Source of the DNA: Nordella sp. HKS 07
GTDB lineage: Bacteria > Pseudomonadota > Alphaproteobacteria > Rhizobiales > Aestuariivirgaceae
DNA length: 64,000 nt
NCBI RefSeq assembly: GCF_011046735.1
Contig: NZ_CP049258.1
Coordinates: 6,280,001-6,344,000 of the forward strand
Reading direction: 5' to 3'
Positions 1 to 64,000 of this stretch are shown here, piece by piece. The notes beneath the pieces were generated by a model. The model saw nothing but the letters and a program-made list of their open reading frames with translations, searched no databases and was not told the origin of the DNA. Each line of letters opens with the position of its first letter. The first letter of the stretch is position 1. Position numbers and translations under genes: made by a program.

Positions 1-2
1 TC

Positions 3-245
3 GCCCAGGCGGCCGCGACCGGCTATGTCAGCCGCAGCGCTGGCGCGGCGCGCGGCTCGGCGGGTGGTGTCTACCTCGCTTCTTATTATTCAGGCGGGCT
101 CGTCGGCAGTATTGTGATCGGGCAAGTGTTCGATCATTTCGGTTGGACGGCGGCCGTTATCGTCCTTGGCGCGGCACTCACCGCCGCATGTCTCTTGGCG
201 GCTTTCATGACGGAAAACGATAGCGCGCCCGCATCGCAACGATAG
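3..245 (+). CDS. MFS transporter, C-terminal end (partial)
   Basis: This frame is open from the window edge to a TAG at 243-245 and encodes the last 80 residues of an integral membrane protein. It contains a Gly/Ser-rich helix (ASYYSGGLVGS) followed by a polar turn and a second long hydrophobic helix (AAVIVLGAALTAACLLAAFM), then a short hydrophilic tail. That matches the final two transmembrane helices of a major facilitator superfamily drug or metabolite exporter of the YnfM/Bcr type. The substrate cannot be inferred from this fragment, and the start lies upstream of the window. Confidence 0.7.
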   Translation, partial: AQAAATGYVSRSAGAARGSAGGVYLASYYSGGLVGSIVIGQVFDHFGWTAAVIVLGAALTAACLLAAFMTENDSAPASQR

Positions 246-324
246 CGAGACGGCATTTCAACGGACAGAGACCATTTGCGATGGTGAGGATCAAACCCGC
301 GTAACTCAAAACAGGAGATCAAAA

Positions 325-786
325 ATGTTGAATCGCCGCAGCCTCGCCGTCGCACTGGCGATATCCGCCCTTATTCCCATCCCAGCCCAGGCTGCGCAGA
401 ATGGCATCGTCGAAGGGAAAAGCGCCTATTCCATGAGCGAGACCATCGACCGCCTTAAGAAGGATGTCGCCGCCAAGGGCATCACATTCTTCGCCGAGAT
501 CGATCAGACGAAGCTGGCAGCCGATGCCGGAATCAAGCTTGGACCCTCAACGCTGCTGATCTTCGGCAATCCGGCGCTCGGTTCCCAGTTCATGACGTCA
601 AACCCGCAAGCTGGCATCGATTGGCCGGTACGCCTGCTCGTCATCGAGGACAAGAACGGCCAAGTTTGGACGATCTACAACGACTTCGGCTACATCGCCC
701 GACGGCATCATATCAGCAATCGCGCTGCTGCCTTCAAGATGGCCTCCGAAGTCATCGCATCTATCACATCGTCGGTCAAGAAATAG
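325..786 (+). CDS. Secreted DUF302 domain protein
   Basis: A 153-residue protein with a clear Sec signal peptide (about residues 1-23, cleavage after AQA) and then a DUF302 domain covering most of the mature chain. Visible family features are the amphipathic helix with ETIDRLKKDVAAKGITFFAEID, the PSTLLIFGNPALGS strand-turn and the VWTIYNDFGYIARRHHI segment. DUF302 proteins are small periplasmic or cytoplasmic folds of unproven function, sometimes near redox or metal genes. An AGGAG-like ribosome site precedes the ATG. The last 11 bases overlap the end of the convergent LysR gene. Confidence 0.8.
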   Translation: MLNRRSLAVALAISALIPIPAQAAQNGIVEGKSAYSMSETIDRLKKDVAAKGITFFAEIDQTKLAADAGIKLGPSTLLIFGNPALGSQFMTSNPQAGIDWPVRLLVIEDKNGQVWTIYNDFGYIARRHHISNRAAAFKMASEVIASITSSVKK

Positions 787-1705
787 ACTGATCCGCCGCC
801 GTTTCGCTGGCCGCGATTGCCTTAGCGCCGAACCATTCCTTGCGCATGGCTTCGCGGACCAGTACGCCAAGCGCGGGCGAGTGCGCCTTTTCCGTCATCG
901 TCACCAGGCTGACGACCCGCCAGAATTCGGGCTCAATCACCGGGAGCGCGATGACGCCGGGATGATTGACGCTGTGGCGGGGCATGAAGCCAAAGCCAAG
1001 CCCCGCGGCGATCATCGCCTGCGTCCATTCCTCGCTGTCGCTGAAGTAGGCGGGCGCTACAGTGACCCCTTGCGAGTGCAATATGCCGTCGGCATAGCCC
1101 GCAAATTCGCAGTGATTGCGATGGATATAGGCTTCGCCGCCGAGGTCCTTCACCCGCACCGCCGGTTGATTGGCGAAGCGATGGTTGGGATGGATGGCAA
1201 TCACCATCTGCTCCCGGAATAGGGGCAGAAGATGGAGTTCGGGTCCCGGCTCCCTGCCTGGCAGCGCACAAATGGCGGCATCGATCTCACCGGCCGTGAG
1301 GCGGCGTTCAAGCTCGAAGGAATTCGCGTCCGAGAGCATCATGTCGACCCCGGCATAGGCACGCGGCACCGCCATGATCAGTTCCGTGAATTGGTTCGGC
1401 GCTATGGTTGTCATGATGCCGAGCTTGAGCGTGTGCTTTTCCGCGCCCGCATGTTGCCGAGCCAATTTCAAGGTCGCGTCCGATTCTCGGGCAATTAGTT
1501 CGAGATAGGGGCGCACCATCCGGCCGAGCGGCGACAGATGGGTCAGCCGACGTTCGCGGTGAAACAGCGAGCCGCCGAATTCCTGCTCGAGAAGAATGAT
1601 CGCCCGGGACAGTGCCGGCTGCGACACGCTACATTTCTCGGCGGCGCGCGAGAAGTTGAGCTCCTCCGCGACCGCCAGAAAATAGCGTACCTGATGGAGC
1701 TCCAT
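776..1705 (-). CDS. LysR family transcriptional regulator
   Basis: A 309-residue regulator. Residues 1-60 form the LysR winged helix-turn-helix (MELHQVRYFLAVAEELNFSR, AAEKCSVSQPALSRAIILLE), and residues from about 90 form the periplasmic-binding-protein-like effector domain. GGGAGG lies six bases upstream of the ATG. The gene converges on the DUF302 gene, and 740 bases without a recognisable gene lie upstream, so its target is not obvious from context. No ligand can be assigned from sequence alone. Confidence 0.9.
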   Translation of the reverse strand: MELHQVRYFLAVAEELNFSRAAEKCSVSQPALSRAIILLEQEFGGSLFHRERRLTHLSPLGRMVRPYLELIARESDATLKLARQHAGAEKHTLKLGIMTTIAPNQFTELIMAVPRAYAGVDMMLSDANSFELERRLTAGEIDAAICALPGREPGPELHLLPLFREQMVIAIHPNHRFANQPAVRVKDLGGEAYIHRNHCEFAGYADGILHSQGVTVAPAYFSDSEEWTQAMIAAGLGFGFMPRHSVNHPGVIALPVIEPEFWRVVSLVTMTEKAHSPALGVLVREAMRKEWFGAKAIAASETAADQSIS

Positions 1706-2445
1706 CGCCGCCTCCCGACCGGGGCAACTAGCGTAGCAAGATCATCAAAATAATGTCCAGTCGGCATTGGCGCTGCCGGTGTCGCAGCCGCAGACTGCTG
1801 GCATCAGACATCTGGATAGTGTCATGAATAGACTTTTGTGGCTTTTCTGTCGTTGGTTTCACTCATTCGGACGAGTCGGATGAGGATCTTACCCACCTTA
1901 TCAAGGGTGCCGAAGACGGCGCTCGGTTGGGGATGGTCGGATGGTATTGAGCACCCGCCGGCGAGATCCTTGCGTAGTTCATATCTCTCGGCCCAATCCG
2001 GAGATGGAGATTTGGCACTGACCCGGCTGCCGACCCCATTCAGACTTCTCCTAAGCATCTCCGTGCCTTCGGATTCACCTAGATTGCCAATCTTCCGAAT
2101 GGCGAGATCGAGTACAGGTACGTCAACGCGTTGGCACAACAATTGGTCTCATCAGTGATCCGCCATAGTCTGCAAATCGAATGATCGCGAGGAGCACGGA
2201 CTAGGCTGCGAACCCGTAAATCTGCCGGGCCGGACGACTCACCAGAGTACGCTATGCCCCGATAGCAGCCAATTCCGCAGTGCAGCGAAATGACGCAACG
2301 GGCTAGAAGCAGACCTTAAGCGCGGCACGGCGGACATCCGGGTCCGCCGATCTGCCAGGCGAGACGCCGCCTGGGACGATTGAATGGAGTGGGCCCTATC
2401 CGGCCGGGAGGTCGCGACGCTAATCAGAATGCTCGCGAGTTTGTC
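1706..2445. other. 740-base stretch without a supported gene
   Basis: Open frames of about 106 codons exist on both strands between 1822 and 2158, but neither gives a recognisable protein or a good ribosome site. The part from about 2230 to 2370 reads like the short, degenerate non-coding repeats scattered through rhizobial genomes. That resemblance is from memory and is unverified. The first bases must hold the promoter of the LysR gene at 776-1705. Confidence 0.35.
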
Positions 2446-3048
2446 TCAGAAGCAAGGGTTCCATGGTGGACCGCAGTCGATCGGCGGCGCAGAGCTCCGG
2501 TACCAGGCGCTGCGCTCGGCAGTGCGACGGGCCGCGCCCCCTGGCGTGAACGGCCAACCTATGACATCGATGAATATCGAGGCGGGCCCGTCGGCCTTCG
2601 CGAGGTTGCCTTCCAGAACATCGACGTTGAACGTCAGCGTATCGCCGCTGAGTTTTGGCTCCTTGAGCACGACGACGGCGTCTTCGACAGCAGAAGCGTC
2701 CTTGTTCAACACCGACACGGTGGCATTCGGCGGGTCCTTGGCAAAGCTGCCAGCCCCCGGAGCCCATTCCTCAAGAAGATGCACGGTGAGGGCATGTCCC
2801 GCCGAGCGCACGGGGCGATCGGCAAACAAAATCGAGTTGGTCGAGATGCCGGTGAGCGTCAGTGTGCTTCCATTGAGCTTTGCGCCATCGGAATTCATCA
2901 CGATCAGCGATGGAACGATCTTGGTTCTGGCCATACCGATCGTCTTCTGCGCCGGCGCCGTGATCGCATCTTGAGCCGAGCCCGTTCCGGACAGAAACAA
3001 TAGGCTCGCGACTGCTATTATGACTCCGGCCACGCTGTTCAGATTCAT
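2446..3048 (-). CDS. Secreted hypothetical protein
   Basis: A 200-residue protein with a signal peptide (about residues 1-25, ending SGTGSA-Q). The core contains TLTLTGISTNSILFADRPVR, an FAKDPPNATVSVLN segment and a beta-rich VVVLKEPKLSGDTLTFNVDVLEG stretch. This pattern recurs in uncharacterised secreted proteins of alphaproteobacteria, and no function is known to me. The ATG at 3048 is preferred to a GTG six bases upstream because AGGTGG is correctly spaced only for the ATG. The last 30 residues (from RRTAERS) are Pro/Cys/Trp-rich and unlike the family core, so the natural stop may have been lost. GenBank-style callers may choose the GTG at 3054. Confidence 0.7.
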   Translation of the reverse strand: MNLNSVAGVIIAVASLLFLSGTGSAQDAITAPAQKTIGMARTKIVPSLIVMNSDGAKLNGSTLTLTGISTNSILFADRPVRSAGHALTVHLLEEWAPGAGSFAKDPPNATVSVLNKDASAVEDAVVVLKEPKLSGDTLTFNVDVLEGNLAKADGPASIFIDVIGWPFTPGGAARRTAERSAWYRSSAPPIDCGPPWNPCF

Positions 3049-3436
3049 GATCACCCACCTTTACCTGCGTTGTGCCCAGCTTGACTCAGTCCAAACTGTC
3101 ATAGGAGTTCGATGGAGTTCGATGATAGTATCAAGAAGCGATCATGATATCAGAGGAATCCGTCACCGTCTTGGCATTGCGCCCTACGGAGCCATTGAGA
3201 TATTAACAGGTTCTGCGGCCGTCGCGCTATGTCTGCGCCTCTGCTCCGTCACCTCGACCGACAGCATGACCAGGGATCGGGCAGGCTTGGCGCTTGGCCA
3301 ACGGTCGGTTTGTCTCCGGAAGTGTGACCTTCCCTTGGGACCCATAGAAGTGGCTGCAGTGTCTTGACGGAGTAGCTCTCAACGTTTGCCCGCCAACCAA
3401 AGGCTCGGCTTGCTCACATTCATCCTAGTCGGCCCC
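3049..3436. other. Intergenic stretch, nothing recognised
   Basis: No frame here has convincing coding character. A 10-base sequence (GGAGTTCGAT) occurs twice in tandem near 3103-3122. The upstream end must carry the promoter of the secreted protein gene ending at 2446. Confidence 0.4.
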
Positions 3437-3955
3437 TCATTCGCTACCTTGTTTGTCGTCTGGAATATTCCGCCAAAGGTCCAAGCCAAATATCTCAATG
3501 GGGTTGCGCATCCATCCAATAGCCAATTTCACGAGCAGTGTGCCGACTAACGCTAAGACGATGCTTACTATGCATGCCGATACCAAGGGCACTTTTGGAA
3601 ACTGGCTGACTAGCAGATAGCCAAATAAAATTGCGATGACAGCCTGAACAGTTAAAAGCTCGCCAAGGCTCAGTTTGCGCCATTTCATGCGCGTGCGAGA
3701 CGTCGTTGCATTATCGGATTGAACTGTCTCTTCAGGCTCACTGGGGAGGCTCACTCGAATCCAACTTCGCAATAGCTTGAGAGCGCCAATGCCAATGAAA
3801 AGAACCAAAAAAATGCCGATGACTATGAGAACTAAGCTAGTCGTAAAAACAAAGATGAAACCACCAGTAACACTTGCGACACCAATAACCGCCATGGTCC
3901 ACATAAGAGAAACCACGCGGAACACAATAACTCCAAAAGGTGTCTTGGAAGTCAT
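3437..3955 (-). CDS. Four-helix membrane protein of unknown function
   Basis: A protein of about 172 residues with two hydrophobic hairpins: two long helices near the N terminus (FGVIVFRVVSLMWTMAVIGV and a following FVFTTSLVLIVIGIFLVLFIG), a charged cytoplasmic linker (about residues 66-95), and two more helices (LLTVQAVIAILFGYLL, ACIVSIVLALVGTLLVKLAIG). I do not recognise a family. ATG 3955 is chosen because GAGG sits six bases before it; a TTG 12 bases upstream is poorly placed. The gene is clearly poorer in G+C than its neighbours, with many AAA, ATA and TTA codons, which suggests acquisition by transfer. Confidence 0.6.
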   Translation of the reverse strand: MTSKTPFGVIVFRVVSLMWTMAVIGVASVTGGFIFVFTTSLVLIVIGIFLVLFIGIGALKLLRSWIRVSLPSEPEETVQSDNATTSRTRMKWRKLSLGELLTVQAVIAILFGYLLVSQFPKVPLVSACIVSIVLALVGTLLVKLAIGWMRNPIEIFGLDLWRNIPDDKQGSE

Positions 3956-4151
3956 TGTCGACCTCAATTCTCCGCAATGATTTTACAACATAACGACCTC
4001 AGCCGAAACCCAACAGAATTAAGCGTACCCGGTCTCATCGTCGCGCCCGGATCGGCAAATGCGTCCCGCGCCACGATATCGGCGTATAAACGCATCTATT
4101 CCATTCTGTTCGTTGTTCGTTCTTCGTTTTTCGTTTCAATGCGTTAGGCTG

Positions 4152-4567
4152 ATGGCCATGGCCATCGTCGTCCAGAAGTACGGTGGAATCAGCGTCGCTG
4201 ACCTGCAGAAATTGGCTGGCAAGCAGCTGCACGTGTCTACCAATACTGCCCACGCCGCGCTGGTCGTCTCACGCGAGAACCTCCACGACGCCGAGGGCGT
4301 GCAGCAGGCCACGCACGCACGCTTCGGCCATCGCGTCACGTTCATCAGCGGCTCGGCGCGGTGAGCGCGATCGGCGCCGGCATCAACGCCACCTACGCGA
4401 ACGTGCGTGCGGGGTTGTCGGTGCTGCGCCGTGCAGAAATCCCGTACAGCGGGATATCGACCTCGTCGTTCCGCATCACGTGGATGGTGCCCGACGCCGA
4501 CGTCGCCCGAGCCTCCCGCGCGCTCCACGCACACTTCATCGAATCTCGAGCGCCGCGCGTTCCTTGA
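4152..4567 (+). pseudogene. Aspartokinase relic (internally deleted and frameshifted)
   Basis: The frame from ATG 4152 begins MAMAIVVQKYGGISVADLQ, the unmistakable start of an aspartate kinase (the VQKYGG motif binds ATP). It then jumps directly to what looks like part of the C-terminal ACT regulatory region (STNTAHAALVVSREN) and stops at 4364. The next frame continues from 4361 with VSAIGAGINATYANVRAGLSVLRRAEI and ends near 4567 with VPDADVARASRALHAHF, the usual end of the second ACT domain. The kinase core, about 250 residues in a full enzyme, is missing. The piece cannot be catalytic. The two frames overlap at GTGA, so a split regulatory peptide cannot be fully excluded. Confidence 0.6.
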
Positions 4568-4804
4568 CCGGTGTCGGTTTTCTGGAGGCGAGTTGGCCAC
4601 GGTCTCCGCGCAATAGACTCCGCCTCTCACCACGCCTGAACTTATCGTAGCCGATCGTCGATTGTTCACGGATGGTCCGCGCGATTTCTTGAAGTCGTCA
4701 AAGACGGTCGAAGCATAGAGTCCATCGAGCGCGATTGTGTCCGATATGAGTCATTTTCGCCCGGGATTTTCGGCTAGAGTCGTGCTACGCGCACATTCTG
4801 GCGG

Positions 4805-5431
4805 TCAATGCGAATTTCCAACAGGATCGCTGCTCTCAACGACCTCGACCACGATCTCCGTGCATTTATCGCCGTTTGTCGGATGGAAATCCACCGAGCA
4901 TGCCGTGACGACCACCAGAAGATCGCGTAGCGCCCGTAAAGCCACATAGCCGCCGGGCGGATTAATCGAGGCCAGCACATCGAGGCGGCCATCAGGATCG
5001 GGTAGCGAGTTTTGGAAAAAATCGACTGGGTCGGGCACCGCCGGCAGCGAGAGCCCCGCCGTCCGAAGTGCGATGATGAGATTGTCCTGGCAATTGGGAT
5101 GATCCGGCAGGCCGGCGCGTTCATAGAGCCAGCGATTGCAGGCGGGAAACAGCATGTCATGCGGTCCAGGCGAAGCATCCTTCACCAGCGTCAGCAAAGG
5201 CACGCCCCGCGTGCTGTAGAAATGATCGCCCACGCGCGGAAAAATCCGTTCAGTGATGTCGCGCGTCTGCGAGGTGCTGAGCCAGTCGAGCTCGGGCCCG
5301 TCGGTGACGAAAGCCCAGAGATCGGCGACTTGCTGGCCTTGCGGGTCGATGATGCGGATGGTTTCGCCGCGCCTTACCGGGAAGGATTGTCCCGACTGCG
5401 GAGCGATGACGGTGCGGCGGACTTCCGGCAT
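4805..5431 (-). CDS. DUF1989 (urea carboxylase-associated) family protein
   Basis: A protein of about 208 residues matching the DUF1989 / urea carboxylase-associated family: a basic N terminus and PVRRGETIRIIDPQGQQVADLWAFV, DWLSTSQTRDI, LFPACNRWLYERAGLPDHPNCQDNL, PDPVDFFQN and VVVTACSVDFHPTNGDKCT. Homologues accompany urea carboxylase/allophanate hydrolase or guanidine-degradation genes; none of those is adjacent here, so this copy is an orphan. The start is taken at MPEVRR because the family begins there. Reading upstream to 5626 would add 65 Arg-rich residues that overlap the ABC-ATPase relic on the other strand. Confidence 0.8.
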   Translation of the reverse strand: MPEVRRTVIAPQSGQSFPVRRGETIRIIDPQGQQVADLWAFVTDGPELDWLSTSQTRDITERIFPRVGDHFYSTRGVPLLTLVKDASPGPHDMLFPACNRWLYERAGLPDHPNCQDNLIIALRTAGLSLPAVPDPVDFFQNSLPDPDGRLDVLASINPPGGYVALRALRDLLVVVTACSVDFHPTNGDKCTEIVVEVVESSDPVGNSH

Positions 5432-5509
5432 GGGTAGAGTAGAACCCTTGTTGTTGAAATGCGTATCACTTCTTGCCAGTTCGATCGGTCTTACACAATG
5501 TCGACGCAG

Positions 5510-5785
5510 GCAACGGATGCCCATGGCCGCTCGGCCGCGCGAGTTTCGTCGACTCAGGCGAGATGTCGGCATGGTATTCGAGAGGTTCACTCTGGTCCCG
5601 CACCTCCGGGTGCTTGACAATGCCACGCTGGACCGGCTGTGGCGATGCGGCTGCTCGTACGAGCCGGTGTCGCCCGCCGTGCAGCGAAGCTGCCGGCCGC
5701 TCTCTCCGGCGGGTAGAAGCGGTGGGTCGCGACCGCTCGCGCTCTCGCGGCGCTGGACGATTTCTCCCGCTATTCCTGCAGCGAC
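5510..5785 (+). pseudogene. Amino-acid ABC transporter ATPase relic
   Basis: One plus-strand frame reads EFRRLRRDVGMVFERFTLVPHLRVLDNAT, which aligns residue for residue with the Q-loop region of polar amino-acid ABC ATPases; compare the intact paralogue at 41535-42311 ([25 protein letters not shown]). Further on, LSGG followed by a TAG and then KRWVATARALA is a damaged copy of the signature [16 protein letters not shown]. Walker A, Walker B and most of the helical domain are absent. The copy is cut by the IS630-type element whose left end is at 5793. Confidence 0.7.
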
Positions 5786-5792
5786 CAGGCTA

Positions 5793-6842
5793 GAGCGTTT
5801 TCGTGATTGATGGAATCTGGGGGATTCTCAGGGGGAGGGTTTTCTGATTCCTTGTTCTTGTGGTTGATTCGGCACGAGGACCCCATGGGCAAGCCCTATT
5901 CCCAGGATTTACGTGATCGCGTGTTGGCGGCGGTTGACGGCGGGCTGAAGCCCGGCGCGGTGGCTGAGCTGTTTCATGTCGATGTGTCCTACGTCTATAA
6001 GATTCTGATCCGGCGTCGGACCAGCGGAATGACGACAGCGCTGCCGTGGGCTGGTGGTCCCCAGCCCAAGCTCAAGGGCCATCATGAAGTTCTACGCCAG
6101 CATGTGAGTGAGAACTGTGATGCCACGCTAGCGGAGATCCGGACCTTCTTACTGGCTGAGCATGGTATCGAGGTCAGTGTTGGTTGCCTTTGGAATGCTC
6201 TCAAGCAGTTGAAGCTGCCGCTCAAAAAAAGACACAACGCGCCACCGAGCAGGAGCGCGAAGACATCGCCGAAGCGCGCCGAGCCTGGCACGAGGCTCAG
6301 AGCGATCTAAACGCGGCGCGCCTTGTCTTCATCGATGAGACCGGCGCTCAAACTAACATGGCACGCCGCTATGGCCGCGCTCCCCGCGGACAGCGCCTGC
6401 TGTGCAAAGTCCCGTGGGGACATTGGAAAACGATAACCTTCGTCGCCGCTCTCAGATGCGACGGTATCACCGCACCTGCCGTCTTCGATGGTCCGATGGA
6501 TGGCGAGTGCTTCCGCGCCTATGTCGAACAGATCCTTGCGCCCACACTCTCAACCGGCGACATCGTCATCATGGACAATCTCGCCAGCCACAAGGTTCCC
6601 GGCATCAAGGATGCGATCGAAGCCGCCGGTGCTGCTCTGCGTTACCTGCCCCCTTACTCACCCGATCTCAACCCCATCGAGCAGGCAATCGCCAAGTTCA
6701 AATCACACCTGCGAAAGGAAGCTGCCCGTACTCTCGAAACCCTCATCCAGGCTATCGCCCGCACTCTCAACACCTTCACACTGAAAGAGTGCGAAAACTA
6801 TATCCGCGCCGCTGGCTATCGCCATCAACTATGAAAATGCTC
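5793..6842 (+). mobile_element. IS630-type insertion sequence
   Basis: A complete element of about 1,050 bases. The ends form imperfect inverted repeats: left GAGCGTTTTCGTGATTGATG at 5793 and, read on the opposite strand, GAGCATTTTCATAGTTGATG at the right end. Each end is flanked by TA (5791-5792 and 6843-6844), the target duplication typical of the IS630/Tc1-mariner superfamily. It carries one transposase gene in two frames. It landed in or next to an already decaying ABC-ATPase gene. Confidence 0.85.
5885..6834 (+). CDS. IS630 family transposase (needs -1 frameshift)
   Basis: The first frame starts at ATG 5885 (MGKPYSQDLRDRVLAAVD) and encodes the paired helix-turn-helix DNA-binding domain (LKPGAVAELFHVDVSYVYKIL, then TLAEIRTFLLAEHGIEVS). 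The second frame encodes the DDE catalytic domain: the first Asp in LVFIDETGAQTNM, the second in IVIMDNLASHK, and the final acidic residue in LPPYSPDLNPIEQAIAKFK. The frames join at a run of seven A then G (about 6223-6230), an A_AAA_AAG slippery site; a -1 slip gives LPLKKKTQRATEQE and a product of about 316 residues. The catalytic residues are intact, so the element may be active. Confidence 0.85.
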
Positions 6843-6958
6843 TAGTGCTTTCTTGCCGATATCGCACGCCCAGGGCACGGAGGGTTCCCCGGCAAGGAAC
6901 CTTTCCACTTTAGAGACGTTATGGTCGCGCATGCTCATTTCAATGCGAGGATAGACCA

Positions 6959-7414
6959 TTGGCAAAAGCTAAGAGAGCGCGCCGGCCGCGCCCGGCGGCC
7001 GAGCGTAAAAGCACTGCAAACCGCCTCTTCGACGACGCGCTGTCGCTGGCATCGACGCTGGCCGACAGCCGCAAACGCGCCGGCGCTGACAGGATCGTGG
7101 AATTCGCCGAGGCGACCCGTCATTTCGGAGAGACTCTCGACGACTTCCCGCAGCTTCGCGCCTATAGCGACACGGCCGCCGACAACCTCGACGATCTTGC
7201 CGACTATGTCGTCAGGACGGATATTCCGGAAATGCTGGATGACTTCGCAAGCTTTGCGCGCCGGCAGCCGGTCGCCACTCTGACGCTCGGCGTTGCCGCC
7301 GGCCTCGCCGTCACTCAATTGATGCATGGCTGGCCGGTTCCGATGAAGGAACGGGGCAAGTCCTCCGCCGGACGCGGCAAACGGCGAAGAGCGCTGCGCA
7401 AGGCTGCAAACTAG
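6959..7414 (+). CDS. Small membrane-associated stress-type protein
   Basis: A 151-residue protein with a Lys/Arg/Pro-rich N terminus, an acidic amphipathic middle (EFAEATRHFGETLDDFPQLRAYSDTAADNLDDLADYVV) and one hydrophobic segment near the C terminus (PVATLTLGVAAGLAVTQLMHG), then a very basic tail. The layout resembles ElaB/YqjD/DUF883-like proteins and rhizobial 'nutrient deprivation-induced' proteins that tether to the inner membrane. The start is TTG 6959 with GAGG upstream. It is the first gene of a four-gene operon (6959-8560). Confidence 0.6.
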   Translation: MAKAKRARRPRPAAERKSTANRLFDDALSLASTLADSRKRAGADRIVEFAEATRHFGETLDDFPQLRAYSDTAADNLDDLADYVVRTDIPEMLDDFASFARRQPVATLTLGVAAGLAVTQLMHGWPVPMKERGKSSAGRGKRRRALRKAAN

Positions 7415-7444
7415 CGTCAGAGCGGCAGCTTCGAAGGAGATGGT

Positions 7445-7837
7445 ATGGCGAAGAGCGACAGCAAGCCTGTGGACGACTCCCTCGCCGGCTCGTTCGAGGA
7501 ACTGAAGCGAGACTTCATGGCATGGTTCACCGCGGAGGGGGCGTTGCTGCGCGCCCGCGTGAGTTCAAGCATGCGGCGCATGATACTGGCCGCTGGCCTG
7601 ATCGTCATTGCACTGATGTCCATCTTCGTCGCCTTGACGGTTTTGGCCGAGACTCTGGTCGACTATCTCGCATTCTCCCTCGGCCCAATCACCGCGGGGT
7701 TCGTGGTCGGCTTGGCTCTGTTGCTCGCCGGGCTCGTCCTGCTCGCGGTGGCGCGTTTCCTGCTGCTCAAGCCCGATCCGCTGCGCGGACGCCTGCGCAG
7801 CAACGCCAAGCTAATCTGGAACCGGTTCAATGACTAA
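7445..7837 (+). CDS. Phage-holin-superfamily / YqjE-like membrane protein
   Basis: A 130-residue protein: a soluble amphipathic N terminus (SFEELKRDFMAWFTAEGALLRARV), then two long transmembrane helices (MILAAGLIVIALMSIFVALTVLAE and ITAGFVVGLALLLAGLVLLAVARFLLL) and a basic tail. This is the architecture of the YqjE / DUF1469 family ('phage holin family protein'), which is chromosomal and not phage-derived. AAGGAG precedes the ATG. Its stop overlaps the next start by 8 bases. With the genes before and after, it matches the E. coli yqjD-yqjE-yqjK arrangement. Confidence 0.75.
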   Translation: MAKSDSKPVDDSLAGSFEELKRDFMAWFTAEGALLRARVSSSMRRMILAAGLIVIALMSIFVALTVLAETLVDYLAFSLGPITAGFVVGLALLLAGLVLLAVARFLLLKPDPLRGRLRSNAKLIWNRFND

Positions 7838-8150
7838 GCTTGATGAACTCGAAGCCGAGGCCGATCGCAGACGGCAGGATTTCGAGCAACGCCTGCGCAA
7901 ATTGAGGCCGCGGCTGACGCCACTCGGTCTAGCCGACGAGGCGCTCCGCCGGCTCGATCCGCAGGCGGAAGCTGTCGCCGCCACCGGCCGCGCCTTGCGC
8001 CGAAACCCGCTCCCGGCGCTTCCCCTTCTTCTCGGCCTCGGCTGGCTCGTACTCGAGGTGCGCAAGCCGGCCAAGGCCGTCAAAGCCCCGAAGTTGAAGC
8101 GCAAGCAGACGACCCTGATCACATCGCAAGAGAAGGAAATGAAACGATGA
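7830..8150 (+). CDS. DUF3618-like / YqjK-like small protein
   Basis: A 106-residue protein beginning with a charged coiled-coil-like helix (LDELEAEADRRRQDFEQRLRKL), then a weakly hydrophobic segment (LPALPLLLGLGWLVLEV) and a Lys-rich tail. The order fits DUF3618 or YqjK-type partners of YqjE. Its start overlaps the YqjE-like gene by 8 bases and its end overlaps the next gene by 4 (ATGA), so the three are translationally coupled. The function is unproven; a role in membrane or envelope stress is inferred only from the arrangement. Confidence 0.6.
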   Translation: MTKLDELEAEADRRRQDFEQRLRKLRPRLTPLGLADEALRRLDPQAEAVAATGRALRRNPLPALPLLLGLGWLVLEVRKPAKAVKAPKLKRKQTTLITSQEKEMKR

Positions 8151-8560
8151 AAACGATGAAAACGACGAAAGCACGCAAGACACGCAAGACCGCCCGCAAG
8201 GCCGGCATCGCCTCGACGGCGCATCTATTGCAGGACAATGCCGGCACGGCGCTGCGCCGTGGCCGCGCGACGCTGAGCCGCGCCTATGACTGGGCGCATG
8301 AGGCGGGGAGTGCCCATCTGGGCTCCCTCCGCCTGCCGCGCCGCACCGATATCGGACATCTGACCGAGGCCAATCCGCTCCTGCTGGGCGCCGTGGGCCT
8401 CGGGCTCGGCATGGCCATTGGTACGCTGTTCCCACGCGGCATGGTGCGCCGCCGCCCGGCGGTGGCGGTCCGCACGGCCGGCGGCAATGGCTCGGCCGCG
8501 CCGGTGAAGGCGGCAGCCCGCCGCCGGGGCAAGAAGGTTCGTTCGGCCGCCTCCGCCTGA
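8147..8560 (+). CDS. Basic single-helix membrane protein
   Basis: A 137-residue, highly basic protein (KTMKTTKARKTRKTARKAG start; KAAARRRGKKVR end) with an Ala/Arg-rich amphipathic middle and one Gly-rich hydrophobic helix (NPLLLGAVGLGLGMAIGTLFP). It overlaps the preceding gene by 4 bases and closes the operon. It resembles the C-terminal membrane anchor of DUF883/ElaB-like proteins. Its stop lies inside an inverted repeat shared with the end of valS. Confidence 0.55.
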   Translation: MKTMKTTKARKTRKTARKAGIASTAHLLQDNAGTALRRGRATLSRAYDWAHEAGSAHLGSLRLPRRTDIGHLTEANPLLLGAVGLGLGMAIGTLFPRGMVRRRPAVAVRTAGGNGSAAPVKAAARRRGKKVRSAASA

Positions 8561-8574
8561 ATTACTTCAGGCGG
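8553..8574. repeat. Inverted repeat spanning two convergent gene ends
   Basis: CCGCCTGAA, a TTAC loop, then TTCAGGCGG: a perfect 9-bp stem. The left arm contains the stop of the basic membrane protein gene and the right arm belongs to the last codons of valS, whose stop is at 8562. No T-run follows on either strand, so it is at best a weak bidirectional terminator. Confidence 0.6.
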
Positions 8575-11234
8575 TCCAGAGCTTCCGTGAGCTTGACGCG
8601 CTGCGCGACCAGCGCGTTCTTGCGCTCGCGCGTCTCTTCCAGCACCTCTTCCGGAGCCTTGGCGACGAAGCCCTGATTGCTTAGCCGGCCTTCGATGACG
8701 CCGATGTCCTTGGACACCTTTTCGAGCTCCTTGCCGAGTCGCGCCCGTTCGGCGGCGAAGTCGATGACGCCCTCGAGCGGCAGGGCCAGTATGGCTTCGC
8801 CGAGCACGACTTGCGCCGAGGAGGCCGGGACCTTGTCCTCGAAATTGATCGCCTTGAGGCGAGCCAGCCGCATGATCTCCTGCTCCCAGGTCGCGGCGCG
8901 CCGGCGCGATTCCGTATCGGCGCCGACAATGACGCAGTCGATCTTGGTACCCGCCGGAACATTCATCTCGGCGCGCACCGAGCGGACCTGCGAGATGAAA
9001 TCGATGACCCAGCGCATCTCGGCATCGACTTTCGTATCGCCCAGGCCCTGATAGATCGGCCACTGAGCATCGATCAGCATGCTCGCGGCACCGGTCTTCT
9101 GCCACAGCTCCTCGGTGACGAAGGGCATGAAGGGATGCAGAAGCAGCAGTATCTGATCAAGCACCCATTGCGCGCAATGTTGCGTCTCGGCCTTGGCCGC
9201 TTCGTCGCTGCCCGACAGCAAGGGCTTGATGAGCTCGACATACCAGTCGCAGAAGACATTCCACGCGAAGCCATAGAGGGCGCCGGCCGCATCGTTGTAG
9301 CGATGCTCCTCGATCGCGTTGGTCACCAAATCGCGAGTGCGCGCAACCTCGCCGGCGATCCAGCGGTTGATGGTGACGCGCGCCGCGATCGGGTCGAAAT
9401 CCGGATCGCGCCTGGCGCCGTTCATCTCGCAGAAGCGCGCCGCGTTCCACAGCTTGGTGCCGAAATTGCGGTACCCTTCGACACGCTGGGTCGAAAGCTT
9501 GATGTCGCGGCCCTGCGCCGCCATGGCGGCCAGCGTGAAGCGCAACGCGTCGGCGCCGAACTGGTCCACGAGGTCGAGCGGGTCGATGACATTGCCCTTC
9601 GACTTCGACATCTTCTGGCCCTTCTCGTCGCGGACCAGTGCATGAATGTAGACGGTATGGAAGGGCTTCTCCTTCATGAAGTGAAGCCCCATCATCATCA
9701 TGCGGGCGACCCAGAAGAAGATGATGTCGAAGCCGGTGACCAGCACGTCGGTCGGGTAATGGCGCTTGAGCTCTGGTGTCTCGTCCGGCCAGCCCAGCGT
9801 CGAGAATGGCCACAGCGCCGAAGAGAACCAGGTATCGAGCACGTCCTCGTCGCGCTTGAGCATCGTGCGCGTGCCATAATGGCGCTGCGCGACGGCGAGC
9901 GCGAGGTCCTCGCTCTCCTCGACGAAGACTTCGCCATCGGGACCGTACCAGGCCGGAATCTGATGGCCCCACCAAAGCTGGCGCGAAATGCACCAGGGCT
10001 GGATGTTGCGCATCCATTCGTAGTAGGTCTTTTCCCAGTTCTTCGGCACGAAGACCGTGTCGCCGTTCTCGACCGCGGCGATGGCGGGCTGGGCGAGCGT
10101 CTTGGCATCGACATACCACTGCTCGGTAAGCCACGGCTCGATGACGACGTCGGAGCGGTCGCCATGCGGCACCTGATGGACATGTGGCTCGATCTTGTCG
10201 AGGAGCCCCTGCTCCTCCAGCATGGCGACGATGCGCTTGCGCGCCTCGAACCTGTCGAGCCCATCGAGCGCCAGCGTCTCCGCCGGCACATTCGCCCCGG
10301 CGAGGAAGTCCTCATTGCCGGCAAGTTGCATCTTGCCGAACTGGTCGAGCACGTTGATCTGGGGCAGGTCGTTGCGCTTGCCGACATCGAAGTCGTTGAA
10401 GTCATGCGCCGGCGTGATCTTGACCGCGCCGGTGCCCTTCTCGGGGTCTGAATAGGTATCGGCGACGATCGGGATCCGGCGGCCGACCAGCGGCAGCACG
10501 ACATCCTTGCCTATGAGATGCTTGTAGCGCTCATCGTCGGGATGCACCGCGACGCCGGAATCGCCCAGCATCGTCTCCGGCCGCGTGGTGGCGACGACGA
10601 TATGCTGATCTGTGCCCTCGATCGGATATTTCAGATGCCAGAGATGGCCCTTGACCTCCTTCTGCACCACTTCAAGATCGGAGATGGCCGTAAGAAGCTT
10701 CGGATCCCAATTGACCAGCCGCTTGTCCTTGTAGATCAGGCCTTCCTTGTAGAGTTGCACGAAGACCTTGAGCACGGCGCGCGACAGGCCTTCATCCATG
10801 GTGAAGCGCTCGCGGCTCCAGTCGCAGGAAGCGCCGAGACGGCGCAGCTGGCGCGAAATCGCGCCGCCCGACTCCTCTTTCCACGCCCAGACACGCTTGA
10901 GAAAGGCCTCGCGTCCCATGGACCGCCGGTCTGTCTTGTTCTCCTTCTGAAGCAGGCGCTCGACCACCATCTGCGTGGCGATGCCGGCATGGTCGGTGCC
11001 GGGCTGCCACAGCACGTCGCGCCCGCGCATCCGCTCGAAGCGGCAGAGGACATCCTGGATCGTATTGTTGAGCGCGTGCCCCATATGGAGCGAGCCCGTC
11101 ACATTGGGCGGCGGGATGACGATGGTGAAAGGCTCGGCCTTGGGCCGGCGTCCGGGCTTGAAATAACCGCCCTTCTCCCAGGCCTCATAGAGGCGGGCTT
11201 CCATCTCGGTAGGAATATAGGTCTTCTCAAGCAT
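8562..11234 (-). CDS. valS: Valine--tRNA ligase
   Basis: An 890-residue class I aminoacyl-tRNA synthetase that charges tRNA-Val with valine in the cytoplasm. The ATP-binding HIGH-type motif is [16 protein letters not shown] near residue 45, and the second signature is [17 protein letters not shown]. Between them lies the CP1 editing domain ([20 protein letters not shown]) that hydrolyses Thr-tRNA. The anticodon-binding helical domain follows, and the C terminus ends in the ValRS-specific coiled coil ([24 protein letters not shown]). The length is normal for alphaproteobacterial enzymes. It leads toward the convergent small-membrane-protein operon with a one-base gap. Confidence 0.97.
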
Positions 11235-11308
11235 GATTTTCGCTATGTAGGGAGAACATGGCGGGCTTTAAACACGAGAGTGCCGCAGGTTTCAACCGGC
11301 CAGTGGCC

Positions 11309-11554
11309 TCAAATCTTGAAGCGGATGCCAACTTCGTCGCCGCGTACCCAGACGCGCTCGGCTGGACGCTGGTCCATTTCGCCGGGAATGGTTACCAGAA
11401 AGTTGAGCGGGATGAGGAAGGATTCGCCGACCCGAAGCCTGGCACCGGTCGCGCTCACATCGCGCACCTTGCATGTAATGACTGTTTTACCATCAAGGAA
11501 AAAAACGCGCCCCTCCTTGAGGCGGCGCATGCGCGTTGCCTGTCGTTTTTCCAT
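11309..11554 (-). CDS. PilZ domain protein
   Basis: An 81-residue single-domain PilZ protein. The N terminus EKRQATRMRRLKEGRVFF provides the RxxxR arginines, and VRDVSATGARLRV is the D/NxSxxG loop, so the c-di-GMP-binding residues are present. It sits alone between popZ and valS on the same strand. Many small alphaproteobacterial PilZ proteins of this size are of unknown output. A GGDEF protein with a decayed EAL domain lies elsewhere in the window (20356-21900), but no direct link is visible. Confidence 0.85.
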   Translation of the reverse strand: MEKRQATRMRRLKEGRVFFLDGKTVITCKVRDVSATGARLRVGESFLIPLNFLVTIPGEMDQRPAERVWVRGDEVGIRFKI

Positions 11555-11690
11555 TATCCCTGGACCGCCAGCACAGTTCCCCCCGCTTCAGCCGATCGCG
11601 CGACGACTCCTAGATCTTGCGCATCGGCTTATCCGAGAACCGCACGCATGGTCGGGTCAAGCTCGACCACAAGCTTCTCGGGCCGATGCT

Positions 11691-12449
11691 CTAACGCTGC
11701 GGCCGCCTGACCACCCGCTCGATCTCCTCGCGCACCAGGCGCTCGACGAGCTTTGGCAGATTCTCATCCAGCCACTGCTTGAGCATGCCGCGCAGAAGCT
11801 CCTGGGCGATATCCGCGATCGGACGATCCCCCAGTGCCCGCCTTGTGATTGTCTCAGCCAGTTGGGCAAAGGCGGCCTGGGTAGCGGAACTGGTGCTTTC
11901 GGACATGAGCCCGGATTCGAGGGCGAAATCCGTAGCTTCCTCGGCAATCACCGCCGGCGCTGGCGCTGGCGGCAGAAAGCGCGGCGGATCGAGCTCCCGC
12001 AGGGACGGATAGGCCTCAGATTCAGGTTCAGGCTCCGGCTCCACATACTCGGCAGCCTGGGCGCCGAAGTAGCCATCATAAGAATATTGGTCCTGGTCAT
12101 CCGGCAGGACCGGTTCGGGCAGCACGGGATCAGGGCGCCGGAGCCGCGTCTCATAAGAAGACGCCCGCTCGCGGAAGGCAGTCATGGTCTCTTCCCGGCG
12201 TCCGCCCAATATGCCGGCGAAGCCCTGGGGCTGGGACTGCTGAGATGCCGTGGTGGAAGAATAATCGTAGCTCCGCCGCGCCCGATTGTCAGGACGCGCC
12301 GGCGGGGGTTCGACTCTTCCCCTGAGGTCGGCCATGGCATCGCCAAACCGGTCGGAAGAAGCAGCGGCGGCATTTTCATCAATGGCGCGTCGGATGGAGG
12401 CAAGCACATCTTCCATCCGGGGCTCGGCCGGTTTCTGCCCGTGCTTCAT
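11691..12449 (-). CDS. popZ: PopZ-type cell-pole organising protein (DUF2497)
   Basis: A 252-residue protein with the bipartite PopZ layout. The N-terminal helix (EPRMEDVLASIRRAIDE) is the partner-binding region, the long middle is low-complexity and rich in Pro and acidic residues (about 45-165), and the C-terminal helices (TITRRALGDRPIADIAQELLRGMLKQWLDENLPKLVERLVREEIERV) drive oligomerisation. PopZ forms polar microdomains that anchor chromosome-partition and cell-cycle proteins. The position directly between valS and tolC is the standard Hyphomicrobiales arrangement. Confidence 0.9.
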   Translation of the reverse strand: MKHGQKPAEPRMEDVLASIRRAIDENAAAASSDRFGDAMADLRGRVEPPPARPDNRARRSYDYSSTTASQQSQPQGFAGILGGRREETMTAFRERASSYETRLRRPDPVLPEPVLPDDQDQYSYDGYFGAQAAEYVEPEPEPESEAYPSLRELDPPRFLPPAPAPAVIAEEATDFALESGLMSESTSSATQAAFAQLAETITRRALGDRPIADIAQELLRGMLKQWLDENLPKLVERLVREEIERVVRRPQR

Positions 12450-12577
12450 TGAAATAGGTCCTGTCGCCGCGACTCTCTAGCGCCACTATGGCCCGCAAGA
12501 TCGCCTAAATCGATCCCGCTTGCAAATGACAGGCCGAGTTAACCACAAGAACGTGATGGGCCCGACCGGCGAAAACC

Positions 12578-13957
12578 TCAGTCGATGGTCTTGACGCCCG
12601 TACCGAACCATTTGTTGCGGACCCGGTCGTAATTCTCGATCGGATCGTAATAGTCGACGCCGAGGCCGATCTGGCGGGCGGTAAGCCTGCCGACGGATCC
12701 AAGGATCTGATAGGCGGCGACGACCTGGTCGCGCTCGGCCTGGGCCAGGATGATTTCGGATTGCAGCAGATCGGATTCGGCGTTCAGCACGTCGAGCGTC
12801 GTGCGTGAGCCGACCAGGTTCTCCTGCTTCACGCCGTCGAGAGCGACTTGGTTCGCGGTGACCTGCGCCTGGGAGGACACGATGGTCTCGCGCGCCGCAA
12901 TCAAGAGATTCCAGGACGTCACCACCGATTCGCGCACGGCCCGCGCGGCGCTGATGATCTCGATGCGGCGCTGGCTTTCCACCTGCTTGGCCTCGCGCAC
13001 CGCCGAATAGACGCTGCCGGCCTCATAAAGCGGAACATTAATGCTTCCTATGAGGGCGAGCCGCTGGGTATTGTTGTCCGCAAAGTGATCGAGATCATCG
13101 ACGGTCTTGGTGCCGCTCGCCTGCAGATTCACGCTCGGCAGGAGGTCGCCTCTGACCACACCGACATTGTGGCGCGCCGCCTCGGCAACGAAGGCGGCGT
13201 TCAGAATGTTGGGATTGATATTTTCGGCAAGCACCAAAGCCGCATCGAGATTCGACGGCAGCTTGGGCAATTTGGGATATTTGAGCGTGCCCGGCGAATG
13301 GCCGACGACCCGGTTGTAGTTGGCCACGCTCGAGGCGAGATTGGACTTGGCCGCCGCCACCGTCGATTGCGAAAGCGCCAATTGCGCCTGCGCCTGCGAC
13401 ACGTCGGTCTTGGTCACCTCGCCGACATTGAAGCGCTCCTGGGTGGAGCGCAGTTGCTCCTGCAGGGTCTTCACATTGCGCTGCCGCAGCTGCAGCACAC
13501 GCCGGTCGCGGATCACATTCATATAGGCGGTAACGGCATCGAACAGCGTCTGCTGTTCGACCGCTAGGAGATTTTGCCGGCCAGCTTCGACGACCGCCTC
13601 GGCCTGCTTGACACCCTCGACAGTCTTGAAGCCACGGAAGATCGGCTGGCTCAGCGTGATGGCGAGGTCGCCCGGACGCCTCGATTCCCATTCGCCGGGA
13701 TTGGGTTTTTGTAAGGTATCGACGAAACCACTGCTGGCCTGGGCATCGACCGTCGGCCGCCATCCGGACAGGGCCTGTGGCGTCGCCTCGTCCGTCGCGC
13801 GCTGGCGGGCCCGCTCGGCCCGCAAGGTTGGATTGCCCGAATAGGCGCTCGCCAGCGCCTCCGACAAATTCTCGGCATTCGCGGTCACAGACGAGAACAT
13901 TAAGGGAACGACGAATGCCCCGACCATTCCCCACGCACTAAGTCGCTTAAACCCCAT
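12578..13957 (-). CDS. tolC: TolC family outer-membrane channel
   Basis: A protein of about 459 residues with a signal peptide (cleavage near SSVTANA) and the two-fold repeated TolC fold: long coiled-coil helices (QLRQRNVKTLQEQLRSTQERFNVGEVTKTDVSQAQAQLALSQS and its echo near residue 385, QVALDGVKQENLVGSRTTLDVLNAESDLLQSE). It forms the trimeric outer-membrane tunnel for type I secretion and RND efflux. The ATG at 13957 gives a compact signal peptide; a GTG at 13972 is an alternative. It is upstream of popZ on the same strand and downstream of the isoaspartate methyltransferase gene. Confidence 0.92.
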   Translation of the reverse strand: MGFKRLSAWGMVGAFVVPLMFSSVTANAENLSEALASAYSGNPTLRAERARQRATDEATPQALSGWRPTVDAQASSGFVDTLQKPNPGEWESRRPGDLAITLSQPIFRGFKTVEGVKQAEAVVEAGRQNLLAVEQQTLFDAVTAYMNVIRDRRVLQLRQRNVKTLQEQLRSTQERFNVGEVTKTDVSQAQAQLALSQSTVAAAKSNLASSVANYNRVVGHSPGTLKYPKLPKLPSNLDAALVLAENINPNILNAAFVAEAARHNVGVVRGDLLPSVNLQASGTKTVDDLDHFADNNTQRLALIGSINVPLYEAGSVYSAVREAKQVESQRRIEIISAARAVRESVVTSWNLLIAARETIVSSQAQVTANQVALDGVKQENLVGSRTTLDVLNAESDLLQSEIILAQAERDQVVAAYQILGSVGRLTARQIGLGVDYYDPIENYDRVRNKWFGTGVKTID

Positions 13958-14029
13958 TTGCCCAAAATCCACTTTTTAGTGTCCCCTTCGAGCCCGAGGG
14001 CCCCATTGTAGCGCAATAGGTTAAAGCAA

Positions 14030-14686
14030 TCAAAAAACAAAAGCTGGCCGGTCCACCACGACCCCCGGCAGCCGGGCGACCGACGCCTCGAAGGCGGGCA
14101 TCGAGCTGATGGCGCCGTCATTGCTGGTGAAAACGGTTGCCGTCGCCACGGTCTGATCGCCGACCACCGCGACCAGGCGCCCGCCATCATTGAGCTGCTC
14201 GAGCAGCGCCTTGGGTACCGATGGCACCCTGCCGTCGATCACGATGGCATCATAAGGCTGGCCCGCTTTCCAGCCCTCAGCATGCGCCGCCTGATGGACC
14301 GAGGCGTTTGCGACCCCCAGCGCCGACAGATTGCCTGCCGCCGCATCGACGAAACCCTGATCCTCGTCGATGGCGATGACCTTGTTGCACAACCGCGCCA
14401 TGAGCGCCGTGGCATAGCCGGTGCCGCAGCCGATATGCAGCGCCGTCTCGTCGGCAGCGATTTCCGCAAGCTGAATGAGCTTGGCCAGCGCCATCGGCTC
14501 CATCAGGGCGCGCCCGCTTCCGATGTCGATATCCTCATCCATATAGGCGACGGCACGACGCGACTCCGGCACGAACAGTTCGCGTGGCAGCGCGGCCATC
14601 GCCAGGATGATGCGCCCGTCGGTGATGCCGTTCGGGCGGATTTGCGAATCGATCATCTTTGATCGGGCGAGAGCGAAATCAGTCAT
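14030..14686 (-). CDS. Protein-L-isoaspartate O-methyltransferase
   Basis: A protein of about 218 residues. The start MTDFALARSKMIDSQIRPNGITD matches the family, so ATG 14686 is preferred over upstream Met codons. It then has the PCMT core: PRELFVP, the AdoMet loop ALHIGCGTGYATALMARL, an acidic ribose ligand region (VIAIDEDQGFVDAA) and YDAIVIDG. The enzyme type methylates isoaspartyl residues in damaged proteins. In many alphaproteobacteria this divergent version precedes tolC and may serve another acceptor. Confidence 0.88.
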   Translation of the reverse strand: MTDFALARSKMIDSQIRPNGITDGRIILAMAALPRELFVPESRRAVAYMDEDIDIGSGRALMEPMALAKLIQLAEIAADETALHIGCGTGYATALMARLCNKVIAIDEDQGFVDAAAGNLSALGVANASVHQAAHAEGWKAGQPYDAIVIDGRVPSVPKALLEQLNDGGRLVAVVGDQTVATATVFTSNDGAISSMPAFEASVARLPGVVVDRPAFVF

Positions 14687-14778
14687 AAGACGCTGATAAC
14701 CAAATAGAGAGGGTCTGTCCATCTGCCAATCGTAACACATTGTAGTCCTCGATTGCTTCGACTATAAGGCCCGCCGAA

Positions 14779-14852
14779 GGCCTCGTGGCGGAGTGGTTAC
14801 GCAGCGGACTGCAAATCCGTGCACCCCGGTTCGATTCCGGGCGAGGCCTCCA
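14779..14852 (+). tRNA. tRNA-Cys (GCA)
   Basis: A 74-base cloverleaf. The acceptor arms GGCCTCG and CGAGGCC pair perfectly, the discriminator is T, and CCA is encoded. The anticodon GCA is at 14811-14813 in GGACTGCAAATCC, and the T arm is CCCCGGTTCGATTCCGGG. Confidence 0.95.
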
Positions 14853-15151
14853 ATTTTTCCTATAAAATCAAGCAATTCGAAAGCATCGCGAGAACGACGC
14901 CGCAACGCGGCGATCGCCTTGCCATATGCCGGTCCTCCCGCACATATGAGATACAGACGGACAGCTTCGATCATGCGCGATTCTCCAATCCAAACACTCA
15001 GCTTCGAGTCACCGATTCTCGGTCTGGATGACCACCCCCGCGATCAAGGCGAGCGAATACGGCGCGAAAAATTTCCGAAGCTCACTGTGCCGGTCTCCAA
15101 GAAGGGAATGTCAATGCCCCGCGCGAGCTGCGCTTTGGTTTCAAGGCGTCG

Positions 15152-15433
15152 TCACTCAGTTTTTTGAGCGGTCGAGAAGCCGAAGCGGCGCGCCCATTTT
15201 GGATGTCGTCTGATGAGCCAGCGGCCGAACCTGATTTCGCTCCGGCGCCGGAGCCGGCGCGCCATGGGAATATCCACCGCGAGAATCAAAAGGCCCAGCG
15301 GGACCATCCAGAAGCCAAGGACCGGAAGGAAGCCGAGGAGCCCACCCAGAATCAGGGCGAAACCCAGGATGATTCTGATCACCGGATGACCGGGAAGCGA
15401 GAACCTTCGCCCGCCGAATTTGACACTGTGCAT
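15152..15433 (-). CDS. Small two-helix membrane protein
   Basis: A 93-residue protein: a short polar N terminus, a hydrophobic hairpin (HPVIRIILGFALILGGLLGFLPVLGFWMVPLGLLILAVDIPM), then a strongly basic tail (RRLRRRSEIRFGRWLIRRHPKWARRFG). The Pro/Gly between the two helices and the basic tail match a small conserved membrane protein seen widely in Hyphomicrobiales; its function is unknown to me. The 300 bases before it (14853-15151) show no gene. Confidence 0.7.
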   Translation of the reverse strand: MHSVKFGGRRFSLPGHPVIRIILGFALILGGLLGFLPVLGFWMVPLGLLILAVDIPMARRLRRRSEIRFGRWLIRRHPKWARRFGFSTAQKTE

Positions 15434-15544
15434 AGGCGCCTGCCCCGCTTGCTACTTGGCAAATATAAGGAGGCCATGAAGGCTTTTCGACGGCTTGCAA
15501 AAAGACTTTTCAAATGCGAGAAACCTATGTATACGCGCTGCCAT

Positions 15545-15619
15545 TCCCCGGTAGCTCAGTGGTAGAGCAAGCGGCTGTTAACCGCTTGGTCGCTGGTTCG
15601 AGTCCGGCCCGGGGAGCCA
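15545..15619 (+). tRNA. tRNA-Asn (GTT)
   Basis: A 75-base cloverleaf. The acceptor arms TCCCCGG and CCGGGGA pair perfectly, the discriminator is G, and CCA is encoded. The anticodon GTT is at 15577-15579 (GCTGTTAACC), and the T arm is CTGGTTCGAGTCC. Confidence 0.95.
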
Positions 15620-15626
15620 GTTTCAC

Positions 15627-15660
15627 AAAGGGTTAGATGCGAGGCATCTAGCCCTTTTTC
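15627..15660 (+). terminator. Intrinsic terminator of tRNA-Asn
   Basis: AAAGGGTTAGATGC, loop GAG, GCATCTAGCCCTTT: a 14-bp stem with one G-T pair, followed by more T. It lies eight bases after the tRNA. Confidence 0.9.
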
Positions 15661-15788
15661 ATTTTAGGAACGTCGTCCTTTCCCTGAAAACCGCACGCGC
15701 GTTTCAGGCCGATGCTCGCACCCATCTTGCTTGTTCCCGGCCATCGTCTGTAGACTCGGCGTTCGGAACTGCTGGAAGGATGGGGACC

Positions 15789-16139
15789 ATGTCTAACGAC
15801 GCTCCTCGCCGTGCTTTCCGCATATGGCTGGTTCCAGCCATTGCCGGCGCGTCCCTTTTTTGGACATTTGCGGCGCGCGCCCAATCCGCTGACGATCTGC
15901 CCACCCCGGAGGAACCGTGGCTCGCCGAGCCCGGCGATTGGGCCGCCGACTTCAACGACGCTCAGGTCGCCTGTTATCAGGGCTCGATGAGTGCATGCGA
16001 CTCGATCTGGATGAGTCAGCGCGTCCTGTTCGATTCCTTCTTATCCAAATACGGACGCACCTGCGGTGGTCGGGCTGATGCTCGTCAGCTCACTTTCGCA
16101 AATATGACCTGCACGGAGGCATTTCCCGGCCACGAATAA
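15789..16139 (+). CDS. Secreted Cys-containing hypothetical protein
   Basis: A protein of about 116 residues with a signal peptide (positively charged start, FRIWLVPAIAGASLFWTFAARAQS). The mature part has four to five Cys (VACYQGSMSACDSIW, RTCGGRADA, MTCTEAF), probably two disulfides. I do not recognise the family; the ACYQGSMSACDSI segment recurs in small secreted proteins of this order. ATG 15789 is preferred over ATG 15780 because the GGAAGG ribosome site directly abuts the latter. Confidence 0.6.
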   Translation: MSNDAPRRAFRIWLVPAIAGASLFWTFAARAQSADDLPTPEEPWLAEPGDWAADFNDAQVACYQGSMSACDSIWMSQRVLFDSFLSKYGRTCGGRADARQLTFANMTCTEAFPGHE

Positions 16140-16293
16140 CGCTGTCGTGCGGTCAAGAGCGCAGGCGCAACTTCGCGCTCATCGGCTTGGCAACTCGCCC
16201 GCGAGGCCCTCGCGAAATCGCCATAGGCGAACTTGCCAGCTGGGTTCGGCCTGAATAGACTGATTGCAAACGACAATCAGTCTGGAGGGCCTC

Positions 16294-16941
16294 ATGTCGA
16301 AACTCTATGTCCGCGCTTTCTCCATCTCCGTGGACGGCTTCGGCGCCGGACCTGACCAAAGCCTCGAGAACCCGCTTGGTCTCAATGGCGAAAAACTGCC
16401 TCAATGGTTCTTTCCGACCAAGACATTCCAGGCGATGTTCGGCAAGGGCCACGGAACCGAGGGCATCGACAATGACTTCGCGGCCAAGAGCTTCGACAAT
16501 ATCGGGTCCTGGATTCTCGGGCGCAACATGTTCGGCCCGATCCGCGGTCCCTGGCCGGATGAAAGCTGGAAAGGCTGGTGGGGCGACAACCCGCCCTATC
16601 ATGTGCCGGTCTTCGTGCTGACGCATCACAAGCGCCCGCCGCTCACCATGGAAGGCGGGACCGTATTCCATTTCGTGACCGAGGGCTACGAGGCGGCCCT
16701 TGAGCAAGCGAAGCAGGCCGCAAAAGGCAAGGACGTGCGCGTCGGCGGCGGCGTCGCCACGATCCGGCAGTATTTGCAGGCGGGCCTCATCGACGGGATG
16801 CATCTGGTCCAATCCCCGGCCCTCCTGGGGCGCGGCGAGAACCTGTTTGCCGGCCTCGATCTGCCGGCACTGGGCTATGTCGTAACGGATCGCGTCGCGA
16901 CTCCGGCCGCCACCCATCTCACAGTGACGAAGCAGAAGTAG
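16294..16941 (+). CDS. Dihydrofolate reductase / RibD-C family protein
   Basis: A 215-residue protein of the DHFR/RibD C-terminal reductase fold. YVRAFSISVDGFGAG is the first strand and loop, WILGRNMFGPIRGPW the GRxT-like nucleotide region, and KGKDVRVGGGVATIRQYLQAGLIDGMHLVQSPALLGRGENLF the hallmark C-terminal part (GGG for NADPH phosphate). These enzymes are NADPH-dependent reductases; most in this subgroup have no proven substrate and are not folate enzymes. The ATG follows GGAGG at a good distance. An imperfect TGATTGCAAACGACAATCA repeat just upstream may be its operator. Confidence 0.85.
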   Translation: MSKLYVRAFSISVDGFGAGPDQSLENPLGLNGEKLPQWFFPTKTFQAMFGKGHGTEGIDNDFAAKSFDNIGSWILGRNMFGPIRGPWPDESWKGWWGDNPPYHVPVFVLTHHKRPPLTMEGGTVFHFVTEGYEAALEQAKQAAKGKDVRVGGGVATIRQYLQAGLIDGMHLVQSPALLGRGENLFAGLDLPALGYVVTDRVATPAATHLTVTKQK

Positions 16942-16943
16942 CG

Positions 16944-17339
16944 TCAGCGGCGAAGGGGAAACAGCGCACGCAGGCGCTCGTCGCGCAAATAGAGCCCGCC
17001 CCACATGAAGAGGCCCAGATAGACGCCGAACAAGAGATGACTGAAGAGCGGGCTGCCGAGACGCAGATGCGTGGCGATGGCGCCGCCCAGATAACCGGTC
17101 ATGAGCACGGCGCCGAGCAGCGAGGTGCGCGGATAGGCATAGAGCGCGGTGCAGATGAGTGCCAGAACGCCGAGGCCGCGTGCCAGCCCCGAACTCGCCG
17201 GATAGCCGAGTTCCTGCAATGTCTCCATCACAACATCGAGCGGCACCAGCTTGATGACGCTGTCGAAGACCATGAACAGGACGAACAGGCCGCTCAGGCC
17301 ATAGCCGATCCACCGCGCTGTCTTATTGTCCGCAGGCAT
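16944..17339 (-). CDS. DoxX-like membrane protein
   Basis: A 131-residue protein with four predicted transmembrane helices (IGYGLSGLFVLFMVFDSVIKL; ASSGLARGLGVLALICTALYAY; TSLLGAVLMTGYLGGAIATHL; HLLFGVYLGLFMWGGLYL). GYLGGAIATHLRLGSPLFSH is typical of the DoxX-like family (DUF4345/DoxX_2-type). Function is unproven; relatives are linked to oxidative and thiol stress. It is convergent with the reductase gene, two bases apart, and lies downstream of the frameshifted VOC gene. Confidence 0.75.
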   Translation of the reverse strand: MPADNKTARWIGYGLSGLFVLFMVFDSVIKLVPLDVVMETLQELGYPASSGLARGLGVLALICTALYAYPRTSLLGAVLMTGYLGGAIATHLRLGSPLFSHLLFGVYLGLFMWGGLYLRDERLRALFPLRR

Positions 17340-17368
17340 GTCCCACCCTCAAAGTTGTTTTGAACCAC

Positions 17369-17790
17369 TCAGCCATTCATCGTGCCGCCGCTGATCATCC
17401 ACGGCGTGCCGAAGCGGTCAACCAGCATACCAAACGCCTTGCGAAGAAAGATGGCTGCAGCGGCACAACGATACTGCCGCCTGGCGCCAGCGCGTCGAAA
17501 GCGCGCTTCGCCTGGTCCTCGGTGGCATAGTCGAGCGCGACGGAAAAGCCTTTCATCCCCTCAGGGACTGCCTCACCGGCCCGGTCGCTCGCCATGAGCA
17601 CATCACCATTGGCGAAAGTGAGCTGCGCATGCGGGACATTGTCGGGTGAGCCGGACGGTGCCTGCGTCGTCTGAGGCATGTCTCCATATTTGATGAGACG
17701 ATCGACCTTGGCCCCGAGTGCCTTCTCATAGAAACGCATGGCCTCACCGGTCATGCCATCGAAGGAGAGATAGGTGCTGAGCTTGCGCAT
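17369..17790 (-). pseudogene. PhnB-like VOC family protein, frameshifted near its C terminus
   Basis: The first part (MRKLSTYLSFDGMTGEAMRFYEKALGAKV, MPQTTQAPSGSPDNVPHAQLTFANGDVLMASD) is a VOC/glyoxalase-fold PhnB-like protein. The frame then gives SFFARRLVCWLTASARRG and stops at 17395. Moving one base recovers the family ending AFGMLVDRFGTPWMISGG and a TGA at 17369-17371. A single missing base near 17437-17442 (GCAAGGCG where GCAAAGGCG is expected) explains it. This is either a recent inactivating mutation or a sequencing error. The start follows AGGACAGG. Confidence 0.75.
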
Positions 17791-17861
17791 GAGCCTGTCC
17801 TCTTGAAGCCACTCCCGCCTGCGATCGGGCGGGCATAGAGGCGCGGACCATAGGCGCATCG

Positions 17862-18566
17862 CTAGGGGTTTGTTTTGTACAGAAACGACAGCTGCTCGTC
17901 CTGGCGCTGCACATGTGCTGGGGTCTGCCCGATGAGATGCTTCAGCGCGCGCGTAAGATGTGATTGATCGAAGAAGCCGGCTTCATGGACCGTGTCAAGA
18001 ATCGAGTGGCCATTCCTGAGGAGCTGGACGGCGCAACGGGCCCTTTCGATTTGCTGGAAGGTACTGTGGGTCATTCCGGTCGCCTGGCGGAAATGCCGCT
18101 GGGCCGAGCGTCGCGACAACGCCCGTTCGTCCCCCGCCAGCCCCTCGGTGATCGCCTGATTGCGCGTGATGAGGCCCCTCTTCACCAGACGCGACACAAA
18201 GACCTCGGCCGTCTCGAAATCCGGATACTCCCATTGCATGCCATCGAGCCAGAAGCCGAGTCCGGTCATGTCGGGCATATCCTTGTCATTTCGGTCGATG
18301 AGTGCGCTCACCGGCAAGGAGGGCATGAATGTGCCGAGCTTGAAACGGATGCCGAACCACTCTCCCTCGGCCGGACAGTCGGCCAGCGTCGCCCTGGTCT
18401 CAGGCCCCCTGATCGTCAGGAATATTCTGCCCTTGAGTCGCGACACCGCCATTTCCCAATGTGGTGAGGCGATGGAATGGAACTGGCCGGCGCGCTCGCT
18501 GTGGCAGCGCCAGACTCTTTCGATATAGGGAGAATCCGATGGCCGGTCGTTGAAGACAAGGAACAC
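17862..18566 (-). CDS. AraC family transcriptional regulator
   Basis: A protein of about 234 residues. The N-terminal 130 residues are a sensor of no recognised type; the C terminus holds the two AraC helix-turn-helices (RSAQRHFRQATGMTHSTFQQIERARCAVQLLRNGHSILDTVHEAGFFDQSHLTRALKHLIGQTPAHV). GTG 18566 is chosen because GGAGG lies seven bases before it and just after the TetR stop; a longer reading to 18641 would overlap tetR. Gene order tetR - araC - VOC suggests a single transcript regulated from the palindrome at 19222. Confidence 0.85.
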   Translation of the reverse strand: MFLVFNDRPSDSPYIERVWRCHSERAGQFHSIASPHWEMAVSRLKGRIFLTIRGPETRATLADCPAEGEWFGIRFKLGTFMPSLPVSALIDRNDKDMPDMTGLGFWLDGMQWEYPDFETAEVFVSRLVKRGLITRNQAITEGLAGDERALSRRSAQRHFRQATGMTHSTFQQIERARCAVQLLRNGHSILDTVHEAGFFDQSHLTRALKHLIGQTPAHVQRQDEQLSFLYKTNP

Positions 18567-18580
18567 AGCCGCACCTCCAG

Positions 18581-19198
18581 CTAGGCCTTTCGCGCCGGTG
18601 GAAACAAGACCTCGAGATAGCGCCGCAAATGATCGACGCACTGAATGCCGGCCTCGGCGCTCTGCCTGGATTTGGCGAGGATGAAGGCACCCTGGAGGAC
18701 CGCCTGGATATGCAAGGCCAGGCTTTCCGCCGTCCAGGTGCCGTCGCTGCCATATTTGTCGATCGCCTTGGCGACGTCATCCGCCAGTGCCGCCCCATGA
18801 CTGTCGAAGGTCGCGCCGCAGGCGTCGCGGATCTGCGGATGCGACAGATAGACCTCCTGCACCAGCGTGCCGCCGAAGCAGGTGAATTTGGGCAACTCGC
18901 CCTGCATCAGGCTCTTGCGGAAATCGACATAAGCGAGGAGCCGGTCGCGCGGATCGGCTAGCGTCTGGTAAGGCGCCGTGGCGAAGAGCTCACCGGCATA
19001 CGCTCCCCAATGCGACGCCGCCTCGATGGCCAGATCTTCCTTGGTTTTGAAGTGATGGAAGAAGCTGCCCTTAGTGAGCCCCGCCGCGGCGCAGATATCC
19101 TCGATCCGCGTCGCCGCATAGCCCTTGGCGCGGAAGACATCGAGAGCGGCATTGAGGATCCTGGTCTTGGATTCGTGTGGCGTCTCTGTCGTCTGCAT
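18581..19198 (-). CDS. TetR family transcriptional regulator
   Basis: A protein of about 205 residues. The N-terminal helix-turn-helix is textbook TetR/AcrR (TRILNAALDVFRAKGYAATRIEDICAAAGLTKGSFFHHFKTKEDLAIEAASHW), followed by a ligand-binding domain of the TetR_C type with CFGGTLVQEVYLSHPQIRDAC. The Cys pair could sense electrophiles, but that is inference. The start MQTTETP is preferred; an upstream Met would read through the putative operator. A near-perfect palindrome sits 24 bases before the start. Confidence 0.9.
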   Translation of the reverse strand: MQTTETPHESKTRILNAALDVFRAKGYAATRIEDICAAAGLTKGSFFHHFKTKEDLAIEAASHWGAYAGELFATAPYQTLADPRDRLLAYVDFRKSLMQGELPKFTCFGGTLVQEVYLSHPQIRDACGATFDSHGAALADDVAKAIDKYGSDGTWTAESLALHIQAVLQGAFILAKSRQSAEAGIQCVDHLRRYLEVLFPPARKA

Positions 19199-19221
19199 CT
19201 CATACTCACCAGCGGCCAAGG

Positions 19222-19237
19222 TACCTACCGGTGGGTA
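19222..19237. promoter_or_regulatory. Probable TetR operator palindrome
   Basis: TACCTACCGGTGGGTA is a 16-base palindrome with seven of eight pairs. It lies between the tetR start (19198) and the end of the hydrolase gene (19256). The form, ACC-N-ACCGGT-N-GGT, is typical of autoregulated TetR operators. Confidence 0.6.
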
Positions 19238-19255
19238 TGGTGTCAATGAATCCCC

Positions 19256-20113
19256 TCAGTCCCGGATGGAAAAGTTAATGGCCCGGTCGATGGCACTGGT
19301 GACGGCGGCACTGTCGAGGCGGGAGTCGAAGCCGTGCGGCGCGCCAGGCAGGTTCACGACTTCCACAACCGCATCCGCAGCGAGCAGCGCCGCAATCGTG
19401 TCGTCCTGAAGCGCGTTGAGGCCTTTTATATGGCCGCCGCCGGCGCGCAGGAACAGGAGCGGCAATTTGCGCTCCGCGATCAGCCCGGCAACCCGCTTGA
19501 GATTCATCCGCGCGGCAAGCTCAGCGCTGGTGAGCGGCTCGCTTGGGCTGCCTGGCACGACGCCGGTCGAGGGATAGAACATGACGACACGGCCGACGGC
19601 GAGCGGGCGCTTGCTATCGAGCAGCGACGGCACCAGAAGCCCGCCTGCCGAGAAGGTGATCACACTGACACGCTTCGTGTCGAGCCCCTTTCCCTCACCC
19701 TCGGCGCTGAGCCAGCCGAGCACCTGGTCGAGCTGGCCGAGCGCCAGATCGAGCTCGCGCTTCGGTGAGCCCAGCGAATGATCATACATGATCGCCGCCG
19801 CCCCCGAGGCGGCGATAACCGTGCCCCAGTCGCGATTGACCTGCCAGATGCTCGCCGGCGCCTTGATTTCGGCCGGGATGCCGCCATGCATCAACAGCAC
19901 CACCGGCAGCTTGTCCTTGCTTTCGCCCTTGGGCGTCGACAGCGTGATCTTCACTGGCGACCCGTCCGTTCGCTGGCCGATCGTCACTTCTTCCTTCATG
20001 ACGTCGGCGCTAACCAGCGGATGGCGCAAGGGCGGATTGTCCTGCGCCTGCAACGGACCACTGAAAGCGATCAACAAAAGAAACAGAAACGCGACAGATC
20101 CCATCTTCATCAT
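19256..20113 (-). CDS. Secreted alpha/beta hydrolase (dienelactone hydrolase-like)
   Basis: A 285-residue protein with a signal peptide (MGSVAFLFLLLIAFSGPLQAQ). It carries an alpha/beta-hydrolase core: LPVVLLMHGG as the oxyanion strand, VSVITFSAGGLLVPSLL as the nucleophile elbow (Ser in TFSAG, lacking the usual first Gly) and LPGAPHGFD with the catalytic His. The overall spacing matches dienelactone-hydrolase-type enzymes; the substrate is unknown. GGGAGG precedes the ATG. It lies upstream of the tetR-araC pair on the same strand and may be co-regulated with it. Confidence 0.8.
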   Translation of the reverse strand: MMKMGSVAFLFLLLIAFSGPLQAQDNPPLRHPLVSADVMKEEVTIGQRTDGSPVKITLSTPKGESKDKLPVVLLMHGGIPAEIKAPASIWQVNRDWGTVIAASGAAAIMYDHSLGSPKRELDLALGQLDQVLGWLSAEGEGKGLDTKRVSVITFSAGGLLVPSLLDSKRPLAVGRVVMFYPSTGVVPGSPSEPLTSAELAARMNLKRVAGLIAERKLPLLFLRAGGGHIKGLNALQDDTIAALLAADAVVEVVNLPGAPHGFDSRLDSAAVTSAIDRAINFSIRD

Positions 20114-20194
20114 GCTTGCCTCCCGGACAAATCGTTTGAGCCCGCTCTAGCAAAGCCGCTCGAGCCTCGCGTTTCCGGAATTGCTATTTCGGCA

Positions 20195-20269
20195 CTAGTG
20201 TCCCGAATCCGAAGTTCGCCACAGCCAGCGGGACCTTCCGAGCGAACTTCGGATTCGGAAGGACACTAG
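20195..20269. repeat. Long imperfect palindrome, copy 1
   Basis: The left arm begins CTAGTGTCC and continues CGAATCCGAAGTTCGC; the right arm is GCGAACTTCGGATTCGG, then a two-base insertion and GGACACTAG. It forms a stem of about 25 bp with a short loop. It is one of two side-by-side palindromes that share the outer TAGTGT and AAGTTC words. Confidence 0.75.
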
Positions 20270-20284
20270 AAAATCTAATGATTC

Positions 20285-20358
20285 TAGTGTGCTTTTGAAC
20301 GCGAAGGTCCTGTCGGTGCAAGCCGCCTGATATCAGGAACTTCGCGTTCAGCACACTA
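20285..20358. repeat. Long imperfect palindrome, copy 2
   Basis: The left arm TAGTGTGC, then GAACGCGAAGGTCCTG; the right arm CAGGAACTTCGCGTTC then GCACACTA. Its last three bases provide the TAG stop of the GGDEF gene on the minus strand. The layout mirrors copy 1, with different inner sequence but preserved pairing. Confidence 0.7.
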
Positions 20359-21900
20359 CAAGGTTTTGAAGAATTCCCGCGTCCCCTCCGCGGTGACGAG
20401 GCTCGCCGACGTCTGGCCTTCATGAATGCCCGAGGCGATCAGGAGCGGCTTCGCCGTTGCACCGGCGACGCCGTCGGCGCTTACCGCAAGCCCAAGCCCA
20501 TGCACCAGGCCGGCCAGCGCACGCACCATCCTGGCGGCGTCCTTCTGGTCCATATTGGCCACGAAGCGGCGGTCGATCTTCACCTTGTCAAAGCCGAATT
20601 CGCGGATGTGATAGAGATTGGAATAGCCGGTGCCGAAATTATCCAGCACGATGCGCACGCCCGCCTCGCGCAATGGTTCGAGCGCGGTCTTGGCGGCCTC
20701 CAGATCCTTGACGATCAGACTCTCGGCCACGTCGAGCTCGACGCGGGCGGGCGCGATCTCGGCTTTGGCGATCATCTTCAGGATCGTGTCGCCGAGGTCA
20801 CGGTCTCGCAGCTGCGCCGGCAGCACGTCGATGGCGAGCGACACGCCTTCCGGCCAATGCCGGGCCGCCGAACAAGCAAGCTCGAGGATACGTGTCGCGA
20901 TGGCATGGATGAGCCCCGCCTCCTCGGCAATCGACAGGAAGCGCTCTGGCGGGACTTCTTCGCCATCTTCCCTGATCAAGCTCGGCACGGCTTCGAAACC
21001 TGTCACCGCGCCGTTCTCCAGATCGAAGGACGGACGGAATCGTGGACGCACGCGACCTGCCTCCAGCGCCCGGCGCAGCTCGTCCTCCATTTGCGCGCGC
21101 TCGCGCATCAACTGATCCATCTCCTCCTCGAAGAAGCGATAGGCGGAGCGTTTCTCGGCCTTGGCGCGATAGAGCGCCACATCCGCCTTGCGCAACGCTT
21201 CGTCCCCGCTCAGCGCATCGCCGGGCAGAAGCGCTATGCCGATGCCGGCGCTGATCTGATGCCGGCTTCGCCCGGTGCCGATGGGCTCCGAGAGTACGTG
21301 AATGATCCTGAGCGCGATGCTGGCGGCGGCCTCCGCCCCCAGAAGATGCTGGGCCAGGATGATGAATTCGTCACCGCCGAGACGCGCCACCAGATCGCCT
21401 TCGCGCACCGCGCGCAGGAGGCGTCCGGCAACATGGAGCAGCACCTCATCGCCGACGCCATGGCCGTAGGTATCGTTGATCTGCTTGAAGCTGTTAAGGT
21501 CGAGCAGCATCACGGCATGCGACAGACCGGCTGCCGGCGGCGAGGCGACCGCAGTCCGCAGCGCCTCCTCGAACTGGCGCCGGTTGGGGAGCCCGGTCAA
21601 CGGATCCTGATAGGCAAACTCGCGCGCCCGCGCCTCGGCCGCGATGCGCCGCGCCATTTCGCGCTTCTGGTCGAAATAGCGGCGCATGGCGAAGATCAGC
21701 AGGCCAAACGCCAGGATTCCACCGATGAGCAGCGCTTCGTTGAGATCGATCCTTCGCTCATGCTCCGAGGCGCCGGTCGCGGTGGCGAAGATATCGATCT
21801 CGAATGCGATATAGGTAATCACCGCGATGACGGCGGCAAGCATGCCGAGATCGCGCAGGCTGACGCGGTGCTTGAGGATGAAATTACGGATGCGAGACAA
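20356..21900 (-). CDS. GGDEF protein with degenerate EAL domain
   Basis: A 514-residue membrane protein. Two transmembrane helices lie near residues 17-35 and 55-70, and GGDEF spans about 95-255 with an intact LVARLGGDEFIIL active site (diguanylate cyclase). The EAL domain (about 275-510) has lost key residues: EAL is EAV (GFEAVPSL), the catalytic Asn strand reads AIDVLPAQL, DDFGTGYS is DNFGTGYS, EGVE is DGVA, and QGYLFSRP is absent. It should make c-di-GMP but not degrade it. The start is TTG 21900 with GAGGG upstream. The stop lies in a palindromic repeat. Confidence 0.88.
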   Translation of the reverse strand: MSRIRNFILKHRVSLRDLGMLAAVIAVITYIAFEIDIFATATGASEHERRIDLNEALLIGGILAFGLLIFAMRRYFDQKREMARRIAAEARAREFAYQDPLTGLPNRRQFEEALRTAVASPPAAGLSHAVMLLDLNSFKQINDTYGHGVGDEVLLHVAGRLLRAVREGDLVARLGGDEFIILAQHLLGAEAAASIALRIIHVLSEPIGTGRSRHQISAGIGIALLPGDALSGDEALRKADVALYRAKAEKRSAYRFFEEEMDQLMRERAQMEDELRRALEAGRVRPRFRPSFDLENGAVTGFEAVPSLIREDGEEVPPERFLSIAEEAGLIHAIATRILELACSAARHWPEGVSLAIDVLPAQLRDRDLGDTILKMIAKAEIAPARVELDVAESLIVKDLEAAKTALEPLREAGVRIVLDNFGTGYSNLYHIREFGFDKVKIDRRFVANMDQKDAARMVRALAGLVHGLGLAVSADGVAGATAKPLLIASGIHEGQTSASLVTAEGTREFFKTL

Positions 21901-21969
21901 TGAACCCTCGGGCGATGAGAATCGAATACGCCGGCAAGTCCCGCGCGCTATACCATGATCGTGGCCCGA

Positions 21970-22884
21970 TCACACGGCCTGGGTCTGATCCAGCGCGGCA
22001 TATTCACTCGCCAGGCGATCGAGCAGAGCCCGCACCGACGGCAGAAGCCGGCGGCGTGACGGAAAGGCCGCATGGATGATCCCCGAGCGTGGCGCCCAGC
22101 CGGGCAAGACATCGATAAGCTTGCCGGCGCGCAGATCCTCCTGCACCACGAATGTGGGCAGCTGGCACACGCCCACGCCTTGGAGTGTCGCCAACCTGAG
22201 GGCCACCATGTCCTCGGTGATGAAGCGGGGCCGATGTCGGATGACGCTGGTCGCACCTTGCGCATCTTCAAGCCGCCACTCATGTTCGAGGCTTGCCGGC
22301 TCCCAGGCGAGACTGGGCAGTGTTGAGAGATCGGCCGGGACGAGTGCCCGGGAATTGCCTTTGAGCAGGGCCGGACTGGCCACCAGGCGTTGCCGGCTCT
22401 CGGCGAGCTTGCGGATCACAAGGTCGCTGTCCTCGAGCGGCGGGAAGCGCACCCTGATCGAGAGATCGAAGCCCTCGCTGATGACATCGACACGCCGGTT
22501 GGTGCTTTCCAGCTGCACCTCCACTTTCGGATGGTCGGCGACGAAGCTCGCGATGATCTCCCCCAGCTGGAAATAGATCACCGAAGACGGGCAGCTCATC
22601 CGCACCACGCCCTGTGGCTCGGATTTCATCCGGTCGATCGCCTCTTGCGCCGCATCGGCCTCGACCGTCATCGCGACGCAGTGCCGGTAATATTCCCGAC
22701 CAATGTCGGTGACGGCGAAGCGCCGGGTCGAGCGCTGGATCAGGCGCACGCCGAGCCGCTCCTCGAGCAGGCCGATGCGGCGGCTGAGCCGGGAGCGCGG
22801 CATGCCCAGCTTACGGGCAGCGGCGGCGAAGCCGTTCTGTTCCACCACATCGACGAAATAGCGCAGATCGTTCAGGTCTTGCAT
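21970..22884 (-). CDS. LysR family regulator divergent from pirin
   Basis: A 304-residue LysR protein of the PgrR/DsdC-like group: N-terminal helix-turn-helix (MQDLNDLRYFVDVVEQNGFAAAARKLGMPRSRLSRRIGLLEERLG) and a type 2 substrate-binding domain. MRM or M starts are possible; MQDL at 22884 fits the family. It is transcribed away from the pirin-hydrolase operon with a TGTCCT-N6-AGGACA palindrome between. Divergent LysR-pirin pairs are common in proteobacteria, so control of that operon is likely. Confidence 0.9.
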   Translation of the reverse strand: MQDLNDLRYFVDVVEQNGFAAAARKLGMPRSRLSRRIGLLEERLGVRLIQRSTRRFAVTDIGREYYRHCVAMTVEADAAQEAIDRMKSEPQGVVRMSCPSSVIYFQLGEIIASFVADHPKVEVQLESTNRRVDVISEGFDLSIRVRFPPLEDSDLVIRKLAESRQRLVASPALLKGNSRALVPADLSTLPSLAWEPASLEHEWRLEDAQGATSVIRHRPRFITEDMVALRLATLQGVGVCQLPTFVVQEDLRAGKLIDVLPGWAPRSGIIHAAFPSRRRLLPSVRALLDRLASEYAALDQTQAV

Positions 22885-22890
22885 TCTCAT

Positions 22891-22908
22891 TGTCCTATTC
22901 TCAGGACA
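22891..22908. promoter_or_regulatory. Palindrome in the lysR-pirin intergenic region
   Basis: TGTCCT, a 6-base spacer, AGGACA: a perfect 6-bp dyad placed directly before the lysR start and about 95 bases before pirin. TGTCCT-N6-AGGACA fits the dyad form of LysR-type operators (similar to but not T-N11-A), and the palindrome probably autoregulates. Confidence 0.55.
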
Positions 22909-23001
22909 TTATAGCCCGAAATGGCTATCTACCGCCAGATTTGGTGCAGCCATATGTACTCCGCGACACGATCCTTCAGGGATCCCCATCGGAGACAGAA
23001 C

Positions 23002-23874
23002 ATGAGAAAGATCCTAGGTATTTACGGTGGTCCGCGGCCCCATTGGGTCGGCGACGGCTTCCCCGTCCGCTCCCTCTTCTCGCATGCGAGCCATGGCGAG
23101 CATGTGAGCCCTTTCCTCCTGCTCGACTATGCCGGTCCAGCCAGGTTCGAACCCACGGATCAGCCGCGCGGCGTCGGCGTTCATCCTCACAAGGGCTTCG
23201 AGACGGTGACCATCGTCTATGAGGGCGAGGTCGAGCACCGCGACTCGACGGGCCGTGGCGGCGTCATCGGCCCGGGTGACGTGCAGTGGATGACCGCTGC
23301 CGGCGGCATCCTGCATGAGGAATTCCACTCAAAGGACTTCACCCGCATGGGCGGTACGCTGAAAATGGTGCAGCTCTGGGTCAATCTACCGGCCAGGGAC
23401 AAGGCGGCGACTCCCGGCTATCAGGCCCTGCTCGCCCGCGACATCCCCTCTGTCCCGCTCACAGATGGCGCCGGAACGCTCCGCGTCATCGCCGGCGACT
23501 ATCAGGGCCGCAAGGGACCGGCGCGCACTTTCACACCGATCGATGTGTGGGACGTCTCGCTCAGCCGTGGCAAGCCGATTGAGCTCGAGCTGCCCGATGG
23601 TCACACCCTGGCCGCCGTCGTCCTCAAGGGCTCGGTGCTCTTCAACAACGACACCGTCGCCAGCGAGGCGCAGTTCGCGCTCTTCGACCGCAAGGGCGGC
23701 ACGATCACGCTCGAAGCGCAGAGCGACGCGCAGATCCTCATCCTGAGCGGCGAGCCGATCGACGAGCCGGTCGTCATGCACGGACCCTTCGTCATGAACA
23801 CGGCCGACGAGATCCGCCAGGCCATCACCGAATTCCAGAATGGCCGCTTCGGCGCCATCGCGGAAAACGCCTAA
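23002..23874 (+). CDS. Pirin family protein
   Basis: A 290-residue bicupin. The N-terminal cupin has the metal ligands in GVGVHPHKGFETVTIVYEGEVEHRDSTG (two His plus a later Glu in HEEFHS), and the second cupin (RTFTPIDVWDVSLSRGKPIELELPDGHT) is metal-free, as is usual. Some pirins are quercetin dioxygenases; others act as redox-sensing regulators. GGAGA precedes ATG 23002. It begins an operon with two cysteine hydrolases. Confidence 0.9.
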   Translation: MRKILGIYGGPRPHWVGDGFPVRSLFSHASHGEHVSPFLLLDYAGPARFEPTDQPRGVGVHPHKGFETVTIVYEGEVEHRDSTGRGGVIGPGDVQWMTAAGGILHEEFHSKDFTRMGGTLKMVQLWVNLPARDKAATPGYQALLARDIPSVPLTDGAGTLRVIAGDYQGRKGPARTFTPIDVWDVSLSRGKPIELELPDGHTLAAVVLKGSVLFNNDTVASEAQFALFDRKGGTITLEAQSDAQILILSGEPIDEPVVMHGPFVMNTADEIRQAITEFQNGRFGAIAENA

Positions 23875-23901
23875 TCCCCAACACAAGGAGTGAATACTGA
23901 A

Positions 23902-24525
23902 ATGGCAAATACCTACAAGCGTCTCGACAAGGAGCAGGCAGCGGTGCTGCTGGTCGACCATCAGACCGGGCTTCTGTCCCTGGTGCGCGACATCGATCCG
24001 GACAAGTTCAAGAACAACGTGCTCGCGCTGGCCAATCTCGCCCGCTATTTCAAGCTGCCGACGATCCTGACCACCAGCTTCGAGGACGGTCCCAACGGCC
24101 CCCTGGTCCCTGAGCTCAAGGCGCTCTTCCCGGATTCGCCCTTCATCCCGCGCCCCGGCCAGATCAACGCCTGGGACAATGAAGACTTCGTCAAGGCGAT
24201 CAAGGCGACCGGCAAGAAGCAATTGCTCATTGCAGGCGTGGTGACCGAGGTCTGCGTGGCCTTCCCCGCTCTCTCGGCACTTGCCGAAGGCTTCGATGTC
24301 TTCGTCGTCACCGACGCATCGGGCACCTTCAACGAGATGACGCGCCATTCGGCCTGGGATCGGATGTCGGCCGCCGGCGCCCAGTTGATGACTTGGTTCG
24401 GCGTCGCCTGTGAGCTTCATCGCGACTGGCGCAACGATGTCGAAGGTCTCGGGACGCTCTTCGCCAATCACATTCCCGACTACCGTAACCTTATGACCAG
24501 CTATTCGGCGCTGGCGCAGAAGTAA
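23902..24525 (+). CDS. Isochorismatase-like cysteine hydrolase (YcaC type)
   Basis: A protein of about 207 residues with the isochorismatase fold. The catalytic Asp is in AVLLVDHQTG, a Lys follows INAWDNEDFVKAIKATGKKQL, and the nucleophile Cys is in GVVTEVCVAFPAL. The ENxFxxT-like pocket is typical of YcaC, whose substrate is unknown. It follows pirin by 27 bases and precedes a paralogue by 12 bases. ATG 23902 is chosen; a GTG at 23890 overlaps the AAGGAG site. Confidence 0.88.
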   Translation: MANTYKRLDKEQAAVLLVDHQTGLLSLVRDIDPDKFKNNVLALANLARYFKLPTILTTSFEDGPNGPLVPELKALFPDSPFIPRPGQINAWDNEDFVKAIKATGKKQLLIAGVVTEVCVAFPALSALAEGFDVFVVTDASGTFNEMTRHSAWDRMSAAGAQLMTWFGVACELHRDWRNDVEGLGTLFANHIPDYRNLMTSYSALAQK

Positions 24526-24537
24526 CAGGAGAATACC

Positions 24538-25212
24538 ATGACTGCCAATTTCAACGGAAAACGCCCGGTCATCGATCCCGATGATGCGGTGATGCTTCTG
24601 ATCGACCATCAGAGCGGCCTGTTCCAGACGGTCGGCGACATGCCGATGCCGGTTCTCAGGAACCACGCGACGGCGCTCGCCCGCATGGCGACGCTCGCCA
24701 AGCTGCCGGTGATCACCACCGCCTCGGTGCCGCAGGGCCCGAACGGTCCGTTGATCCCCGAGATCCATCAGAACGCGCCGCATGCCCAGTATGTCGCTCG
24801 CAAGGGTGAGATCAATGCCTGGGACAATCCCGACTTCGTCGCCGCGGTGAAAGCGACGAAGCGCAAGACCCTGATCATCGCCGGCACCATCACCAGCGTC
24901 TGCATGGCCTTCCCGTCCATCAGCGCGGTCCAGGACGGCTACAAGGTCTTCGCGGTGGTCGATACGTCGGGCACCTATTCGAAGATGGCGCAGGAGATCA
25001 CCCTCGCCCGCGTCGCCCAGGCCGGCGTCGTGCCGATCGACACCGCTGCCGTTGCTGGCGAATTGCAGCGCACCTGGCATCGCGAAGATGCGCAGCAATG
25101 GGGTGAAGTCTACGCCAAGATCTTCCCGGCCTACCAGCTGCTCTTCGAGAGCTACCACAAGGCGCAGCAGGTCGAGAAGGACCACGAGGTCCTCGACTCG
25201 CAACGCAGCTGA
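24538..25212 (+). CDS. Isochorismatase-like cysteine hydrolase (paralogue)
   Basis: A 224-residue paralogue of the preceding gene. The Asp is in [13 protein letters not shown], Lys in [12 protein letters not shown] and Cys in [16 protein letters not shown]. It has a C-terminal extension ([19 protein letters not shown]). CAGGAG lies just before the ATG. Tandem YcaC-like hydrolases behind pirin, opposite a LysR regulator, suggest joint turnover of an aromatic or amide compound; this is inference. Confidence 0.88.
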
Positions 25213-25296
25213 CAAGCCTGCGGCCATGGCTGAACGCCATGGCCGCATTGCCTATTCGGGACGGCGCCGCAGCAGCGCGCCGCACCCGCTGCATGC

Positions 25297-25443
25297 TCAG
25301 CTCCTCAGCGCTGAGGCTTGCGCTTCGTTGAGCTTCCGGGCGCATTCCTGGCAGCAGACCTCGACAGTCTTTCCAGCGATCGTCACCTTGATCGGGTTGG
25401 CGCCGATTTCGTCATCGCAGGCCGCGCATGTTTTCGCTGACAT
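25297..25443 (-). CDS. 48-residue zinc-ribbon (YHS/TRASH-like) protein
   Basis: MSAKTCAACDDEIG and TVEVCCQECARKLNEA provide CxxC and CCxxC, an arrangement seen in YHS/TRASH-type metal-binding ribbons. It has a good ribosome site (GGAGAA eight bases before the ATG) and is too short for many gene callers. A role in metal or heme handling is plausible but not shown. It lies between the hydrolase operon and the AraC gene, and the reading frame extends upstream to 25569 only by poor-quality codons. Confidence 0.65.
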   Translation of the reverse strand: MSAKTCAACDDEIGANPIKVTIAGKTVEVCCQECARKLNEAQASALRS

Positions 25444-25522
25444 GATATTTCTCCACAGTTGAGACCCGATATTGGGTGAGTGGAGTGCACCACATCCGCT
25501 CCGAGGCGCGCTGTCGGAATCT

Positions 25523-26353
25523 TTAGCGATCGAGCGCCGACTGGCGGAACTGCGACGGCGTCCTTCCATAGGCGTCGCGGAAAGCCTGGGTGAAGTGGCT
25601 GTGGCTGGAAAAGCCGAGATCCAGGCCGAGCTCCGTCAGATCGTCATATTGGGCGATAAGGTCGAGCGCGCGCGCCAGCCGCAGGCGCAGCTGATAGCGA
25701 TAGAGCGGCAGACCTTCCACCTGCTGGAACACCTGGGTGAGATAGACCGGCGAGCAGCCCACTTCCTGGGCGATATCGGCGAGCGTCCAGCGCCGCGCCA
25801 GGTCACGAGCCAGCACAAGCTTGGCGCGGTCGGCGAGACGCTGACGGCCCTCACTGGCGCCCGCCGCGTGGGCGGTACGCAGGGCCAGCGCGCGGCGCAC
25901 CAGAGTCAAAGCCAGGCTCTCGGCCTCGAGCGGCTCGGCGAGCCCCTGCCTCAGACTGTGCCGAAGCATCGCAACGAGCGCCTGCGCGCGCGGATCGATA
26001 CGCAGGCGCTGCCGCCGGAAGGCCACGCCTCCGCCGTCACGCAGCAGGTCCTTGGGCGCCAGCTCGCGCAACAGCGCATTCTCCACCTCGATCACCAGCG
26101 AAGCATCGCCGCCTTCCACCGGATGGCTGACGCGATAGACCTCGCCTTCATTGAAGAACAGGACCTGATTGGCTTCCGCCACCGCCTCGTCGCGCCCGAG
26201 AAAGCGCACATAGGCACCGCGATAGGGAAAGACGAGAAGTGTCGAGCCCGTGCATTCCTCGGAGCTCTTATGGCCGCGCCCGCAACTGCAGTAGACGTCG
26301 CGCACCGCGACGCTGGGCGTTTCGAGAAGCGTATGGCCGGTCAGGTCGGACAT
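25523..26353 (-). CDS. AraC family transcriptional regulator
   Basis: A 276-residue protein: an N-terminal cupin-like sensor (LVFPYRGAYVRFLGRDEAVAEANQVLFFNEGEVYRVSHPVEGG) with a Cys pair in VYCSCGRGHKSSEEC that could bind metal or sense redox, and C-terminal AraC helix-turn-helices (RWTLADIAQEVGCSPVYLTQVFQQVEGLPLYRYQLRLRLARAL, LGLDLGFSSHSHFTQAFRDAYGRTPSQFR). It starts 3 bases after the chaA stop, so the two are cotranscribed. Confidence 0.9.
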   Translation of the reverse strand: MSDLTGHTLLETPSVAVRDVYCSCGRGHKSSEECTGSTLLVFPYRGAYVRFLGRDEAVAEANQVLFFNEGEVYRVSHPVEGGDASLVIEVENALLRELAPKDLLRDGGGVAFRRQRLRIDPRAQALVAMLRHSLRQGLAEPLEAESLALTLVRRALALRTAHAAGASEGRQRLADRAKLVLARDLARRWTLADIAQEVGCSPVYLTQVFQQVEGLPLYRYQLRLRLARALDLIAQYDDLTELGLDLGFSSHSHFTQAFRDAYGRTPSQFRQSALDR

Positions 26354-26356
26354 ATC

Positions 26357-27439
26357 TCATGGCACAATGGTGGTGAACAAATATACCGCAAAAATGACGA
26401 GATGTACCGCGCCTTGCAGCACGGTGGTGCGGCCGGTGCCGAGCGAGAGCGTGGCGACCAGCAGCGACAGGGCAAGCAGCACCATGCCCTTATGGTCGAG
26501 CCCCAGCACCAGCGTCCAGCCCGTGGTGAGCGCTACGATGGCCACCGCCGGAATGGTGAGGCCGATCGAGGCGAGCGCCGAGCCGAGCGCCAGATTGAGG
26601 CTCGTCTGCAGGCGGTTGTAGCGGGCGGCCTTCAAGGCTGCGAGGCTCTCGGGCAGGAGCACGATCGCGGCGATGATGATGCCGACGACGGCCTTGGGCG
26701 CCCCTGCCGCCGTCACCGCGCTTTCGATCGTCGGCGACAGTGACTTGGCGAGCAGCACGACGGCACCGAGGCAGACGATGAGAAGCGCGCCGCTGATCAA
26801 GGCGGTATTCAGGCTGGGTGGCCGCGCATGCACCATCTCATCATGCGCCGCCTTGCCTTCGGGGAGAAAATAGTCGCGGTGCCTGACCGTCTGGACCAGC
26901 ACGAAGGCGGCGTAGAGCGTCAGTGAGGCGATCGCGATCATCACCAGCTGGCTCGACGAATAGATAGGTCCCGCGACGGTCGTCGTGGCATTGGGCAGGA
27001 TCAGCGTGATCACCGACATCGCGGCCAGCGTGGCGAGCACCGCATTGACGCCATAGAGCCCAAAAGCCTGCTCGCCATGGCGCGACCCGCCCACCAGCAG
27101 GCAGATACCCACCATGCCGTTGAGGATGATCATGATGGCGGCGAAAATCGTGTCGCGCGCCAGCGCCGCCGTCGCTTCGCCACCCGCCAGCATGAGCGAA
27201 ACGATGAGCGCCACCTCGATGATCGTCACCGCGAGCGCCAGCACCAGCGTGCCGAAGGGCTCGCCGACACGATGGGCGACGACCTCCGCGTGATGCACCG
27301 CCGCCAGGACGCAGGCGACCAGCCCCAGACCGATCACGATATTGAACAGCGGATGAGCGTAGCCCAGCGACGCGGCAAGCAGCAGCCAGCCGGCAAGCGG
27401 GCTGAGCCAGGTCCAGATCGGCAAATAGTCACGCAGCAT
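26357..27439 (-). CDS. chaA: ChaA-type Ca2+/Na+:H+ antiporter
   Basis: A 360-residue membrane protein of the CaCA superfamily with eleven or so helices. The two inverted alpha repeats that bind the cation are AHRVGEPFGTLVLALAVTIIEVALI and PESLAALKAARYNRLQTSLNLALGSALASIGLTIP; the conserved Glu residues are present in both. It has the same length as E. coli ChaA (about 366). It exports Ca2+ or Na+/K+ in exchange for H+ at alkaline pH. An AraC regulator gene follows at once and a methyltransferase gene precedes it. Confidence 0.9.
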   Translation of the reverse strand: MLRDYLPIWTWLSPLAGWLLLAASLGYAHPLFNIVIGLGLVACVLAAVHHAEVVAHRVGEPFGTLVLALAVTIIEVALIVSLMLAGGEATAALARDTIFAAIMIILNGMVGICLLVGGSRHGEQAFGLYGVNAVLATLAAMSVITLILPNATTTVAGPIYSSSQLVMIAIASLTLYAAFVLVQTVRHRDYFLPEGKAAHDEMVHARPPSLNTALISGALLIVCLGAVVLLAKSLSPTIESAVTAAGAPKAVVGIIIAAIVLLPESLAALKAARYNRLQTSLNLALGSALASIGLTIPAVAIVALTTGWTLVLGLDHKGMVLLALSLLVATLSLGTGRTTVLQGAVHLVIFAVYLFTTIVP

Positions 27440-27458
27440 AGGTCATCCGTGATTCTCT

Positions 27459-27490
27459 TAGTTTAGGACACTGCTAGTTTAGGACACTGC
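27459..27490. repeat. Tandem 16-base direct repeat
   Basis: TAGTTTAGGACACTGC occurs twice head to tail (27459-27474 and 27475-27490). The second copy supplies the stop codon and last codons of the methyltransferase gene. The AGGACACT word also forms the outer arm of the palindrome at 20195-20269. Confidence 0.8.
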
Positions 27491-27997
27491 GCAGGTCAGG
27501 CAGAGGAGCGGCGCGCTGTCATTTTTCTTGACGACCGTTTCGACCGTCAAGCCCGAAGCTTGCAGCTTGTCGCGAACGAGCCCGGCAATCCCGTCCCGCT
27601 GCGCCGCCACAGGCGGTTCATAGAAAAGATAGAGCCTGCCCTTTTTCTTCAACGATTTTCTGACGACCGGCAGCTCGGCGCGGGCGTCGGTCCAGAAGAG
27701 ATTTACATTAATGGCGAACATCTTGTCGAACAGTCCCTCGCTTTCGTCGAGGTCGGCAAGCGCCATATGACGAAAGGCCGCCTTGTCGGCGCCCTGCCAG
27801 GACTTGCTTTCCCGCCGCGCCGCAGCGATGGCAGTGGCGGAGCGGTCGATGGCGAGGATGCTCCCGGTCTTCAACCGAGGCGCGATGAGGGAGACGGCAA
27901 GCCCTCTGCCACAGCCGATTTCCAGCAATCGGTCGGATGTCCTGGCCGCCAGGGTCGCGACCGCCCAGCCGATTCGTTCCGGAATTCTGGATGCCAT
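27479..27997 (-). CDS. Class I SAM-dependent methyltransferase
   Basis: A 172-residue protein with a Rossmann AdoMet site: DRLLEIGCGRGLAVSLIAPRL (motif I, GCGRG), SILAIDRSATAIAAARR (acidic ribose ligand) and FDKMFAINVNLFWTD (motif IV). It belongs to the small methyltransferase_25/31 type; its substrate cannot be assigned. Upstream of chaA on the same strand, 40 bases apart, with a tandem repeat in the gap. Confidence 0.8.
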   Translation of the reverse strand: MASRIPERIGWAVATLAARTSDRLLEIGCGRGLAVSLIAPRLKTGSILAIDRSATAIAAARRESKSWQGADKAAFRHMALADLDESEGLFDKMFAINVNLFWTDARAELPVVRKSLKKKGRLYLFYEPPVAAQRDGIAGLVRDKLQASGLTVETVVKKNDSAPLLCLTCAVS

Positions 27998-28207
27998 GCC
28001 TTACTATGACCTATCCGGCCAATCTTCGAAACGTCCCAAATCCGGTCGGCTTTTTCCGTTCTGCCGCCACAAAGGCGGGAGATATGTAGCTTGCCCAAAG
28101 GGGATAGACGTCTAGAATTGCCGTGCGGTGCCGGTCATGCGAAGACTGGCGTCGACGCGAGTCTGCTACATCCTTTCTACCCTCCACAGCCTTGGTGCGT
28201 TGATCCC

Positions 28208-30442
28208 ATGATGAAGAAGTTTCTGATGGCCGGCACGGCGAGTGCCCTCCTCGCTCTCACCGCTTTGCCTAATCTGGCCGAAGCCAAGACGCGCATGCTG
28301 TTGATCGGGGTGGCTGACTACAATGAGGACTCCGGCATCCGCGACCTTCTGGGGCCGCGCAACGACGTTTCGATAATGTGGCGCCTGTTCAAGTCGCGCG
28401 GCGTCGACCCCAAGGACATCACGGTGCTGAGCGACGGCATTCCGGAAGGCGCCGACTACCCGACCGTGAACGGCCCCGCGACGATCGAGAACATCCGCGC
28501 CGCTTTCGATCGCATCGCCAGCGAGTCCGGTCCGGATGACGATTTCATCTTCTACTATTCGGGCCACGGCACCCGCCAGCCGGATAACGATCCCGCGGCC
28601 GAGATCGAGCCCGAGGCCGATGGCTATGACCAGGTTCTGCTGCCGACTGACACCGGTGCCTATGATCCGACCGGCGGTGGCATCAAGAATGCACTGGTCG
28701 ATGACGAGCTCGGTAAAAAGATCGACGCCATCCGCGGCAACGGCACCTTCGTCTGGGCCATCATCGATTCCTGCAATTCCGGCACGGTGACGCGCGGCGA
28801 CAGCGTGACGAGGTCGATCGATCCGGCCGTTCTGGGCGTGCCCGACAAGCCCGCGTCGGCCAGCGCCACGCGCGGCGGCAGCCGCAAAGGCGCGCTCAGC
28901 ATGACCAACCAGAACGACCTGGTCGGCTTCTACGCCGTCGATGCCTTCGACGAGGCCATCGAGCGTCCCTTCACCGGCTACAATCTTCCGATGGTGGGCG
29001 ATGGCAAGACGCAGCGCATGGGCGTCTTCACCAACGCGCTCCATCATGCCTTGACCCAGGGCACGGCGCAGACCTTTGCCGATCTGGCGCGAGAGATCTC
29101 AGCCGATCTGCAGACCGACCGTTCCGGCGGACGCGTGCCGCAGCCGGTCTTCGATGGCGTGCTTGACCGCCCCCTCCCCGGCACAGCCAACAAGGGCCCG
29201 CGCCTCATCACCTCGATCATCACCGACGAGACGGTGGCGGTGCCGCAGGGCGTGCTGCATGGTTTCGAGGAAGGCTCGAAGGTCGAACTCTATGCGCCGG
29301 GCAAGAGCGATGCACCGATCGGCAAGGCCGAAATCGTAAGCGCCGAGGCCGCTTCAAGCCAGGCCGGCAACATCGCCTGGACGGAAGGCGCGGAGAAGAT
29401 CGCCTCGGGGCCGATCGCGGTCAGGCTCGCCGAGCAGGCGGTGAGCTTCCGCTATGCCGTGTCGCCGCCGCCCGCGGAAGATCTCAAGGCGGGGGCCGCT
29501 TCCGAGACGGTGACGAAGGCCATCGATCTCGCTTTCGGCAAGGAGTCGGGCTCGGCCGAGATCGGCATCGCCTTGGGCGAGCCGGGAAATCCGGACGGCG
29601 ACGTGTTGCTGCGCGCCCAGAATGGGCGGCTGTGGATCATGCGGCCCGATCGTCCCTTCGACACCAAGGCCGGCAGCTTCGGCGAAACGCCGAGCGTCGA
29701 GATCGGCGATGACGCGCAAGCGCTTGCCGAAAAAGTGAAGCAGGCCGTGTGGTCGCTGTCGCGCGCCGAGAAGCTGATCCGCTTCGCCTCCTCGGTCGGC
29801 TCCTCGCAGGATCCCAACACCGACCGGCCGGAGATCACCGCCACCATCGCACGCAAAGGCGACAAGAGCAGCGATCCCGCCGGCGCCTGCGCCAAGCCCG
29901 ACAAGAACGCACAGGGCAAGCCGCTCGCCGCCTTCTCTCCTCAAGGGGTGGGCAATTGCGACACGGTGCGCTTCAAGGTCACCAATGAGACGGACCAGAC
30001 CTACTATATCGCGGCCTTCTATGTAGACGCGTTGGGTGGCGTGATGCCGCTGTCGAGTCAGGATCGTGCCCGCGGCTGCGTGCGCACGCTCTATTCAGGA
30101 TCTGGCGAGGTCACCTATACGATCCAGATCAATACTTGGGACGCACAGAACAAGCGTCCCGCCGCGGTCGGCACCGAGAATGCGGTGATCCTCGCCATCC
30201 CCCAGGATGCCTCCAAGATCGCCCCCAGCATGTGCTCGCTGATCCAGCCGACCTTGTCGGCGATGCAGCAGACCAGGAATGTCGAGGAGACTGCGACCCG
30301 TGGCTCGGCCCAGCGCAAGTCGCTCAAGAATCTGCTCGGCGGTATTACCGGCTCGGCTACGCGCGCGGCGACGATCGAGGAAGACGAAGGCGGTGGCCCG
30401 GCTATGACGTCGAGCCTGTTCACCTTCGATGTGCGGCCGTGA
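28208..30442 (+). CDS. Secreted caspase-family (C14, orthocaspase-like) protease
   Basis: A 744-residue protein with a signal peptide (MMKKFLMAGTASALLALTALPNLAEA). The caspase fold covers about residues 28-340: TRMLLIGVADYNE, the catalytic His120 in FIFYYSGHGTRQ and Cys189 in WAIIDSCNSGTV, with acidic specificity-pocket residues nearby. A linker follows, and the C-terminal region from about residue 590 (CDTVRFKVTNETDQTYYIAAFYVDALGGVMPLSS) resembles DUF4384. Both catalytic residues are intact, so an active periplasmic or extracellular Arg/Lys-specific protease is expected. The start at 28208 is set by the signal peptide. It is monocistronic, followed by a mosaic repeat. Confidence 0.85.
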   Translation: MMKKFLMAGTASALLALTALPNLAEAKTRMLLIGVADYNEDSGIRDLLGPRNDVSIMWRLFKSRGVDPKDITVLSDGIPEGADYPTVNGPATIENIRAAFDRIASESGPDDDFIFYYSGHGTRQPDNDPAAEIEPEADGYDQVLLPTDTGAYDPTGGGIKNALVDDELGKKIDAIRGNGTFVWAIIDSCNSGTVTRGDSVTRSIDPAVLGVPDKPASASATRGGSRKGALSMTNQNDLVGFYAVDAFDEAIERPFTGYNLPMVGDGKTQRMGVFTNALHHALTQGTAQTFADLAREISADLQTDRSGGRVPQPVFDGVLDRPLPGTANKGPRLITSIITDETVAVPQGVLHGFEEGSKVELYAPGKSDAPIGKAEIVSAEAASSQAGNIAWTEGAEKIASGPIAVRLAEQAVSFRYAVSPPPAEDLKAGAASETVTKAIDLAFGKESGSAEIGIALGEPGNPDGDVLLRAQNGRLWIMRPDRPFDTKAGSFGETPSVEIGDDAQALAEKVKQAVWSLSRAEKLIRFASSVGSSQDPNTDRPEITATIARKGDKSSDPAGACAKPDKNAQGKPLAAFSPQGVGNCDTVRFKVTNETDQTYYIAAFYVDALGGVMPLSSQDRARGCVRTLYSGSGEVTYTIQINTWDAQNKRPAAVGTENAVILAIPQDASKIAPSMCSLIQPTLSAMQQTRNVEETATRGSAQRKSLKNLLGGITGSATRAATIEEDEGGGPAMTSSLFTFDVRP

Positions 30443-30469
30443 TGATGAGCGCGCGACCGGCCCCGCTCC

Positions 30470-30583
30470 TAGCGCGGGATGCGAAAAAGTGGTTACCGGT
30501 TTTTCGCAAATATCCCGCGCTAATATATAGGAATAGATCACGTTTATGAGTTTGGATTGATTCAATCCAAACTCATCGTGATC
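30470..30583. repeat. RIME-like mosaic palindromic repeat, copy 1
   Basis: It is made of two palindromes. The first (30470-30522) starts TAGCGCGGGAT and ends ATCCCGCGCTA with GCGAAAAA...TTTTTCGC inside around an AAGTGGTTACCGGTTTTT core. The second (30536-30583) is GATCACG...CGTGATC enclosing ATGAGTTTGGATTGA and its complement. The core matches rhizobial intergenic mosaic elements (RIME type). A second copy is at 59013-59118. Confidence 0.75.
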
Positions 30584-30613
30584 TGGTCCGATCGCGCGCC
30601 AGTTCTGCCTGCG

Positions 30614-31324
30614 TCAGTTCAGATTGAAGTTGCGCTGTACGATCGGCGCTTTGGGCTTCATCTTTTCCTGACGCGGTTCCTCACGCGCTTCGAGCCGGGG
30701 TGCTGCCCTTTCCGGCTGCTTGCGACCACCCTGCTTCACGACAACCTGCGCTCCCGGTTTGACCCGCTCATAGAGATCGGCGACATCCGCATTGAGCAGC
30801 CGGATGCATCCCGACGAGACCGCTCTGCCGATCGAACGCGGATCGGCGGTGCCGTGGATGCGATAGAGCGTGTCGACCTTGCCCTGGAACAGATAAAGCG
30901 CCCGGGCGCCCAACGGATTGGTCGGCCCGCCCGGCATGCCGTTGGCCCATTTGGCGGCCGCCGGATCGCGCTTGACCATCTTGGCCGGCGGCGTCCAGCG
31001 CGGCCATTTCGCCTTCCACCGTACATCCGCCCGGCCCGACCAGGAAAAGCCCTGGCGGCCGATGCCGATCCCGTAGCGCAAGGCCTCGCCATTCGGCTGG
31101 ACGAGGTAGAGGTATCGGTTGGCGGTATCGACCACGATGGTGCCGGGCTTCTCCGGTCCCGAATAGCTGACCGCCTGGCGCCTGAACTTCTCCGGCACCC
31201 GATCGACATCCGCTTCGTCGATCGGAAACTGCTCGGCCGGATGCGAGATCGCGAGCGCGCCCGGCGCGGCGAGGGCGCAAGCACCGAAGAGAGTCGTGAG
31301 TCTGAGGATCTGCCGGCGATTCAT
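30614..31324 (-). CDS. L,D-transpeptidase (YkuD domain)
   Basis: A 236-residue protein with a twin-arginine-like or Sec signal (MNRRQILRLTTLFGACALAAPGALA) and a YkuD catalytic domain. The signature is YRIHGTADPRSIGRAVSSGCIRLLNADVADLYERV, with catalytic His and Cys in HGT and SSGCIR. It crosslinks peptidoglycan stems 3-3 or anchors proteins. A long Arg/Pro/Glu-rich C-terminal tail (about residues 200-236) is not part of the domain. It is convergent with the caspase gene across the RIME-like repeat. Confidence 0.92.
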   Translation of the reverse strand: MNRRQILRLTTLFGACALAAPGALAISHPAEQFPIDEADVDRVPEKFRRQAVSYSGPEKPGTIVVDTANRYLYLVQPNGEALRYGIGIGRQGFSWSGRADVRWKAKWPRWTPPAKMVKRDPAAAKWANGMPGGPTNPLGARALYLFQGKVDTLYRIHGTADPRSIGRAVSSGCIRLLNADVADLYERVKPGAQVVVKQGGRKQPERAAPRLEAREEPRQEKMKPKAPIVQRNFNLN

Positions 31325-31635
31325 GAGGTACCTTGAAGTTGATTCATTTGCCTCTGAACTAGCTGGAATAGATTCAAGAGTCTTTATCGCCGGCTCTCAA
31401 AAGACATATTCACAACGATTTGATTTTTCGCGATTTTTACGTGTGGAGAACGCGTTTCATTGATCACTCCAGGCCGGCTGGAGGCGACAGGGAGTTCACT
31501 CGCAGTTCTGAGGCGCGACAGCTCATTCGGGCAATTCGGCAACATGCTTTACCTGCGAAACTGCGGCAATGCTCCGGGCGATATGCCTCAGCGTAAACCT
31601 GGTGTATAGTGGGGGCTCTCGGTGTGGAGGACAGC
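31325..31635. other. Divergent intergenic region
   Basis: 311 bases between the L,D-transpeptidase gene and the NTF2-like gene, which are transcribed away from each other. It is A/T-richer near 31380-31440 and must hold both promoters. I see no clear operator, riboswitch or coding frame. Confidence 0.5.
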
Positions 31636-32538
31636 ATGGCGACCAGGATCGTGAACGACCTCAGGTCCCACTACCGGGCCTGGGGCCGTGGCAAGGGAAC
31701 AACCAGCGAGCGCTTCATTGAACTGTTGACGGACGATGCGACTTTCCGGTCGATCGGCGGCGGCGCCAACCTCATGGAGTTCACGCGCACACATAGGACC
31801 AAGGATGATGTCCGCGCCTATTTTGCCGGGCTGGCGCGGGATTGGGAAATGCTCTTCTACAATGTCAGCACCTTCCTGGTGCAGAACGGCACCGTCGCCG
31901 TCATGTGCGAATGCGCCTGGAAGCACAAGCAAACCGGCAAGACCGTTCATACGCCGAAACTCGACGTCATCCGCATCAAAGACGGCAAGATCGCCGACTT
32001 TTTCGAGTTCTTCGACAACCACCAGGCGGCGGCCGCCTGCCGCGCCGAAGGCGAATGCACGGTGCCCGCCGATCCGAAGCCTTTCAATGGCCAAGGCCAG
32101 TCGCGGCTTGAAACCGAAGTGACGGTCGCCACCCGCGCCAATGTGAATGCGCTCAAGCACCTCTACGCCCAGTATGCCAAGACAAAGGGAGCCAGCATCC
32201 AATCGATCCTGGAGCTCCTGGCACCGAATGTCGTCTGGGGGTCGCTGTCCGCAGGGACCTATCCCCTCGCCTTCTCCCGCACACACCGAAGCCGCGAAGA
32301 GGTCGCCGAGTATTTCCGCGGACTCTCCGAGGCCTTCACGATGAACTATTACGATGTGAGGGAGTATGTCGCCGCCGGCCCCTATGTGCTGGCTCTCAGC
32401 GAAATCTCGTTCACCAACAAGAAAACCGGCAAGACCTTCGTTTCACCCAAGGCCGATTTCTGGCGCTTCGCCGGCGGCAAGGCGGTGGAGTTCTACGAAT
32501 TCTTCGACACCGCCGCAGTGATGGCGAGCGCGGCATAG
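31636..32538 (+). CDS. Tandem NTF2-like (SnoaL) domain protein
   Basis: A 300-residue protein built of two homologous SnoaL/NTF2-like domains (about residues 1-130 and 155-295). Both halves share FIELLTDDATF / ILELLAPNVVW, FTRTHRTKDDVRAYF / FSRTHRSREEVAEYF, the KTGKT strand and FFEFFDNH / FYEFFDT. NTF2-like folds bind small hydrophobic ligands or act as isomerases. No signal peptide is seen, so it is cytoplasmic. GGAGGAC lies just before ATG 31636. The function is unknown. Confidence 0.78.
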   Translation: MATRIVNDLRSHYRAWGRGKGTTSERFIELLTDDATFRSIGGGANLMEFTRTHRTKDDVRAYFAGLARDWEMLFYNVSTFLVQNGTVAVMCECAWKHKQTGKTVHTPKLDVIRIKDGKIADFFEFFDNHQAAAACRAEGECTVPADPKPFNGQGQSRLETEVTVATRANVNALKHLYAQYAKTKGASIQSILELLAPNVVWGSLSAGTYPLAFSRTHRSREEVAEYFRGLSEAFTMNYYDVREYVAAGPYVLALSEISFTNKKTGKTFVSPKADFWRFAGGKAVEFYEFFDTAAVMASAA

Positions 32539-33173
32539 GACTTCGGCGCGCGAAATTTACGTGGCGACATCCGCCAGCAGACTTGTTACTGGCCGACTTT
32601 GCCAATTAACTTCGCCGGACCTTTTGCAGCTAATGTCCGGCAACTGCTTCTCCCGGGGCGGAGCTTTCTTGGCCATATCGATGTGAGCTCTGGGATCACC
32701 TAATCCCTTGTTTGTATTCTCGGGGCGTTGATGTGTCCCTGTTCCGCCAAGGCCCAATCGTGTTGTGCGCTCAACGGCACGCAATACTCCGGCCGCATTC
32801 AATAGCCGGCCATGGATGGTCTGTATATTCGCCGGCCGTGAGAGAGCCCCGGGCGATTGACCAGCAGCTCCATCGCCAGATGCCGTGCTGGTTTGTGCGG
32901 CACTCTCGAGGATATTACCCTCATCCTTCTTTTTCCACGCGCGTAGCAAAGCTTGCACGAATTCACGGATTATTCGGAGGCCGAGAGCCATTCGGTTGAT
33001 CCTTTTATCGGAGTTCGGATAGAGGAGCCTGTTCGGTCAGACCCAGGAGTTGACGTCCGAACGCAACTCCTCAACTTGATATTTCCAAAATCCTGCCATC
33101 TGGCCCACGATGTCAAGCGCCCACCATCGCGTCGGGAAGATACGGATATAACCCAGCCTAATCTCAGCACTCT
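32539..33173. other. 635-base stretch without a supported gene
   Basis: A minus-strand frame at 32557-32991 (144 codons, MALGLRIIREFVQALLRAWKKK start) has an AAGGAT site but no recognisable family and low coding quality. I do not call it. No other feature is apparent. Confidence 0.35.
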
Positions 33174-34025
33174 CTAACGCACCCTCGGCAGCCAGCCTTT
33201 CTCGAGAGCCGCGATGAGGCCCGCCGTCATTTCATTCCGCGGCAGCGCCCGCAGCTGGCGCAACGCCTCGAAGCGCCAGGCGCCATTGTCGCGCCCGGCG
33301 AGCCACACGGCGGCGACCTCACCCTGGTTCTCGCGCGCCTTGATCTTGTCCGGCACATTCGGCAACGCCTTGCGCAGTTCGAAGGCGATGCGCAGGCGGT
33401 TTTTCCTGGCATCGGTGATGGTCACGGCAAATCTGCTGCCGCTTATCGCATCGGCGGCGATCGTGACCTCGCGCGTGTCCTGGGCGACGGGTTTGCCGTC
33501 CCCGATCTTCACCGTGAAGGGCCCCTCCCCGCCCGTCCAGGCGAGATGCACGGGCTCGGCACTCCGGATAATGTAGTTGCGGCCGCGCACCGCCAGCGGC
33601 ACCTTGATCGCGTCACCGCCTTTCGACACCAGAACGGAGAATGAATCATCTTCGCTGTCGCCGATGAGGATGCTGACGATCTGTTCGATGATGCTGAAGG
33701 AATCGTCACCGCTCGCCATCTCGCCCGTGACGTCCTTGCGCATGAGCTTGCCGGTGACGATGAGGCTCCCTTCGCCAGCCAGGCTCAGTACGACCCTGCT
33801 CTCCTCATCTCGAATGAAGACGGAATCGCCGTCGTAGACCGGCATCAGCAATTTCGGCGCGAGTTCTGCCCCTTTGCGTACGACGACGGTGCGCTTTTCG
33901 GCGTCCACGCCTTTCAGCTCATAGGCCATGATATAGCCGGCTGGCCGGACATCCTGGGCCTGCGCCGGCGTGATGTCGGCGGCGAAGCTCAGCGCGGTCA
34001 GAAGAACGACGAGAAGGCGCAGCAC
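33174..34025 (-). CDS. Periplasmic FecR-like protein
   Basis: A 283-residue protein with a signal peptide (MLRLLVVLLTALSFAADITPAQAQ). The mature part starts with a short beta sandwich (VVVRKGAELAPKLLMPVYDGDSVFIRDEESRVVLSLAGEGSLIVTG) that resembles FecR-type sensors; a beta-rich domain (VPLAVRGRNYIIRSAEPVHLAWTGGEGPFTVKIGDG) follows. GTG 34025 has GGGAG upstream and begins 10 bases after the CHASE2 stop, so the two are translationally coupled. It probably works with the CHASE2 sensor in the periplasm. Confidence 0.65.
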   Translation of the reverse strand: MLRLLVVLLTALSFAADITPAQAQDVRPAGYIMAYELKGVDAEKRTVVVRKGAELAPKLLMPVYDGDSVFIRDEESRVVLSLAGEGSLIVTGKLMRKDVTGEMASGDDSFSIIEQIVSILIGDSEDDSFSVLVSKGGDAIKVPLAVRGRNYIIRSAEPVHLAWTGGEGPFTVKIGDGKPVAQDTREVTIAADAISGSRFAVTITDARKNRLRIAFELRKALPNVPDKIKARENQGEVAAVWLAGRDNGAWRFEALRQLRALPRNEMTAGLIAALEKGWLPRVR

Positions 34026-34035
34026 GATCAGCTCC

Positions 34036-35412
34036 CTAATGCGTCTTGAGCATGGAGCGCCAGCCTTTGCCGTGGCTCCAGTCGTAGACGATCCCGGCCA
34101 GTGAATCGAAAAATTTGTGAAGGATGAACAGAGTGAGCGTCACCGCGATGATGCGAATGGCGACCTCGAAGCCGAACAGGCGCGACAGCACCAGCGCTGC
34201 CGCGACCGTGATGAGGCCGGCGATAAGGACCGAGGGCGCCAGCTGGAAATTATAGGAGATGAAAGCCAGCACCGCGAAGATGGAGACGGCGATGAGAATC
34301 TCCACCAAGGGCGAGGCCCCCGGCATGGTGGCCATGGCGGAAGCGGCGGCTACGGTGTTCGCCAGGATCACCGCGCCCGGCTGCGATCCAAGCGGCGTCG
34401 CATAGATATCGTGGGAATTGGCATGGGTGACGCCGATGATCACGATACGGTTCTTGAAGGCCTCCGGATGAATCTCGCCCGCCGCCGAGGCCTGGCCGGC
34501 TTCGAAGCGCACCAGGGCCCAGGCAGGAATCTGATTGAACACCGCCACCTGGCTGTCTCCGTCCGCGATGGTTTTGGCGCTCGCTTCTTCGGTCTCGGCG
34601 TTGAACATATACTGGATGGCGACATCGGAGGAGAGGCGATGCGGCCAGGCGCTCGGCGCCGCGTCGAGGCGCTTGCAGCGCCGGTCGACCTGCTCGGCGA
34701 GGAAGTGCTTGAGCTCGTCGGAGCGGTCGCCCCCGGTATCGAATTTGGCGGCGACGACGAGCGCCGGCGACGGATAGGTCACACCATCGGCGCCCTCGCA
34801 CAAGGTCTGCCAGAGCCGCAGGCGCCGGACGATGCGGTCGGCAGAGAGCGGCGTCAGCACGCTCACCCAGATGGCCTTGCCCGACTGCGCGAAGATGCCG
34901 TCATATGGCGTCGAATTGGCCACGGTGGGGGTGCGCTCGAGCTCTTCGCCGCTGACACTACCGGCGCGAAAGCTGCGCACGAACATCAGCGGCGGATCGG
35001 TCAAGGTGGATGCGCTGATCGCTTCGACGAGGGCGGGATCGGCCGGTGTCGTTGCATCCTCCGGCGCAAGGTCGATATCGACGACGACAGCGCGCGCTCC
35101 GCCCGCTTCCGCGATCCGGATCAACTCCGCGAGAGCGGCGTGCGGGGTTATCGGCGGACCGCCCCAATTCGCCATGGTCTCGTCGTCGACCTTGATCAGC
35201 GTGACGGGCAGAGAATTCTTGGCGACGCCCGAAAGCGCCGCCGAGATCTCAATGATGCGGTCGGTCTCGGTGAAGCTCTTATAGGCCGCGGTGATACTTT
35301 TGCCGCCGCCCAGCAAGGTCAGCAGCGCCACCAGCACCGCTGTGAGGATCGCCCATAGCCAGCGTGGCCAGTTTCGCAATGCCCGTGCCTTCGTCACAAA
35401 GCTGCCCGTCAT
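34036..35412 (-). CDS. CHASE2 domain protein without an output domain
   Basis: A 458-residue membrane protein. One N-terminal transmembrane helix (WLWAILTAVLVALLTLLGGG) is followed by a large periplasmic CHASE2 sensor (about residues 45-345: LPVTLIKVDDETMANWGGPP, ARAVVVDIDLA, FKNRIVIIGVTHANSHDIYATPLG, PGAVILANTVA), then three C-terminal helices and a short cytosolic tail (YDWSHGKGWRSMLKTH). CHASE2 proteins normally end in adenylate cyclase, kinase or phosphatase domains; none is present. Middle gene of a three-gene operon. Confidence 0.85.
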   Translation of the reverse strand: MTGSFVTKARALRNWPRWLWAILTAVLVALLTLLGGGKSITAAYKSFTETDRIIEISAALSGVAKNSLPVTLIKVDDETMANWGGPPITPHAALAELIRIAEAGGARAVVVDIDLAPEDATTPADPALVEAISASTLTDPPLMFVRSFRAGSVSGEELERTPTVANSTPYDGIFAQSGKAIWVSVLTPLSADRIVRRLRLWQTLCEGADGVTYPSPALVVAAKFDTGGDRSDELKHFLAEQVDRRCKRLDAAPSAWPHRLSSDVAIQYMFNAETEEASAKTIADGDSQVAVFNQIPAWALVRFEAGQASAAGEIHPEAFKNRIVIIGVTHANSHDIYATPLGSQPGAVILANTVAAASAMATMPGASPLVEILIAVSIFAVLAFISYNFQLAPSVLIAGLITVAAALVLSRLFGFEVAIRIIAVTLTLFILHKFFDSLAGIVYDWSHGKGWRSMLKTH

Positions 35413-35445
35413 GTGCCGGCAATCGCCTCAACCTTCGAGCAGGAT

Positions 35446-35473
35446 CCGGACCGGCAATTTCCTGCCGGTCCGG
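35446..35473. repeat. Hairpin between metalloprotease and CHASE2 genes
   Basis: CCGGACCGGCA, loop ATTTCC, TGCCGGTCCGG: an 11-bp perfect stem in the 77-base gap. It could set the transcript ratio between the abundant secreted protease and the sensor. No T-run is adjacent. Confidence 0.6.
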
Positions 35474-35489
35474 CTTCATGCGTCAGTTA

Positions 35490-36518
35490 TCAATCCTCTT
35501 CGGCCGGATCGTCCTTGGTGCCCGGACGGTCGAAGAAAGCCTTGACCGCGTCGAACATGACACCCTTGGTCGTCGCCTCGTCGCCCTTCTTCCAGATCGC
35601 CTCAAACTTCTCCTTGTTCTCCTGGAAGTTCTCGAGACGGGACGCCGCGTTGGCCGGATACATCTGCGCGGCAAGAGCACGGTCGCCCGCCGAAATCTGC
35701 GAATTGGGCTCCGCCACGAAGCACTTGCTCTTGGCGCCCTTCTTGTAGAAATCGGGCGGGAACTGATAGAGCATGACCGAGCGCTTATCGAACTTGGTCA
35801 GTTGCAGGTCCTCGCCCGAGGCCTGGCGCAGGTTCCAGTCGATCGTCTCCTTCGTCCAGTTGTTCGGCGGCCCTTCGAGATAGCTGTAGATGAGCTTCCA
35901 GTTATACTCGTTGTCGCAGCCGCCCTTCGGGTTCTGGTGCTCGTGTTCGATGCCGAGCGCATGGCCGAATTCGTGGCGGATGGTGCCGACCTCATAGTCC
36001 GAGAGTTGGTCGGGCGACACATTCATGAAGCCGCCGAGATTGAGCGTGGCCTCCTTCTGGTCGACGAAGACCACGGCGTTCTGGCCGAGCTGCGACCAGT
36101 AGCCGTCCTGGCTGAAGGACACGCGGATCTGCATCTCCCTGCCGTTTTCCGGCTGGCAGGTGCGCCGCTTGCCGGGCTTGCCGAAATCGAAACGGATCGA
36201 ATTGTCCTCTGCCTGCCACTCCTTGGCGACATTGGCGACCACTTCGCGCAACGCCTGGCTGCCTTCGAAGAAGCACACGCGGATCTTGGGATAGTTGGCG
36301 CCCCACAGCGTGCTGTTGCGGTAGATGCCCTTGGACTGCTCCGAATCGTCGAGCTTGTTGAGCGCCGACTGATACTGCTTGATGCGCTTGATGTATTTTT
36401 CCGGCAATCCGTCGCGCGCGACCTTGTTGCCGTCCTCGGCCGCCATCGCGCCTGAGGCCGCAGCGACGGCCATCACCGACGCCATCAAAACCGATTTAGA
36501 AAAACCTAACGCCGCCAT
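35490..36518 (-). CDS. Secreted astacin/matrixin-like zinc metalloprotease
   Basis: A 342-residue protein with a signal peptide (MAALGFSKSVLMASVMAVAAASGAMAA). The metzincin zinc site HEFGHALGIEHEHQ begins at residue 182 (HExxHxxGxxH plus a Glu as in astacins), and the Met-turn SVMLYQFP follows near residue 247. VCFFEGSQALREVVANVAKEWQ and GREMQIRVSFSQDGYWSQLG are typical of bacterial matrixin/astacin-like proteins. AAGGAG lies before the ATG. It is first in the operon with CHASE2 and the FecR-like gene. Confidence 0.88.
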   Translation of the reverse strand: MAALGFSKSVLMASVMAVAAASGAMAAEDGNKVARDGLPEKYIKRIKQYQSALNKLDDSEQSKGIYRNSTLWGANYPKIRVCFFEGSQALREVVANVAKEWQAEDNSIRFDFGKPGKRRTCQPENGREMQIRVSFSQDGYWSQLGQNAVVFVDQKEATLNLGGFMNVSPDQLSDYEVGTIRHEFGHALGIEHEHQNPKGGCDNEYNWKLIYSYLEGPPNNWTKETIDWNLRQASGEDLQLTKFDKRSVMLYQFPPDFYKKGAKSKCFVAEPNSQISAGDRALAAQMYPANAASRLENFQENKEKFEAIWKKGDEATTKGVMFDAVKAFFDRPGTKDDPAEED

Positions 36519-36971
36519 TCACTCAGTCTCCTTCGAGTTTAGTTTGAGTTCAGCTTCAGTCCAAAAAACTTGTCGGTGGTTGGGAACGCCTGGCGACGGC
36601 CATATCGGTCTCCGTCATGGTCTCGCACATCCGCAATATCTGAATTATCCAGCGATTCCAAGGAGTTCATATTTTCGGGAAGGCGACTTGGGGAGGTCGA
36701 CGCCGATACCCAGGGGCTCGCGGGCCTCGCCTGGGCTTCCAAAACAAACTTCGACCCAGGGTCTCAATACCGAGTACCCGGTCAGCCTCTTACCCGACAT
36801 GCAAGACTCCCTTTGGAACTCCCCCGGGGAGCCAGACGAATCTAGCACACAGGACGGAAGCGTTAAAATAGGTTATCGCTGCGGAAGGTGGTGAAACTGC
36901 GATGAGAAGGCGTCAAATTCGGTGCGAACTCAAGGCTGGCCGCGGCGGCCTGATAGGCGCAAAATGGGCCC
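36519..36971. other. Intergenic region upstream of the metalloprotease operon
   Basis: 453 bases with no supported gene. The end near 36519-36600 must hold the operon promoter. Short frames here are Gly/Pro/Arg-rich and unconvincing. No repeats stand out. Confidence 0.4.
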
Positions 36972-37208
36972 ATGGAGATGCGCGACATAGAATCCTGCTT
37001 GCCGCCGAAGCTTCACTCCTTCAGCCGGCAAGTGCTGGAGATCTATCTTCATGGCCATATGAGCACGGCGGAATTCCGCCGCTGGTTTCACATGCCCAAT
37101 TCCGACTATCTGATGCTCGGCGACTGCATCGCCCAGAAGGTCGATCCGCACTACATTCCGGAAGCCAAGCTGCCGCCATCCATCACCCTGCGGCCCAACA
37201 TGTTCTGA
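36972..37208 (+). CDS. Small hypothetical protein
   Basis: A 78-residue protein (MEMRDIESCLPPKLHSFSRQVLEIYLHGHMSTAEFRRWFHMPNSDYLMLGDCIAQ). It has balanced composition and good coding character, no signal peptide or membrane segment, and two Cys. I do not recognise it. The ribosome site is weak. It ends 267 bases before cysK. Confidence 0.45.
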   Translation: MEMRDIESCLPPKLHSFSRQVLEIYLHGHMSTAEFRRWFHMPNSDYLMLGDCIAQKVDPHYIPEAKLPPSITLRPNMF

Positions 37209-37475
37209 CCCCCGTTTGCTGACCGGATACATCTGGGCCAAGCTCAGAGCTGGCATGCTGTGCGCTCTGTTGACCTGCCGCCTCTGACAGGTGGATTCTG
37301 ACACGAGGTCTGGAAATATCGGACCCGTCGCGGCGAAAGGCGAGTAAACTCGGATACAAAATGGAAAATTCCACCCCGTACGCGACTCCCGCTTCTTCCA
37401 TAGTGACCTTCCGCATGCCGGAAGGACCTGTTATCGGTTCGTCCCTGTCACCTTATTGAGCCTGTCGGAGTATTC

Positions 37476-38525
37476 ATGGATATCAAGCCGGATGTCATCG
37501 CCGCGATTGGCAACACCCCTCTGATCAAACTGAAGAAGGCTTCGGAGCTCACCGGCTGCACCATTCTGGGCAAAGCCGAATTCATGAATCCGGGCCAGTC
37601 CGTGAAGGACCGGGCCGCTCTGTTCATCATCAAGGACGCGATCGCCAAAGGCCAGTTGCGCCCTGGCGGCACAATCGTCGAAGGGACCGCCGGCAACACC
37701 GGCATCGGCATCGCGGTCGTCGCCAACGCCATGGGCTTCAAGACCGTGATCGTCATCCCGGTCACCCAGAGCCAGGAGAAGAAAGACACGCTGAGACTCC
37801 TGGGCGCCGAGCTCGTCGAGGTGCCTGCCGTTGCATACAAGAACCCCAACAACTACGTGAAATATTCGGGCCGCCTGGCCGAGACGCTGGCCAGAACCTC
37901 TCCCAATGGCGCGATCTGGGCCAATCAGTTCGACAATGTCGCCAACCGGCAGGCTCATATCGAGACGACCGCCCAGGAGATCTGGAAACAGACCGATGGC
38001 AAGGTCGACGGCTTTGTCTCGGCGGTAGGCTCCGGCGGAACGCTGGGCGGTGTCTCGGACGGCCTCAAGGCCAAGAACAAGAATATCCGCATCGCCCTCG
38101 CCGATCCCCTGGGGGCAGCACTTTACAGCTATTACACGACGGGCCAGCTCAAGGCGGAAGGCTCGTCCATCACCGAGGGTATCGGCCAGGGTCGCATCAC
38201 CAAGAATATCGAGGGGGCGAAGGTGGACGACGCCTTCCAGATCACCGACCAGGAGGCGATCCCGCTCGTCTTCGATCTGCTCAAGGAGGAAGGCCTCTGC
38301 CTCGGCGGCTCGACCGGCATCAATGTCGCCGGCGCTATCCGTCTTGCCAAGCAGATGGGCCCCGGCCACACGATCGTCACCCTGCTCTGCGACTATGGCA
38401 CGCGCTACCAGTCGAAGCTCTTCAATCCGGAATTCCTGCGCGAGAAAGGCCTGCCGGTTCCCGACTGGCTCGAGGAGCGCATCGCCCATGTGCCGACCGT
38501 GTTCGAGGATGTGAGCGCCTCATGA
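37476..38525 (+). CDS. cysK: Cysteine synthase A-type PLP enzyme
   Basis: A 349-residue fold-type II PLP enzyme: O-acetylserine plus sulfide gives cysteine and acetate. The PLP lysine is Lys44 in PGQSVKDRAA, the substrate loop is VEGTAGNTGIG and the phosphate loop VGSGGTLGG. It is about 25-30 residues longer than E. coli CysK, a form common in alphaproteobacteria. GGAG is before the ATG. It overlaps the AlaX-type gene by 4 bases (ATGA), so the sulfur operon is tightly coupled. Confidence 0.92.
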   Translation: MDIKPDVIAAIGNTPLIKLKKASELTGCTILGKAEFMNPGQSVKDRAALFIIKDAIAKGQLRPGGTIVEGTAGNTGIGIAVVANAMGFKTVIVIPVTQSQEKKDTLRLLGAELVEVPAVAYKNPNNYVKYSGRLAETLARTSPNGAIWANQFDNVANRQAHIETTAQEIWKQTDGKVDGFVSAVGSGGTLGGVSDGLKAKNKNIRIALADPLGAALYSYYTTGQLKAEGSSITEGIGQGRITKNIEGAKVDDAFQITDQEAIPLVFDLLKEEGLCLGGSTGINVAGAIRLAKQMGPGHTIVTLLCDYGTRYQSKLFNPEFLREKGLPVPDWLEERIAHVPTVFEDVSAS

Positions 38526-39238
38526 CCACCCTCCTCTTCCGCGACGATGCCTATCTCAAATCCTGCGATGCCAAAATCATCGGCATCAATGAAAGGGGCG
38601 GCATCCTTCTCGACCAGACCGTCTTCTACGCCACTGCCGGCGGCCAGCCGGGCGACAAAGGCAGCCTCACCATCGACGGCACGGTCATTCCCATCGCCAC
38701 CAGCGTCTATGACGAAGCGAAGAATGTCGTGCATGTGCCGGCAGCCCCCGTCGCGCTCGCCACAGGCGCGCCCGTTTCCGTTGCACTCGATTGGGAAAAC
38801 CGCTTCCGCAATATGCGCTGCCATTCGCTGATGCACCTGCTGTGCGCCGCAGTGCCTTTCCCCGTGACAGGGAGCGCCTTGACCGAGGATGGCGGGCGCA
38901 TCGATTTCGACATTCCGGAAGGCCATATCCCGACCAAGGACGAGCTTGCGGCGAAGATCAACGACTGGATCTCGCAGGATCATCCGATCACCACCCGCTG
39001 GATCGCCGAGGAGGAACTCGACGCCAATCCCAATCTCGTCCGCACTTTGTGGGTGAAACCGCCGCGCGGCTCGGGCCGCATCCGCCTGGTGTCAATCGGC
39101 GAGAATGACAGCGTCGATCTGCAGCCCTGCGGCGGCACGCATCTTAAATCGACCGGTGACATCGGTCACATCATCGTCGCCAAGATCGAGAACAAGGGCA
39201 AGATGAACCGGCGCATCAGATTGGCGTTCGCAAGTTAG
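38522..39238 (+). CDS. AlaX-type alanyl-tRNA editing protein
   Basis: A 238-residue free-standing editing domain related to the AlaRS C-terminal half. It has QTVFYATAGGQPGDKG, the zinc motif HSLMH (MRCHSLMHLLCAAV) and the second zinc motif CGGTH (LQPCGGTHLKSTGDIG). It hydrolyses Ser- or Gly-tRNA-Ala mischarged by AlaRS. Its coupling to cysK in alphaproteobacterial genomes hints at a link to serine/cysteine pools. No catalytic AlaRS domain is attached. Confidence 0.9.
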   Translation: MTTLLFRDDAYLKSCDAKIIGINERGGILLDQTVFYATAGGQPGDKGSLTIDGTVIPIATSVYDEAKNVVHVPAAPVALATGAPVSVALDWENRFRNMRCHSLMHLLCAAVPFPVTGSALTEDGGRIDFDIPEGHIPTKDELAAKINDWISQDHPITTRWIAEEELDANPNLVRTLWVKPPRGSGRIRLVSIGENDSVDLQPCGGTHLKSTGDIGHIIVAKIENKGKMNRRIRLAFAS

Positions 39239-39286
39239 ACGGATGAAGGGCCGCTTCGCGGCCACCTCAGCGTGAGGAATATTGAG

Positions 39287-40141
39287 ATGCAATCACCTTA
39301 TGTCGTATCCACGGATTGGCTTGCCGAGCGTCTGAATGCGCCGGATATCGCGATCATCGACGCCTCCTGGCACCTGCCGACTGCGAAGCGCGACGCCAAA
39401 GCCGAATTCCAGGCGGCCCGCATTCCGGGCGCCCAGTTCTTCGACATCGATGACATTTCCGACAGCGCCACGACGCTTCCTCACATGCTGCCGAGCGCGG
39501 AGAAGTTCGCCTCGCGCATGAGGAAGCTCGGCATCGGTGACGGCAAGAAGGTGATCGCCTATGACGCTGCCGGACTGTTCTCGGCGGCGCGCGCCTGGTG
39601 GATGTTGCGCATCTTCGGCCATGACGATGTGGCGGTGCTCGACGGCGGCTTCCCCAAATGGAAGGCGGAAGGCCATCCGATCGACGAAGACCCGCCGGCC
39701 AAGCCGCAGGAGCGGCACTTCTCCGCGCGCTTCCAGTCGATGATGGTGCGCGACAAGGCCGATATGCTCGCCGCGATCGGGAACGGCAAAACTCAGATCG
39801 CCGATGCAAGATCACCCGGCCGCTTCACCGGCGCCGAACCCGAGCCGCGTCCTGGTGTCCGCTCGGGCCATATGCCGGGCGCCGCCAATGTCCACTATGC
39901 CACCCTGCTCAAACCCGATGGCACGCTCAAATCGCCCGATGAGATCGCCAGGGTCTTCGCCGCCGCCGGCATCGATGTGAAGAAGCCAGTCATCACTTCC
40001 TGCGGCTCAGGGATAACCGCCGCCATCCTGACACTGGGCCTCACCCTGATCGGCGCCAAGGATCATGCGCTCTATGACGGCTCCTGGAGCGAATGGGGCG
40101 CCGCTGCCGACACACCCGTTGCAACAGGACTATGGTCATGA
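39287..40141 (+). CDS. sseA: 3-mercaptopyruvate sulfurtransferase
   Basis: A 284-residue two-domain rhodanese. The N-terminal domain is non-catalytic (IAIIDASWHLP), and the C-terminal active-site loop is SCGSGITAAILTLGL, where CG[S/T]G marks 3-mercaptopyruvate rather than thiosulfate specificity. It transfers sulfur from mercaptopyruvate to thiol or cyanide acceptors. ATG 39287 is preferred; a GTG at 39272 is possible. It overlaps the aminopeptidase start by 4 bases. Confidence 0.92.
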   Translation: MQSPYVVSTDWLAERLNAPDIAIIDASWHLPTAKRDAKAEFQAARIPGAQFFDIDDISDSATTLPHMLPSAEKFASRMRKLGIGDGKKVIAYDAAGLFSAARAWWMLRIFGHDDVAVLDGGFPKWKAEGHPIDEDPPAKPQERHFSARFQSMMVRDKADMLAAIGNGKTQIADARSPGRFTGAEPEPRPGVRSGHMPGAANVHYATLLKPDGTLKSPDEIARVFAAAGIDVKKPVITSCGSGITAAILTLGLTLIGAKDHALYDGSWSEWGAAADTPVATGLWS

Positions 40142-41367
40142 ACCACGAAGACCTGCTCGATCGCTATGCCAGGCTGATCGTCCATTCCGGCGTCAATGTC
40201 ACCGACGGGCAAGAACTCGTCATGACGGCGCCCATCGACGCCGTGGCGCTGGTGCGCCGCATCACCGAACACGCCTACAGGGCCGGCGCGACACTCGTTA
40301 CCACCCTCTATGCCGATGACGCGGCGACCCTGGCGCGCTTCGCGCATGCCTCCGACAAGAGCTTCGATTCAGCACCGGCCTGGCTGTTCGACGGCTTCGC
40401 CAATGCCTTCAAGGCGGGTGCGGCCCGTCTCGCCATCATTGGCGAGGACCCTTCTCTTCTCGCCGGCCAGGATGCCGACAAGGTCACGCGCGCTAATCGG
40501 GCGCGCTCCAAAGCCTATCGGCCGGCCCTCGAGCTCATCGCCGGTCATGCGATCAACTGGTGTGTCGTCGCCGCGGCGACGCCGGCCTGGGCGCGTTCCG
40601 TATTCCCCGACAAGGCGCCGGACACCGCACTCGACAGCCTGTGGCGCGCCATCTTCACCTGCAGCCGCGCCGATGCCGCAGATCCTGTCGCCGCCTGGGT
40701 CCAGCATTCGCGCCGGCTGCGCGAGCGCACCGATTTTCTCAATGCGAAGCGCTACAAGGCCCTCAAATACAAGGGCCCCGGCACTGACCTGACTTTGGGC
40801 CTGGTCGACGGCCATGTCTGGAAGGGTGGCGCCTCGGTGGCCAAGAACGGCGTCACCTGCAATCCGAACATCCCGACCGAAGAAGTCTTCACCATGCCGC
40901 ATAAGGACAGGGTCGACGGCATCCTGTCCTCGACCAAGCCCCTCTCCTATCAAGGCACATTCATCGAGGGCATCAAGGTGCGTTTCGAGGCGGGACGCAT
41001 CGTCGAATCTCACGCCGACAAGGGGGCGGATATCTTCGCGACGATGATCGGCACCGATGAGGGCGCCGCCCGACTCGGCGAAGTGGCGCTGGTGCCGCAC
41101 TCCTCGCCGATCTCGGCGAGCGGCATCGTCTTCAACAATACACTCTTCGACGAGAACGCGGCCTGCCACATCGCCGTGGGTCAATCCTACAGCGACACGC
41201 TCGCCAATGGCGGGAGCATGAGCAAAGATGCGCTCGCCGCCGCGGGCGCCAATGCGAGCCTCATCCATGTCGACTGGATGATCGGCTCGGGCGCGCTCGA
41301 CATTGACGGCGTGCTGGCCGATGGGCGGACCGAGCCCTTGATGCGCAAAGGCGAGTGGGCGGCCTGA
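40138..41367 (+). CDS. M29 family aminopeptidase
   Basis: A 409-residue thermophilic-type aminopeptidase (family M29, AmpS/PepS). Conserved metal-site segments are PNIPTEEVFTMPHKDRVDG, ADKGADIF, LGEVALVPHSSPIS, FNNTLFDENAACHIAVGQSY and IHVDWMIGS. It releases N-terminal residues from peptides in the cytoplasm. The ATG at 40138 overlaps the sseA stop (ATGA); an ATG at 40132 is poorly spaced. The final operon gene is followed by a strong terminator. Confidence 0.9.
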   Translation: MNHEDLLDRYARLIVHSGVNVTDGQELVMTAPIDAVALVRRITEHAYRAGATLVTTLYADDAATLARFAHASDKSFDSAPAWLFDGFANAFKAGAARLAIIGEDPSLLAGQDADKVTRANRARSKAYRPALELIAGHAINWCVVAAATPAWARSVFPDKAPDTALDSLWRAIFTCSRADAADPVAAWVQHSRRLRERTDFLNAKRYKALKYKGPGTDLTLGLVDGHVWKGGASVAKNGVTCNPNIPTEEVFTMPHKDRVDGILSSTKPLSYQGTFIEGIKVRFEAGRIVESHADKGADIFATMIGTDEGAARLGEVALVPHSSPISASGIVFNNTLFDENAACHIAVGQSYSDTLANGGSMSKDALAAAGANASLIHVDWMIGSGALDIDGVLADGRTEPLMRKGEWAA

Positions 41368-41374
41368 GAACAAC

Positions 41375-41406
41375 AAAAATCCCCTGTAGAAATACAGGGG
41401 ATTTTT
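41375..41406. terminator. Bidirectional intrinsic terminator
   Basis: AAAAATCCCCTGTA, loop GAAA, TACAGGGGATTTTT: a perfect 14-bp stem with T-runs on both strands. It ends the M29 operon (+) and is at the 3' end of aapP (-). Confidence 0.92.
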
Positions 41407-41534
41407 CAGCGGACTTACAGAGAATTTCCTGCTTTCACTGCAGTCCCTGTTTTCGCAGGTGAACCACTGGGCTCACGGGCCGTAACATGCAGCGGCCCGT
41501 GAAGGGAAGCTTCCCGAATTGCTGCCGGTTAGCT

Positions 41535-42311
41535 TCAGTGCAGGATCTGGCTGAGGAAGAGCTTGGTGCGCTCGCTCTTCGGATTGTTGAAGAACTCGAC
41601 CGGCGAGTTCTGCTCGATGATTTGGCCCTGATCCATGAAGATCACCCGGTTGGCCACCTGGCGGGCAAAGCCCATTTCGTGCGTGACGCATAGCATCGTC
41701 ATGCCCGATTGCGCCAGATCCACCATCACTTCCAGCACTTCCTTGATCATTTCCGGATCGAGCGCCGAAGTCGGTTCGTCGAACAGCATGATCTTCGGAT
41801 TCATGCACAGCGAACGAGCGATCGCCACGCGCTGCTGCTGGCCGCCCGACAGCTGGCCCGGATATTTTTTCGCCTGCTCGGGGATTTTCACGCGGGTGAG
41901 ATATTTCATCGCCGCCGCCTCGGCGTCGGCCTTGGACATCTTGCGCACCCAAATCGGCGCCAGCGTGCAATTTTCAAGCACGGTTAGATGCGGGAAGAGA
42001 TTGAAATGCTGGAACACCATGCCGACTTCGCGACGCACTTCGTCGATGCGCTTCAGGTCGTTGGTGAGCTCGATACCGTCGACGACGATCTGGCCCGACT
42101 GATGCTCTTCCAGCCGGTTGATGCAGCGGATGAGGGTCGACTTTCCCGAGCCCGAGGGCCCGCAGATGACGATGCGCTCGCCGCGATCGACATTGAGATT
42201 GATGTCGCGCAGCACATGGAAGTCGCCATACCACTTGTTGACGCCGAGGAGCTGGATCGCCACCTCGCCGGCTTCGTTCGTTTCCATTTTTTGTGCGGAT
42301 CCCTGAGCCAT
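41535..42311 (-). CDS. aapP: General L-amino-acid ABC transporter ATPase
   Basis: A 258-residue ATP-binding subunit. Walker A is GPSGSGKST, the Q loop [13 protein letters not shown], the signature [15 protein letters not shown], Walker B IMLFDEP and the H loop VTHEM; all are intact. It energises AapQM import of diverse L-amino acids. Its ATG shares bases with the aapM stop (TGATG). It is the intact counterpart of the relic at 5510-5785. Confidence 0.95.
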
Positions 42312-43825
42312 CAAATCCCTCTTCTCTTGTGGCCGGTCGCAAGCCGGCGTTCCATGAATAGCGAATAGCGCGACATGGCGAAACAAAAAACCCAGAACAT
42401 CAGAGCAGCGACAAAATAACCTGTGGTTCCGGTCTGCGGTGACACCCATTTAGGGTCGCTGAAACTGGCGTTGATGATGCCCAGAAGGTCGAAAAGACCG
42501 ATGATGAGCACCAAGGTCGTGTCCTTGAACAGGCTGATGAAGGCATTGACGATGCCGGGAATGACGATCTTGAGCGCCTGCGGCAGCACAATCAGATTCA
42601 TCATCCTCCAATAGGACAGGCCGAGCGCCTGGGCGGCCTCATACTGCCCTCGCGGAATCGCCTGCAGGCCGCCGCGCACCGTTTCCGCCATATAGGCGGC
42701 CGAGAACAGCGCCGTGCCGACAAGGGCGCGTAGCAATTTGTCGAAATTGACGCCCTCCGGCATGAACAGCGGCAGCATGATGCTGGCCATGAAGAGCACG
42801 GTGATCAGGGGCACACCACGCCAGACTTCGATGAAGACGATCGAGAAGAGCCGTACGACCACCATTTTGGAGCGCCGCCCCAAAGCGAGCAGGATCCCTA
42901 AGGGAAGCGCTGCGACGATGCCGGTGACGGCGACGACCAGGGTCACCAGCAGCCCGCCCCATTGCTGGGTCTCAACCTGTACCAATCCAAAATCCGCGGT
43001 GACCAGCACGAGGACAGCAATAACGGCCGAAACCGCGCCGACCCAACCCAGCAGCGCCGAGCGGGCGCTAATGTCCTGTGCCGAGGCCTGATGGCCGATC
43101 GACAGGAAGGCTGCGGCGGCCAGCAGGATTATGATCGCCAGGGAGGCGAACGAGATGAAATTGCCGAAGATGGCGATCTCGGGCATCGAGATGAGGAAGG
43201 ACAGAATCCAGACGACCAAGGCAGCCCCGGCCAGCATGAGCGCCGGCTTGTTCCGTTGGACACCGTCTTCAATGCCGAAAGCCATCAGCGGAACCGCGAG
43301 CGCCGACAACAACACCAGCGCGGTGATGAAAAGCAGCGTCGAGCTCGACAGATCGAGGTTGCCCCCGGTCAAAAGCACGAAAGTCATTAGCGGATAGACG
43401 ACCAACAGGAACAACGCGTTCCATTTCTTGTAGGGCAGCGAGGGGATGGCCATCGTGGCCAGCGCCACGGCGCCGACGATGAAGCAGATATTCACCCGCC
43501 AGCGCTGATCGAAGGGATAGAAGCCGTAAACGAACTGATGGAATTTCGCCCAGACATAGGGCCAGCAGGCGCCGGAATCCGGAACGGCCACACAGGCCTC
43601 GCGATCCTCGCCGGCGAAGACACCACGGATCAAAGCCCAGTCGATGACGCCCCAGGCGATCCAGACGACGAATGCGGTGCCAAGTATGGTAAGTATGGAG
43701 TTCAGCGGCGTGGGAAAGAGATTGGTCAGCAGCCAGCCGACGGCACCGGTCGTGTTCGGTGGCGGCGGGAGCTGTCGCGCTTCCTCGGTACGGACCCAGG
43801 CATACGGGGTGGGGACATCGGTCAT
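42311..43825 (-). CDS. aapM: General L-amino-acid ABC permease, oversized
   Basis: A 504-residue permease. Its last 220 residues are a standard BPD_transp_1 domain ([53 protein letters not shown] as the EAA loop). AapM is usually about 385 residues; here an extra 110-120 residues with about four added hydrophobic helices (about positions 125-260) lie between the family's first half ([15 protein letters not shown]) and the permease core. It pairs with AapQ in the inner membrane. Confidence 0.93.
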
Positions 43826-43828
43826 GGC

Positions 43829-45013
43829 CTATCTCTCCACCAGGCGCACGCGCGCATTGTACCAGTTCATTAAAGCCGAGGTCCCAAGGCTGATCGATAG
43901 GTAGATGAGCATCCAGATGAGAACGACCTCGACCGCCCGGCCCGACTGGTTGTTGACGACGCCGCCCATGGCGACGAGATCGGGATAGGCGATGGCGACG
44001 GCGAGCGAGGAATTCTTGGTCAGGTTGAGATATTGACTGGTCAAGGGCGGGATGATGACCCTGAGCGCTTGCGGAATGACCACCAGCCTGAGCGTCAGCT
44101 GCGACCTGAGGCCCAGGGCATGCGCCGCTTCCGTCTGGCCATGGCTCACCGCCAGGATGCCCGCGCGAACGATCTCCGCGATGAACGACGCTGTATAGAT
44201 GGAAAGCGCCAGCAGGAGCGCGATCAATTCCGGCAGGATGGTGAGGCCGCCTTCGAAATTGAAACCCTTGAGCTCGGGATACTCAGATCGCACCGGAGAG
44301 CCGAGCAGCAGAAGTACAAGAAGCGGCAGGCCGATGATCAGGCCCAGGCCGGCCCAGAAACTATGGAACTGCTCGCCTGTGCGCTCCTGGCGCTGGCGCG
44401 CCCAGCGCTTTATGACATAGGCACCAATGCAGGCAAGGATGAAGGCGATGGCGACTGAGCCCGCCCCCTCGCCCCAGATGGCCCTGGGCATCACCAAGCC
44501 ACGATTGCTCAAAAAGGCAAGGCCGAAAAAATCGATGCTCTGCTTCGGGCCCGGCAGGGGCTTGAGGACGGCGGCATACCAGAAGAATATCTGCAGCAGC
44601 AGCGGAATATTGCGGATGAGTTCGACATAGCCGGTAGCGATCTTGGCGATGACCCAGTTCGACGACAGCCGCATGATGCCGATGAGGAAGCCGAGTATGG
44701 TGGCGAAGACAATGCCGAGGCTGGCGACGATCAGCGTATTGAGGAGGCCGACCAGGATGGCGCGAAAATAGCTCGAATCGCGCGAATACTCGATCGGCCT
44801 CTGGATGATGTCGAAGCCGGCCGTATTCGTCAGAAAGCCGAAATCGACATTTTTGTTGAGCCTGGCCAGGTTGACGGCGGTATTATGGACGATCTCGTAG
44901 CCGAACCAGATCAACAGCAACACGAAGATGATCTGCGCGACACGCGATCGCACCTTCGGGTCGTTGAATGCTGAGACGCGTTGCGGACGCGCCTCATCGA
45001 CGAGTGCGGTCAT
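43829..45013 (-). CDS. aapQ: General L-amino-acid ABC permease
   Basis: A 394-residue permease of the usual length for AapQ. RAILVGLLNTLIVASLGIVFATILGFLIGIMRLSSNW and EAAHALGLRSQLTLRLVVIPQALRVIIPPL (EAA loop) are diagnostic; eight or so helices. It forms the heteromeric channel with AapM, whose start is 4 bases further on. A terminator-like hairpin separates it from aapJ. Confidence 0.95.
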   Translation of the reverse strand: MTALVDEARPQRVSAFNDPKVRSRVAQIIFVLLLIWFGYEIVHNTAVNLARLNKNVDFGFLTNTAGFDIIQRPIEYSRDSSYFRAILVGLLNTLIVASLGIVFATILGFLIGIMRLSSNWVIAKIATGYVELIRNIPLLLQIFFWYAAVLKPLPGPKQSIDFFGLAFLSNRGLVMPRAIWGEGAGSVAIAFILACIGAYVIKRWARQRQERTGEQFHSFWAGLGLIIGLPLLVLLLLGSPVRSEYPELKGFNFEGGLTILPELIALLLALSIYTASFIAEIVRAGILAVSHGQTEAAHALGLRSQLTLRLVVIPQALRVIIPPLTSQYLNLTKNSSLAVAIAYPDLVAMGGVVNNQSGRAVEVVLIWMLIYLSISLGTSALMNWYNARVRLVER

Positions 45014-45072
45014 CTCTCACCCCTTCCACCCTATTCGCAACCGTCGCGTTTGAACGCGATCTCGTTGTGCAG

Positions 45073-45106
45073 AAAAAACAGGAAGCCCGGATTTCTCCGG
45101 GCTTCC
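45073..45106 (-). terminator. Intercistronic terminator/attenuator in aapJ-aapQ
   Basis: On the minus strand GGAAGCCCGG, loop AGAAAT, CCGGGCTTCC and then a TTTTTT run: a 10-bp stem. It lies after the aapJ stop and before aapQ, so partial termination would favour the abundant binding protein. Confidence 0.85.
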
Positions 45107-45115
45107 CGAAATCGT

Positions 45116-46135
45116 TCAGCGGATCGGCGGCGCGTATTGCAGGCCGCCCTTGTCCCACAGCGCGTTCTTGCCTCGGGCGATCTTGAGCTTGGTGCCCTCG
45201 CCCAGATTACGCTCGAAGATCTCGCCGTAATTGCCGACTTGCTTGATGATCTGCGAAGCCCAGTCGTTGGTGAGACCGATACCGACGCCGAAATCACCTT
45301 CCTTACCCACGAAGCGCATGACTTCGGGGTTCGTCGAGTTCTTCATCTCGTCGATATTCTTCTGCGTGATGCCGAGATCCTCGGCATTGACGAGTGCGTA
45401 ATAGGTCCACTTCACGACATTGAACCAGGCATCGTCACCCTGGCGCACCACCGGACCCAACGGCTCCTTGGAGATGATCTCCGGCAGAATCACATGATCG
45501 TCGGGATTCGCGAGCTTGAGGCGCTCGGCATAGAGGCCGGACTGGTCAGTCGTGTAGGCGTCGCAGCGTCCGTCCTGATAGGCCTTCAGCACTTCCTCGT
45601 TCTTCTCGAAGGCCACGACCTGATAGGTCATGTTGTTGGCCTTGAAGTAATCGGCGAGGTTGAGCTCGGTCGTGGTGCCCGTTTGAGTGCAGACCGACGC
45701 GCCATTGAGTTTGAGCGCGCTGTTCACACCAAGCGACTTCTTCACCATGAAGCCCTGGCCGTCATAATAGGTTATGCCCGCGAATTTGAGGCCGAGCGAG
45801 GTGTCGCGGCTCATCGACCAGGTCGTGTTGCGCGACAGCACGTCGATCTCTCCCGATTGGAGCGCAGTGAAACGTTCCTTGGCCGAGAGTGGTGTGAACT
45901 TCACCTTGGTGGGATCGTTGAAGATCGCCGCGGCGAGAGCGCGGCAAAAATCGACGTCGAAGCCGGTCCAATTGTTCTGATCGTCCGGAAAGCCGAAGCC
46001 GATGAGGCTCGGATTGCTGCCGCACTGGATGAATCCCTTGGACTTGACGTCGTCGAGCGTTCCGGCGGAAGCCGCCGAGACCGCAGCGACGCTGAGGCCA
46101 AGTCCCAATGCAACTGTCAAAAGCGTGCTTTTCAT
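45116..46135 (-). CDS. aapJ: General L-amino-acid ABC substrate-binding protein
   Basis: A 339-residue periplasmic binding protein. Signal peptide MKSTLLTVALGLGLSVAAVSAASAG; then TLDDVKSKGFIQCGSNPSLIGFGFPDDQNNWTGFDVDFCRALAAAIF, typical of AapJ. Conserved Cys form a disulfide-like pattern (IQCG, DFCR). It delivers broad-range L-amino acids to AapQMP. AAGGA lies before ATG 46135. Confidence 0.95.
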   Translation of the reverse strand: MKSTLLTVALGLGLSVAAVSAASAGTLDDVKSKGFIQCGSNPSLIGFGFPDDQNNWTGFDVDFCRALAAAIFNDPTKVKFTPLSAKERFTALQSGEIDVLSRNTTWSMSRDTSLGLKFAGITYYDGQGFMVKKSLGVNSALKLNGASVCTQTGTTTELNLADYFKANNMTYQVVAFEKNEEVLKAYQDGRCDAYTTDQSGLYAERLKLANPDDHVILPEIISKEPLGPVVRQGDDAWFNVVKWTYYALVNAEDLGITQKNIDEMKNSTNPEVMRFVGKEGDFGVGIGLTNDWASQIIKQVGNYGEIFERNLGEGTKLKIARGKNALWDKGGLQYAPPIR

Positions 46136-46319
46136 TGCTGATCCTTCTCTGAACATGCTTCCGCCCTGAATTTTCGTATCTCTTTGAGGAGATCGCTGCG
46201 CCCTTGACCGGGCATTGTATATTCTGGAGCGGTCTGCCTATTCGATTTTGTTACTCCCTCGAGAACCAGGCTTTCGCCCGCTTCCCTTAAAATCAGAGAA
46301 GCCGAGAAACGCGGCTGGG

Positions 46320-47069
46320 TCAAGCGCCTAGGCGTTCATCAAGAAGTATGAGAACCGAACGGGGTTCGGCGACTGTATACGCCGGGGGCTTGCGCGGGCG
46401 TTGGATCATGACCACCCCCACCCCCCTCGTCCGGGCCGCCGTCAGCTTGGCACGCGTCTCCTCGCCACCCGAATTCTTGGTCACCAGATGGCTGATCGCG
46501 TGAGCGTCCATCAGCTGCAATTCTGCGTCAAGGCTGAAAGGCGGCCGCGCCAGCAGCACCCGCCACGCTGCGATAAGGCCACCCTCCAGGGGCTCGATCA
46601 TCCGCGCCACCCCTGAGATATCGGCCCGCGCCAGGAAAGGCATGACTTCCTTGCGCCCGATGGTAAGGAGCACCCGGGCGCCCGAAGGCAATGCCCGCAA
46701 GGCGGCCTCGTTATCCTGAACCTCGGTCCAGAGCTCGCCCTGCTCGCGCGTCCAGGCCGGGCGCTCGAGCCGGATCAGCGGCACCTGGCAGAGTTCCGCG
46801 GCCTCTTTCGCATGATGCGGGATGACGGCGGCGAAGGGATGGGTGGCATCGACCAGCGCCCGAAAGCCCTCCTCCCTCAGATAGCGGGCGAGGCCCTCCG
46901 GTCCGCCGAAGCCGCCAAGCCGCATCTCGCCACGAATCGCGGCCGGGCGGCGCGTAAGGCCCGCGAGCGATGTCACCGGCCTATAGCCCGCGTCGCACAG
47001 GAGGCTCGCCATGTCGCGCGCTTCCGCCGTTCCGCCCAGAATCAGCACCTTGCCTTTCGCTTCAGCCAT
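46320..47069 (-). CDS. cobK: Precorrin-6A reductase
   Basis: A 249-residue CobK/CbiJ. It contains the NADPH-binding start KVLILGGTAEARDMASLL, FRALVDATHPFAAVIPHHAKEAAELCQVPLIRLERPAW and the C-terminal HAISHLVTKNSGGEETRAKLTAARTRGVGVVMIQRP. It reduces precorrin-6A to -6B in corrin ring synthesis. It is divergent from cobA with 42 bases between the starts. Confidence 0.92.
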   Translation of the reverse strand: MAEAKGKVLILGGTAEARDMASLLCDAGYRPVTSLAGLTRRPAAIRGEMRLGGFGGPEGLARYLREEGFRALVDATHPFAAVIPHHAKEAAELCQVPLIRLERPAWTREQGELWTEVQDNEAALRALPSGARVLLTIGRKEVMPFLARADISGVARMIEPLEGGLIAAWRVLLARPPFSLDAELQLMDAHAISHLVTKNSGGEETRAKLTAARTRGVGVVMIQRPRKPPAYTVAEPRSVLILLDERLGA

Positions 47070-47111
47070 AAGCCGATTGTATTATCCGGGATTTCGGGCC
47101 AACAACATCCA

Positions 47112-47966
47112 ATGGACAAACCATCCAAAATCAAGGCCGACGGAACGGCACATTCGGGGTTCGCGCGCCTCGATTCCGAGCCCTTCCCCGCCTTCGAGCC
47201 GGGCTGGGTGTGGCTGGTCGGAGCCGGTCCAGGGGCGCCGGGCCTCATGTCGCTTCTTTGTTATCATGCGCTGCAGTCGAGTGATGTCGTCGTCTATGAC
47301 GCGCTGGTCAATCCCGACATTCTTAAATGGGTCAGGCCCGGCACGGCCCTCGAATATGCCGGCAAGCGGGGCGGCAAGCCCTCGGCCCAGCAGCGCGATA
47401 TTACCCTGCGGCTGATCGAGCTGGCGGAAGCCGGCAAGCGGGTCCTGCGCCTGAAGGGAGGCGATCCCTTCATGTTCGGCCGCGGCGGCGAGGAATGCCA
47501 GCACCTGGTCAAGGCCGGCATTCCCTTCCGCATCGTGCCGGGCATTACCGCCGGCATCGGCGGACTCGCTTATGCCGGCCTCCCCGCCACCCATCGCGAC
47601 ACCAATCATTCGGTGATCTTCCTCACCGGCCATGACGCATCGGGCAAGATGCCGGCCAATGTGAACTGGCAGGCGGTCGCCACCGCCTCGCCAGTCATCG
47701 TGATGTATATGGCGGTCAAGAACCTGGACGAGATCGCCGATGCGCTCATCGCCGGCGGCCGCGACCCGGACGATACCGTCACGATCATCTCCCACGCGAC
47801 GCTGCCCGGGCAATCAGTCGCCCACACGACGCTGGGCGCGGTGCGCGCTTTCCTGGCAAGCGCCGAACCCGCCACACCGGCCATTGTCGTGCTGGGGCCG
47901 ATCGCCGAATGGCGTGAAGTCCTCGACTGGTATCAGGGGGCGCTCAGGGAGAATCCGGTTGGCTGA
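47112..47966 (+). CDS. cobA: Uroporphyrinogen-III C-methyltransferase
   Basis: A 284-residue SUMT: two methylations of uroporphyrinogen III to precorrin-2. VGAGPGAPGLMSLLCYHALQSSDVVVYDALVN is motif 1, AGKRGGKPSAQQRDI and VLRLKGGDPFMFGRGGEECQ are family hallmarks, and GITAGIGGLAYAGLPATHR binds AdoMet. No CysG-type siroheme domain is fused. The stop overlaps the cobB TTG start by 8 bases. Confidence 0.95.
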   Translation: MDKPSKIKADGTAHSGFARLDSEPFPAFEPGWVWLVGAGPGAPGLMSLLCYHALQSSDVVVYDALVNPDILKWVRPGTALEYAGKRGGKPSAQQRDITLRLIELAEAGKRVLRLKGGDPFMFGRGGEECQHLVKAGIPFRIVPGITAGIGGLAYAGLPATHRDTNHSVIFLTGHDASGKMPANVNWQAVATASPVIVMYMAVKNLDEIADALIAGGRDPDDTVTIISHATLPGQSVAHTTLGAVRAFLASAEPATPAIVVLGPIAEWREVLDWYQGALRENPVG

Positions 47967-49242
47967 CGGGCTGGTCATTGCGGCGCCCGCCTCCGGCAGC
48001 GGTAAGACGCTGGTGACGCTGGCGCTGCTGCGCGACCTTACCCGGCGAGGCATCAAGGTCGCCTCGGCGAAAGTCGGCCCTGATTACATCGACCCGCGCT
48101 TCCATGAAGCGGCGACCGGACACGCCTGCTTCAATCTCGATGGCTGGGCGATGAGTTCCGAGCTCGTCGCAAGCCTCGCCGCCGAGATCGGCAGCGGCGC
48201 CTCGCTGACCCTCATCGAGGGCGTGATGGGACTTTTCGACGGCCCGGAAACCGGGCGCGGCTCGACTGCCGATCTCGCCGAGGATCTCGGGCTTCCCATC
48301 GTGCTCGTCGTCGATTGCAGCCACCAGGCCCAGTCGATCGCCGCCCTCGTCCACGGTTTCCGCACCCATCGCCCGCATCTCGCGCTGCCCGCGGTCATCC
48401 TCAACCGCATCGCCAGCCCCCGTCATGAGGACATTCTGCGCAAGGCACTCGGTAACCTGAATGTAACCGTCCTGGGGGGCGTGCCGCGCGATAGGGCGCT
48501 GCAATTGCCGAGCCGGCATCTGGGACTTGTCCAGGCGAGCGAACATGAAGACCTGAAGTCCTTCCTCGACCGCGCCGCCGACAACGTCGCCGCTCATATC
48601 GATATCGGCGTACTTCAGGGGCTGGCGCGGCCCATAGCCCCGGCGGCGCCACTGAATGTGCTGGCACCCCTCGGCCAACGCCTGGCGATCGCGCATGACG
48701 AGGCCTTCGCTTTCCTCTATCCGCATCTTCTCACCGGCTGGCGCCGCGCCGGCGCCGAATTGTCGTTCTTCTCGCCGCTTGCCGATGAGGCGCCCGCACC
48801 TGATGCCGACGCGATCTTCCTGCCGGGCGGTTATCCCGAGCTTCATGCGGCGCGCCTCAGCCGAGCGGCGACTTTTCTGACCGGCCTCAGGGACGCAGCC
48901 GCGAAGGACCGGCTGATCTATGGCGAGTGCGGCGGCTACATGGTGCTGGGCCAGGCCCTCATCGACGCCGAGCACCAGGAACATGCAATGGCCGGGCTTT
49001 TGCCGGTGGTCACGAGCTTCGCCAGGCGGAAACTGCATCTGGGCTACCGTCGTCTCGCCCATGAGGGCGCCTTGCCCTTCCCCGCGACGCTGAAGGGACA
49101 TGAGTTTCATTATTCGACCATTGCCCGTGAGGGCAACGCTTCCGCGCTTTTCGAGGCCCAAGACGCCTCGGGACGCGATCTCGGAGCCATGGGCCTCAGA
49201 TGCAACCGGGTGATGGGCTCCTATGCCCATGTGATCGCATGA
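47959..49242 (+). CDS. cobB: Cobyrinate/hydrogenobyrinate a,c-diamide synthase
   Basis: A 427-residue ATP- and glutamine-dependent amidase. The P-loop is IAAPASGSGKTLVTLALL, and the glutamine amidotransferase half has FLPGGYPELHAARLS and YGECGGYMVLGQ with the catalytic Cys. It amidates the a and c side chains. It starts at TTG 47959 with AGGGAG upstream and overlaps cobA. The coding end is followed by two hairpins. Confidence 0.93.
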   Translation: MADGLVIAAPASGSGKTLVTLALLRDLTRRGIKVASAKVGPDYIDPRFHEAATGHACFNLDGWAMSSELVASLAAEIGSGASLTLIEGVMGLFDGPETGRGSTADLAEDLGLPIVLVVDCSHQAQSIAALVHGFRTHRPHLALPAVILNRIASPRHEDILRKALGNLNVTVLGGVPRDRALQLPSRHLGLVQASEHEDLKSFLDRAADNVAAHIDIGVLQGLARPIAPAAPLNVLAPLGQRLAIAHDEAFAFLYPHLLTGWRRAGAELSFFSPLADEAPAPDADAIFLPGGYPELHAARLSRAATFLTGLRDAAAKDRLIYGECGGYMVLGQALIDAEHQEHAMAGLLPVVTSFARRKLHLGYRRLAHEGALPFPATLKGHEFHYSTIAREGNASALFEAQDASGRDLGAMGLRCNRVMGSYAHVIA

Positions 49243-49270
49243 GCATGATGCCGAAAATCGCCCCGAGTTT

Positions 49271-49359
49271 CCCCTTCTCCCGCTTGCCAAGCCGGAGAAG
49301 GGAAAATCTGGTAAGGCCCTGCACGGCTCGACGGCCTCTCCCGCTCAAGCGCGGGAGAG
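49271..49359. repeat. Two short intergenic palindromes
   Basis: CCCTTCTCC...GGAGAAGGG (49272-49302) and CTCTCCCGC-loop-GCGGGAGAG (49336-49359). Such G/C-rich 'CTCTCCCGC' stems recur between genes in rhizobia. They fill most of the cobB-cobQ gap. Confidence 0.7.
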
Positions 49360-49383
49360 AGGGCGATATTGGAAGGCGCGAGA

Positions 49384-50880
49384 ATGCGCGGGAGCGCTCC
49401 CTTGCCTAGCGCCCGCGCCAAAGCCCTGATGCTGATGGGTACCGGATCCGATGTCGGGAAGTCGCTCATCGTCGCCGGCCTCTGCCGCCTTTTCACCGAT
49501 CGGGGCATGGCAGTCCGCCCCTTCAAGCCGCAGAACATGTCGAACAACGCCGCCGTTACCGTCGATGGCGGTGAGATCGGTCGCGCTCAGGCGCTGCAGG
49601 CGCGCGCCGCCCGGATCGACCCCACGGTTCATATGAACCCGATATTGCTCAAGCCCGAGACGACGACCGGCGCACAGGTGATCGTGCAAGGCAAACGCAG
49701 CGCGACCGCCACTGCGCGCGCATTCTTCAGATCGCGCGACCAGTATATGCCGGCCATTCTCGACAGCTTCCGCCGCCTCGCCGGCGAAGGCGACCTGGTG
49801 ATCGTCGAAGGCGCCGGCAGTCCCGCCGAGGTCAATCTGCGCAAGGGCGATCTCGCCAATATGGGCTTCGCCGAAGCGGCCGACATTCCGGTCATCCTCA
49901 TCGGCGATATCCACAGGGGCGGCGTCATCGCTTCGCTCGTCGGTACCCAGACGATCCTGTCCAATGACGATGCCAAGCGGATAAAAGGTTTTTTGATCAA
50001 TAACTTCCACGGCGATCCTGAGCTCTTTTCGGAAGGCGTATCTTTCACCGAACAGCGAACCGGATGGCCCTGCCTCGGCATCGTGCCGCATTTCGCCGAG
50101 GCGCGCCTCTTGCCGGCCGAGGATGCGGTGGCGCTGGAAAAAGCGGCGGCGATCGGTGGCGGCCAATTCCATATCGTCGTGCCGCGCCTGCGGCGCATCG
50201 CCAATTTCGACGATCTCGATCCCTTGAAGCTGGAACCCGGTGTCACATTGGAGATCGTGCAGCCAGGCCGGCCTTTGCCGCGCAATGCCGACCTGGTGAT
50301 CGTCCCGGGCTCCAAATCGACCATGGGCGATCTGGCCGCCTTGCGCGCGCAAGGCTGGGATATCGACATGGCCGCCCATTGCCGCCAGGGCGGCGCTGTG
50401 ATCGGCCTGTGCGGCGGGTATCAGATGCTCGGCCGCATGATCCACGACCCGCAAGGGCTGGAGGGACAACCGGGCTCATCGCCGGGCCTTGGCCTGCTCG
50501 ATGTCGAGACGACGTTGCTGCCCGACAAGACGTTGACGCGTGTCGAGGCGCGCCATGCGGCGAGCGGTCTTGCCGTCGCGGGTTATGAAATCCATCTGGG
50601 GTCCACGCAAGGCCCCGATTGCGCCCGGCCTTTCACCCATATCGGCGATCAGCCCGACGGCGCGCGCTCTGCCGATGGCCGTGTGATGGGAACCTACATT
50701 CACGGTCTCTTCTCGAGCGATGAGTTCCGTCGCCATTTTCTGGCGAGTCTCGGCGCCGAAGCCGGCACATTCGCGTTCGAGAAGGTGGTCGACGATACGC
50801 TCGACAAGCTCGCCGATCATCTGGCGCGCCATCTCGATATCGAGCGCCTGCTCGGCCTCGCCGCTCCGGTGAAGCTCTGA
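49384..50880 (+). CDS. cobQ: Cobyric acid synthase
   Basis: A 498-residue amidotransferase that amidates b, d, e and g side chains. The start is [44 protein letters not shown] (P-loop and the family's hallmark NMSNN). The GATase half contains [15 protein letters not shown] and [11 protein letters not shown] with catalytic Cys, plus YEIHLGST with the His. ATG 49384 follows GGAAGG. CobD starts 2 bases after the stop. Confidence 0.95.
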
Positions 50881-50881
50881 C

Positions 50882-51829
50882 ATGTATTTCATCGTCACCG
50901 CCCTGGCTTTGCCGATCGAGCGGTTGCTCGGCTATCCGCAGGCGCTCCATCGCGCCATCGGACATCCGGTCGAATGGATCGGCCGCTTCATCGGCTGGCT
51001 CGACCGGCGCTTCAATCCGCCGGATCGTCCGGCCTCGCGCGGCGCCGGCGTGCTCGCCCTGTTCGCTTTGCTCCTGGTGACCGGCGCGGTGGCCGCCGGT
51101 GTCGCTTTCCTGTTGCGTGCATTGCCTTTCGGCTGGATCGCCGAGGCGCTCGTGGCCACGGCCTTCCTTGCGCAGAAATCCTTGCGCGATCACGTGCAGG
51201 CGGTGGCGGACGGTCTCGCGGCGTCGCTCGACCAGGGCCGCCAGGCGGTGAGCCAAATCGTCGGACGCGACCCGCAAGCGCTCGACCGCTCCGGCGTATC
51301 GCGGGCCGCGCTCGAAAGCCTCGCCGAGAACGCGTCCGACGGCATTGTGGCGCCTGCCTTCTGGCTCGTAGTGGGCGGGCTTCCCGGCATCGTTCTCTAT
51401 AAGGCTATCAACACCGCCGATTCCATGATCGGGCATAAATCGCCGCGCCATCTTTCCTTCGGATGGGCCGCCGCCAAACTCGACGACCTCGTCAACCTCC
51501 CCTGCTCACGCTTCACCGGCCTTCTGTTCGCGCTCGCCGCGGGCTTCACCCGGCGCGCCAATATGAAAGCCTCCTTCGAAGCGATGTATCGCGACGCCGA
51601 TCGCCATGTTTCGCCCAATGCTGGCTGGCCGGAGGCGGCACTGGCCGGAGCGCTCGGCATAAGATTGGGCGGGCCCCGCTCCTATGGCGGACGGCATGTC
51701 GAACTGGCCTGCATGGGCGATGGCAAGGACGAGCTCGATCAGATCGACATCGAACGCGGCCTCAGCCTCTACGGGCGCTCTTTGACGCTGTTGACGGTTT
51801 TCGTCGTGCTGCTGGCTTTGGTTTCTTGA
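50882..51829 (+). CDS. cobD: Adenosylcobinamide-phosphate synthase
   Basis: A 315-residue CbiB/CobD membrane protein: attaches aminopropanol (phosphate) to adenosylcobyric acid. Hallmarks are HPVEWIGRFIGWLDRRFN, SRAALESLAENASDGIVAPAFW, YKAINTADSMIGHKSPRHLSFGWAAAKLDDLVNLPCSR and LGIRLGGPRSYGG. About five helices. Its last 68 bases overlap the convergent cobU gene. Confidence 0.95.
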   Translation: MYFIVTALALPIERLLGYPQALHRAIGHPVEWIGRFIGWLDRRFNPPDRPASRGAGVLALFALLLVTGAVAAGVAFLLRALPFGWIAEALVATAFLAQKSLRDHVQAVADGLAASLDQGRQAVSQIVGRDPQALDRSGVSRAALESLAENASDGIVAPAFWLVVGGLPGIVLYKAINTADSMIGHKSPRHLSFGWAAAKLDDLVNLPCSRFTGLLFALAAGFTRRANMKASFEAMYRDADRHVSPNAGWPEAALAGALGIRLGGPRSYGGRHVELACMGDGKDELDQIDIERGLSLYGRSLTLLTVFVVLLALVS

Positions 51830-52331
51830 GCGCCAGCGGCAGACCCGCGGCGACAAACACCACTTCGTCCGCCACCGCCGCCAAGGCCTGATTGGCGCGG
51901 CCCGCTTCATCACGGAAAGCGCGCGCCAGCGCGTTATCGGGCACTATTCCCAAGCCGACTTCATTGCTGACCAGCACGATCCGACCCTTGAGTTTCGGCA
52001 ACAGCTCGCAAAGGCGTTGCACTTCACCCGCGACATCCTCGCCATGATACATCAGATTGTTGATCCAGATCGTGATGCATTCGACGAGCACGAAGCTCTT
52101 CGGGTGATCGACGGCGCCGAGAGCCTCGGCAAGATCGAGCGGGACTTCCAGCGTTTCCCAGCCTGGCGCGCGCTGCTCACGATGCAGCGCAATGCGCTGG
52201 CGCATTTCCTCGTCGATGATTTCGGCGGTCGCCACATAGATGCGCCGGCCCTTGTGATCGCGCGCAAGTGCCTCGGCATGGCGGCTTTTGCCCGATCGTG
52301 CCCCGCCCAGGACCAGCGTCACCCGCCTCAT
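51762..52331 (-). CDS. cobU: Adenosylcobinamide kinase / guanylyltransferase
   Basis: A 189-residue CobU/CobP. The P-loop is LVLGGARSGKSRHAE, RIYVATAEIIDEEMRQRIALHREQR carries the guanylylated His, and LVECITIWINNLMY and VSNEVGLGIVP are conserved. It activates adenosylcobinamide with GTP. The family length is about 170-175; the basic tail KKPKPAARRKPSTASKSARRG extends over the end of cobD on the other strand. Confidence 0.95.
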   Translation of the reverse strand: MRRVTLVLGGARSGKSRHAEALARDHKGRRIYVATAEIIDEEMRQRIALHREQRAPGWETLEVPLDLAEALGAVDHPKSFVLVECITIWINNLMYHGEDVAGEVQRLCELLPKLKGRIVLVSNEVGLGIVPDNALARAFRDEAGRANQALAAVADEVVFVAAGLPLALKKPKPAARRKPSTASKSARRG

Positions 52332-52702
52332 GGCTTCACCGGCGGCAATCGGGCGATGAAATGGCCGCGCATCGCTTGCGGCCAGGTCTTGAACGGCACT
52401 TCCCCACCGGCGCTTTCACCATGGAGATCGAACCAGGCGAGGATGGCCTCGGCCTCGGCGCGCTCGGGCCGGAAACCGCCGGCCAGATAGCTATAGCGCT
52501 CCGTATCCTGCAGCAGGACATTGCAGTGGCGCAGACACGACCACAGGCAGGTCTGGCGGGCGATGATGACGTCGTCGCGCTGCTTCTCGGCGACAAGGCT
52601 TTCCATATGGCGCGCCAGGCTCTCGCCGCCGGTGAGCCCATCCGGCCCTTCCCGCTCCTCGACTGAATGGCGACATGTGGTACAGAAGACAATGCGGCGC
52701 AT
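52328..52702 (-). CDS. DUF1636 metal-binding-type protein
   Basis: A 124-residue DUF1636 protein: Cys in IVFCTTCRHS, RQTCLWSCLRHCNVLLQ and a C-terminal IxLP. The CxxC and CxxxC arrangement suggests a metal or Fe-S site, and the family nearly always lies in cobalamin clusters. Its stop overlaps the cobU start by 4 bases (ATGA). Confidence 0.88.
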   Translation of the reverse strand: MRRIVFCTTCRHSVEEREGPDGLTGGESLARHMESLVAEKQRDDVIIARQTCLWSCLRHCNVLLQDTERYSYLAGGFRPERAEAEAILAWFDLHGESAGGEVPFKTWPQAMRGHFIARLPPVKP

Positions 52703-52788
52703 GTTGGCCTGATCTGAAATTCGGGGCTTGCCAATATCGCCGCTTCAATGATTGAGTTGAGCCTTCCTGTCAACGCCACGGAGCCTAC

Positions 52789-53556
52789 ATGGAATTTCGC
52801 CGCCTCGCTTTCGTCGCAGCCGAGGTTCCGCAGGCGCGCCGCGCCATGACGCGTCTGATCAAGCTCTACGGTCAGGCTCCCGCCGAGGAAGCCGATATCA
52901 TCGTGGCTCTCGGCGGTGACGGGCTGATGCTGCAGGCGATGCATCGCTTCATGTCGTCGGGCAAGGCGATCTACGGGATGAATCGCGGCTCGGTCGGCTT
53001 CCTGATGAACGATTTCAGCGAGAAGCATCTGCGTGAGCGCCTGCGCGCCGCCGAGCTCACCTCCGTCCGCCCGCTCAAGATGAAGGCGACCGACCAGACG
53101 GGACGCGTTCATAAGGCTGTGGCCTTCAACGAAGTATCCTTTCTGCGCCAGACGCATCAGACGGCGAAGCTCAGGATCTCGATCGACCATCATGTGCGGC
53201 TCGAGGAGTTGACCTGCGACGGAATATTGCTCGCCACCCCCGCCGGCAGCACCGCCTACAATCTCTCGGCCTATGGGCCGATCCTGCCAATCAACTCACC
53301 GCTTCTCGCGCTGACGCCCATCAGCCCGTTCCGGCCCCGGCGCTGGCGCGGCGCCATCATTCCGCATCAGGCGCAAGTGACGATCGAAAGCCTCGAGGCT
53401 GAGAAGCGTCCCGTCGCCGTTGTTGCCGACCATGTCGAAGTGCGCAACATCCGCAGGGTCGAGATCGCCGAGGACCGCAAACGCTCCGCGCGGATTCTAT
53501 TCGACCCCGGGCACAGCCTCGCCGAGCGAGTTCTCGCCGAACAGTTCCGTTTTTAG
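52789..53556 (+). CDS. nadK: NAD kinase
   Basis: A 255-residue PpnK: ATP + NAD+ to NADP+. It has the IIVALGGDGLMLQAMHR signature, YGMNRGSVGFLMN (NE/D loop), ITCDGILLATPAGSTAYNLSAYGPILP and VVADHVEVRN. It is a compact bacterial form. Divergent from DUF1636 with 86 bases between. An intrinsic terminator follows. Confidence 0.94.
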   Translation: MEFRRLAFVAAEVPQARRAMTRLIKLYGQAPAEEADIIVALGGDGLMLQAMHRFMSSGKAIYGMNRGSVGFLMNDFSEKHLRERLRAAELTSVRPLKMKATDQTGRVHKAVAFNEVSFLRQTHQTAKLRISIDHHVRLEELTCDGILLATPAGSTAYNLSAYGPILPINSPLLALTPISPFRPRRWRGAIIPHQAQVTIESLEAEKRPVAVVADHVEVRNIRRVEIAEDRKRSARILFDPGHSLAERVLAEQFRF

Positions 53557-53620
53557 GGAACCCTTAAGGAAGCCGCGCCTACACTCACTTCATCGTGAGT
53601 TGCGTAGCTGAGTATTGAAG

Positions 53621-53649
53621 ATGCCGGAGCCGATGGCTCCGGCATTTTT
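53621..53649 (+). terminator. Intrinsic terminator
   Basis: ATGCCGGAGCC, loop GAT, GGCTCCGGCAT, then TTTT: an 11-bp stem 64 bases after the nadK stop. Confidence 0.92.
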
Positions 53650-53823
53650 GTATTCGGCGGAGACATTTCCAGGATGAGCGCTTGGCCGAGCACGCGGCGC
53701 AAAGCGGCATCTGCAGAGTCCGCTGCGCAAGCAAATAGATAGAGCGCCACGGCGAATCCCTTTGGATCGCGCGGCACTCGAGTGCAACAAATTCCGGCCT
53801 GAGATGAATTTCAGTCGATGAAC

Positions 53824-54981
53824 TTATGCCGCGCTGACGAGCCCTTCACGCAGGCGACTGGCGATGACGCGCACGCGATCGCTCGAATAGCGGCCGACGA
53901 TATCGAGATACTTGGCACGTTCCGCCGCCGACATCGCGCCGTCACCGGTCATGATCTGCTCGATGAGCCGGCGGCCGAAGCTTTCATCGCTCAGTATGCG
54001 CTTGGCGTCGCGCAATTCGCGCTCCACTTGCCCCGCGGCGCGCAGAAGTCCGATGCAGGTTTGCGGCAGGCCGGAGCCCCGATAGAGCGAATTGAAGGCG
54101 GATGAGCCGCCATAGAGCGCGTCCTGTGCCTTGGCCAGCGAAACATTGGCGAGATGCGCCATCGCGACTTCGACGATACGCATATTGCCGGCGCATGCCG
54201 AACGCATGATGATCGAGGCGTTGAGCATGTTGCGGCTGGTCATGAAGCGGATGAGAGACGGCAATTCCAGGTCATTGGCGCTGTCGAGGATCTGCAGGAT
54301 CGCGCGTTCCTCTGCATCGGCCACCATGTCGGCGGCGTCATTGGCCGGCACCCAGCCGCGCTCGGCCATCAGCTGATGCACCTGGTTGGAGGCGCGCTTG
54401 GCCTGCAGGACGCGGATATCGAGCGGCAGCGTATCGAGCGCCAGCAGGCGATCAATGATCTCCTGCACCCGGCCGAAGCGGGCATAGAGGATGCGGCAGT
54501 TGCGCTCGGAGAGCGTGCACTGAGCGTTGTCGAAGAGCGCTAGGCAGGCCGCAATATCGGCCTGGGTGGCGATTTCCTTGATGACGTCGTCATCGAGATC
54601 GGGGCGCTGAGCCAATGTGACCTGCCGCGCCGTGTCGCCGACGCGCACAATGCTGCGCATCTTCCAGTGATCCAGCGCCGGGGTTTCGGCGAGGAACGCC
54701 AGAGCGATGTCGTCGTCATCGGCGACGATGCTGAACAGGATGTCGCCATGGAGATACCGGGCGGTGACGAGCGTCTCGGCGAGAACGCGGCGCACTTCCT
54801 TGACGGGATCGGAGGCAAGCTTCAGCAGGCTCGGCACCACGCAGTCGCGCTCGTTTTCCGGCGCTTCGGCATCATTGACGAGGCCGGCGAGTTCGACGGC
54901 GAGCTGCATGCGCGCTTGCACGTCTCCGGTTTCGACGATCATGTCGAATATGCTGACATCGAGCCCAGGCTGGCCTTTCAT
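53824..54981 (-). CDS. DUF2336 domain protein
   Basis: A 385-residue all-helical protein of the DUF2336 family. HEAT-like repeats are visible (VVPSLLKLASDPVKEVRRVLAETLV, DDVIKEIATQADIAACLALFDNAQ) and the conserved LIRFMTSRNMLNASIIMRSACAGNM segment. It is common in alphaproteobacteria with few functional data; cytoplasmic. The ribosome site is weak. It converges on nadK. Confidence 0.85.
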   Translation of the reverse strand: MKGQPGLDVSIFDMIVETGDVQARMQLAVELAGLVNDAEAPENERDCVVPSLLKLASDPVKEVRRVLAETLVTARYLHGDILFSIVADDDDIALAFLAETPALDHWKMRSIVRVGDTARQVTLAQRPDLDDDVIKEIATQADIAACLALFDNAQCTLSERNCRILYARFGRVQEIIDRLLALDTLPLDIRVLQAKRASNQVHQLMAERGWVPANDAADMVADAEERAILQILDSANDLELPSLIRFMTSRNMLNASIIMRSACAGNMRIVEVAMAHLANVSLAKAQDALYGGSSAFNSLYRGSGLPQTCIGLLRAAGQVERELRDAKRILSDESFGRRLIEQIMTGDGAMSAAERAKYLDIVGRYSSDRVRVIASRLREGLVSAA

Positions 54982-55130
54982 GGAAGAATCCCACTTACTG
55001 CTATCCGAATCCTAAAATTGTCAGCTAACCACTAAGAAACGGTTTACCATGACAACCGAGCCGTAAGAGCGGCTTAGGGGGAGTTCTCGCCGATTCCGGC
55101 GATTTTGGCACAGATTGATCCGTGTGGCGG

Positions 55131-56381
55131 TCAGCCCGGCGCGCCCGGCTTGACGGCGCCCTCCTCGGCCCGAGCCTGCGCGGCGACCGGCGTCGTCATC
55201 GGCCCGGCCTTCAGAATATCGCCGGCCGTCGCCTTGATGTCGGTCGGGCGCTGCTGACGCCGCCACAGGGCATGCACCGCCATGATCACATAGATGACGG
55301 CCATGAAGGTCATGAAGCCGGACGAGCCCAGATACTGCATGAAGAAACCGGCGATCGAAGGCCCCGCCATGGCGCCGGTGCCATAGAGCAATACGAGCTT
55401 GCTCGAGGCGCCGAGCATCTGCTCCTTCGCCATATGGTCGTTGGCATGCGCGATGACCAGCGAATAGATCGGCAGAGCGATGGCGCCGAAGATAGTGAAG
55501 AGACCGATGAGCATGGTCGGCGATATGCCCGCGGCCGGGATGGAGATGAGCGCTATCGCCGCGGCGACGGCGCTCAGGATCATGATGATGCTGCGCCGGT
55601 CATAGCGGTCGGAGAGAAGCCCCGCCGGATATTGCGAGACGATGAGGGCGAGCGGGGGCAGCGCCATCATCAGGGAGACCAGCGACAGCGGCAGGCCCTG
55701 CATCAGCGCATAGACCGCCCCCATGCTGAAGAACGCGCTTTGCGCGAGGCCACTGGCGAGCGTTGCCACGATCGCCAGGGGCGAGGAGCGGTAGATCTCG
55801 GCGATCGTCACCGAGCGGGTTCCGGCGAGGCTCGGCGTCTCCGAGCGCATGAGGGTCAAGGGCAGCATCGCTATGGACAGCAACGCCGACACGATGATGA
55901 AACGCGAGAAGCCGGAGGAATCCGCCACATTGAGCAGGAACTGGCCAAGGCCCATCGCCGCATAGGTGACGATCATGTAGATCGAGAGCAGCTGGCCGCG
56001 GTTCTTGTTGGTCGAGGCTGAGTTGAGCCAGCTTTCGCACACGATGAAGAGGCCCGAAGTGCACAGGCCCGCCACGAAGCGCATGAGGAACCACCAGATC
56101 GGGTCGATCCACAGAGGAATGAGCAGCACCGCGGTCGAGACGACCGAAGCGAAGGCGGCGAAGACACGGATATGTCCGACGCTCTGCACGATGCGCGGCG
56201 TGACGATGGAGCTGAGCAGAAGTCCGGCGAAATAGCCGGACATGATGAGGCCGGTGGTCGCGGCATCGAAATTTTCAGCACTCGCCCGGACACCGACGAG
56301 TGAGCCGTGCAGACCGTGGCCCAGCGACAGGATGGTGACCGCGAGGAGCAGCACCCAGACCGAGCGCAAACCGGCAACCAT
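55131..56381 (-). CDS. MFS transporter (YcaD-like)
   Basis: A 416-residue, 12-helix MFS protein. The start has GLVGVRASAENFDAATTGLIMSGYFAGLLLSSIVTPRIV, and the central cytosolic loop carries PAGLLSDRYDRRSIIMIL. These match the YcaD/CMP-type family in alphaproteobacteria, substrate unknown. ATG 56381 follows GGAGGGG at six bases; TTG 56384 is the alternative. A basic tail reads to 55131. Confidence 0.9.
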   Translation of the reverse strand: MVAGLRSVWVLLLAVTILSLGHGLHGSLVGVRASAENFDAATTGLIMSGYFAGLLLSSIVTPRIVQSVGHIRVFAAFASVVSTAVLLIPLWIDPIWWFLMRFVAGLCTSGLFIVCESWLNSASTNKNRGQLLSIYMIVTYAAMGLGQFLLNVADSSGFSRFIIVSALLSIAMLPLTLMRSETPSLAGTRSVTIAEIYRSSPLAIVATLASGLAQSAFFSMGAVYALMQGLPLSLVSLMMALPPLALIVSQYPAGLLSDRYDRRSIIMILSAVAAAIALISIPAAGISPTMLIGLFTIFGAIALPIYSLVIAHANDHMAKEQMLGASSKLVLLYGTGAMAGPSIAGFFMQYLGSSGFMTFMAVIYVIMAVHALWRRQQRPTDIKATAGDILKAGPMTTPVAAQARAEEGAVKPGAPG

Positions 56382-56455
56382 CAAACCCCTCCGCTATGTC
56401 GCATAAGGCCTAGTGCACGGAGATTGTGAAGGGATTGTGCCGCCGGCTGGAGAAA

Positions 56456-56821
56456 TCAGAGCAGACCCACCTGCTTCAGCTTGAATTCGAGGAGATCGCG
56501 GTCGAAGGGCTTCAGGAGAAATTCCGCGGCACCTTCGATGATGGCGCTGCCGATTTCATCCGTATTGGCCTTTTCTGTATAGACGAGCACCACAGGCTTG
56601 CGGCCATTGGCGGCACGGCGCACGCGCTTGACGAATTCGCCGGCGCTCATGCTGCCGATCCGGTCAGCCGTCACCACGACGTCCGGAGAATTGGCGCGGC
56701 ACAGCTTCAGCGCCGCGTCGGCCGACGCCGTCTCGGACATGTCGAAGCCGTACTGTCCGAGCAGCCGGCTGAGTTCCTGCCGCTCTTCGTGATCCTCATC
56801 GACAAGCAGACATTTCGTCAT
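56456..56821 (-). CDS. Single-domain receiver protein lacking the usual phosphoacceptor
   Basis: A 121-residue CheY-like protein. The N-terminal acidic pocket is CLLVDEDHEER, and the C terminus has VVLVYTE and the conserved FLLKPFD Lys. Aligned with DivK (no gaps), the phosphoacceptor position is Ala52 (SPDVVVTADRIGSM); an Asp is one residue later. It probably acts as a phosphorylation-independent or pseudo-receiver. GGAAGGAA is before ATG 56821. Confidence 0.85.
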   Translation of the reverse strand: MTKCLLVDEDHEERQELSRLLGQYGFDMSETASADAALKLCRANSPDVVVTADRIGSMSAGEFVKRVRRAANGRKPVVLVYTEKANTDEIGSAIIEGAAEFLLKPFDRDLLEFKLKQVGLL

Positions 56822-57153
56822 GTCGATTATTCCTTCCAAACGCATCCGTAACCAGCCCTTTTAGCCTTGAGTCAGTCCTGCGACTCCGGTGGTTAATGCG
56901 TCGTTAACAGACTTTCCACAGCCGCAGACGTCAGGAAAATTCATGTTTTTTCAATGCGTTAGATTTCCACGCGCGGAAGTTATCCACAGGGTCAGCTCCA
57001 CACTCTGTACGGGCTTTTCGGGAGACTCGCTGCGCGACTCAGGCGCCGGCCTTAACAATCTTTGATTGTAATAACCTCGCTTGGGCACCGCACCTTGAGA
57101 AATTGACTTAACGTTATAATCTAATAGACGGGATCATATCGGGGGTGGCCTAT
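56822..57153. other. Upstream region of the receiver gene
   Basis: 332 bases without a gene. Promoter of the receiver lies at the left end. A lone DnaA-box-like TTATCCACA occurs near 56980, and A/T-rich sequence (TTGACTTAACGTTATAATC) near 57103-57121. No vapB-like antitoxin frame is recognisable before the vapC relic. Confidence 0.4.
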
Positions 57154-57476
57154 TGTAAGGACGCATCACTGACGATCGCCTTCCCGGCCCTTTGCAAGAT
57201 CGAGTGCCAACGGCCTGCAGACGGCGATGCGGCGCAGGCGCATTAACCGATCGCATCGCGATCAGGCGATCGGGCAACTCGCTGCCCTTCCCATAAAGAC
57301 GGATACGGAGACCGCGCTCCATATCTGGACGACCACTCTGGAGCTGGCGGAACAGCACGCCCTAGCCGCTTACGACGCCGTCTATCTCGAGCTCGCGATC
57401 AGGCGGCGGCTCCCTCGCCTCGCTGGACAAGCAACTGATCGAGGCTGGCCGCCAAGCGGGGCTTCCCAATCTGTAA
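57154..57476 (+). pseudogene. VapC-type PIN toxin relic
   Basis: Three pieces in different frames match a PIN-domain VapC. DASLTIAF near 57160 is the start of the domain with the first catalytic Asp. Then SSANGLQTAMRRRRINRSHRDQAIGQLAALPIKTDTE, LAEQHALAAYDAVYLELAIR (third catalytic Asp in YDA) continues to about 57405. After a frame change GSLASLDKQLIEAGRQAGLPNL ends at TAA 57474-57476. The middle (about 50 residues) is deleted. No antitoxin gene remains. Confidence 0.7.
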
Positions 57477-57560
57477 CGCACCCCTTGTCCGAAAGCACGA
57501 ACTCGGGGCAGTACACATCCGTCCGGCGATGCTTTAGGTAAAGGTCAAACGGAGGCCAGC

Positions 57561-58013
57561 ATGCCCGGACTGTGGTTCGAAGAATTCGAGATCGGCAAAG
57601 TGTACAGCCATTCCATCACGCGCACCGTGACGGAAATGGACAATATGATGTTCTCCTGCCTGACCATGAACCCGCAGCCCCTCCATATCGACCGGCATTT
57701 CTCCGCCCGGACCGAATGGGGCCAGCCGCTCATGAACTCGCTCTTCACGCTGGGTCTGATGATCGGCATTTCGGTCAATGAGCTCACTCTGGGCACGACC
57801 ATCGCCAATCTCGGCATGACCGATGTGAAGTTTCCCGCCCCGCTGTTCCAGGGCGACACGGTGAACGTCACCACCGAAGTAATAGCCAAGCGCGAAAGCA
57901 AGTCGCGGCCGGAGGCCGGCATCGTCGATTTCCATCACAAGGCCTTCAAGCAGGACGGTACCCTCGTCGCCGAGTGCCGCCGCCAGGCCTTCATGCGCAA
58001 GCGTCCGGCCTGA
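57561..58013 (+). CDS. MaoC-like hydratase
   Basis: A 150-residue hot-dog-fold enoyl-CoA hydratase-like protein. FSCLTMNPQPLHIDRHFSA is the MaoC motif; the His is present, but the usual Asp of G-D-x-N-P is Met (TMNP). This version is common beside citE-like genes. GGAGG is close to the ATG. CitE-like gene follows 7 bases later. Confidence 0.88.
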   Translation: MPGLWFEEFEIGKVYSHSITRTVTEMDNMMFSCLTMNPQPLHIDRHFSARTEWGQPLMNSLFTLGLMIGISVNELTLGTTIANLGMTDVKFPAPLFQGDTVNVTTEVIAKRESKSRPEAGIVDFHHKAFKQDGTLVAECRRQAFMRKRPA

Positions 58014-58020
58014 GCCCGCC

Positions 58021-58845
58021 ATGCGCTCCTTTCTCTTCGTTCCCGCCGACAGTGAAAAGAAGCTTCGCAAGGCGCTCGGCGGCGCCGCCGATGCGGTGAT
58101 CCTCGATCTCGAGGACTCCGTGGCGCTCGCCGACAAACCCAAGGCGCGCGCCCTCGCCCGCGAGGTGCTCGCCGCGCCGCGCGGCAGCATGAAACTCTTC
58201 GTGCGCGTCAATGCGCTGACCACCGGCCTCACCGGTGACGACCTCGACGCCGTCACGGCGGCGGCACCTGACGGGCTCGTGCTGCCCAAATCGGAATCGG
58301 GCGCCGACGTGAAACGCCTCGTCGAAATGGCCGGGCTTCCTGTTGTCGCCATCGCCACCGAGACGGCCGCCTCGCTGTTCAATCTCGGCACCTATGGTGA
58401 TTGCGGGCCTGAGCTTCTGGGCCTGACCTGGGGCATGGAAGATCTCGCGGCCGCCTTGGGCGCGCAAGCGAACCGCGATGCGCTAGGCCGGCCGACCGGT
58501 CCCTATGAGCTTGCCCGCACGCTCTGCCTCATCGGCGCCCGCGCCGCGGGCGTCGAGCCGATCGATGCCGTCTATGCCAATTTCCGCGATCTCGCGGGCC
58601 TCGAGGTCCAATGCCATGACGCGGTCCGCGACGGCTTCACCGCCAAGATGTGCATTCACCCCGATCAGATCGACGTGGTCAACCGCATCTTCACGCCCTC
58701 GCCCGAGGCGGTGGCACGGGCGCGGCGCATCGTGGATGCCTTCGCGCAAGCAGGCGATGCCGGCGTTATCGGTCTCGACGGCGAGATGCTGGATGTGCCG
58801 CATCTGAAAGCAGCGAAGGCCCTGCTGGCCCGGGTGGCCGGCTAG
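58021..58845 (+). CDS. HpcH/HpaI aldolase / CitE-like CoA-ester lyase
   Basis: A 274-residue TIM-barrel protein of the CitE/malyl-CoA lyase family. Metal ligands are the Glu in VAIATETAASLFN and the Asp in GLTWGMEDLAAALGA, and LDLEDSVA and IHPDQIDVVN are family hallmarks. It may cleave malyl-CoA-type esters or hydrolyse them. With the MaoC gene, it suggests a methylmalyl-CoA/mesaconyl-CoA-like step; the substrate is inferred. Confidence 0.9.
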   Translation: MRSFLFVPADSEKKLRKALGGAADAVILDLEDSVALADKPKARALAREVLAAPRGSMKLFVRVNALTTGLTGDDLDAVTAAAPDGLVLPKSESGADVKRLVEMAGLPVVAIATETAASLFNLGTYGDCGPELLGLTWGMEDLAAALGAQANRDALGRPTGPYELARTLCLIGARAAGVEPIDAVYANFRDLAGLEVQCHDAVRDGFTAKMCIHPDQIDVVNRIFTPSPEAVARARRIVDAFAQAGDAGVIGLDGEMLDVPHLKAAKALLARVAG

Positions 58846-58861
58846 TCTAGTGCCTTCAGCC

Positions 58862-58978
58862 GGCACGCATTAGAAACATCCATGTCGCCGAACTTCGTCT
58901 ACCAGTTATACAGAGTGGCCTCCGAAATGCCGTGCTTGCGGGCAACATCACCCGCCTCACGCTCGCGCCGCCAAGAAA
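58862..58978 (-). pseudogene. IS3-type OrfA transposase relic
   Basis: On the minus strand EREAGDVARKHGISEATLYNW, a TAG, then TKFGDMDVS match the helix-turn-helix end of IS3-family OrfA (typically RKHGISDATFYNWKAKYGGMEVS). Only about 38 codons remain; no ends or OrfB are seen. Confidence 0.7.
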
Positions 58979-59012
58979 AGTGAACGGATCGCCGCCGAGC
59001 CGCCGCTGGCGT

Positions 59013-59118
59013 GTGATCAGGAAAAGTGGGCACCGGTTTTCCGTCCGATCACGCGCTACCCTAAGAACCCGATCACGTTTATCACTTCAGGTCGATTCGA
59101 TCTGAAGTGATCGTGATC
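59013..59118. repeat. RIME-like mosaic palindromic repeat, copy 2
   Basis: The first palindrome (59013-59052) is GTGATC...GATCAC around GGAAAAGTGGGCACCGGTTTTCC. The second (59071-59118) is GATCACGTTTAT...ATCGTGATC around ATCACTTCAGGTCGA and its complement. The outer frames match copy 1 (30470-30583), while the inner stem differs but stays paired. Confidence 0.78.
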
Positions 59119-59297
59119 TAGGCGGCGGCGAATATCGTCTCTTCGCTTGCATCGGGCCGTCGATGCCTCAAGCCCTGGGCGCTGATGAGTCCGCTGGGTG
59201 GGCGGATACCTTCCGTTACGGCCGCTCTTGTGATATCATCAGTTTTCTTCTCGAACGTGGGACGGTTGGGCCAGCCCTACGGCTGGAAGGAGATGCC

Positions 59298-60626
59298 ATG
59301 TCCAAACATTCGAGCCTCCTTTTGGCGATCTTCGCACCAGTGTTCGCCGCAGCCTCGCTAGCGCCCGCGGCGGAAATCGAAGACGACATCCAAGCCCAGA
59401 TCAAGGCCTATCTCAATAAGCGGCCGGAGCGGGCGTTCCAGGTCGAGCAGGCTCCGGGCTCCCCCGTCGTCGTGCCGCCAGAGGCGCGGCGCGATCTGCG
59501 CTATACCTTTCAGAAGCGCATGGCGATTTCCGGCCACGGCATTCTCTTTGATATCGACGGCAAGCTGGTGAATCTCGAGCCGGGCGAGGCGGACAAGTTG
59601 CAGGCCGAACTTTTGGACGCGCTACGCCGGGAGGAGCCGGGCGGCAAGGGTGTGTCCGAGGATGCAGTCGCGAAGCTCGGCGATCTCGCCAAAGAACTCG
59701 ACGGGCTTGCCTCACAAAAACTCGAACCCGAGCAGGCGGCGGCGCTACGCCATCTCTCCATTCGGGCGCTCGCCAATCGCCTCAATGACGAGCGGCGCAG
59801 CGCCTATCTGTGGCGTGCCAATTATCTCTGGCATCATTACAAGCTGAGCGATGCTTTCCGCCTGCGTCCTGAGATCCTGCAGGTCAGCGAGCGGCTGCGC
59901 GACATCCTGCGCGAGCTGTTCCGCCAGACCGCCTATATGGACGACTGCACCCGCGGCGGCGTGCCGGTACCGCCGGATTTCTCGGTCTCGGGCAGCGTGT
60001 GGGCGCATCAGGGCGATCTCACCATCAATATGCTCGATCCGGGCGGGGTGGCGGAGGTGTGGACCTGGGCCTCGTCCTCCTTGCGCGGCGCCTGCGTGGC
60101 ATTGCCGCGTGGCACCGGGGGCGCCAACTCCTTCGCCGGTATCATCTGCCAGGGGGCGGAGAGCGGCAATGCCTGCTTTTGGGATAATATCGAGCGGGCA
60201 ACCGGTAATCGGGTGCCGTGGGCGAGCGCGACCATGCACATCAACCAGCTCGAGGACGGCAGCGACCTCGTCGAAACCTGCCCTTCGTGCCACAAGGGCA
60301 ACAATGTCTATCTGATGGCGCCCGACGATCCGACTTGGTGCCGGCTGTTGCGCGGCGGCCAGATAGGGGTTTCCTGCACGGCGCCGGACGGGGCCAACGC
60401 GGCGAATCTGACTCTCGAACTCGACGGCAATATCAACCCCATTCCACAGCCGATGACCTCGACAGTCCATTCGAGCTACCGGCCAATGTCAGGCACGCCG
60501 CCGCGGGGAGGCTGGAGCAACAGCGCCATGACGAACCCGAGCTGCGGCGGCCAGTGCCACCTGAACAGTGTGGGCAGCTTCACCGTACCGATGATGCCGC
60601 CGGCCTGCGGGATGGATTGCTATTGA
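59298..60626 (+). CDS. Secreted CxxCH-containing hypothetical protein
   Basis: A 442-residue protein with a signal peptide (MSKHSSLLLAIFAPVFAAASLAPA). The middle (residues 95-215) is helical; the C terminus is Cys-rich with CPSCH (328-332), a class-I heme-c attachment motif, and CGGQCH (416-421), a CxxxCH variant. I recognise no family. If heme binds, it would be a c-type cytochrome; structural Cys are the alternative. GAAGGAG is before ATG 59298. It lies 169 bases upstream of the lectin-protease gene on the same strand. Confidence 0.7.
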   Translation: MSKHSSLLLAIFAPVFAAASLAPAAEIEDDIQAQIKAYLNKRPERAFQVEQAPGSPVVVPPEARRDLRYTFQKRMAISGHGILFDIDGKLVNLEPGEADKLQAELLDALRREEPGGKGVSEDAVAKLGDLAKELDGLASQKLEPEQAAALRHLSIRALANRLNDERRSAYLWRANYLWHHYKLSDAFRLRPEILQVSERLRDILRELFRQTAYMDDCTRGGVPVPPDFSVSGSVWAHQGDLTINMLDPGGVAEVWTWASSSLRGACVALPRGTGGANSFAGIICQGAESGNACFWDNIERATGNRVPWASATMHINQLEDGSDLVETCPSCHKGNNVYLMAPDDPTWCRLLRGGQIGVSCTAPDGANAANLTLELDGNINPIPQPMTSTVHSSYRPMSGTPPRGGWSNSAMTNPSCGGQCHLNSVGSFTVPMMPPACGMDCY

Positions 60627-60795
60627 ACGAAAGTTTGTAGGACAGCGCATCTTGCCGCTGGATGGTCCGGCGAGCGCGAGTCGGATCCGAATACCCCGGC
60701 GGGGGGACCTGAAGCTGGTTCTTCCATTGGCCAGACAAGCCGGTGCGGCCACTGCCGCCACCGGTACTGCCGGCACAGCAATGTAGGAGGTAAAC

Positions 60796-63700
60796 ATGGC
60801 AAAGGGAGTGATTGTCTTTTTGGCCATATTCACTTCTATATTTTCTGATTTGCGAGAGAGTCACGCGCAGGCCGACATTGGAACAGAAATCGTTAGTTTA
60901 ATAGCGGAAAAATGTCTGGACGTCGGAAATGGCAGTCTGACTTCTGGCTCAGATGTGAGGCAATACAGTTGTTACGAAGGCGCAAACCAGAAATGGATGG
61001 CACGAGATGCAAGCGCACCAGGATATGTGTACTTCGTGAATCAAAACAGCGGTCTATGTCTTGATGTCCGCATTGGTGGAGCACAGGATGGGACGCTGCA
61101 GCAGTATACCTGCCACTACCGCGACAATCAGCTATTCCGCCTTGAGCCGCAGGCGGACCCGGCGGGCGGAGTGCGCATCGTTGCAAAGCATTCGGGTTAT
61201 TGCCTTGATGTTCCTTCGGGCAGTACTCAGGATGGGGTGTTGATCCAGCAATTCCCTTGTCATTTGGGTCGCAATCAGCGCTGGGTATACGCACCTAGTG
61301 GGCCTTATAGTTTTCAGGTATCTGCGACTCCCATCGGACGTCACCCCATCTCTCTCCGAGATGGTCAGTCCTACTCCTTTTCACTATCCAATCTTGTTGG
61401 AGTTGTTCCTTTCATGCATCTCTGGAGCAACGTCCACGGAAACGTTACGCCTCTGGGGCAGAACATGCTTGCCTCAAGGGTTCCCACTTTGAGTTACGTG
61501 GTTCCTGCCGGTAAAGGAGGGGCATATACCCTTTTCGTTCACGCAGCTCCTGGAGCCGCACCTGGCACGGCCACACTGACCGTTCGGGAGAATGGTTCAG
61601 TCCTCAGGCAAATTATGAACTTCTCGTTTGGGGGAACAGTGGTCGATGTTCCTCGCTCAACCAACTCATCCCCGTTTCGATATGAGACTGTCGCGTTGCC
61701 CGGCGGAGTTGAGAACACCTTCATCCTTGCGCTCAGTAACTTGAATTATCTTGAGGGATTTGATGATGATAGTGGAATAGGTCGCGCCTCTCGGATCACC
61801 GGTGCAGGGACATCCCGAATTGTGGTTGGTACGGTCAATGGCATCAGCGGACCCTCGATGTTGTACGCGAACGATGTATTTCGCGACAATGACGGTGATG
61901 GACTAGGGTACGGTTTGGAGCGCGAACTCGGTATATGCGACATGAAGAATGTCCAAGCACGATGTGCGACAGTCTTCAATCTGAGCGACACGGACCGCGA
62001 TGGGATTGAGGACCGAGTTGAGGTGCTTGGGGTGGATGTTCCGCCTAATGTACAGAACGGCCAAACTGCGCCAGCGGCATCCTTCCTCTTTCCCAAATGG
62101 GGGGCCAATCCTCGCCACAAGGACATCTTCTTCGAACTCGACTATAAAGACGAGATTGGTGTAAACCCCTTCACACATGCCTATGCTTTGGCAGTCCAGG
62201 GGCTCTTTTCCGGCGCGCTCGCGTCTGAAATCGGCAACAAGGACAATCAAGATGGAATCAACGTTCACCTTGACATTGGGCTCGCTCCTCAGGCCGGGTA
62301 TGAGACGCTCTATGGCAATTGGGGCAACGGCGGAACGCACGGAGCGGAAGCTGCTCGCAACACCTGGCAACTCCAGTACCCGGGCCACGACAATCGAAAG
62401 GAGCCCTGGTTCTTCCCCGTCGTGGAGTATGGGACAGCAGGCACAGGCAGTTTCGGATTCAACGACCAGACTTGGCACGAGTTCAGCCATACGCTGCTTA
62501 TTGGGCACGAGAGCGTCAGGGGCGGGCTGAACAGTTCGGTGGTGACGCCCGCGCTGGTTTCCTATACCCAATGGCGAAATCCGGATGCCAAGTTCCTGGG
62601 GAACCAATTCCTGGAGAGTGGGATCAACTCTTCGAGTCTTTGCGAGTCGAGCAATGAGATCGGAACGGCGCTCTCAGACCCGAGCTACCGGAGCTACTTG
62701 CTGAACAATCACGGAATCTGGTCTGACGCCAACACCGTTGATTGGAACCGGGATGGAGTCATCACCAATTGCACCACCGGCGGTCGGGTAAAGGCGAACC
62801 TCTCGGCTGGTCCAATCGACAACGATGCCCCGGTTCAAGGCGAGCAGACTCTCTCGAAGACCGACGGGACCGCGGGCGGGAGCTTCGGAGTTGGTTCAGG
62901 CGACGTCGTTGGCACCATTGTTGGCGCCCCCCAGATGGTTCGCCTAGGCAGCGCCCCCAATAGCTTCTTGTATATCTTCTATGCGAAAACGGATCCTTCG
63001 TATGGGACGAGGCTCTATTACCGAGCCGGCAGAGTCGGCAGTGACAAGTCGATTGGTGGATGCGCGAGCAGCGCGGGCATGGAGTTCCTGGGAAACGGCT
63101 GGGGCCCTGGCACAACGACTCCGTGCATCACCTGGTCGAACGCGGCACTTGTTTCTCTGATACACGGTCTCAAACGCTTCGCCGTGACAGCGTTGTCGGA
63201 CCGAATTGAAATTGCCGCCAGCAACTCGAGCGATAGCAATATCCACTTCTATCATCTCTCCAGTCAGAACAACTCCACAGGATTGATGGGCACCGGCCCC
63301 TCCCTTGTCGGCGGTCTCAAACTCAGTTCTTCACCGAGAAGCGACCTGCAATACGAGATTGTACGGGCTCCCCTTCTTACCGGTGACAAGGTCAATGAGC
63401 ACCTGGCGTTGTTTTGGATCGACACCAATACCAGGGAACTTCGGTGGGCAAGCAAGCCTGCTGGTACGACTCAGGTGCCGATCCTGCGCGGCGCACTCTG
63501 GAACGACGCGAGCCCTTCAGTCGGCCTTGTTGCGCATGATAACTCATCCCTCTCGCTCGCGTCTTGGGGGACAGGGATGACCGGAAGCTTGGCGCGCGAG
63601 ACGTTCCTCTTCTTCCACAACAGTCGCGGAACCGGCAGCATTTACAAGCTTGATCCAGCAAGCGAGAAGTGGGTGGACATCACGAGCACAGCTCTCCCGA

Positions 63701-64000
63701 ACGGGAACTGCTCGACACTCGGTCAGAAAATTGGCTTCAGGTTCCAGGAGGCCGTCAATAGCTCAGGCGATATCCTTCAAGCAGGCAAGGGTCACTTCTA
63801 TCTAACCTATCTGAACTGCGGCGGGCCTGCTGTCGTGACCTTGAACAGCGGAACGGTGAACGGCAAGCCCACGGCGCTCAGCGCGACCCGGAAGCCGTCG
63901 GCGTATCTGACCTTCGACAGGGGGATAAGAGCCTTTCCGAACCAGGGGCACCCAATCTACGGGGTCACCGGCATCGCCTACTACTCCGACTCTTTCGTAA
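60796..64000 (+). CDS. Large secreted ricin-lectin / metzincin-like protein (partial, 3' end outside)
   Basis: Open from ATG 60796 (TAGGAGG upstream) for 1,068 codons to the window edge, no stop. Signal peptide MAKGVIVFLAIFTSIFSDLRESHAQ. Residues 36-166 are a ricin-B trefoil lectin with three CLDV and NQxW-type repeats (KCLDVGNG/NQKW, LCLDVRIG/NQLF, YCLDVPSG/NQRW). A beta-rich region follows, and DxDxDG calcium loops at 364-369 and 398-403. The zinc site WHEFSHTLLIGHE starts at His561 (HExxHxxxxxH); DWNRDGVI near 665-700 recurs in such proteases. The C-terminal 350+ residues are beta-rich. Its codon use is visibly poorer in G+C than its neighbours, which suggests transfer. Confidence 0.85.
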   Translation, partial: MAKGVIVFLAIFTSIFSDLRESHAQADIGTEIVSLIAEKCLDVGNGSLTSGSDVRQYSCYEGANQKWMARDASAPGYVYFVNQNSGLCLDVRIGGAQDGTLQQYTCHYRDNQLFRLEPQADPAGGVRIVAKHSGYCLDVPSGSTQDGVLIQQFPCHLGRNQRWVYAPSGPYSFQVSATPIGRHPISLRDGQSYSFSLSNLVGVVPFMHLWSNVHGNVTPLGQNMLASRVPTLSYVVPAGKGGAYTLFVHAAPGAAPGTATLTVRENGSVLRQIMNFSFGGTVVDVPRSTNSSPFRYETVALPGGVENTFILALSNLNYLEGFDDDSGIGRASRITGAGTSRIVVGTVNGISGPSMLYANDVFRDNDGDGLGYGLERELGICDMKNVQARCATVFNLSDTDRDGIEDRVEVLGVDVPPNVQNGQTAPAASFLFPKWGANPRHKDIFFELDYKDEIGVNPFTHAYALAVQGLFSGALASEIGNKDNQDGINVHLDIGLAPQAGYETLYGNWGNGGTHGAEAARNTWQLQYPGHDNRKEPWFFPVVEYGTAGTGSFGFNDQTWHEFSHTLLIGHESVRGGLNSSVVTPALVSYTQWRNPDAKFLGNQFLESGINSSSLCESSNEIGTALSDPSYRSYLLNNHGIWSDANTVDWNRDGVITNCTTGGRVKANLSAGPIDNDAPVQGEQTLSKTDGTAGGSFGVGSGDVVGTIVGAPQMVRLGSAPNSFLYIFYAKTDPSYGTRLYYRAGRVGSDKSIGGCASSAGMEFLGNGWGPGTTTPCITWSNAALVSLIHGLKRFAVTALSDRIEIAASNSSDSNIHFYHLSSQNNSTGLMGTGPSLVGGLKLSSSPRSDLQYEIVRAPLLTGDKVNEHLALFWIDTNTRELRWASKPAGTTQVPILRGALWNDASPSVGLVAHDNSSLSLASWGTGMTGSLARETFLFFHNSRGTGSIYKLDPASEKWVDITSTALPNGNCSTLGQKIGFRFQEAVNSSGDILQAGKGHFYLTYLNCGGPAVVTLNSGTVNGKPTALSATRKPSAYLTFDRGIRAFPNQGHPIYGVTGIAYYSDSFV

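Follow-up and report, generated by a model that had tools for sequence, protein, structure and literature searches.

The window, a 64,000-nucleotide stretch of the genome of the soil bacterium Nordella sp. HKS 07, carries two secreted proteases of different kinds close to a membrane sensor, which raises the question of whether these genes act together or only lie side by side. The sequence-only reading had placed a caspase-family protease about 3 kb from a metzincin-CHASE2-FecR trio and had suggested a regulated envelope proteolysis or signalling system. All of the genes it named were found where it had placed them. The caspase-fold peptidase (28208..30442, plus strand, 744 aa) scored 68.6 bits against Peptidase_C14 (cut-off 21.4) and begins with a signal-peptide-like N-terminus as judged by eye, consistent with the secreted protease that had been claimed. 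His120 and Cys189 are both present, as reported, so that with a score above the cut-off the protein has the features of a PF00656 catalytic domain. Profile comparison matched its fold to metacaspase-1 (7qp0; E 1e-12), and the C-terminal 414 aa of the window protein matched no Pfam family at E ≤ 10.

The distance from the caspase gene to the nearest gene of the trio, which encodes the secreted partner protein (33174..34025, minus strand, 283 aa; "FecR-like" in the sequence-only reading), was 2.7 kb. The partner gene, the CHASE2 gene (34036..35412, minus strand, 458 aa) and the metzincin gene (35490..36518, minus strand, 342 aa) share one strand with gaps of 10 bp and 77 bp, respectively, which agrees with the three-gene set described before. 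An L,D-transpeptidase gene (YkuD, 83.4 bits; 30614..31324, minus strand) lies between caspase and trio, as had been noted. A gene for a double SnoaL-domain protein (31636..32538, plus strand), absent from that earlier description, lies there as well. Of the four module-carrying genomes in the genus, three have these two genes in between. In two genomes of the family the caspase gene is directly convergent with the CHASE2/partner pair (3 and 9 bp apart), an arrangement in which the L,D-transpeptidase and SnoaL genes appear to have been inserted later; each is probably outside the module core. Comparison with three relatives of the genus gave dN/dS values of 0.10–0.17 for the metzincin, 0.10–0.15 for the caspase, 0.13–0.22 for CHASE2 and 0.28–0.31 for the partner gene, and all four are therefore under purifying selection. 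With 13 Peptidase_C14 or CHAT matches in the genome of the window, a random position has a 1.6% chance of falling within 5 kb of one.

The CHASE2 assignment was borne out at 81.5 bits (Pfam cut-off 26.3). Hydropathy placed the domain between transmembrane helices, one at residues 19–37 and three at 369–430, as expected of PF05226. Pfam detected CHASE2 alone in the window protein, and the approximately 28 residues after the last helix hold no cytoplasmic output domain. The partner protein is secreted, judging from its N-terminus. The FecR label did not survive: the window protein matched no Pfam family at E ≤ 1, PF04773 was found in none of six members scanned, and with a genuine FecR of this genome as a one-sequence template, hhalign gave a probability of 2.6% (E 0.018). 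FecR was also absent among the 50 fold-search matches listed for the partner, which came from a weak structure model (pLDDT 64). That model, together with weak profile matches for the Ig-like part, weakly predicts an Ig-like middle domain and a helical C-terminus.

Of the 69 genomes surveyed in the window's family, 7 carry the CHASE2/partner pair, and in all seven a caspase gene lay beside it; the metzincin was not constant. No trio without a nearby caspase was seen in this or in other families. The caspase does occur without the pair, at three loci of the family (L056–L058) and 18 further loci read across the order. CHASE2 or partner was seen in none of these 21 stretches, which count as "lone" on the caspase tree and of which 6 are shorter than 10 kb. 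All module loci of the family lie at one chromosomal site, and the seven are thus not independent. Those of family f1, where read to that side, adjoin the same cysteine-synthase gene and two other conserved genes. By eye these two neighbors are AlaX-like and rhodanese-like. The shared flank, and the separate occurrence of caspase and metzincin elsewhere, would fit genes that are neighbors by descent at a common site and have no joint function.

The survey across the order speaks against such simple co-inheritance. CHASE2 was detected at E ≤ 5e-117 in 10 of 397 genomes, the next genome scoring 2e-12, and each of the ten loci also encodes the partner and either a caspase or a CHAT protein. The ten genomes fall into five families with four gene orders. 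The adjoining peptidase is a caspase in f1, f12 and f27, a WD40-caspase in f2, and a TPR-CHAT protein in f16 and on a Rhizobium plasmid; it is exchanged between lineages. The His and Cys motifs were kept in 23 of 23 clan-CD proteins examined at module loci, and the peptidases and partners inspected there have signal-peptide-like N-termini. On the caspase tree, 13 module rows among 34 required five label changes, and partner caspases are not monophyletic. Among 37 control CHASE2 loci, two had a caspase domain (Fisher p = 1.3e-8 versus 10/10), the controls being every lower-scoring CHASE2 genome with an ORF above 600 aa, whose output domain is assumed from ORF length. CHAT and partner were each found in 0 of 37 control stretches of 12–20 kb, the HMMs for partner, caspase and CHAT having had the module loci as their training set. 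Counted by family, the first 33 controls gave 5/5 versus 1/14 (p = 5e-4); the remaining four, one of them with a caspase, come from two families already sampled, including the one with the earlier caspase match. Chance grouping is rejected on the order survey and the control loci. Set against the four gene orders, the swapped peptidase, the tree and the scarcity of caspases in controls, neighborhood by descent alone is largely contradicted already, and we regard it as very improbable.

Several loci define the edges of these counts. The 39 genomes below the top ten comprise the 37 controls and two short-ORF cases (G300 and G077). One genome with partner and caspase (G220, locus L124) was left out of the ten, its contig ending before CHASE2, and profile A5 combines eight of the ten order matches (all but G193 and G079) with three members of the family. 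Among low-scoring short-ORF CHASE2 loci, L186, in an already counted genome, had CHASE2, partner and caspase, and L184 and L185, near contig ends, had neither partner nor caspase. A plasmid search with the window CHASE2 returned one Rhizobium plasmid, and one with the CHASE2 of L117 returned no match. A class sample of 385 genomes added a single match (G497), with neither partner nor peptidase in the 20 kb read. Two caspases also lie within 5 kb of a further CHASE2 gene of the genome that holds the window, one whose C-terminus looks cyclase-like by eye; together with the two control loci, this means that caspase linkage is not exclusive to output-less CHASE2 proteins. The constant gene pair is shown to be CHASE2 and the secreted partner, and the core is this pair with a clan-CD peptidase, not the metzincin trio. 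The proposal of regulated envelope proteolysis or signalling thus stood as to a real, non-random grouping and was revised as to its core, the joint function being what we infer. That the locus encodes a functional module appears highly probable.

How the core would work is suggested by the form of CHASE2. Because this protein has no kinase, cyclase or other cytoplasmic domain, we propose a periplasmic relay: the CHASE2/partner pair would sense an envelope or extracellular signal and, to relay it, recruit or unlock the caspase on the periplasmic side of the membrane. We consider a relay from the pair to the caspase reasonably probable. Proteases beside membrane sensors commonly trim or shed them, and the caspase or metzincin could instead act on CHASE2 or its partner, the output being an unlinked intracellular regulator. 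The short CHASE2 tail, in which Trp-Arg and one Lys are kept in 7 of 7 family members, is compatible with this. A transmembrane segment plus tail offers little to release, however, and no recurrent regulator gene was noticed beside the module when gene maps were read by eye. Sensor trimming strikes us as unlikely.

The metzincin belongs to the version of the module found in the window's family. Its identity as a secreted metzincin was upheld by HEFGHALGIEHEH and the Met-turn SVMLY; the Pfam Astacin score (PF01400) was 22.0 bits, just below the cut-off of 22.5, and the family profile matched myroilysin at E 4e-27. In alignment A3, which included 14 of 15 long matches, HExxHxxGxxHE and the Met-turn SxMxY were found in the window protein and 11 of 13 relatives, the other two having lost the catalytic Glu. 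A structure model (pLDDT 46) was not used. Position 63 is Lys or Arg in all 14 family members aligned. The pro-myroilysin chain 5gwd (252 aa) is 39 aa longer than chain 5zjk (213 aa), and residue 39 of pro-myroilysin, an Arg, aligns with this column. Column 63 thus seems to be the pro/mature boundary, as in myroilysin, the nearest solved relative. Myroilysin (M12A; PDB 5gwd, 5zjk, 5czw) shares with the window protein its catalytic core by profile and, apparently, this boundary. The cysteine switch reported for myroilysin, as given in excerpts of PMC9848320, is a point of difference: the pro-segment of the window protein has no Cys between signal peptide and first Trp, and a conserved Asp/Glu is present instead. 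The three aligned metzincins with a Cys before the first Trp all carry it in the signal-peptide stretch.

Excerpts of PMC6426788 state that orthocaspases cleave after positively charged residues, and by analogy the window caspase is expected to cut after Lys or Arg. The conserved Lys/Arg63 would suit a caspase of basic specificity. In the window's family, the caspase would remove the metzincin pro-segment between Lys63 (codon 36330..36332, minus strand; proposed zymogen cleavage site) and Gly64, and a small signal could thereby yield strong envelope proteolysis, used for regulated remodelling, self-killing or attack. The metzincins of G006, G023 and G047 keep Lys/Arg63 though no caspase adjoins, and G023 has no caspase at E ≤ 1e-5; another protease, or the metzincin itself, may therefore cut there. 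A caspase-to-metzincin cascade is offered as doubtful but conceivable.

The metzincin might also be a nutritional protease, secreted and acting independently of the module, whose only tie to it is the shared operon. It occurs without CHASE2 in G005, G006 and G023, and its tandem copies differ in number. No degraded copies were detected in the window, where tblastn with four paralogues matched one gene only. A strong hairpin (12-bp stem, 35446..35473, minus strand) parts metzincin from CHASE2 here and in some other loci and may uncouple their expression. As a conserved element the hairpin was rejected, the fold beating shuffles in only 3 of 6 loci. Against independence, the metzincin adjoins CHASE2 in 6 of 7 family genomes with the pair (in G047 it is on a separate contig from the module), and metzincin-caspase neighbors recur in other settings, at L188 in family f50, as does an M12-caspase-trypsin set on a Bradyrhizobium plasmid. 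Module loci read outside the family gave no metzincin match; a trypsin is present in another lineage. We judge an independent metzincin somewhat improbable.

Parts of the arrangement are known from other systems, compared here through excerpts of the cited sources. Burkholderia BiofilmReg operons of FecR and CHASE2 histidine kinase (PMC5192318) likewise set a CHASE2 sensor beside a secreted protein with predicted periplasmic input. That CHASE2 protein has PAS and histidine kinase domains with a response regulator, and its partner has LysM and FecR domains, whereas the window CHASE2 lacks an output domain and the window partner lacks a FecR match and adjoins a clan-CD peptidase. A Trichodesmium CHASE2-caspase fusion, its caspase predicted to be cytoplasmic (PMC3501461, PMC2853523), and EACC2-caspase-CHASE2 proteins (PMC8195603) join CHASE2 receptor and caspase in one protein; in the window they are separate proteins, the caspase has a predicted signal peptide and would lie on the CHASE2-domain side, and there is a third partner. 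EACC1-caspase membrane conflict systems (PMC7159879) share a membrane component beside a caspase with a variable effector, but the window relay is predicted to lie outside the cytoplasm and its further protease is a separate gene. Metacaspases and orthocaspases have the same fold by profile and the His/Cys dyad, unlike them the window caspase being predicted to be secreted with a long C-terminal region outside any Pfam family.

The EACC1 logic, as excerpted from PMC7159879, also suggests an outward-facing counterpart of the EACC1/EACC2 systems, serving suicide or defence against invaders, in which envelope damage triggers lethal proteolysis. Such damage could come from a phage or competitor and trigger the caspase. 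The clan-CD peptidase, the exchangeable metzincin or trypsin and the patchy spread are in keeping with this, as are two of four plasmid neighborhoods in which an M12 peptidase lies beside a TIR gene, or beside caspase and trypsin genes. The EACC1-associated caspase model NF047832, however, gave 34.5 bits against a cut-off of 140, and of four proteins scanned with PADLOC the caspase alone matched, to a generic caspase model. We hold this outward suicide system to be rather unlikely.

As an explanation of the whole, we lean slightly toward an envelope-facing protease module in which a sensing pair acts on the caspase and the caspase on the metzincin. More speculatively, and with little confidence, it may belong to a family of extracytoplasmic caspase systems in which CHASE2 and partner activate a swappable caspase or CHAT protein and then a zymogen, metzincin here and trypsin elsewhere. 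A search of open-licence full-text literature found no description of CHASE2 with FecR and caspase, of CHASE2 with a CHAT domain, or of FecR with metacaspase; the module, real as a grouping and predicted in its function, is on this basis apparently undescribed.

The recurrent pairing of secreted bacterial caspases with output-less CHASE2 proteins, the peptidase being swapped between caspase and CHAT types, offers each of the two a testable partner. An output-less sensor beside a predicted extracytoplasmic caspase, here with a second protease, suggests a protease-based envelope alarm system. The locus offers a candidate bacterial caspase cascade of the envelope and, if the proposal is true, this would be an inflammasome-like protease cascade wholly outside the inner membrane.

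The genome carrying the window is a single contig of 7.18 Mb. Gene calling and domain scanning placed a caspase-fold protein of 744 aa at 28208-30442 on the plus strand, and a metzincin (342 aa), a CHASE2 protein (458 aa) and a secreted protein (283 aa), in that order, at 36518-33174 on the minus strand, with intergenic gaps of 77 and 10 bp. An L,D-transpeptidase gene and a gene with a double SnoaL domain separate the caspase from the three-gene set; the grouping described in the sequence-only reading, transpeptidase included, was thus located at 28208-36518. Catalytic residues were kept in both proteases, as that reading had held for the caspase, and all four genes were under purifying selection. 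The third protein, previously called FecR-like, was not FecR in any test made, and this identity was rejected; profile matches, and fold matches from a weak structure model, weakly suggest an Ig-like middle domain. In the CHASE2 protein, hydropathy places transmembrane helices at 19-37 and 369-430 (one plus three), about 28 residues follow the last of them, and a Pfam scan detected CHASE2 alone, leaving it without a cytoplasmic output domain. Named relatives of the CHASE2 protein came from Rhizobiales bacterium Y(2018), Aestuariivirga sp. YIM B02566 and Taklimakanibacter lacteus, and genomes G054, G055 and G056 belong to the same genus as the window. A 78-aa ORF at 36972-37208 (+) had no match in a Pfam scan, showed full-length 92% identity to its counterpart in locus L054, and by eye had counterparts at the equivalent place in G006, G047, G054 and G055.

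All four proteins served as queries against 69 genomes of the family. The metzincin matched in 10 genomes, CHASE2 in seven, the third protein (hereafter the partner) in the same seven, and the caspase in nine, one of them weakly. The caspase gene adjoined the CHASE2/partner pair in all seven CHASE2-bearing genomes, and this part of the proposed block of caspase and metzincin-CHASE2-FecR trio stood; the constancy of the metzincin did not, as it adjoined CHASE2 in six of the seven and lay on a different contig in G047. In G014 and G037, the caspase was convergent with the pair across gaps of 3 and 9 bp, and in G047 the gap was 363 bp. Given these short distances, the SnoaL and L,D-transpeptidase genes look like insertions in the four module-bearing genomes of the window's genus, where a gap of 1.9-2.7 kb is filled by SnoaL genes and, in three of the four, also by the transpeptidase. 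Some loci held additional caspase-domain genes: G055 had a WD40-caspase and G047 the end of another, and G014 and G037 encoded more secreted caspase-domain proteins, 745-780 aa long. One cysteine-synthase gene adjoins the module loci throughout, so the seven loci are not independent. Several L,D-transpeptidase-like genes, recognized by eye, lay close to a second caspase copy in G047 (L058:197-6104), recalling the proximity of the two in the window.

A profile built from the seven family CHASE2 proteins was searched against 397 genomes of the order, of which 10 scored below 1e-10. After the profile was widened with eight of these 10 hit genomes, none excluded on account of its neighbors, the repeated search returned the same 10 at E<=5e-117, the next-best genome being at 2e-12. 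All 10 high-scoring loci contained the partner gene together with a clan-CD peptidase, the order and family samples each being part of their group. Family f12 (four genomes) carried partner, caspase and CHASE2 in one direction; f2 (two genomes) carried the pair divergent from a WD40-caspase; f16 carried it convergent with a TPR-CHAT protein; and the two f1 genomes in the order sample were arranged as in the window. In f27, CHASE2, partner and caspase were tightly packed into one operon, preceded by a CHAT gene and followed by a trypsin. At L115, a secreted trypsin and a CHAT protein (6295-7407 and 12182-13915) lay on either side of a CHASE2-partner-caspase operon. On a Rhizobium plasmid, consecutive genes encoded CHASE2, the partner and a CHAT protein of 1299 aa; the plasmid's CHASE2 gene was broken into two overlapping reading frames (L148:8878-10175).

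Controls were all 37 lower-scoring genomes with a CHASE2 ORF >600 aa, whose output domains were assumed from length. Within the 12-20 kb read at each, a caspase domain was found in two of the 37 (L193 and L228, both family f35), and CHAT and the partner in none. With neighbor HMMs trained on the module loci themselves, linkage differed by genome (Fisher p 1.3e-8) and by family with the first 33 controls (5/5 vs. 1/14, p=5e-4). Three low-scoring CHASE2 loci had short ORFs: L186, from a genome already counted, contained CHASE2, partner and caspase, and L184 and L185, near contig ends, showed neither partner nor caspase. The window's own genome had two caspase genes within 5 kb of a CHASE2 gene with, by eye, a cyclase-like end (L145:3252-9567), and caspase linkage may therefore also hold for certain CHASE2 proteins that have an output domain. 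In that genome, too, a 560-aa protein with an FSGHG motif, above cut-off for no family in a Pfam scan, was encoded next to genes for a CHASE2 and a DUF6603 protein (L144:10216-11898).

The closest solved relative of the window metzincin was myroilysin. Its chains comprise 252 residues in 5gwd, described in the available part of PMC9848320 as the zymogen, and 213 in 5zjk, which is probably the mature form named in the title of Ran et al. 2020, listed among that paper's references; the difference of 39 would place the cut after residue 39. This residue, Arg, occupied the same alignment column as Lys63 of the window metzincin; that column alternated between Lys and Arg in all 14 aligned family metzincins, each with an acidic residue three positions before. 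Since orthocaspases are described as cleaving after basic residues (PMC6426788, in part), the caspase is a candidate activator, which by analogy would cut the pro-metzincin after Lys63. Against this, the Lys/Arg site was also kept in G006, G023 and G047, where the metzincin has no adjoining caspase. The catalytic Glu was lost in two of the 14; tandem metzincin paralogues next to active copies (L052:16438-17406, L053:15699-16637) were pseudo-proteases in which HQ or HS stood at the site of this Glu and the Met-turn had no Tyr.

A metzincin profile gave four matches outside the family besides the window's among 140 genomes of the order, and a caspase immediately followed only one, in G153 of the distant family f50 (L188:7700-9600), where both genes by eye lacked a signal peptide. 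Among four neighborhoods read from 15 plasmid hits, L227 (NZ_CP096257.1, Bradyrhizobium) had genes for an M12 metallopeptidase, a caspase and a trypsin-like protein in direct succession, the last of them very long. On L224 (NZ_CP020372.1), an M12 metallopeptidase gene lay directly upstream of a TIR-domain gene amid toxin-antitoxin genes.

Full-text searching of open-licence papers for combinations of CHASE2, FecR, caspase, CHAT and metacaspase returned nothing closer than four systems, each as described in the portions available. CHASE2 adjoining FecR proteins has been described, with a histidine kinase as output (PMC5192318), whereas the partner here is not FecR by any test. The CHASE2-caspase fusion of Trichodesmium has a caspase predicted to be cytoplasmic (PMC3501461, PMC2853523), whereas that of the window has a signal-peptide-like N-terminus. 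EACC2-caspase proteins have CHASE2 among their variable domains (PMC8195603), and EACC1 systems combine a TM component, a caspase and an effector (PMC7159879). We file the module as a caspase-based signaling variant outside all four. Signal-peptide-like N-termini were seen, by eye and hydropathy only, on the inspected caspases, CHAT proteins, partners and metzincin, from which we infer that the sensor signal would be handed on outside the inner membrane.

Caspase genes apart from the trio, half of the counter-case set out in the sequence-only reading, do occur: CHASE2 or partner was seen in none of the stretches read at 21 lone caspase loci. At seven of these (L126, L127, L129, L133, L135, L137 and L138), where neither was seen, a CHAT domain match lay within about 6 kb, and caspase-CHAT neighborhoods may be a broader pattern. 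A Pseudosulfitobacter plasmid (L149, NZ_CP087000.1) carried two caspases, a trypsin-like protein, a two-component system, a patatin and a CHAT protein in 20 kb. His and Cys motifs were intact in all 23 clan-CD proteins inspected at the surveyed loci. In a maximum-likelihood analysis of 34 caspases, 13 from modules and 21 others, the tree required five changes between module and other labels, some of them within f1, and some of its joins are unsure owing to long branches; the module caspases of f12, f1 and f27 were separate, with lone ones interspersed. Because of this tree, and of the WD40-caspase and CHAT partners, the CHASE2/partner pair is the constant element and the clan-CD peptidase the variable one, swapped between lineages. 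This exchange beside a constant pair is the strongest argument for joint function.
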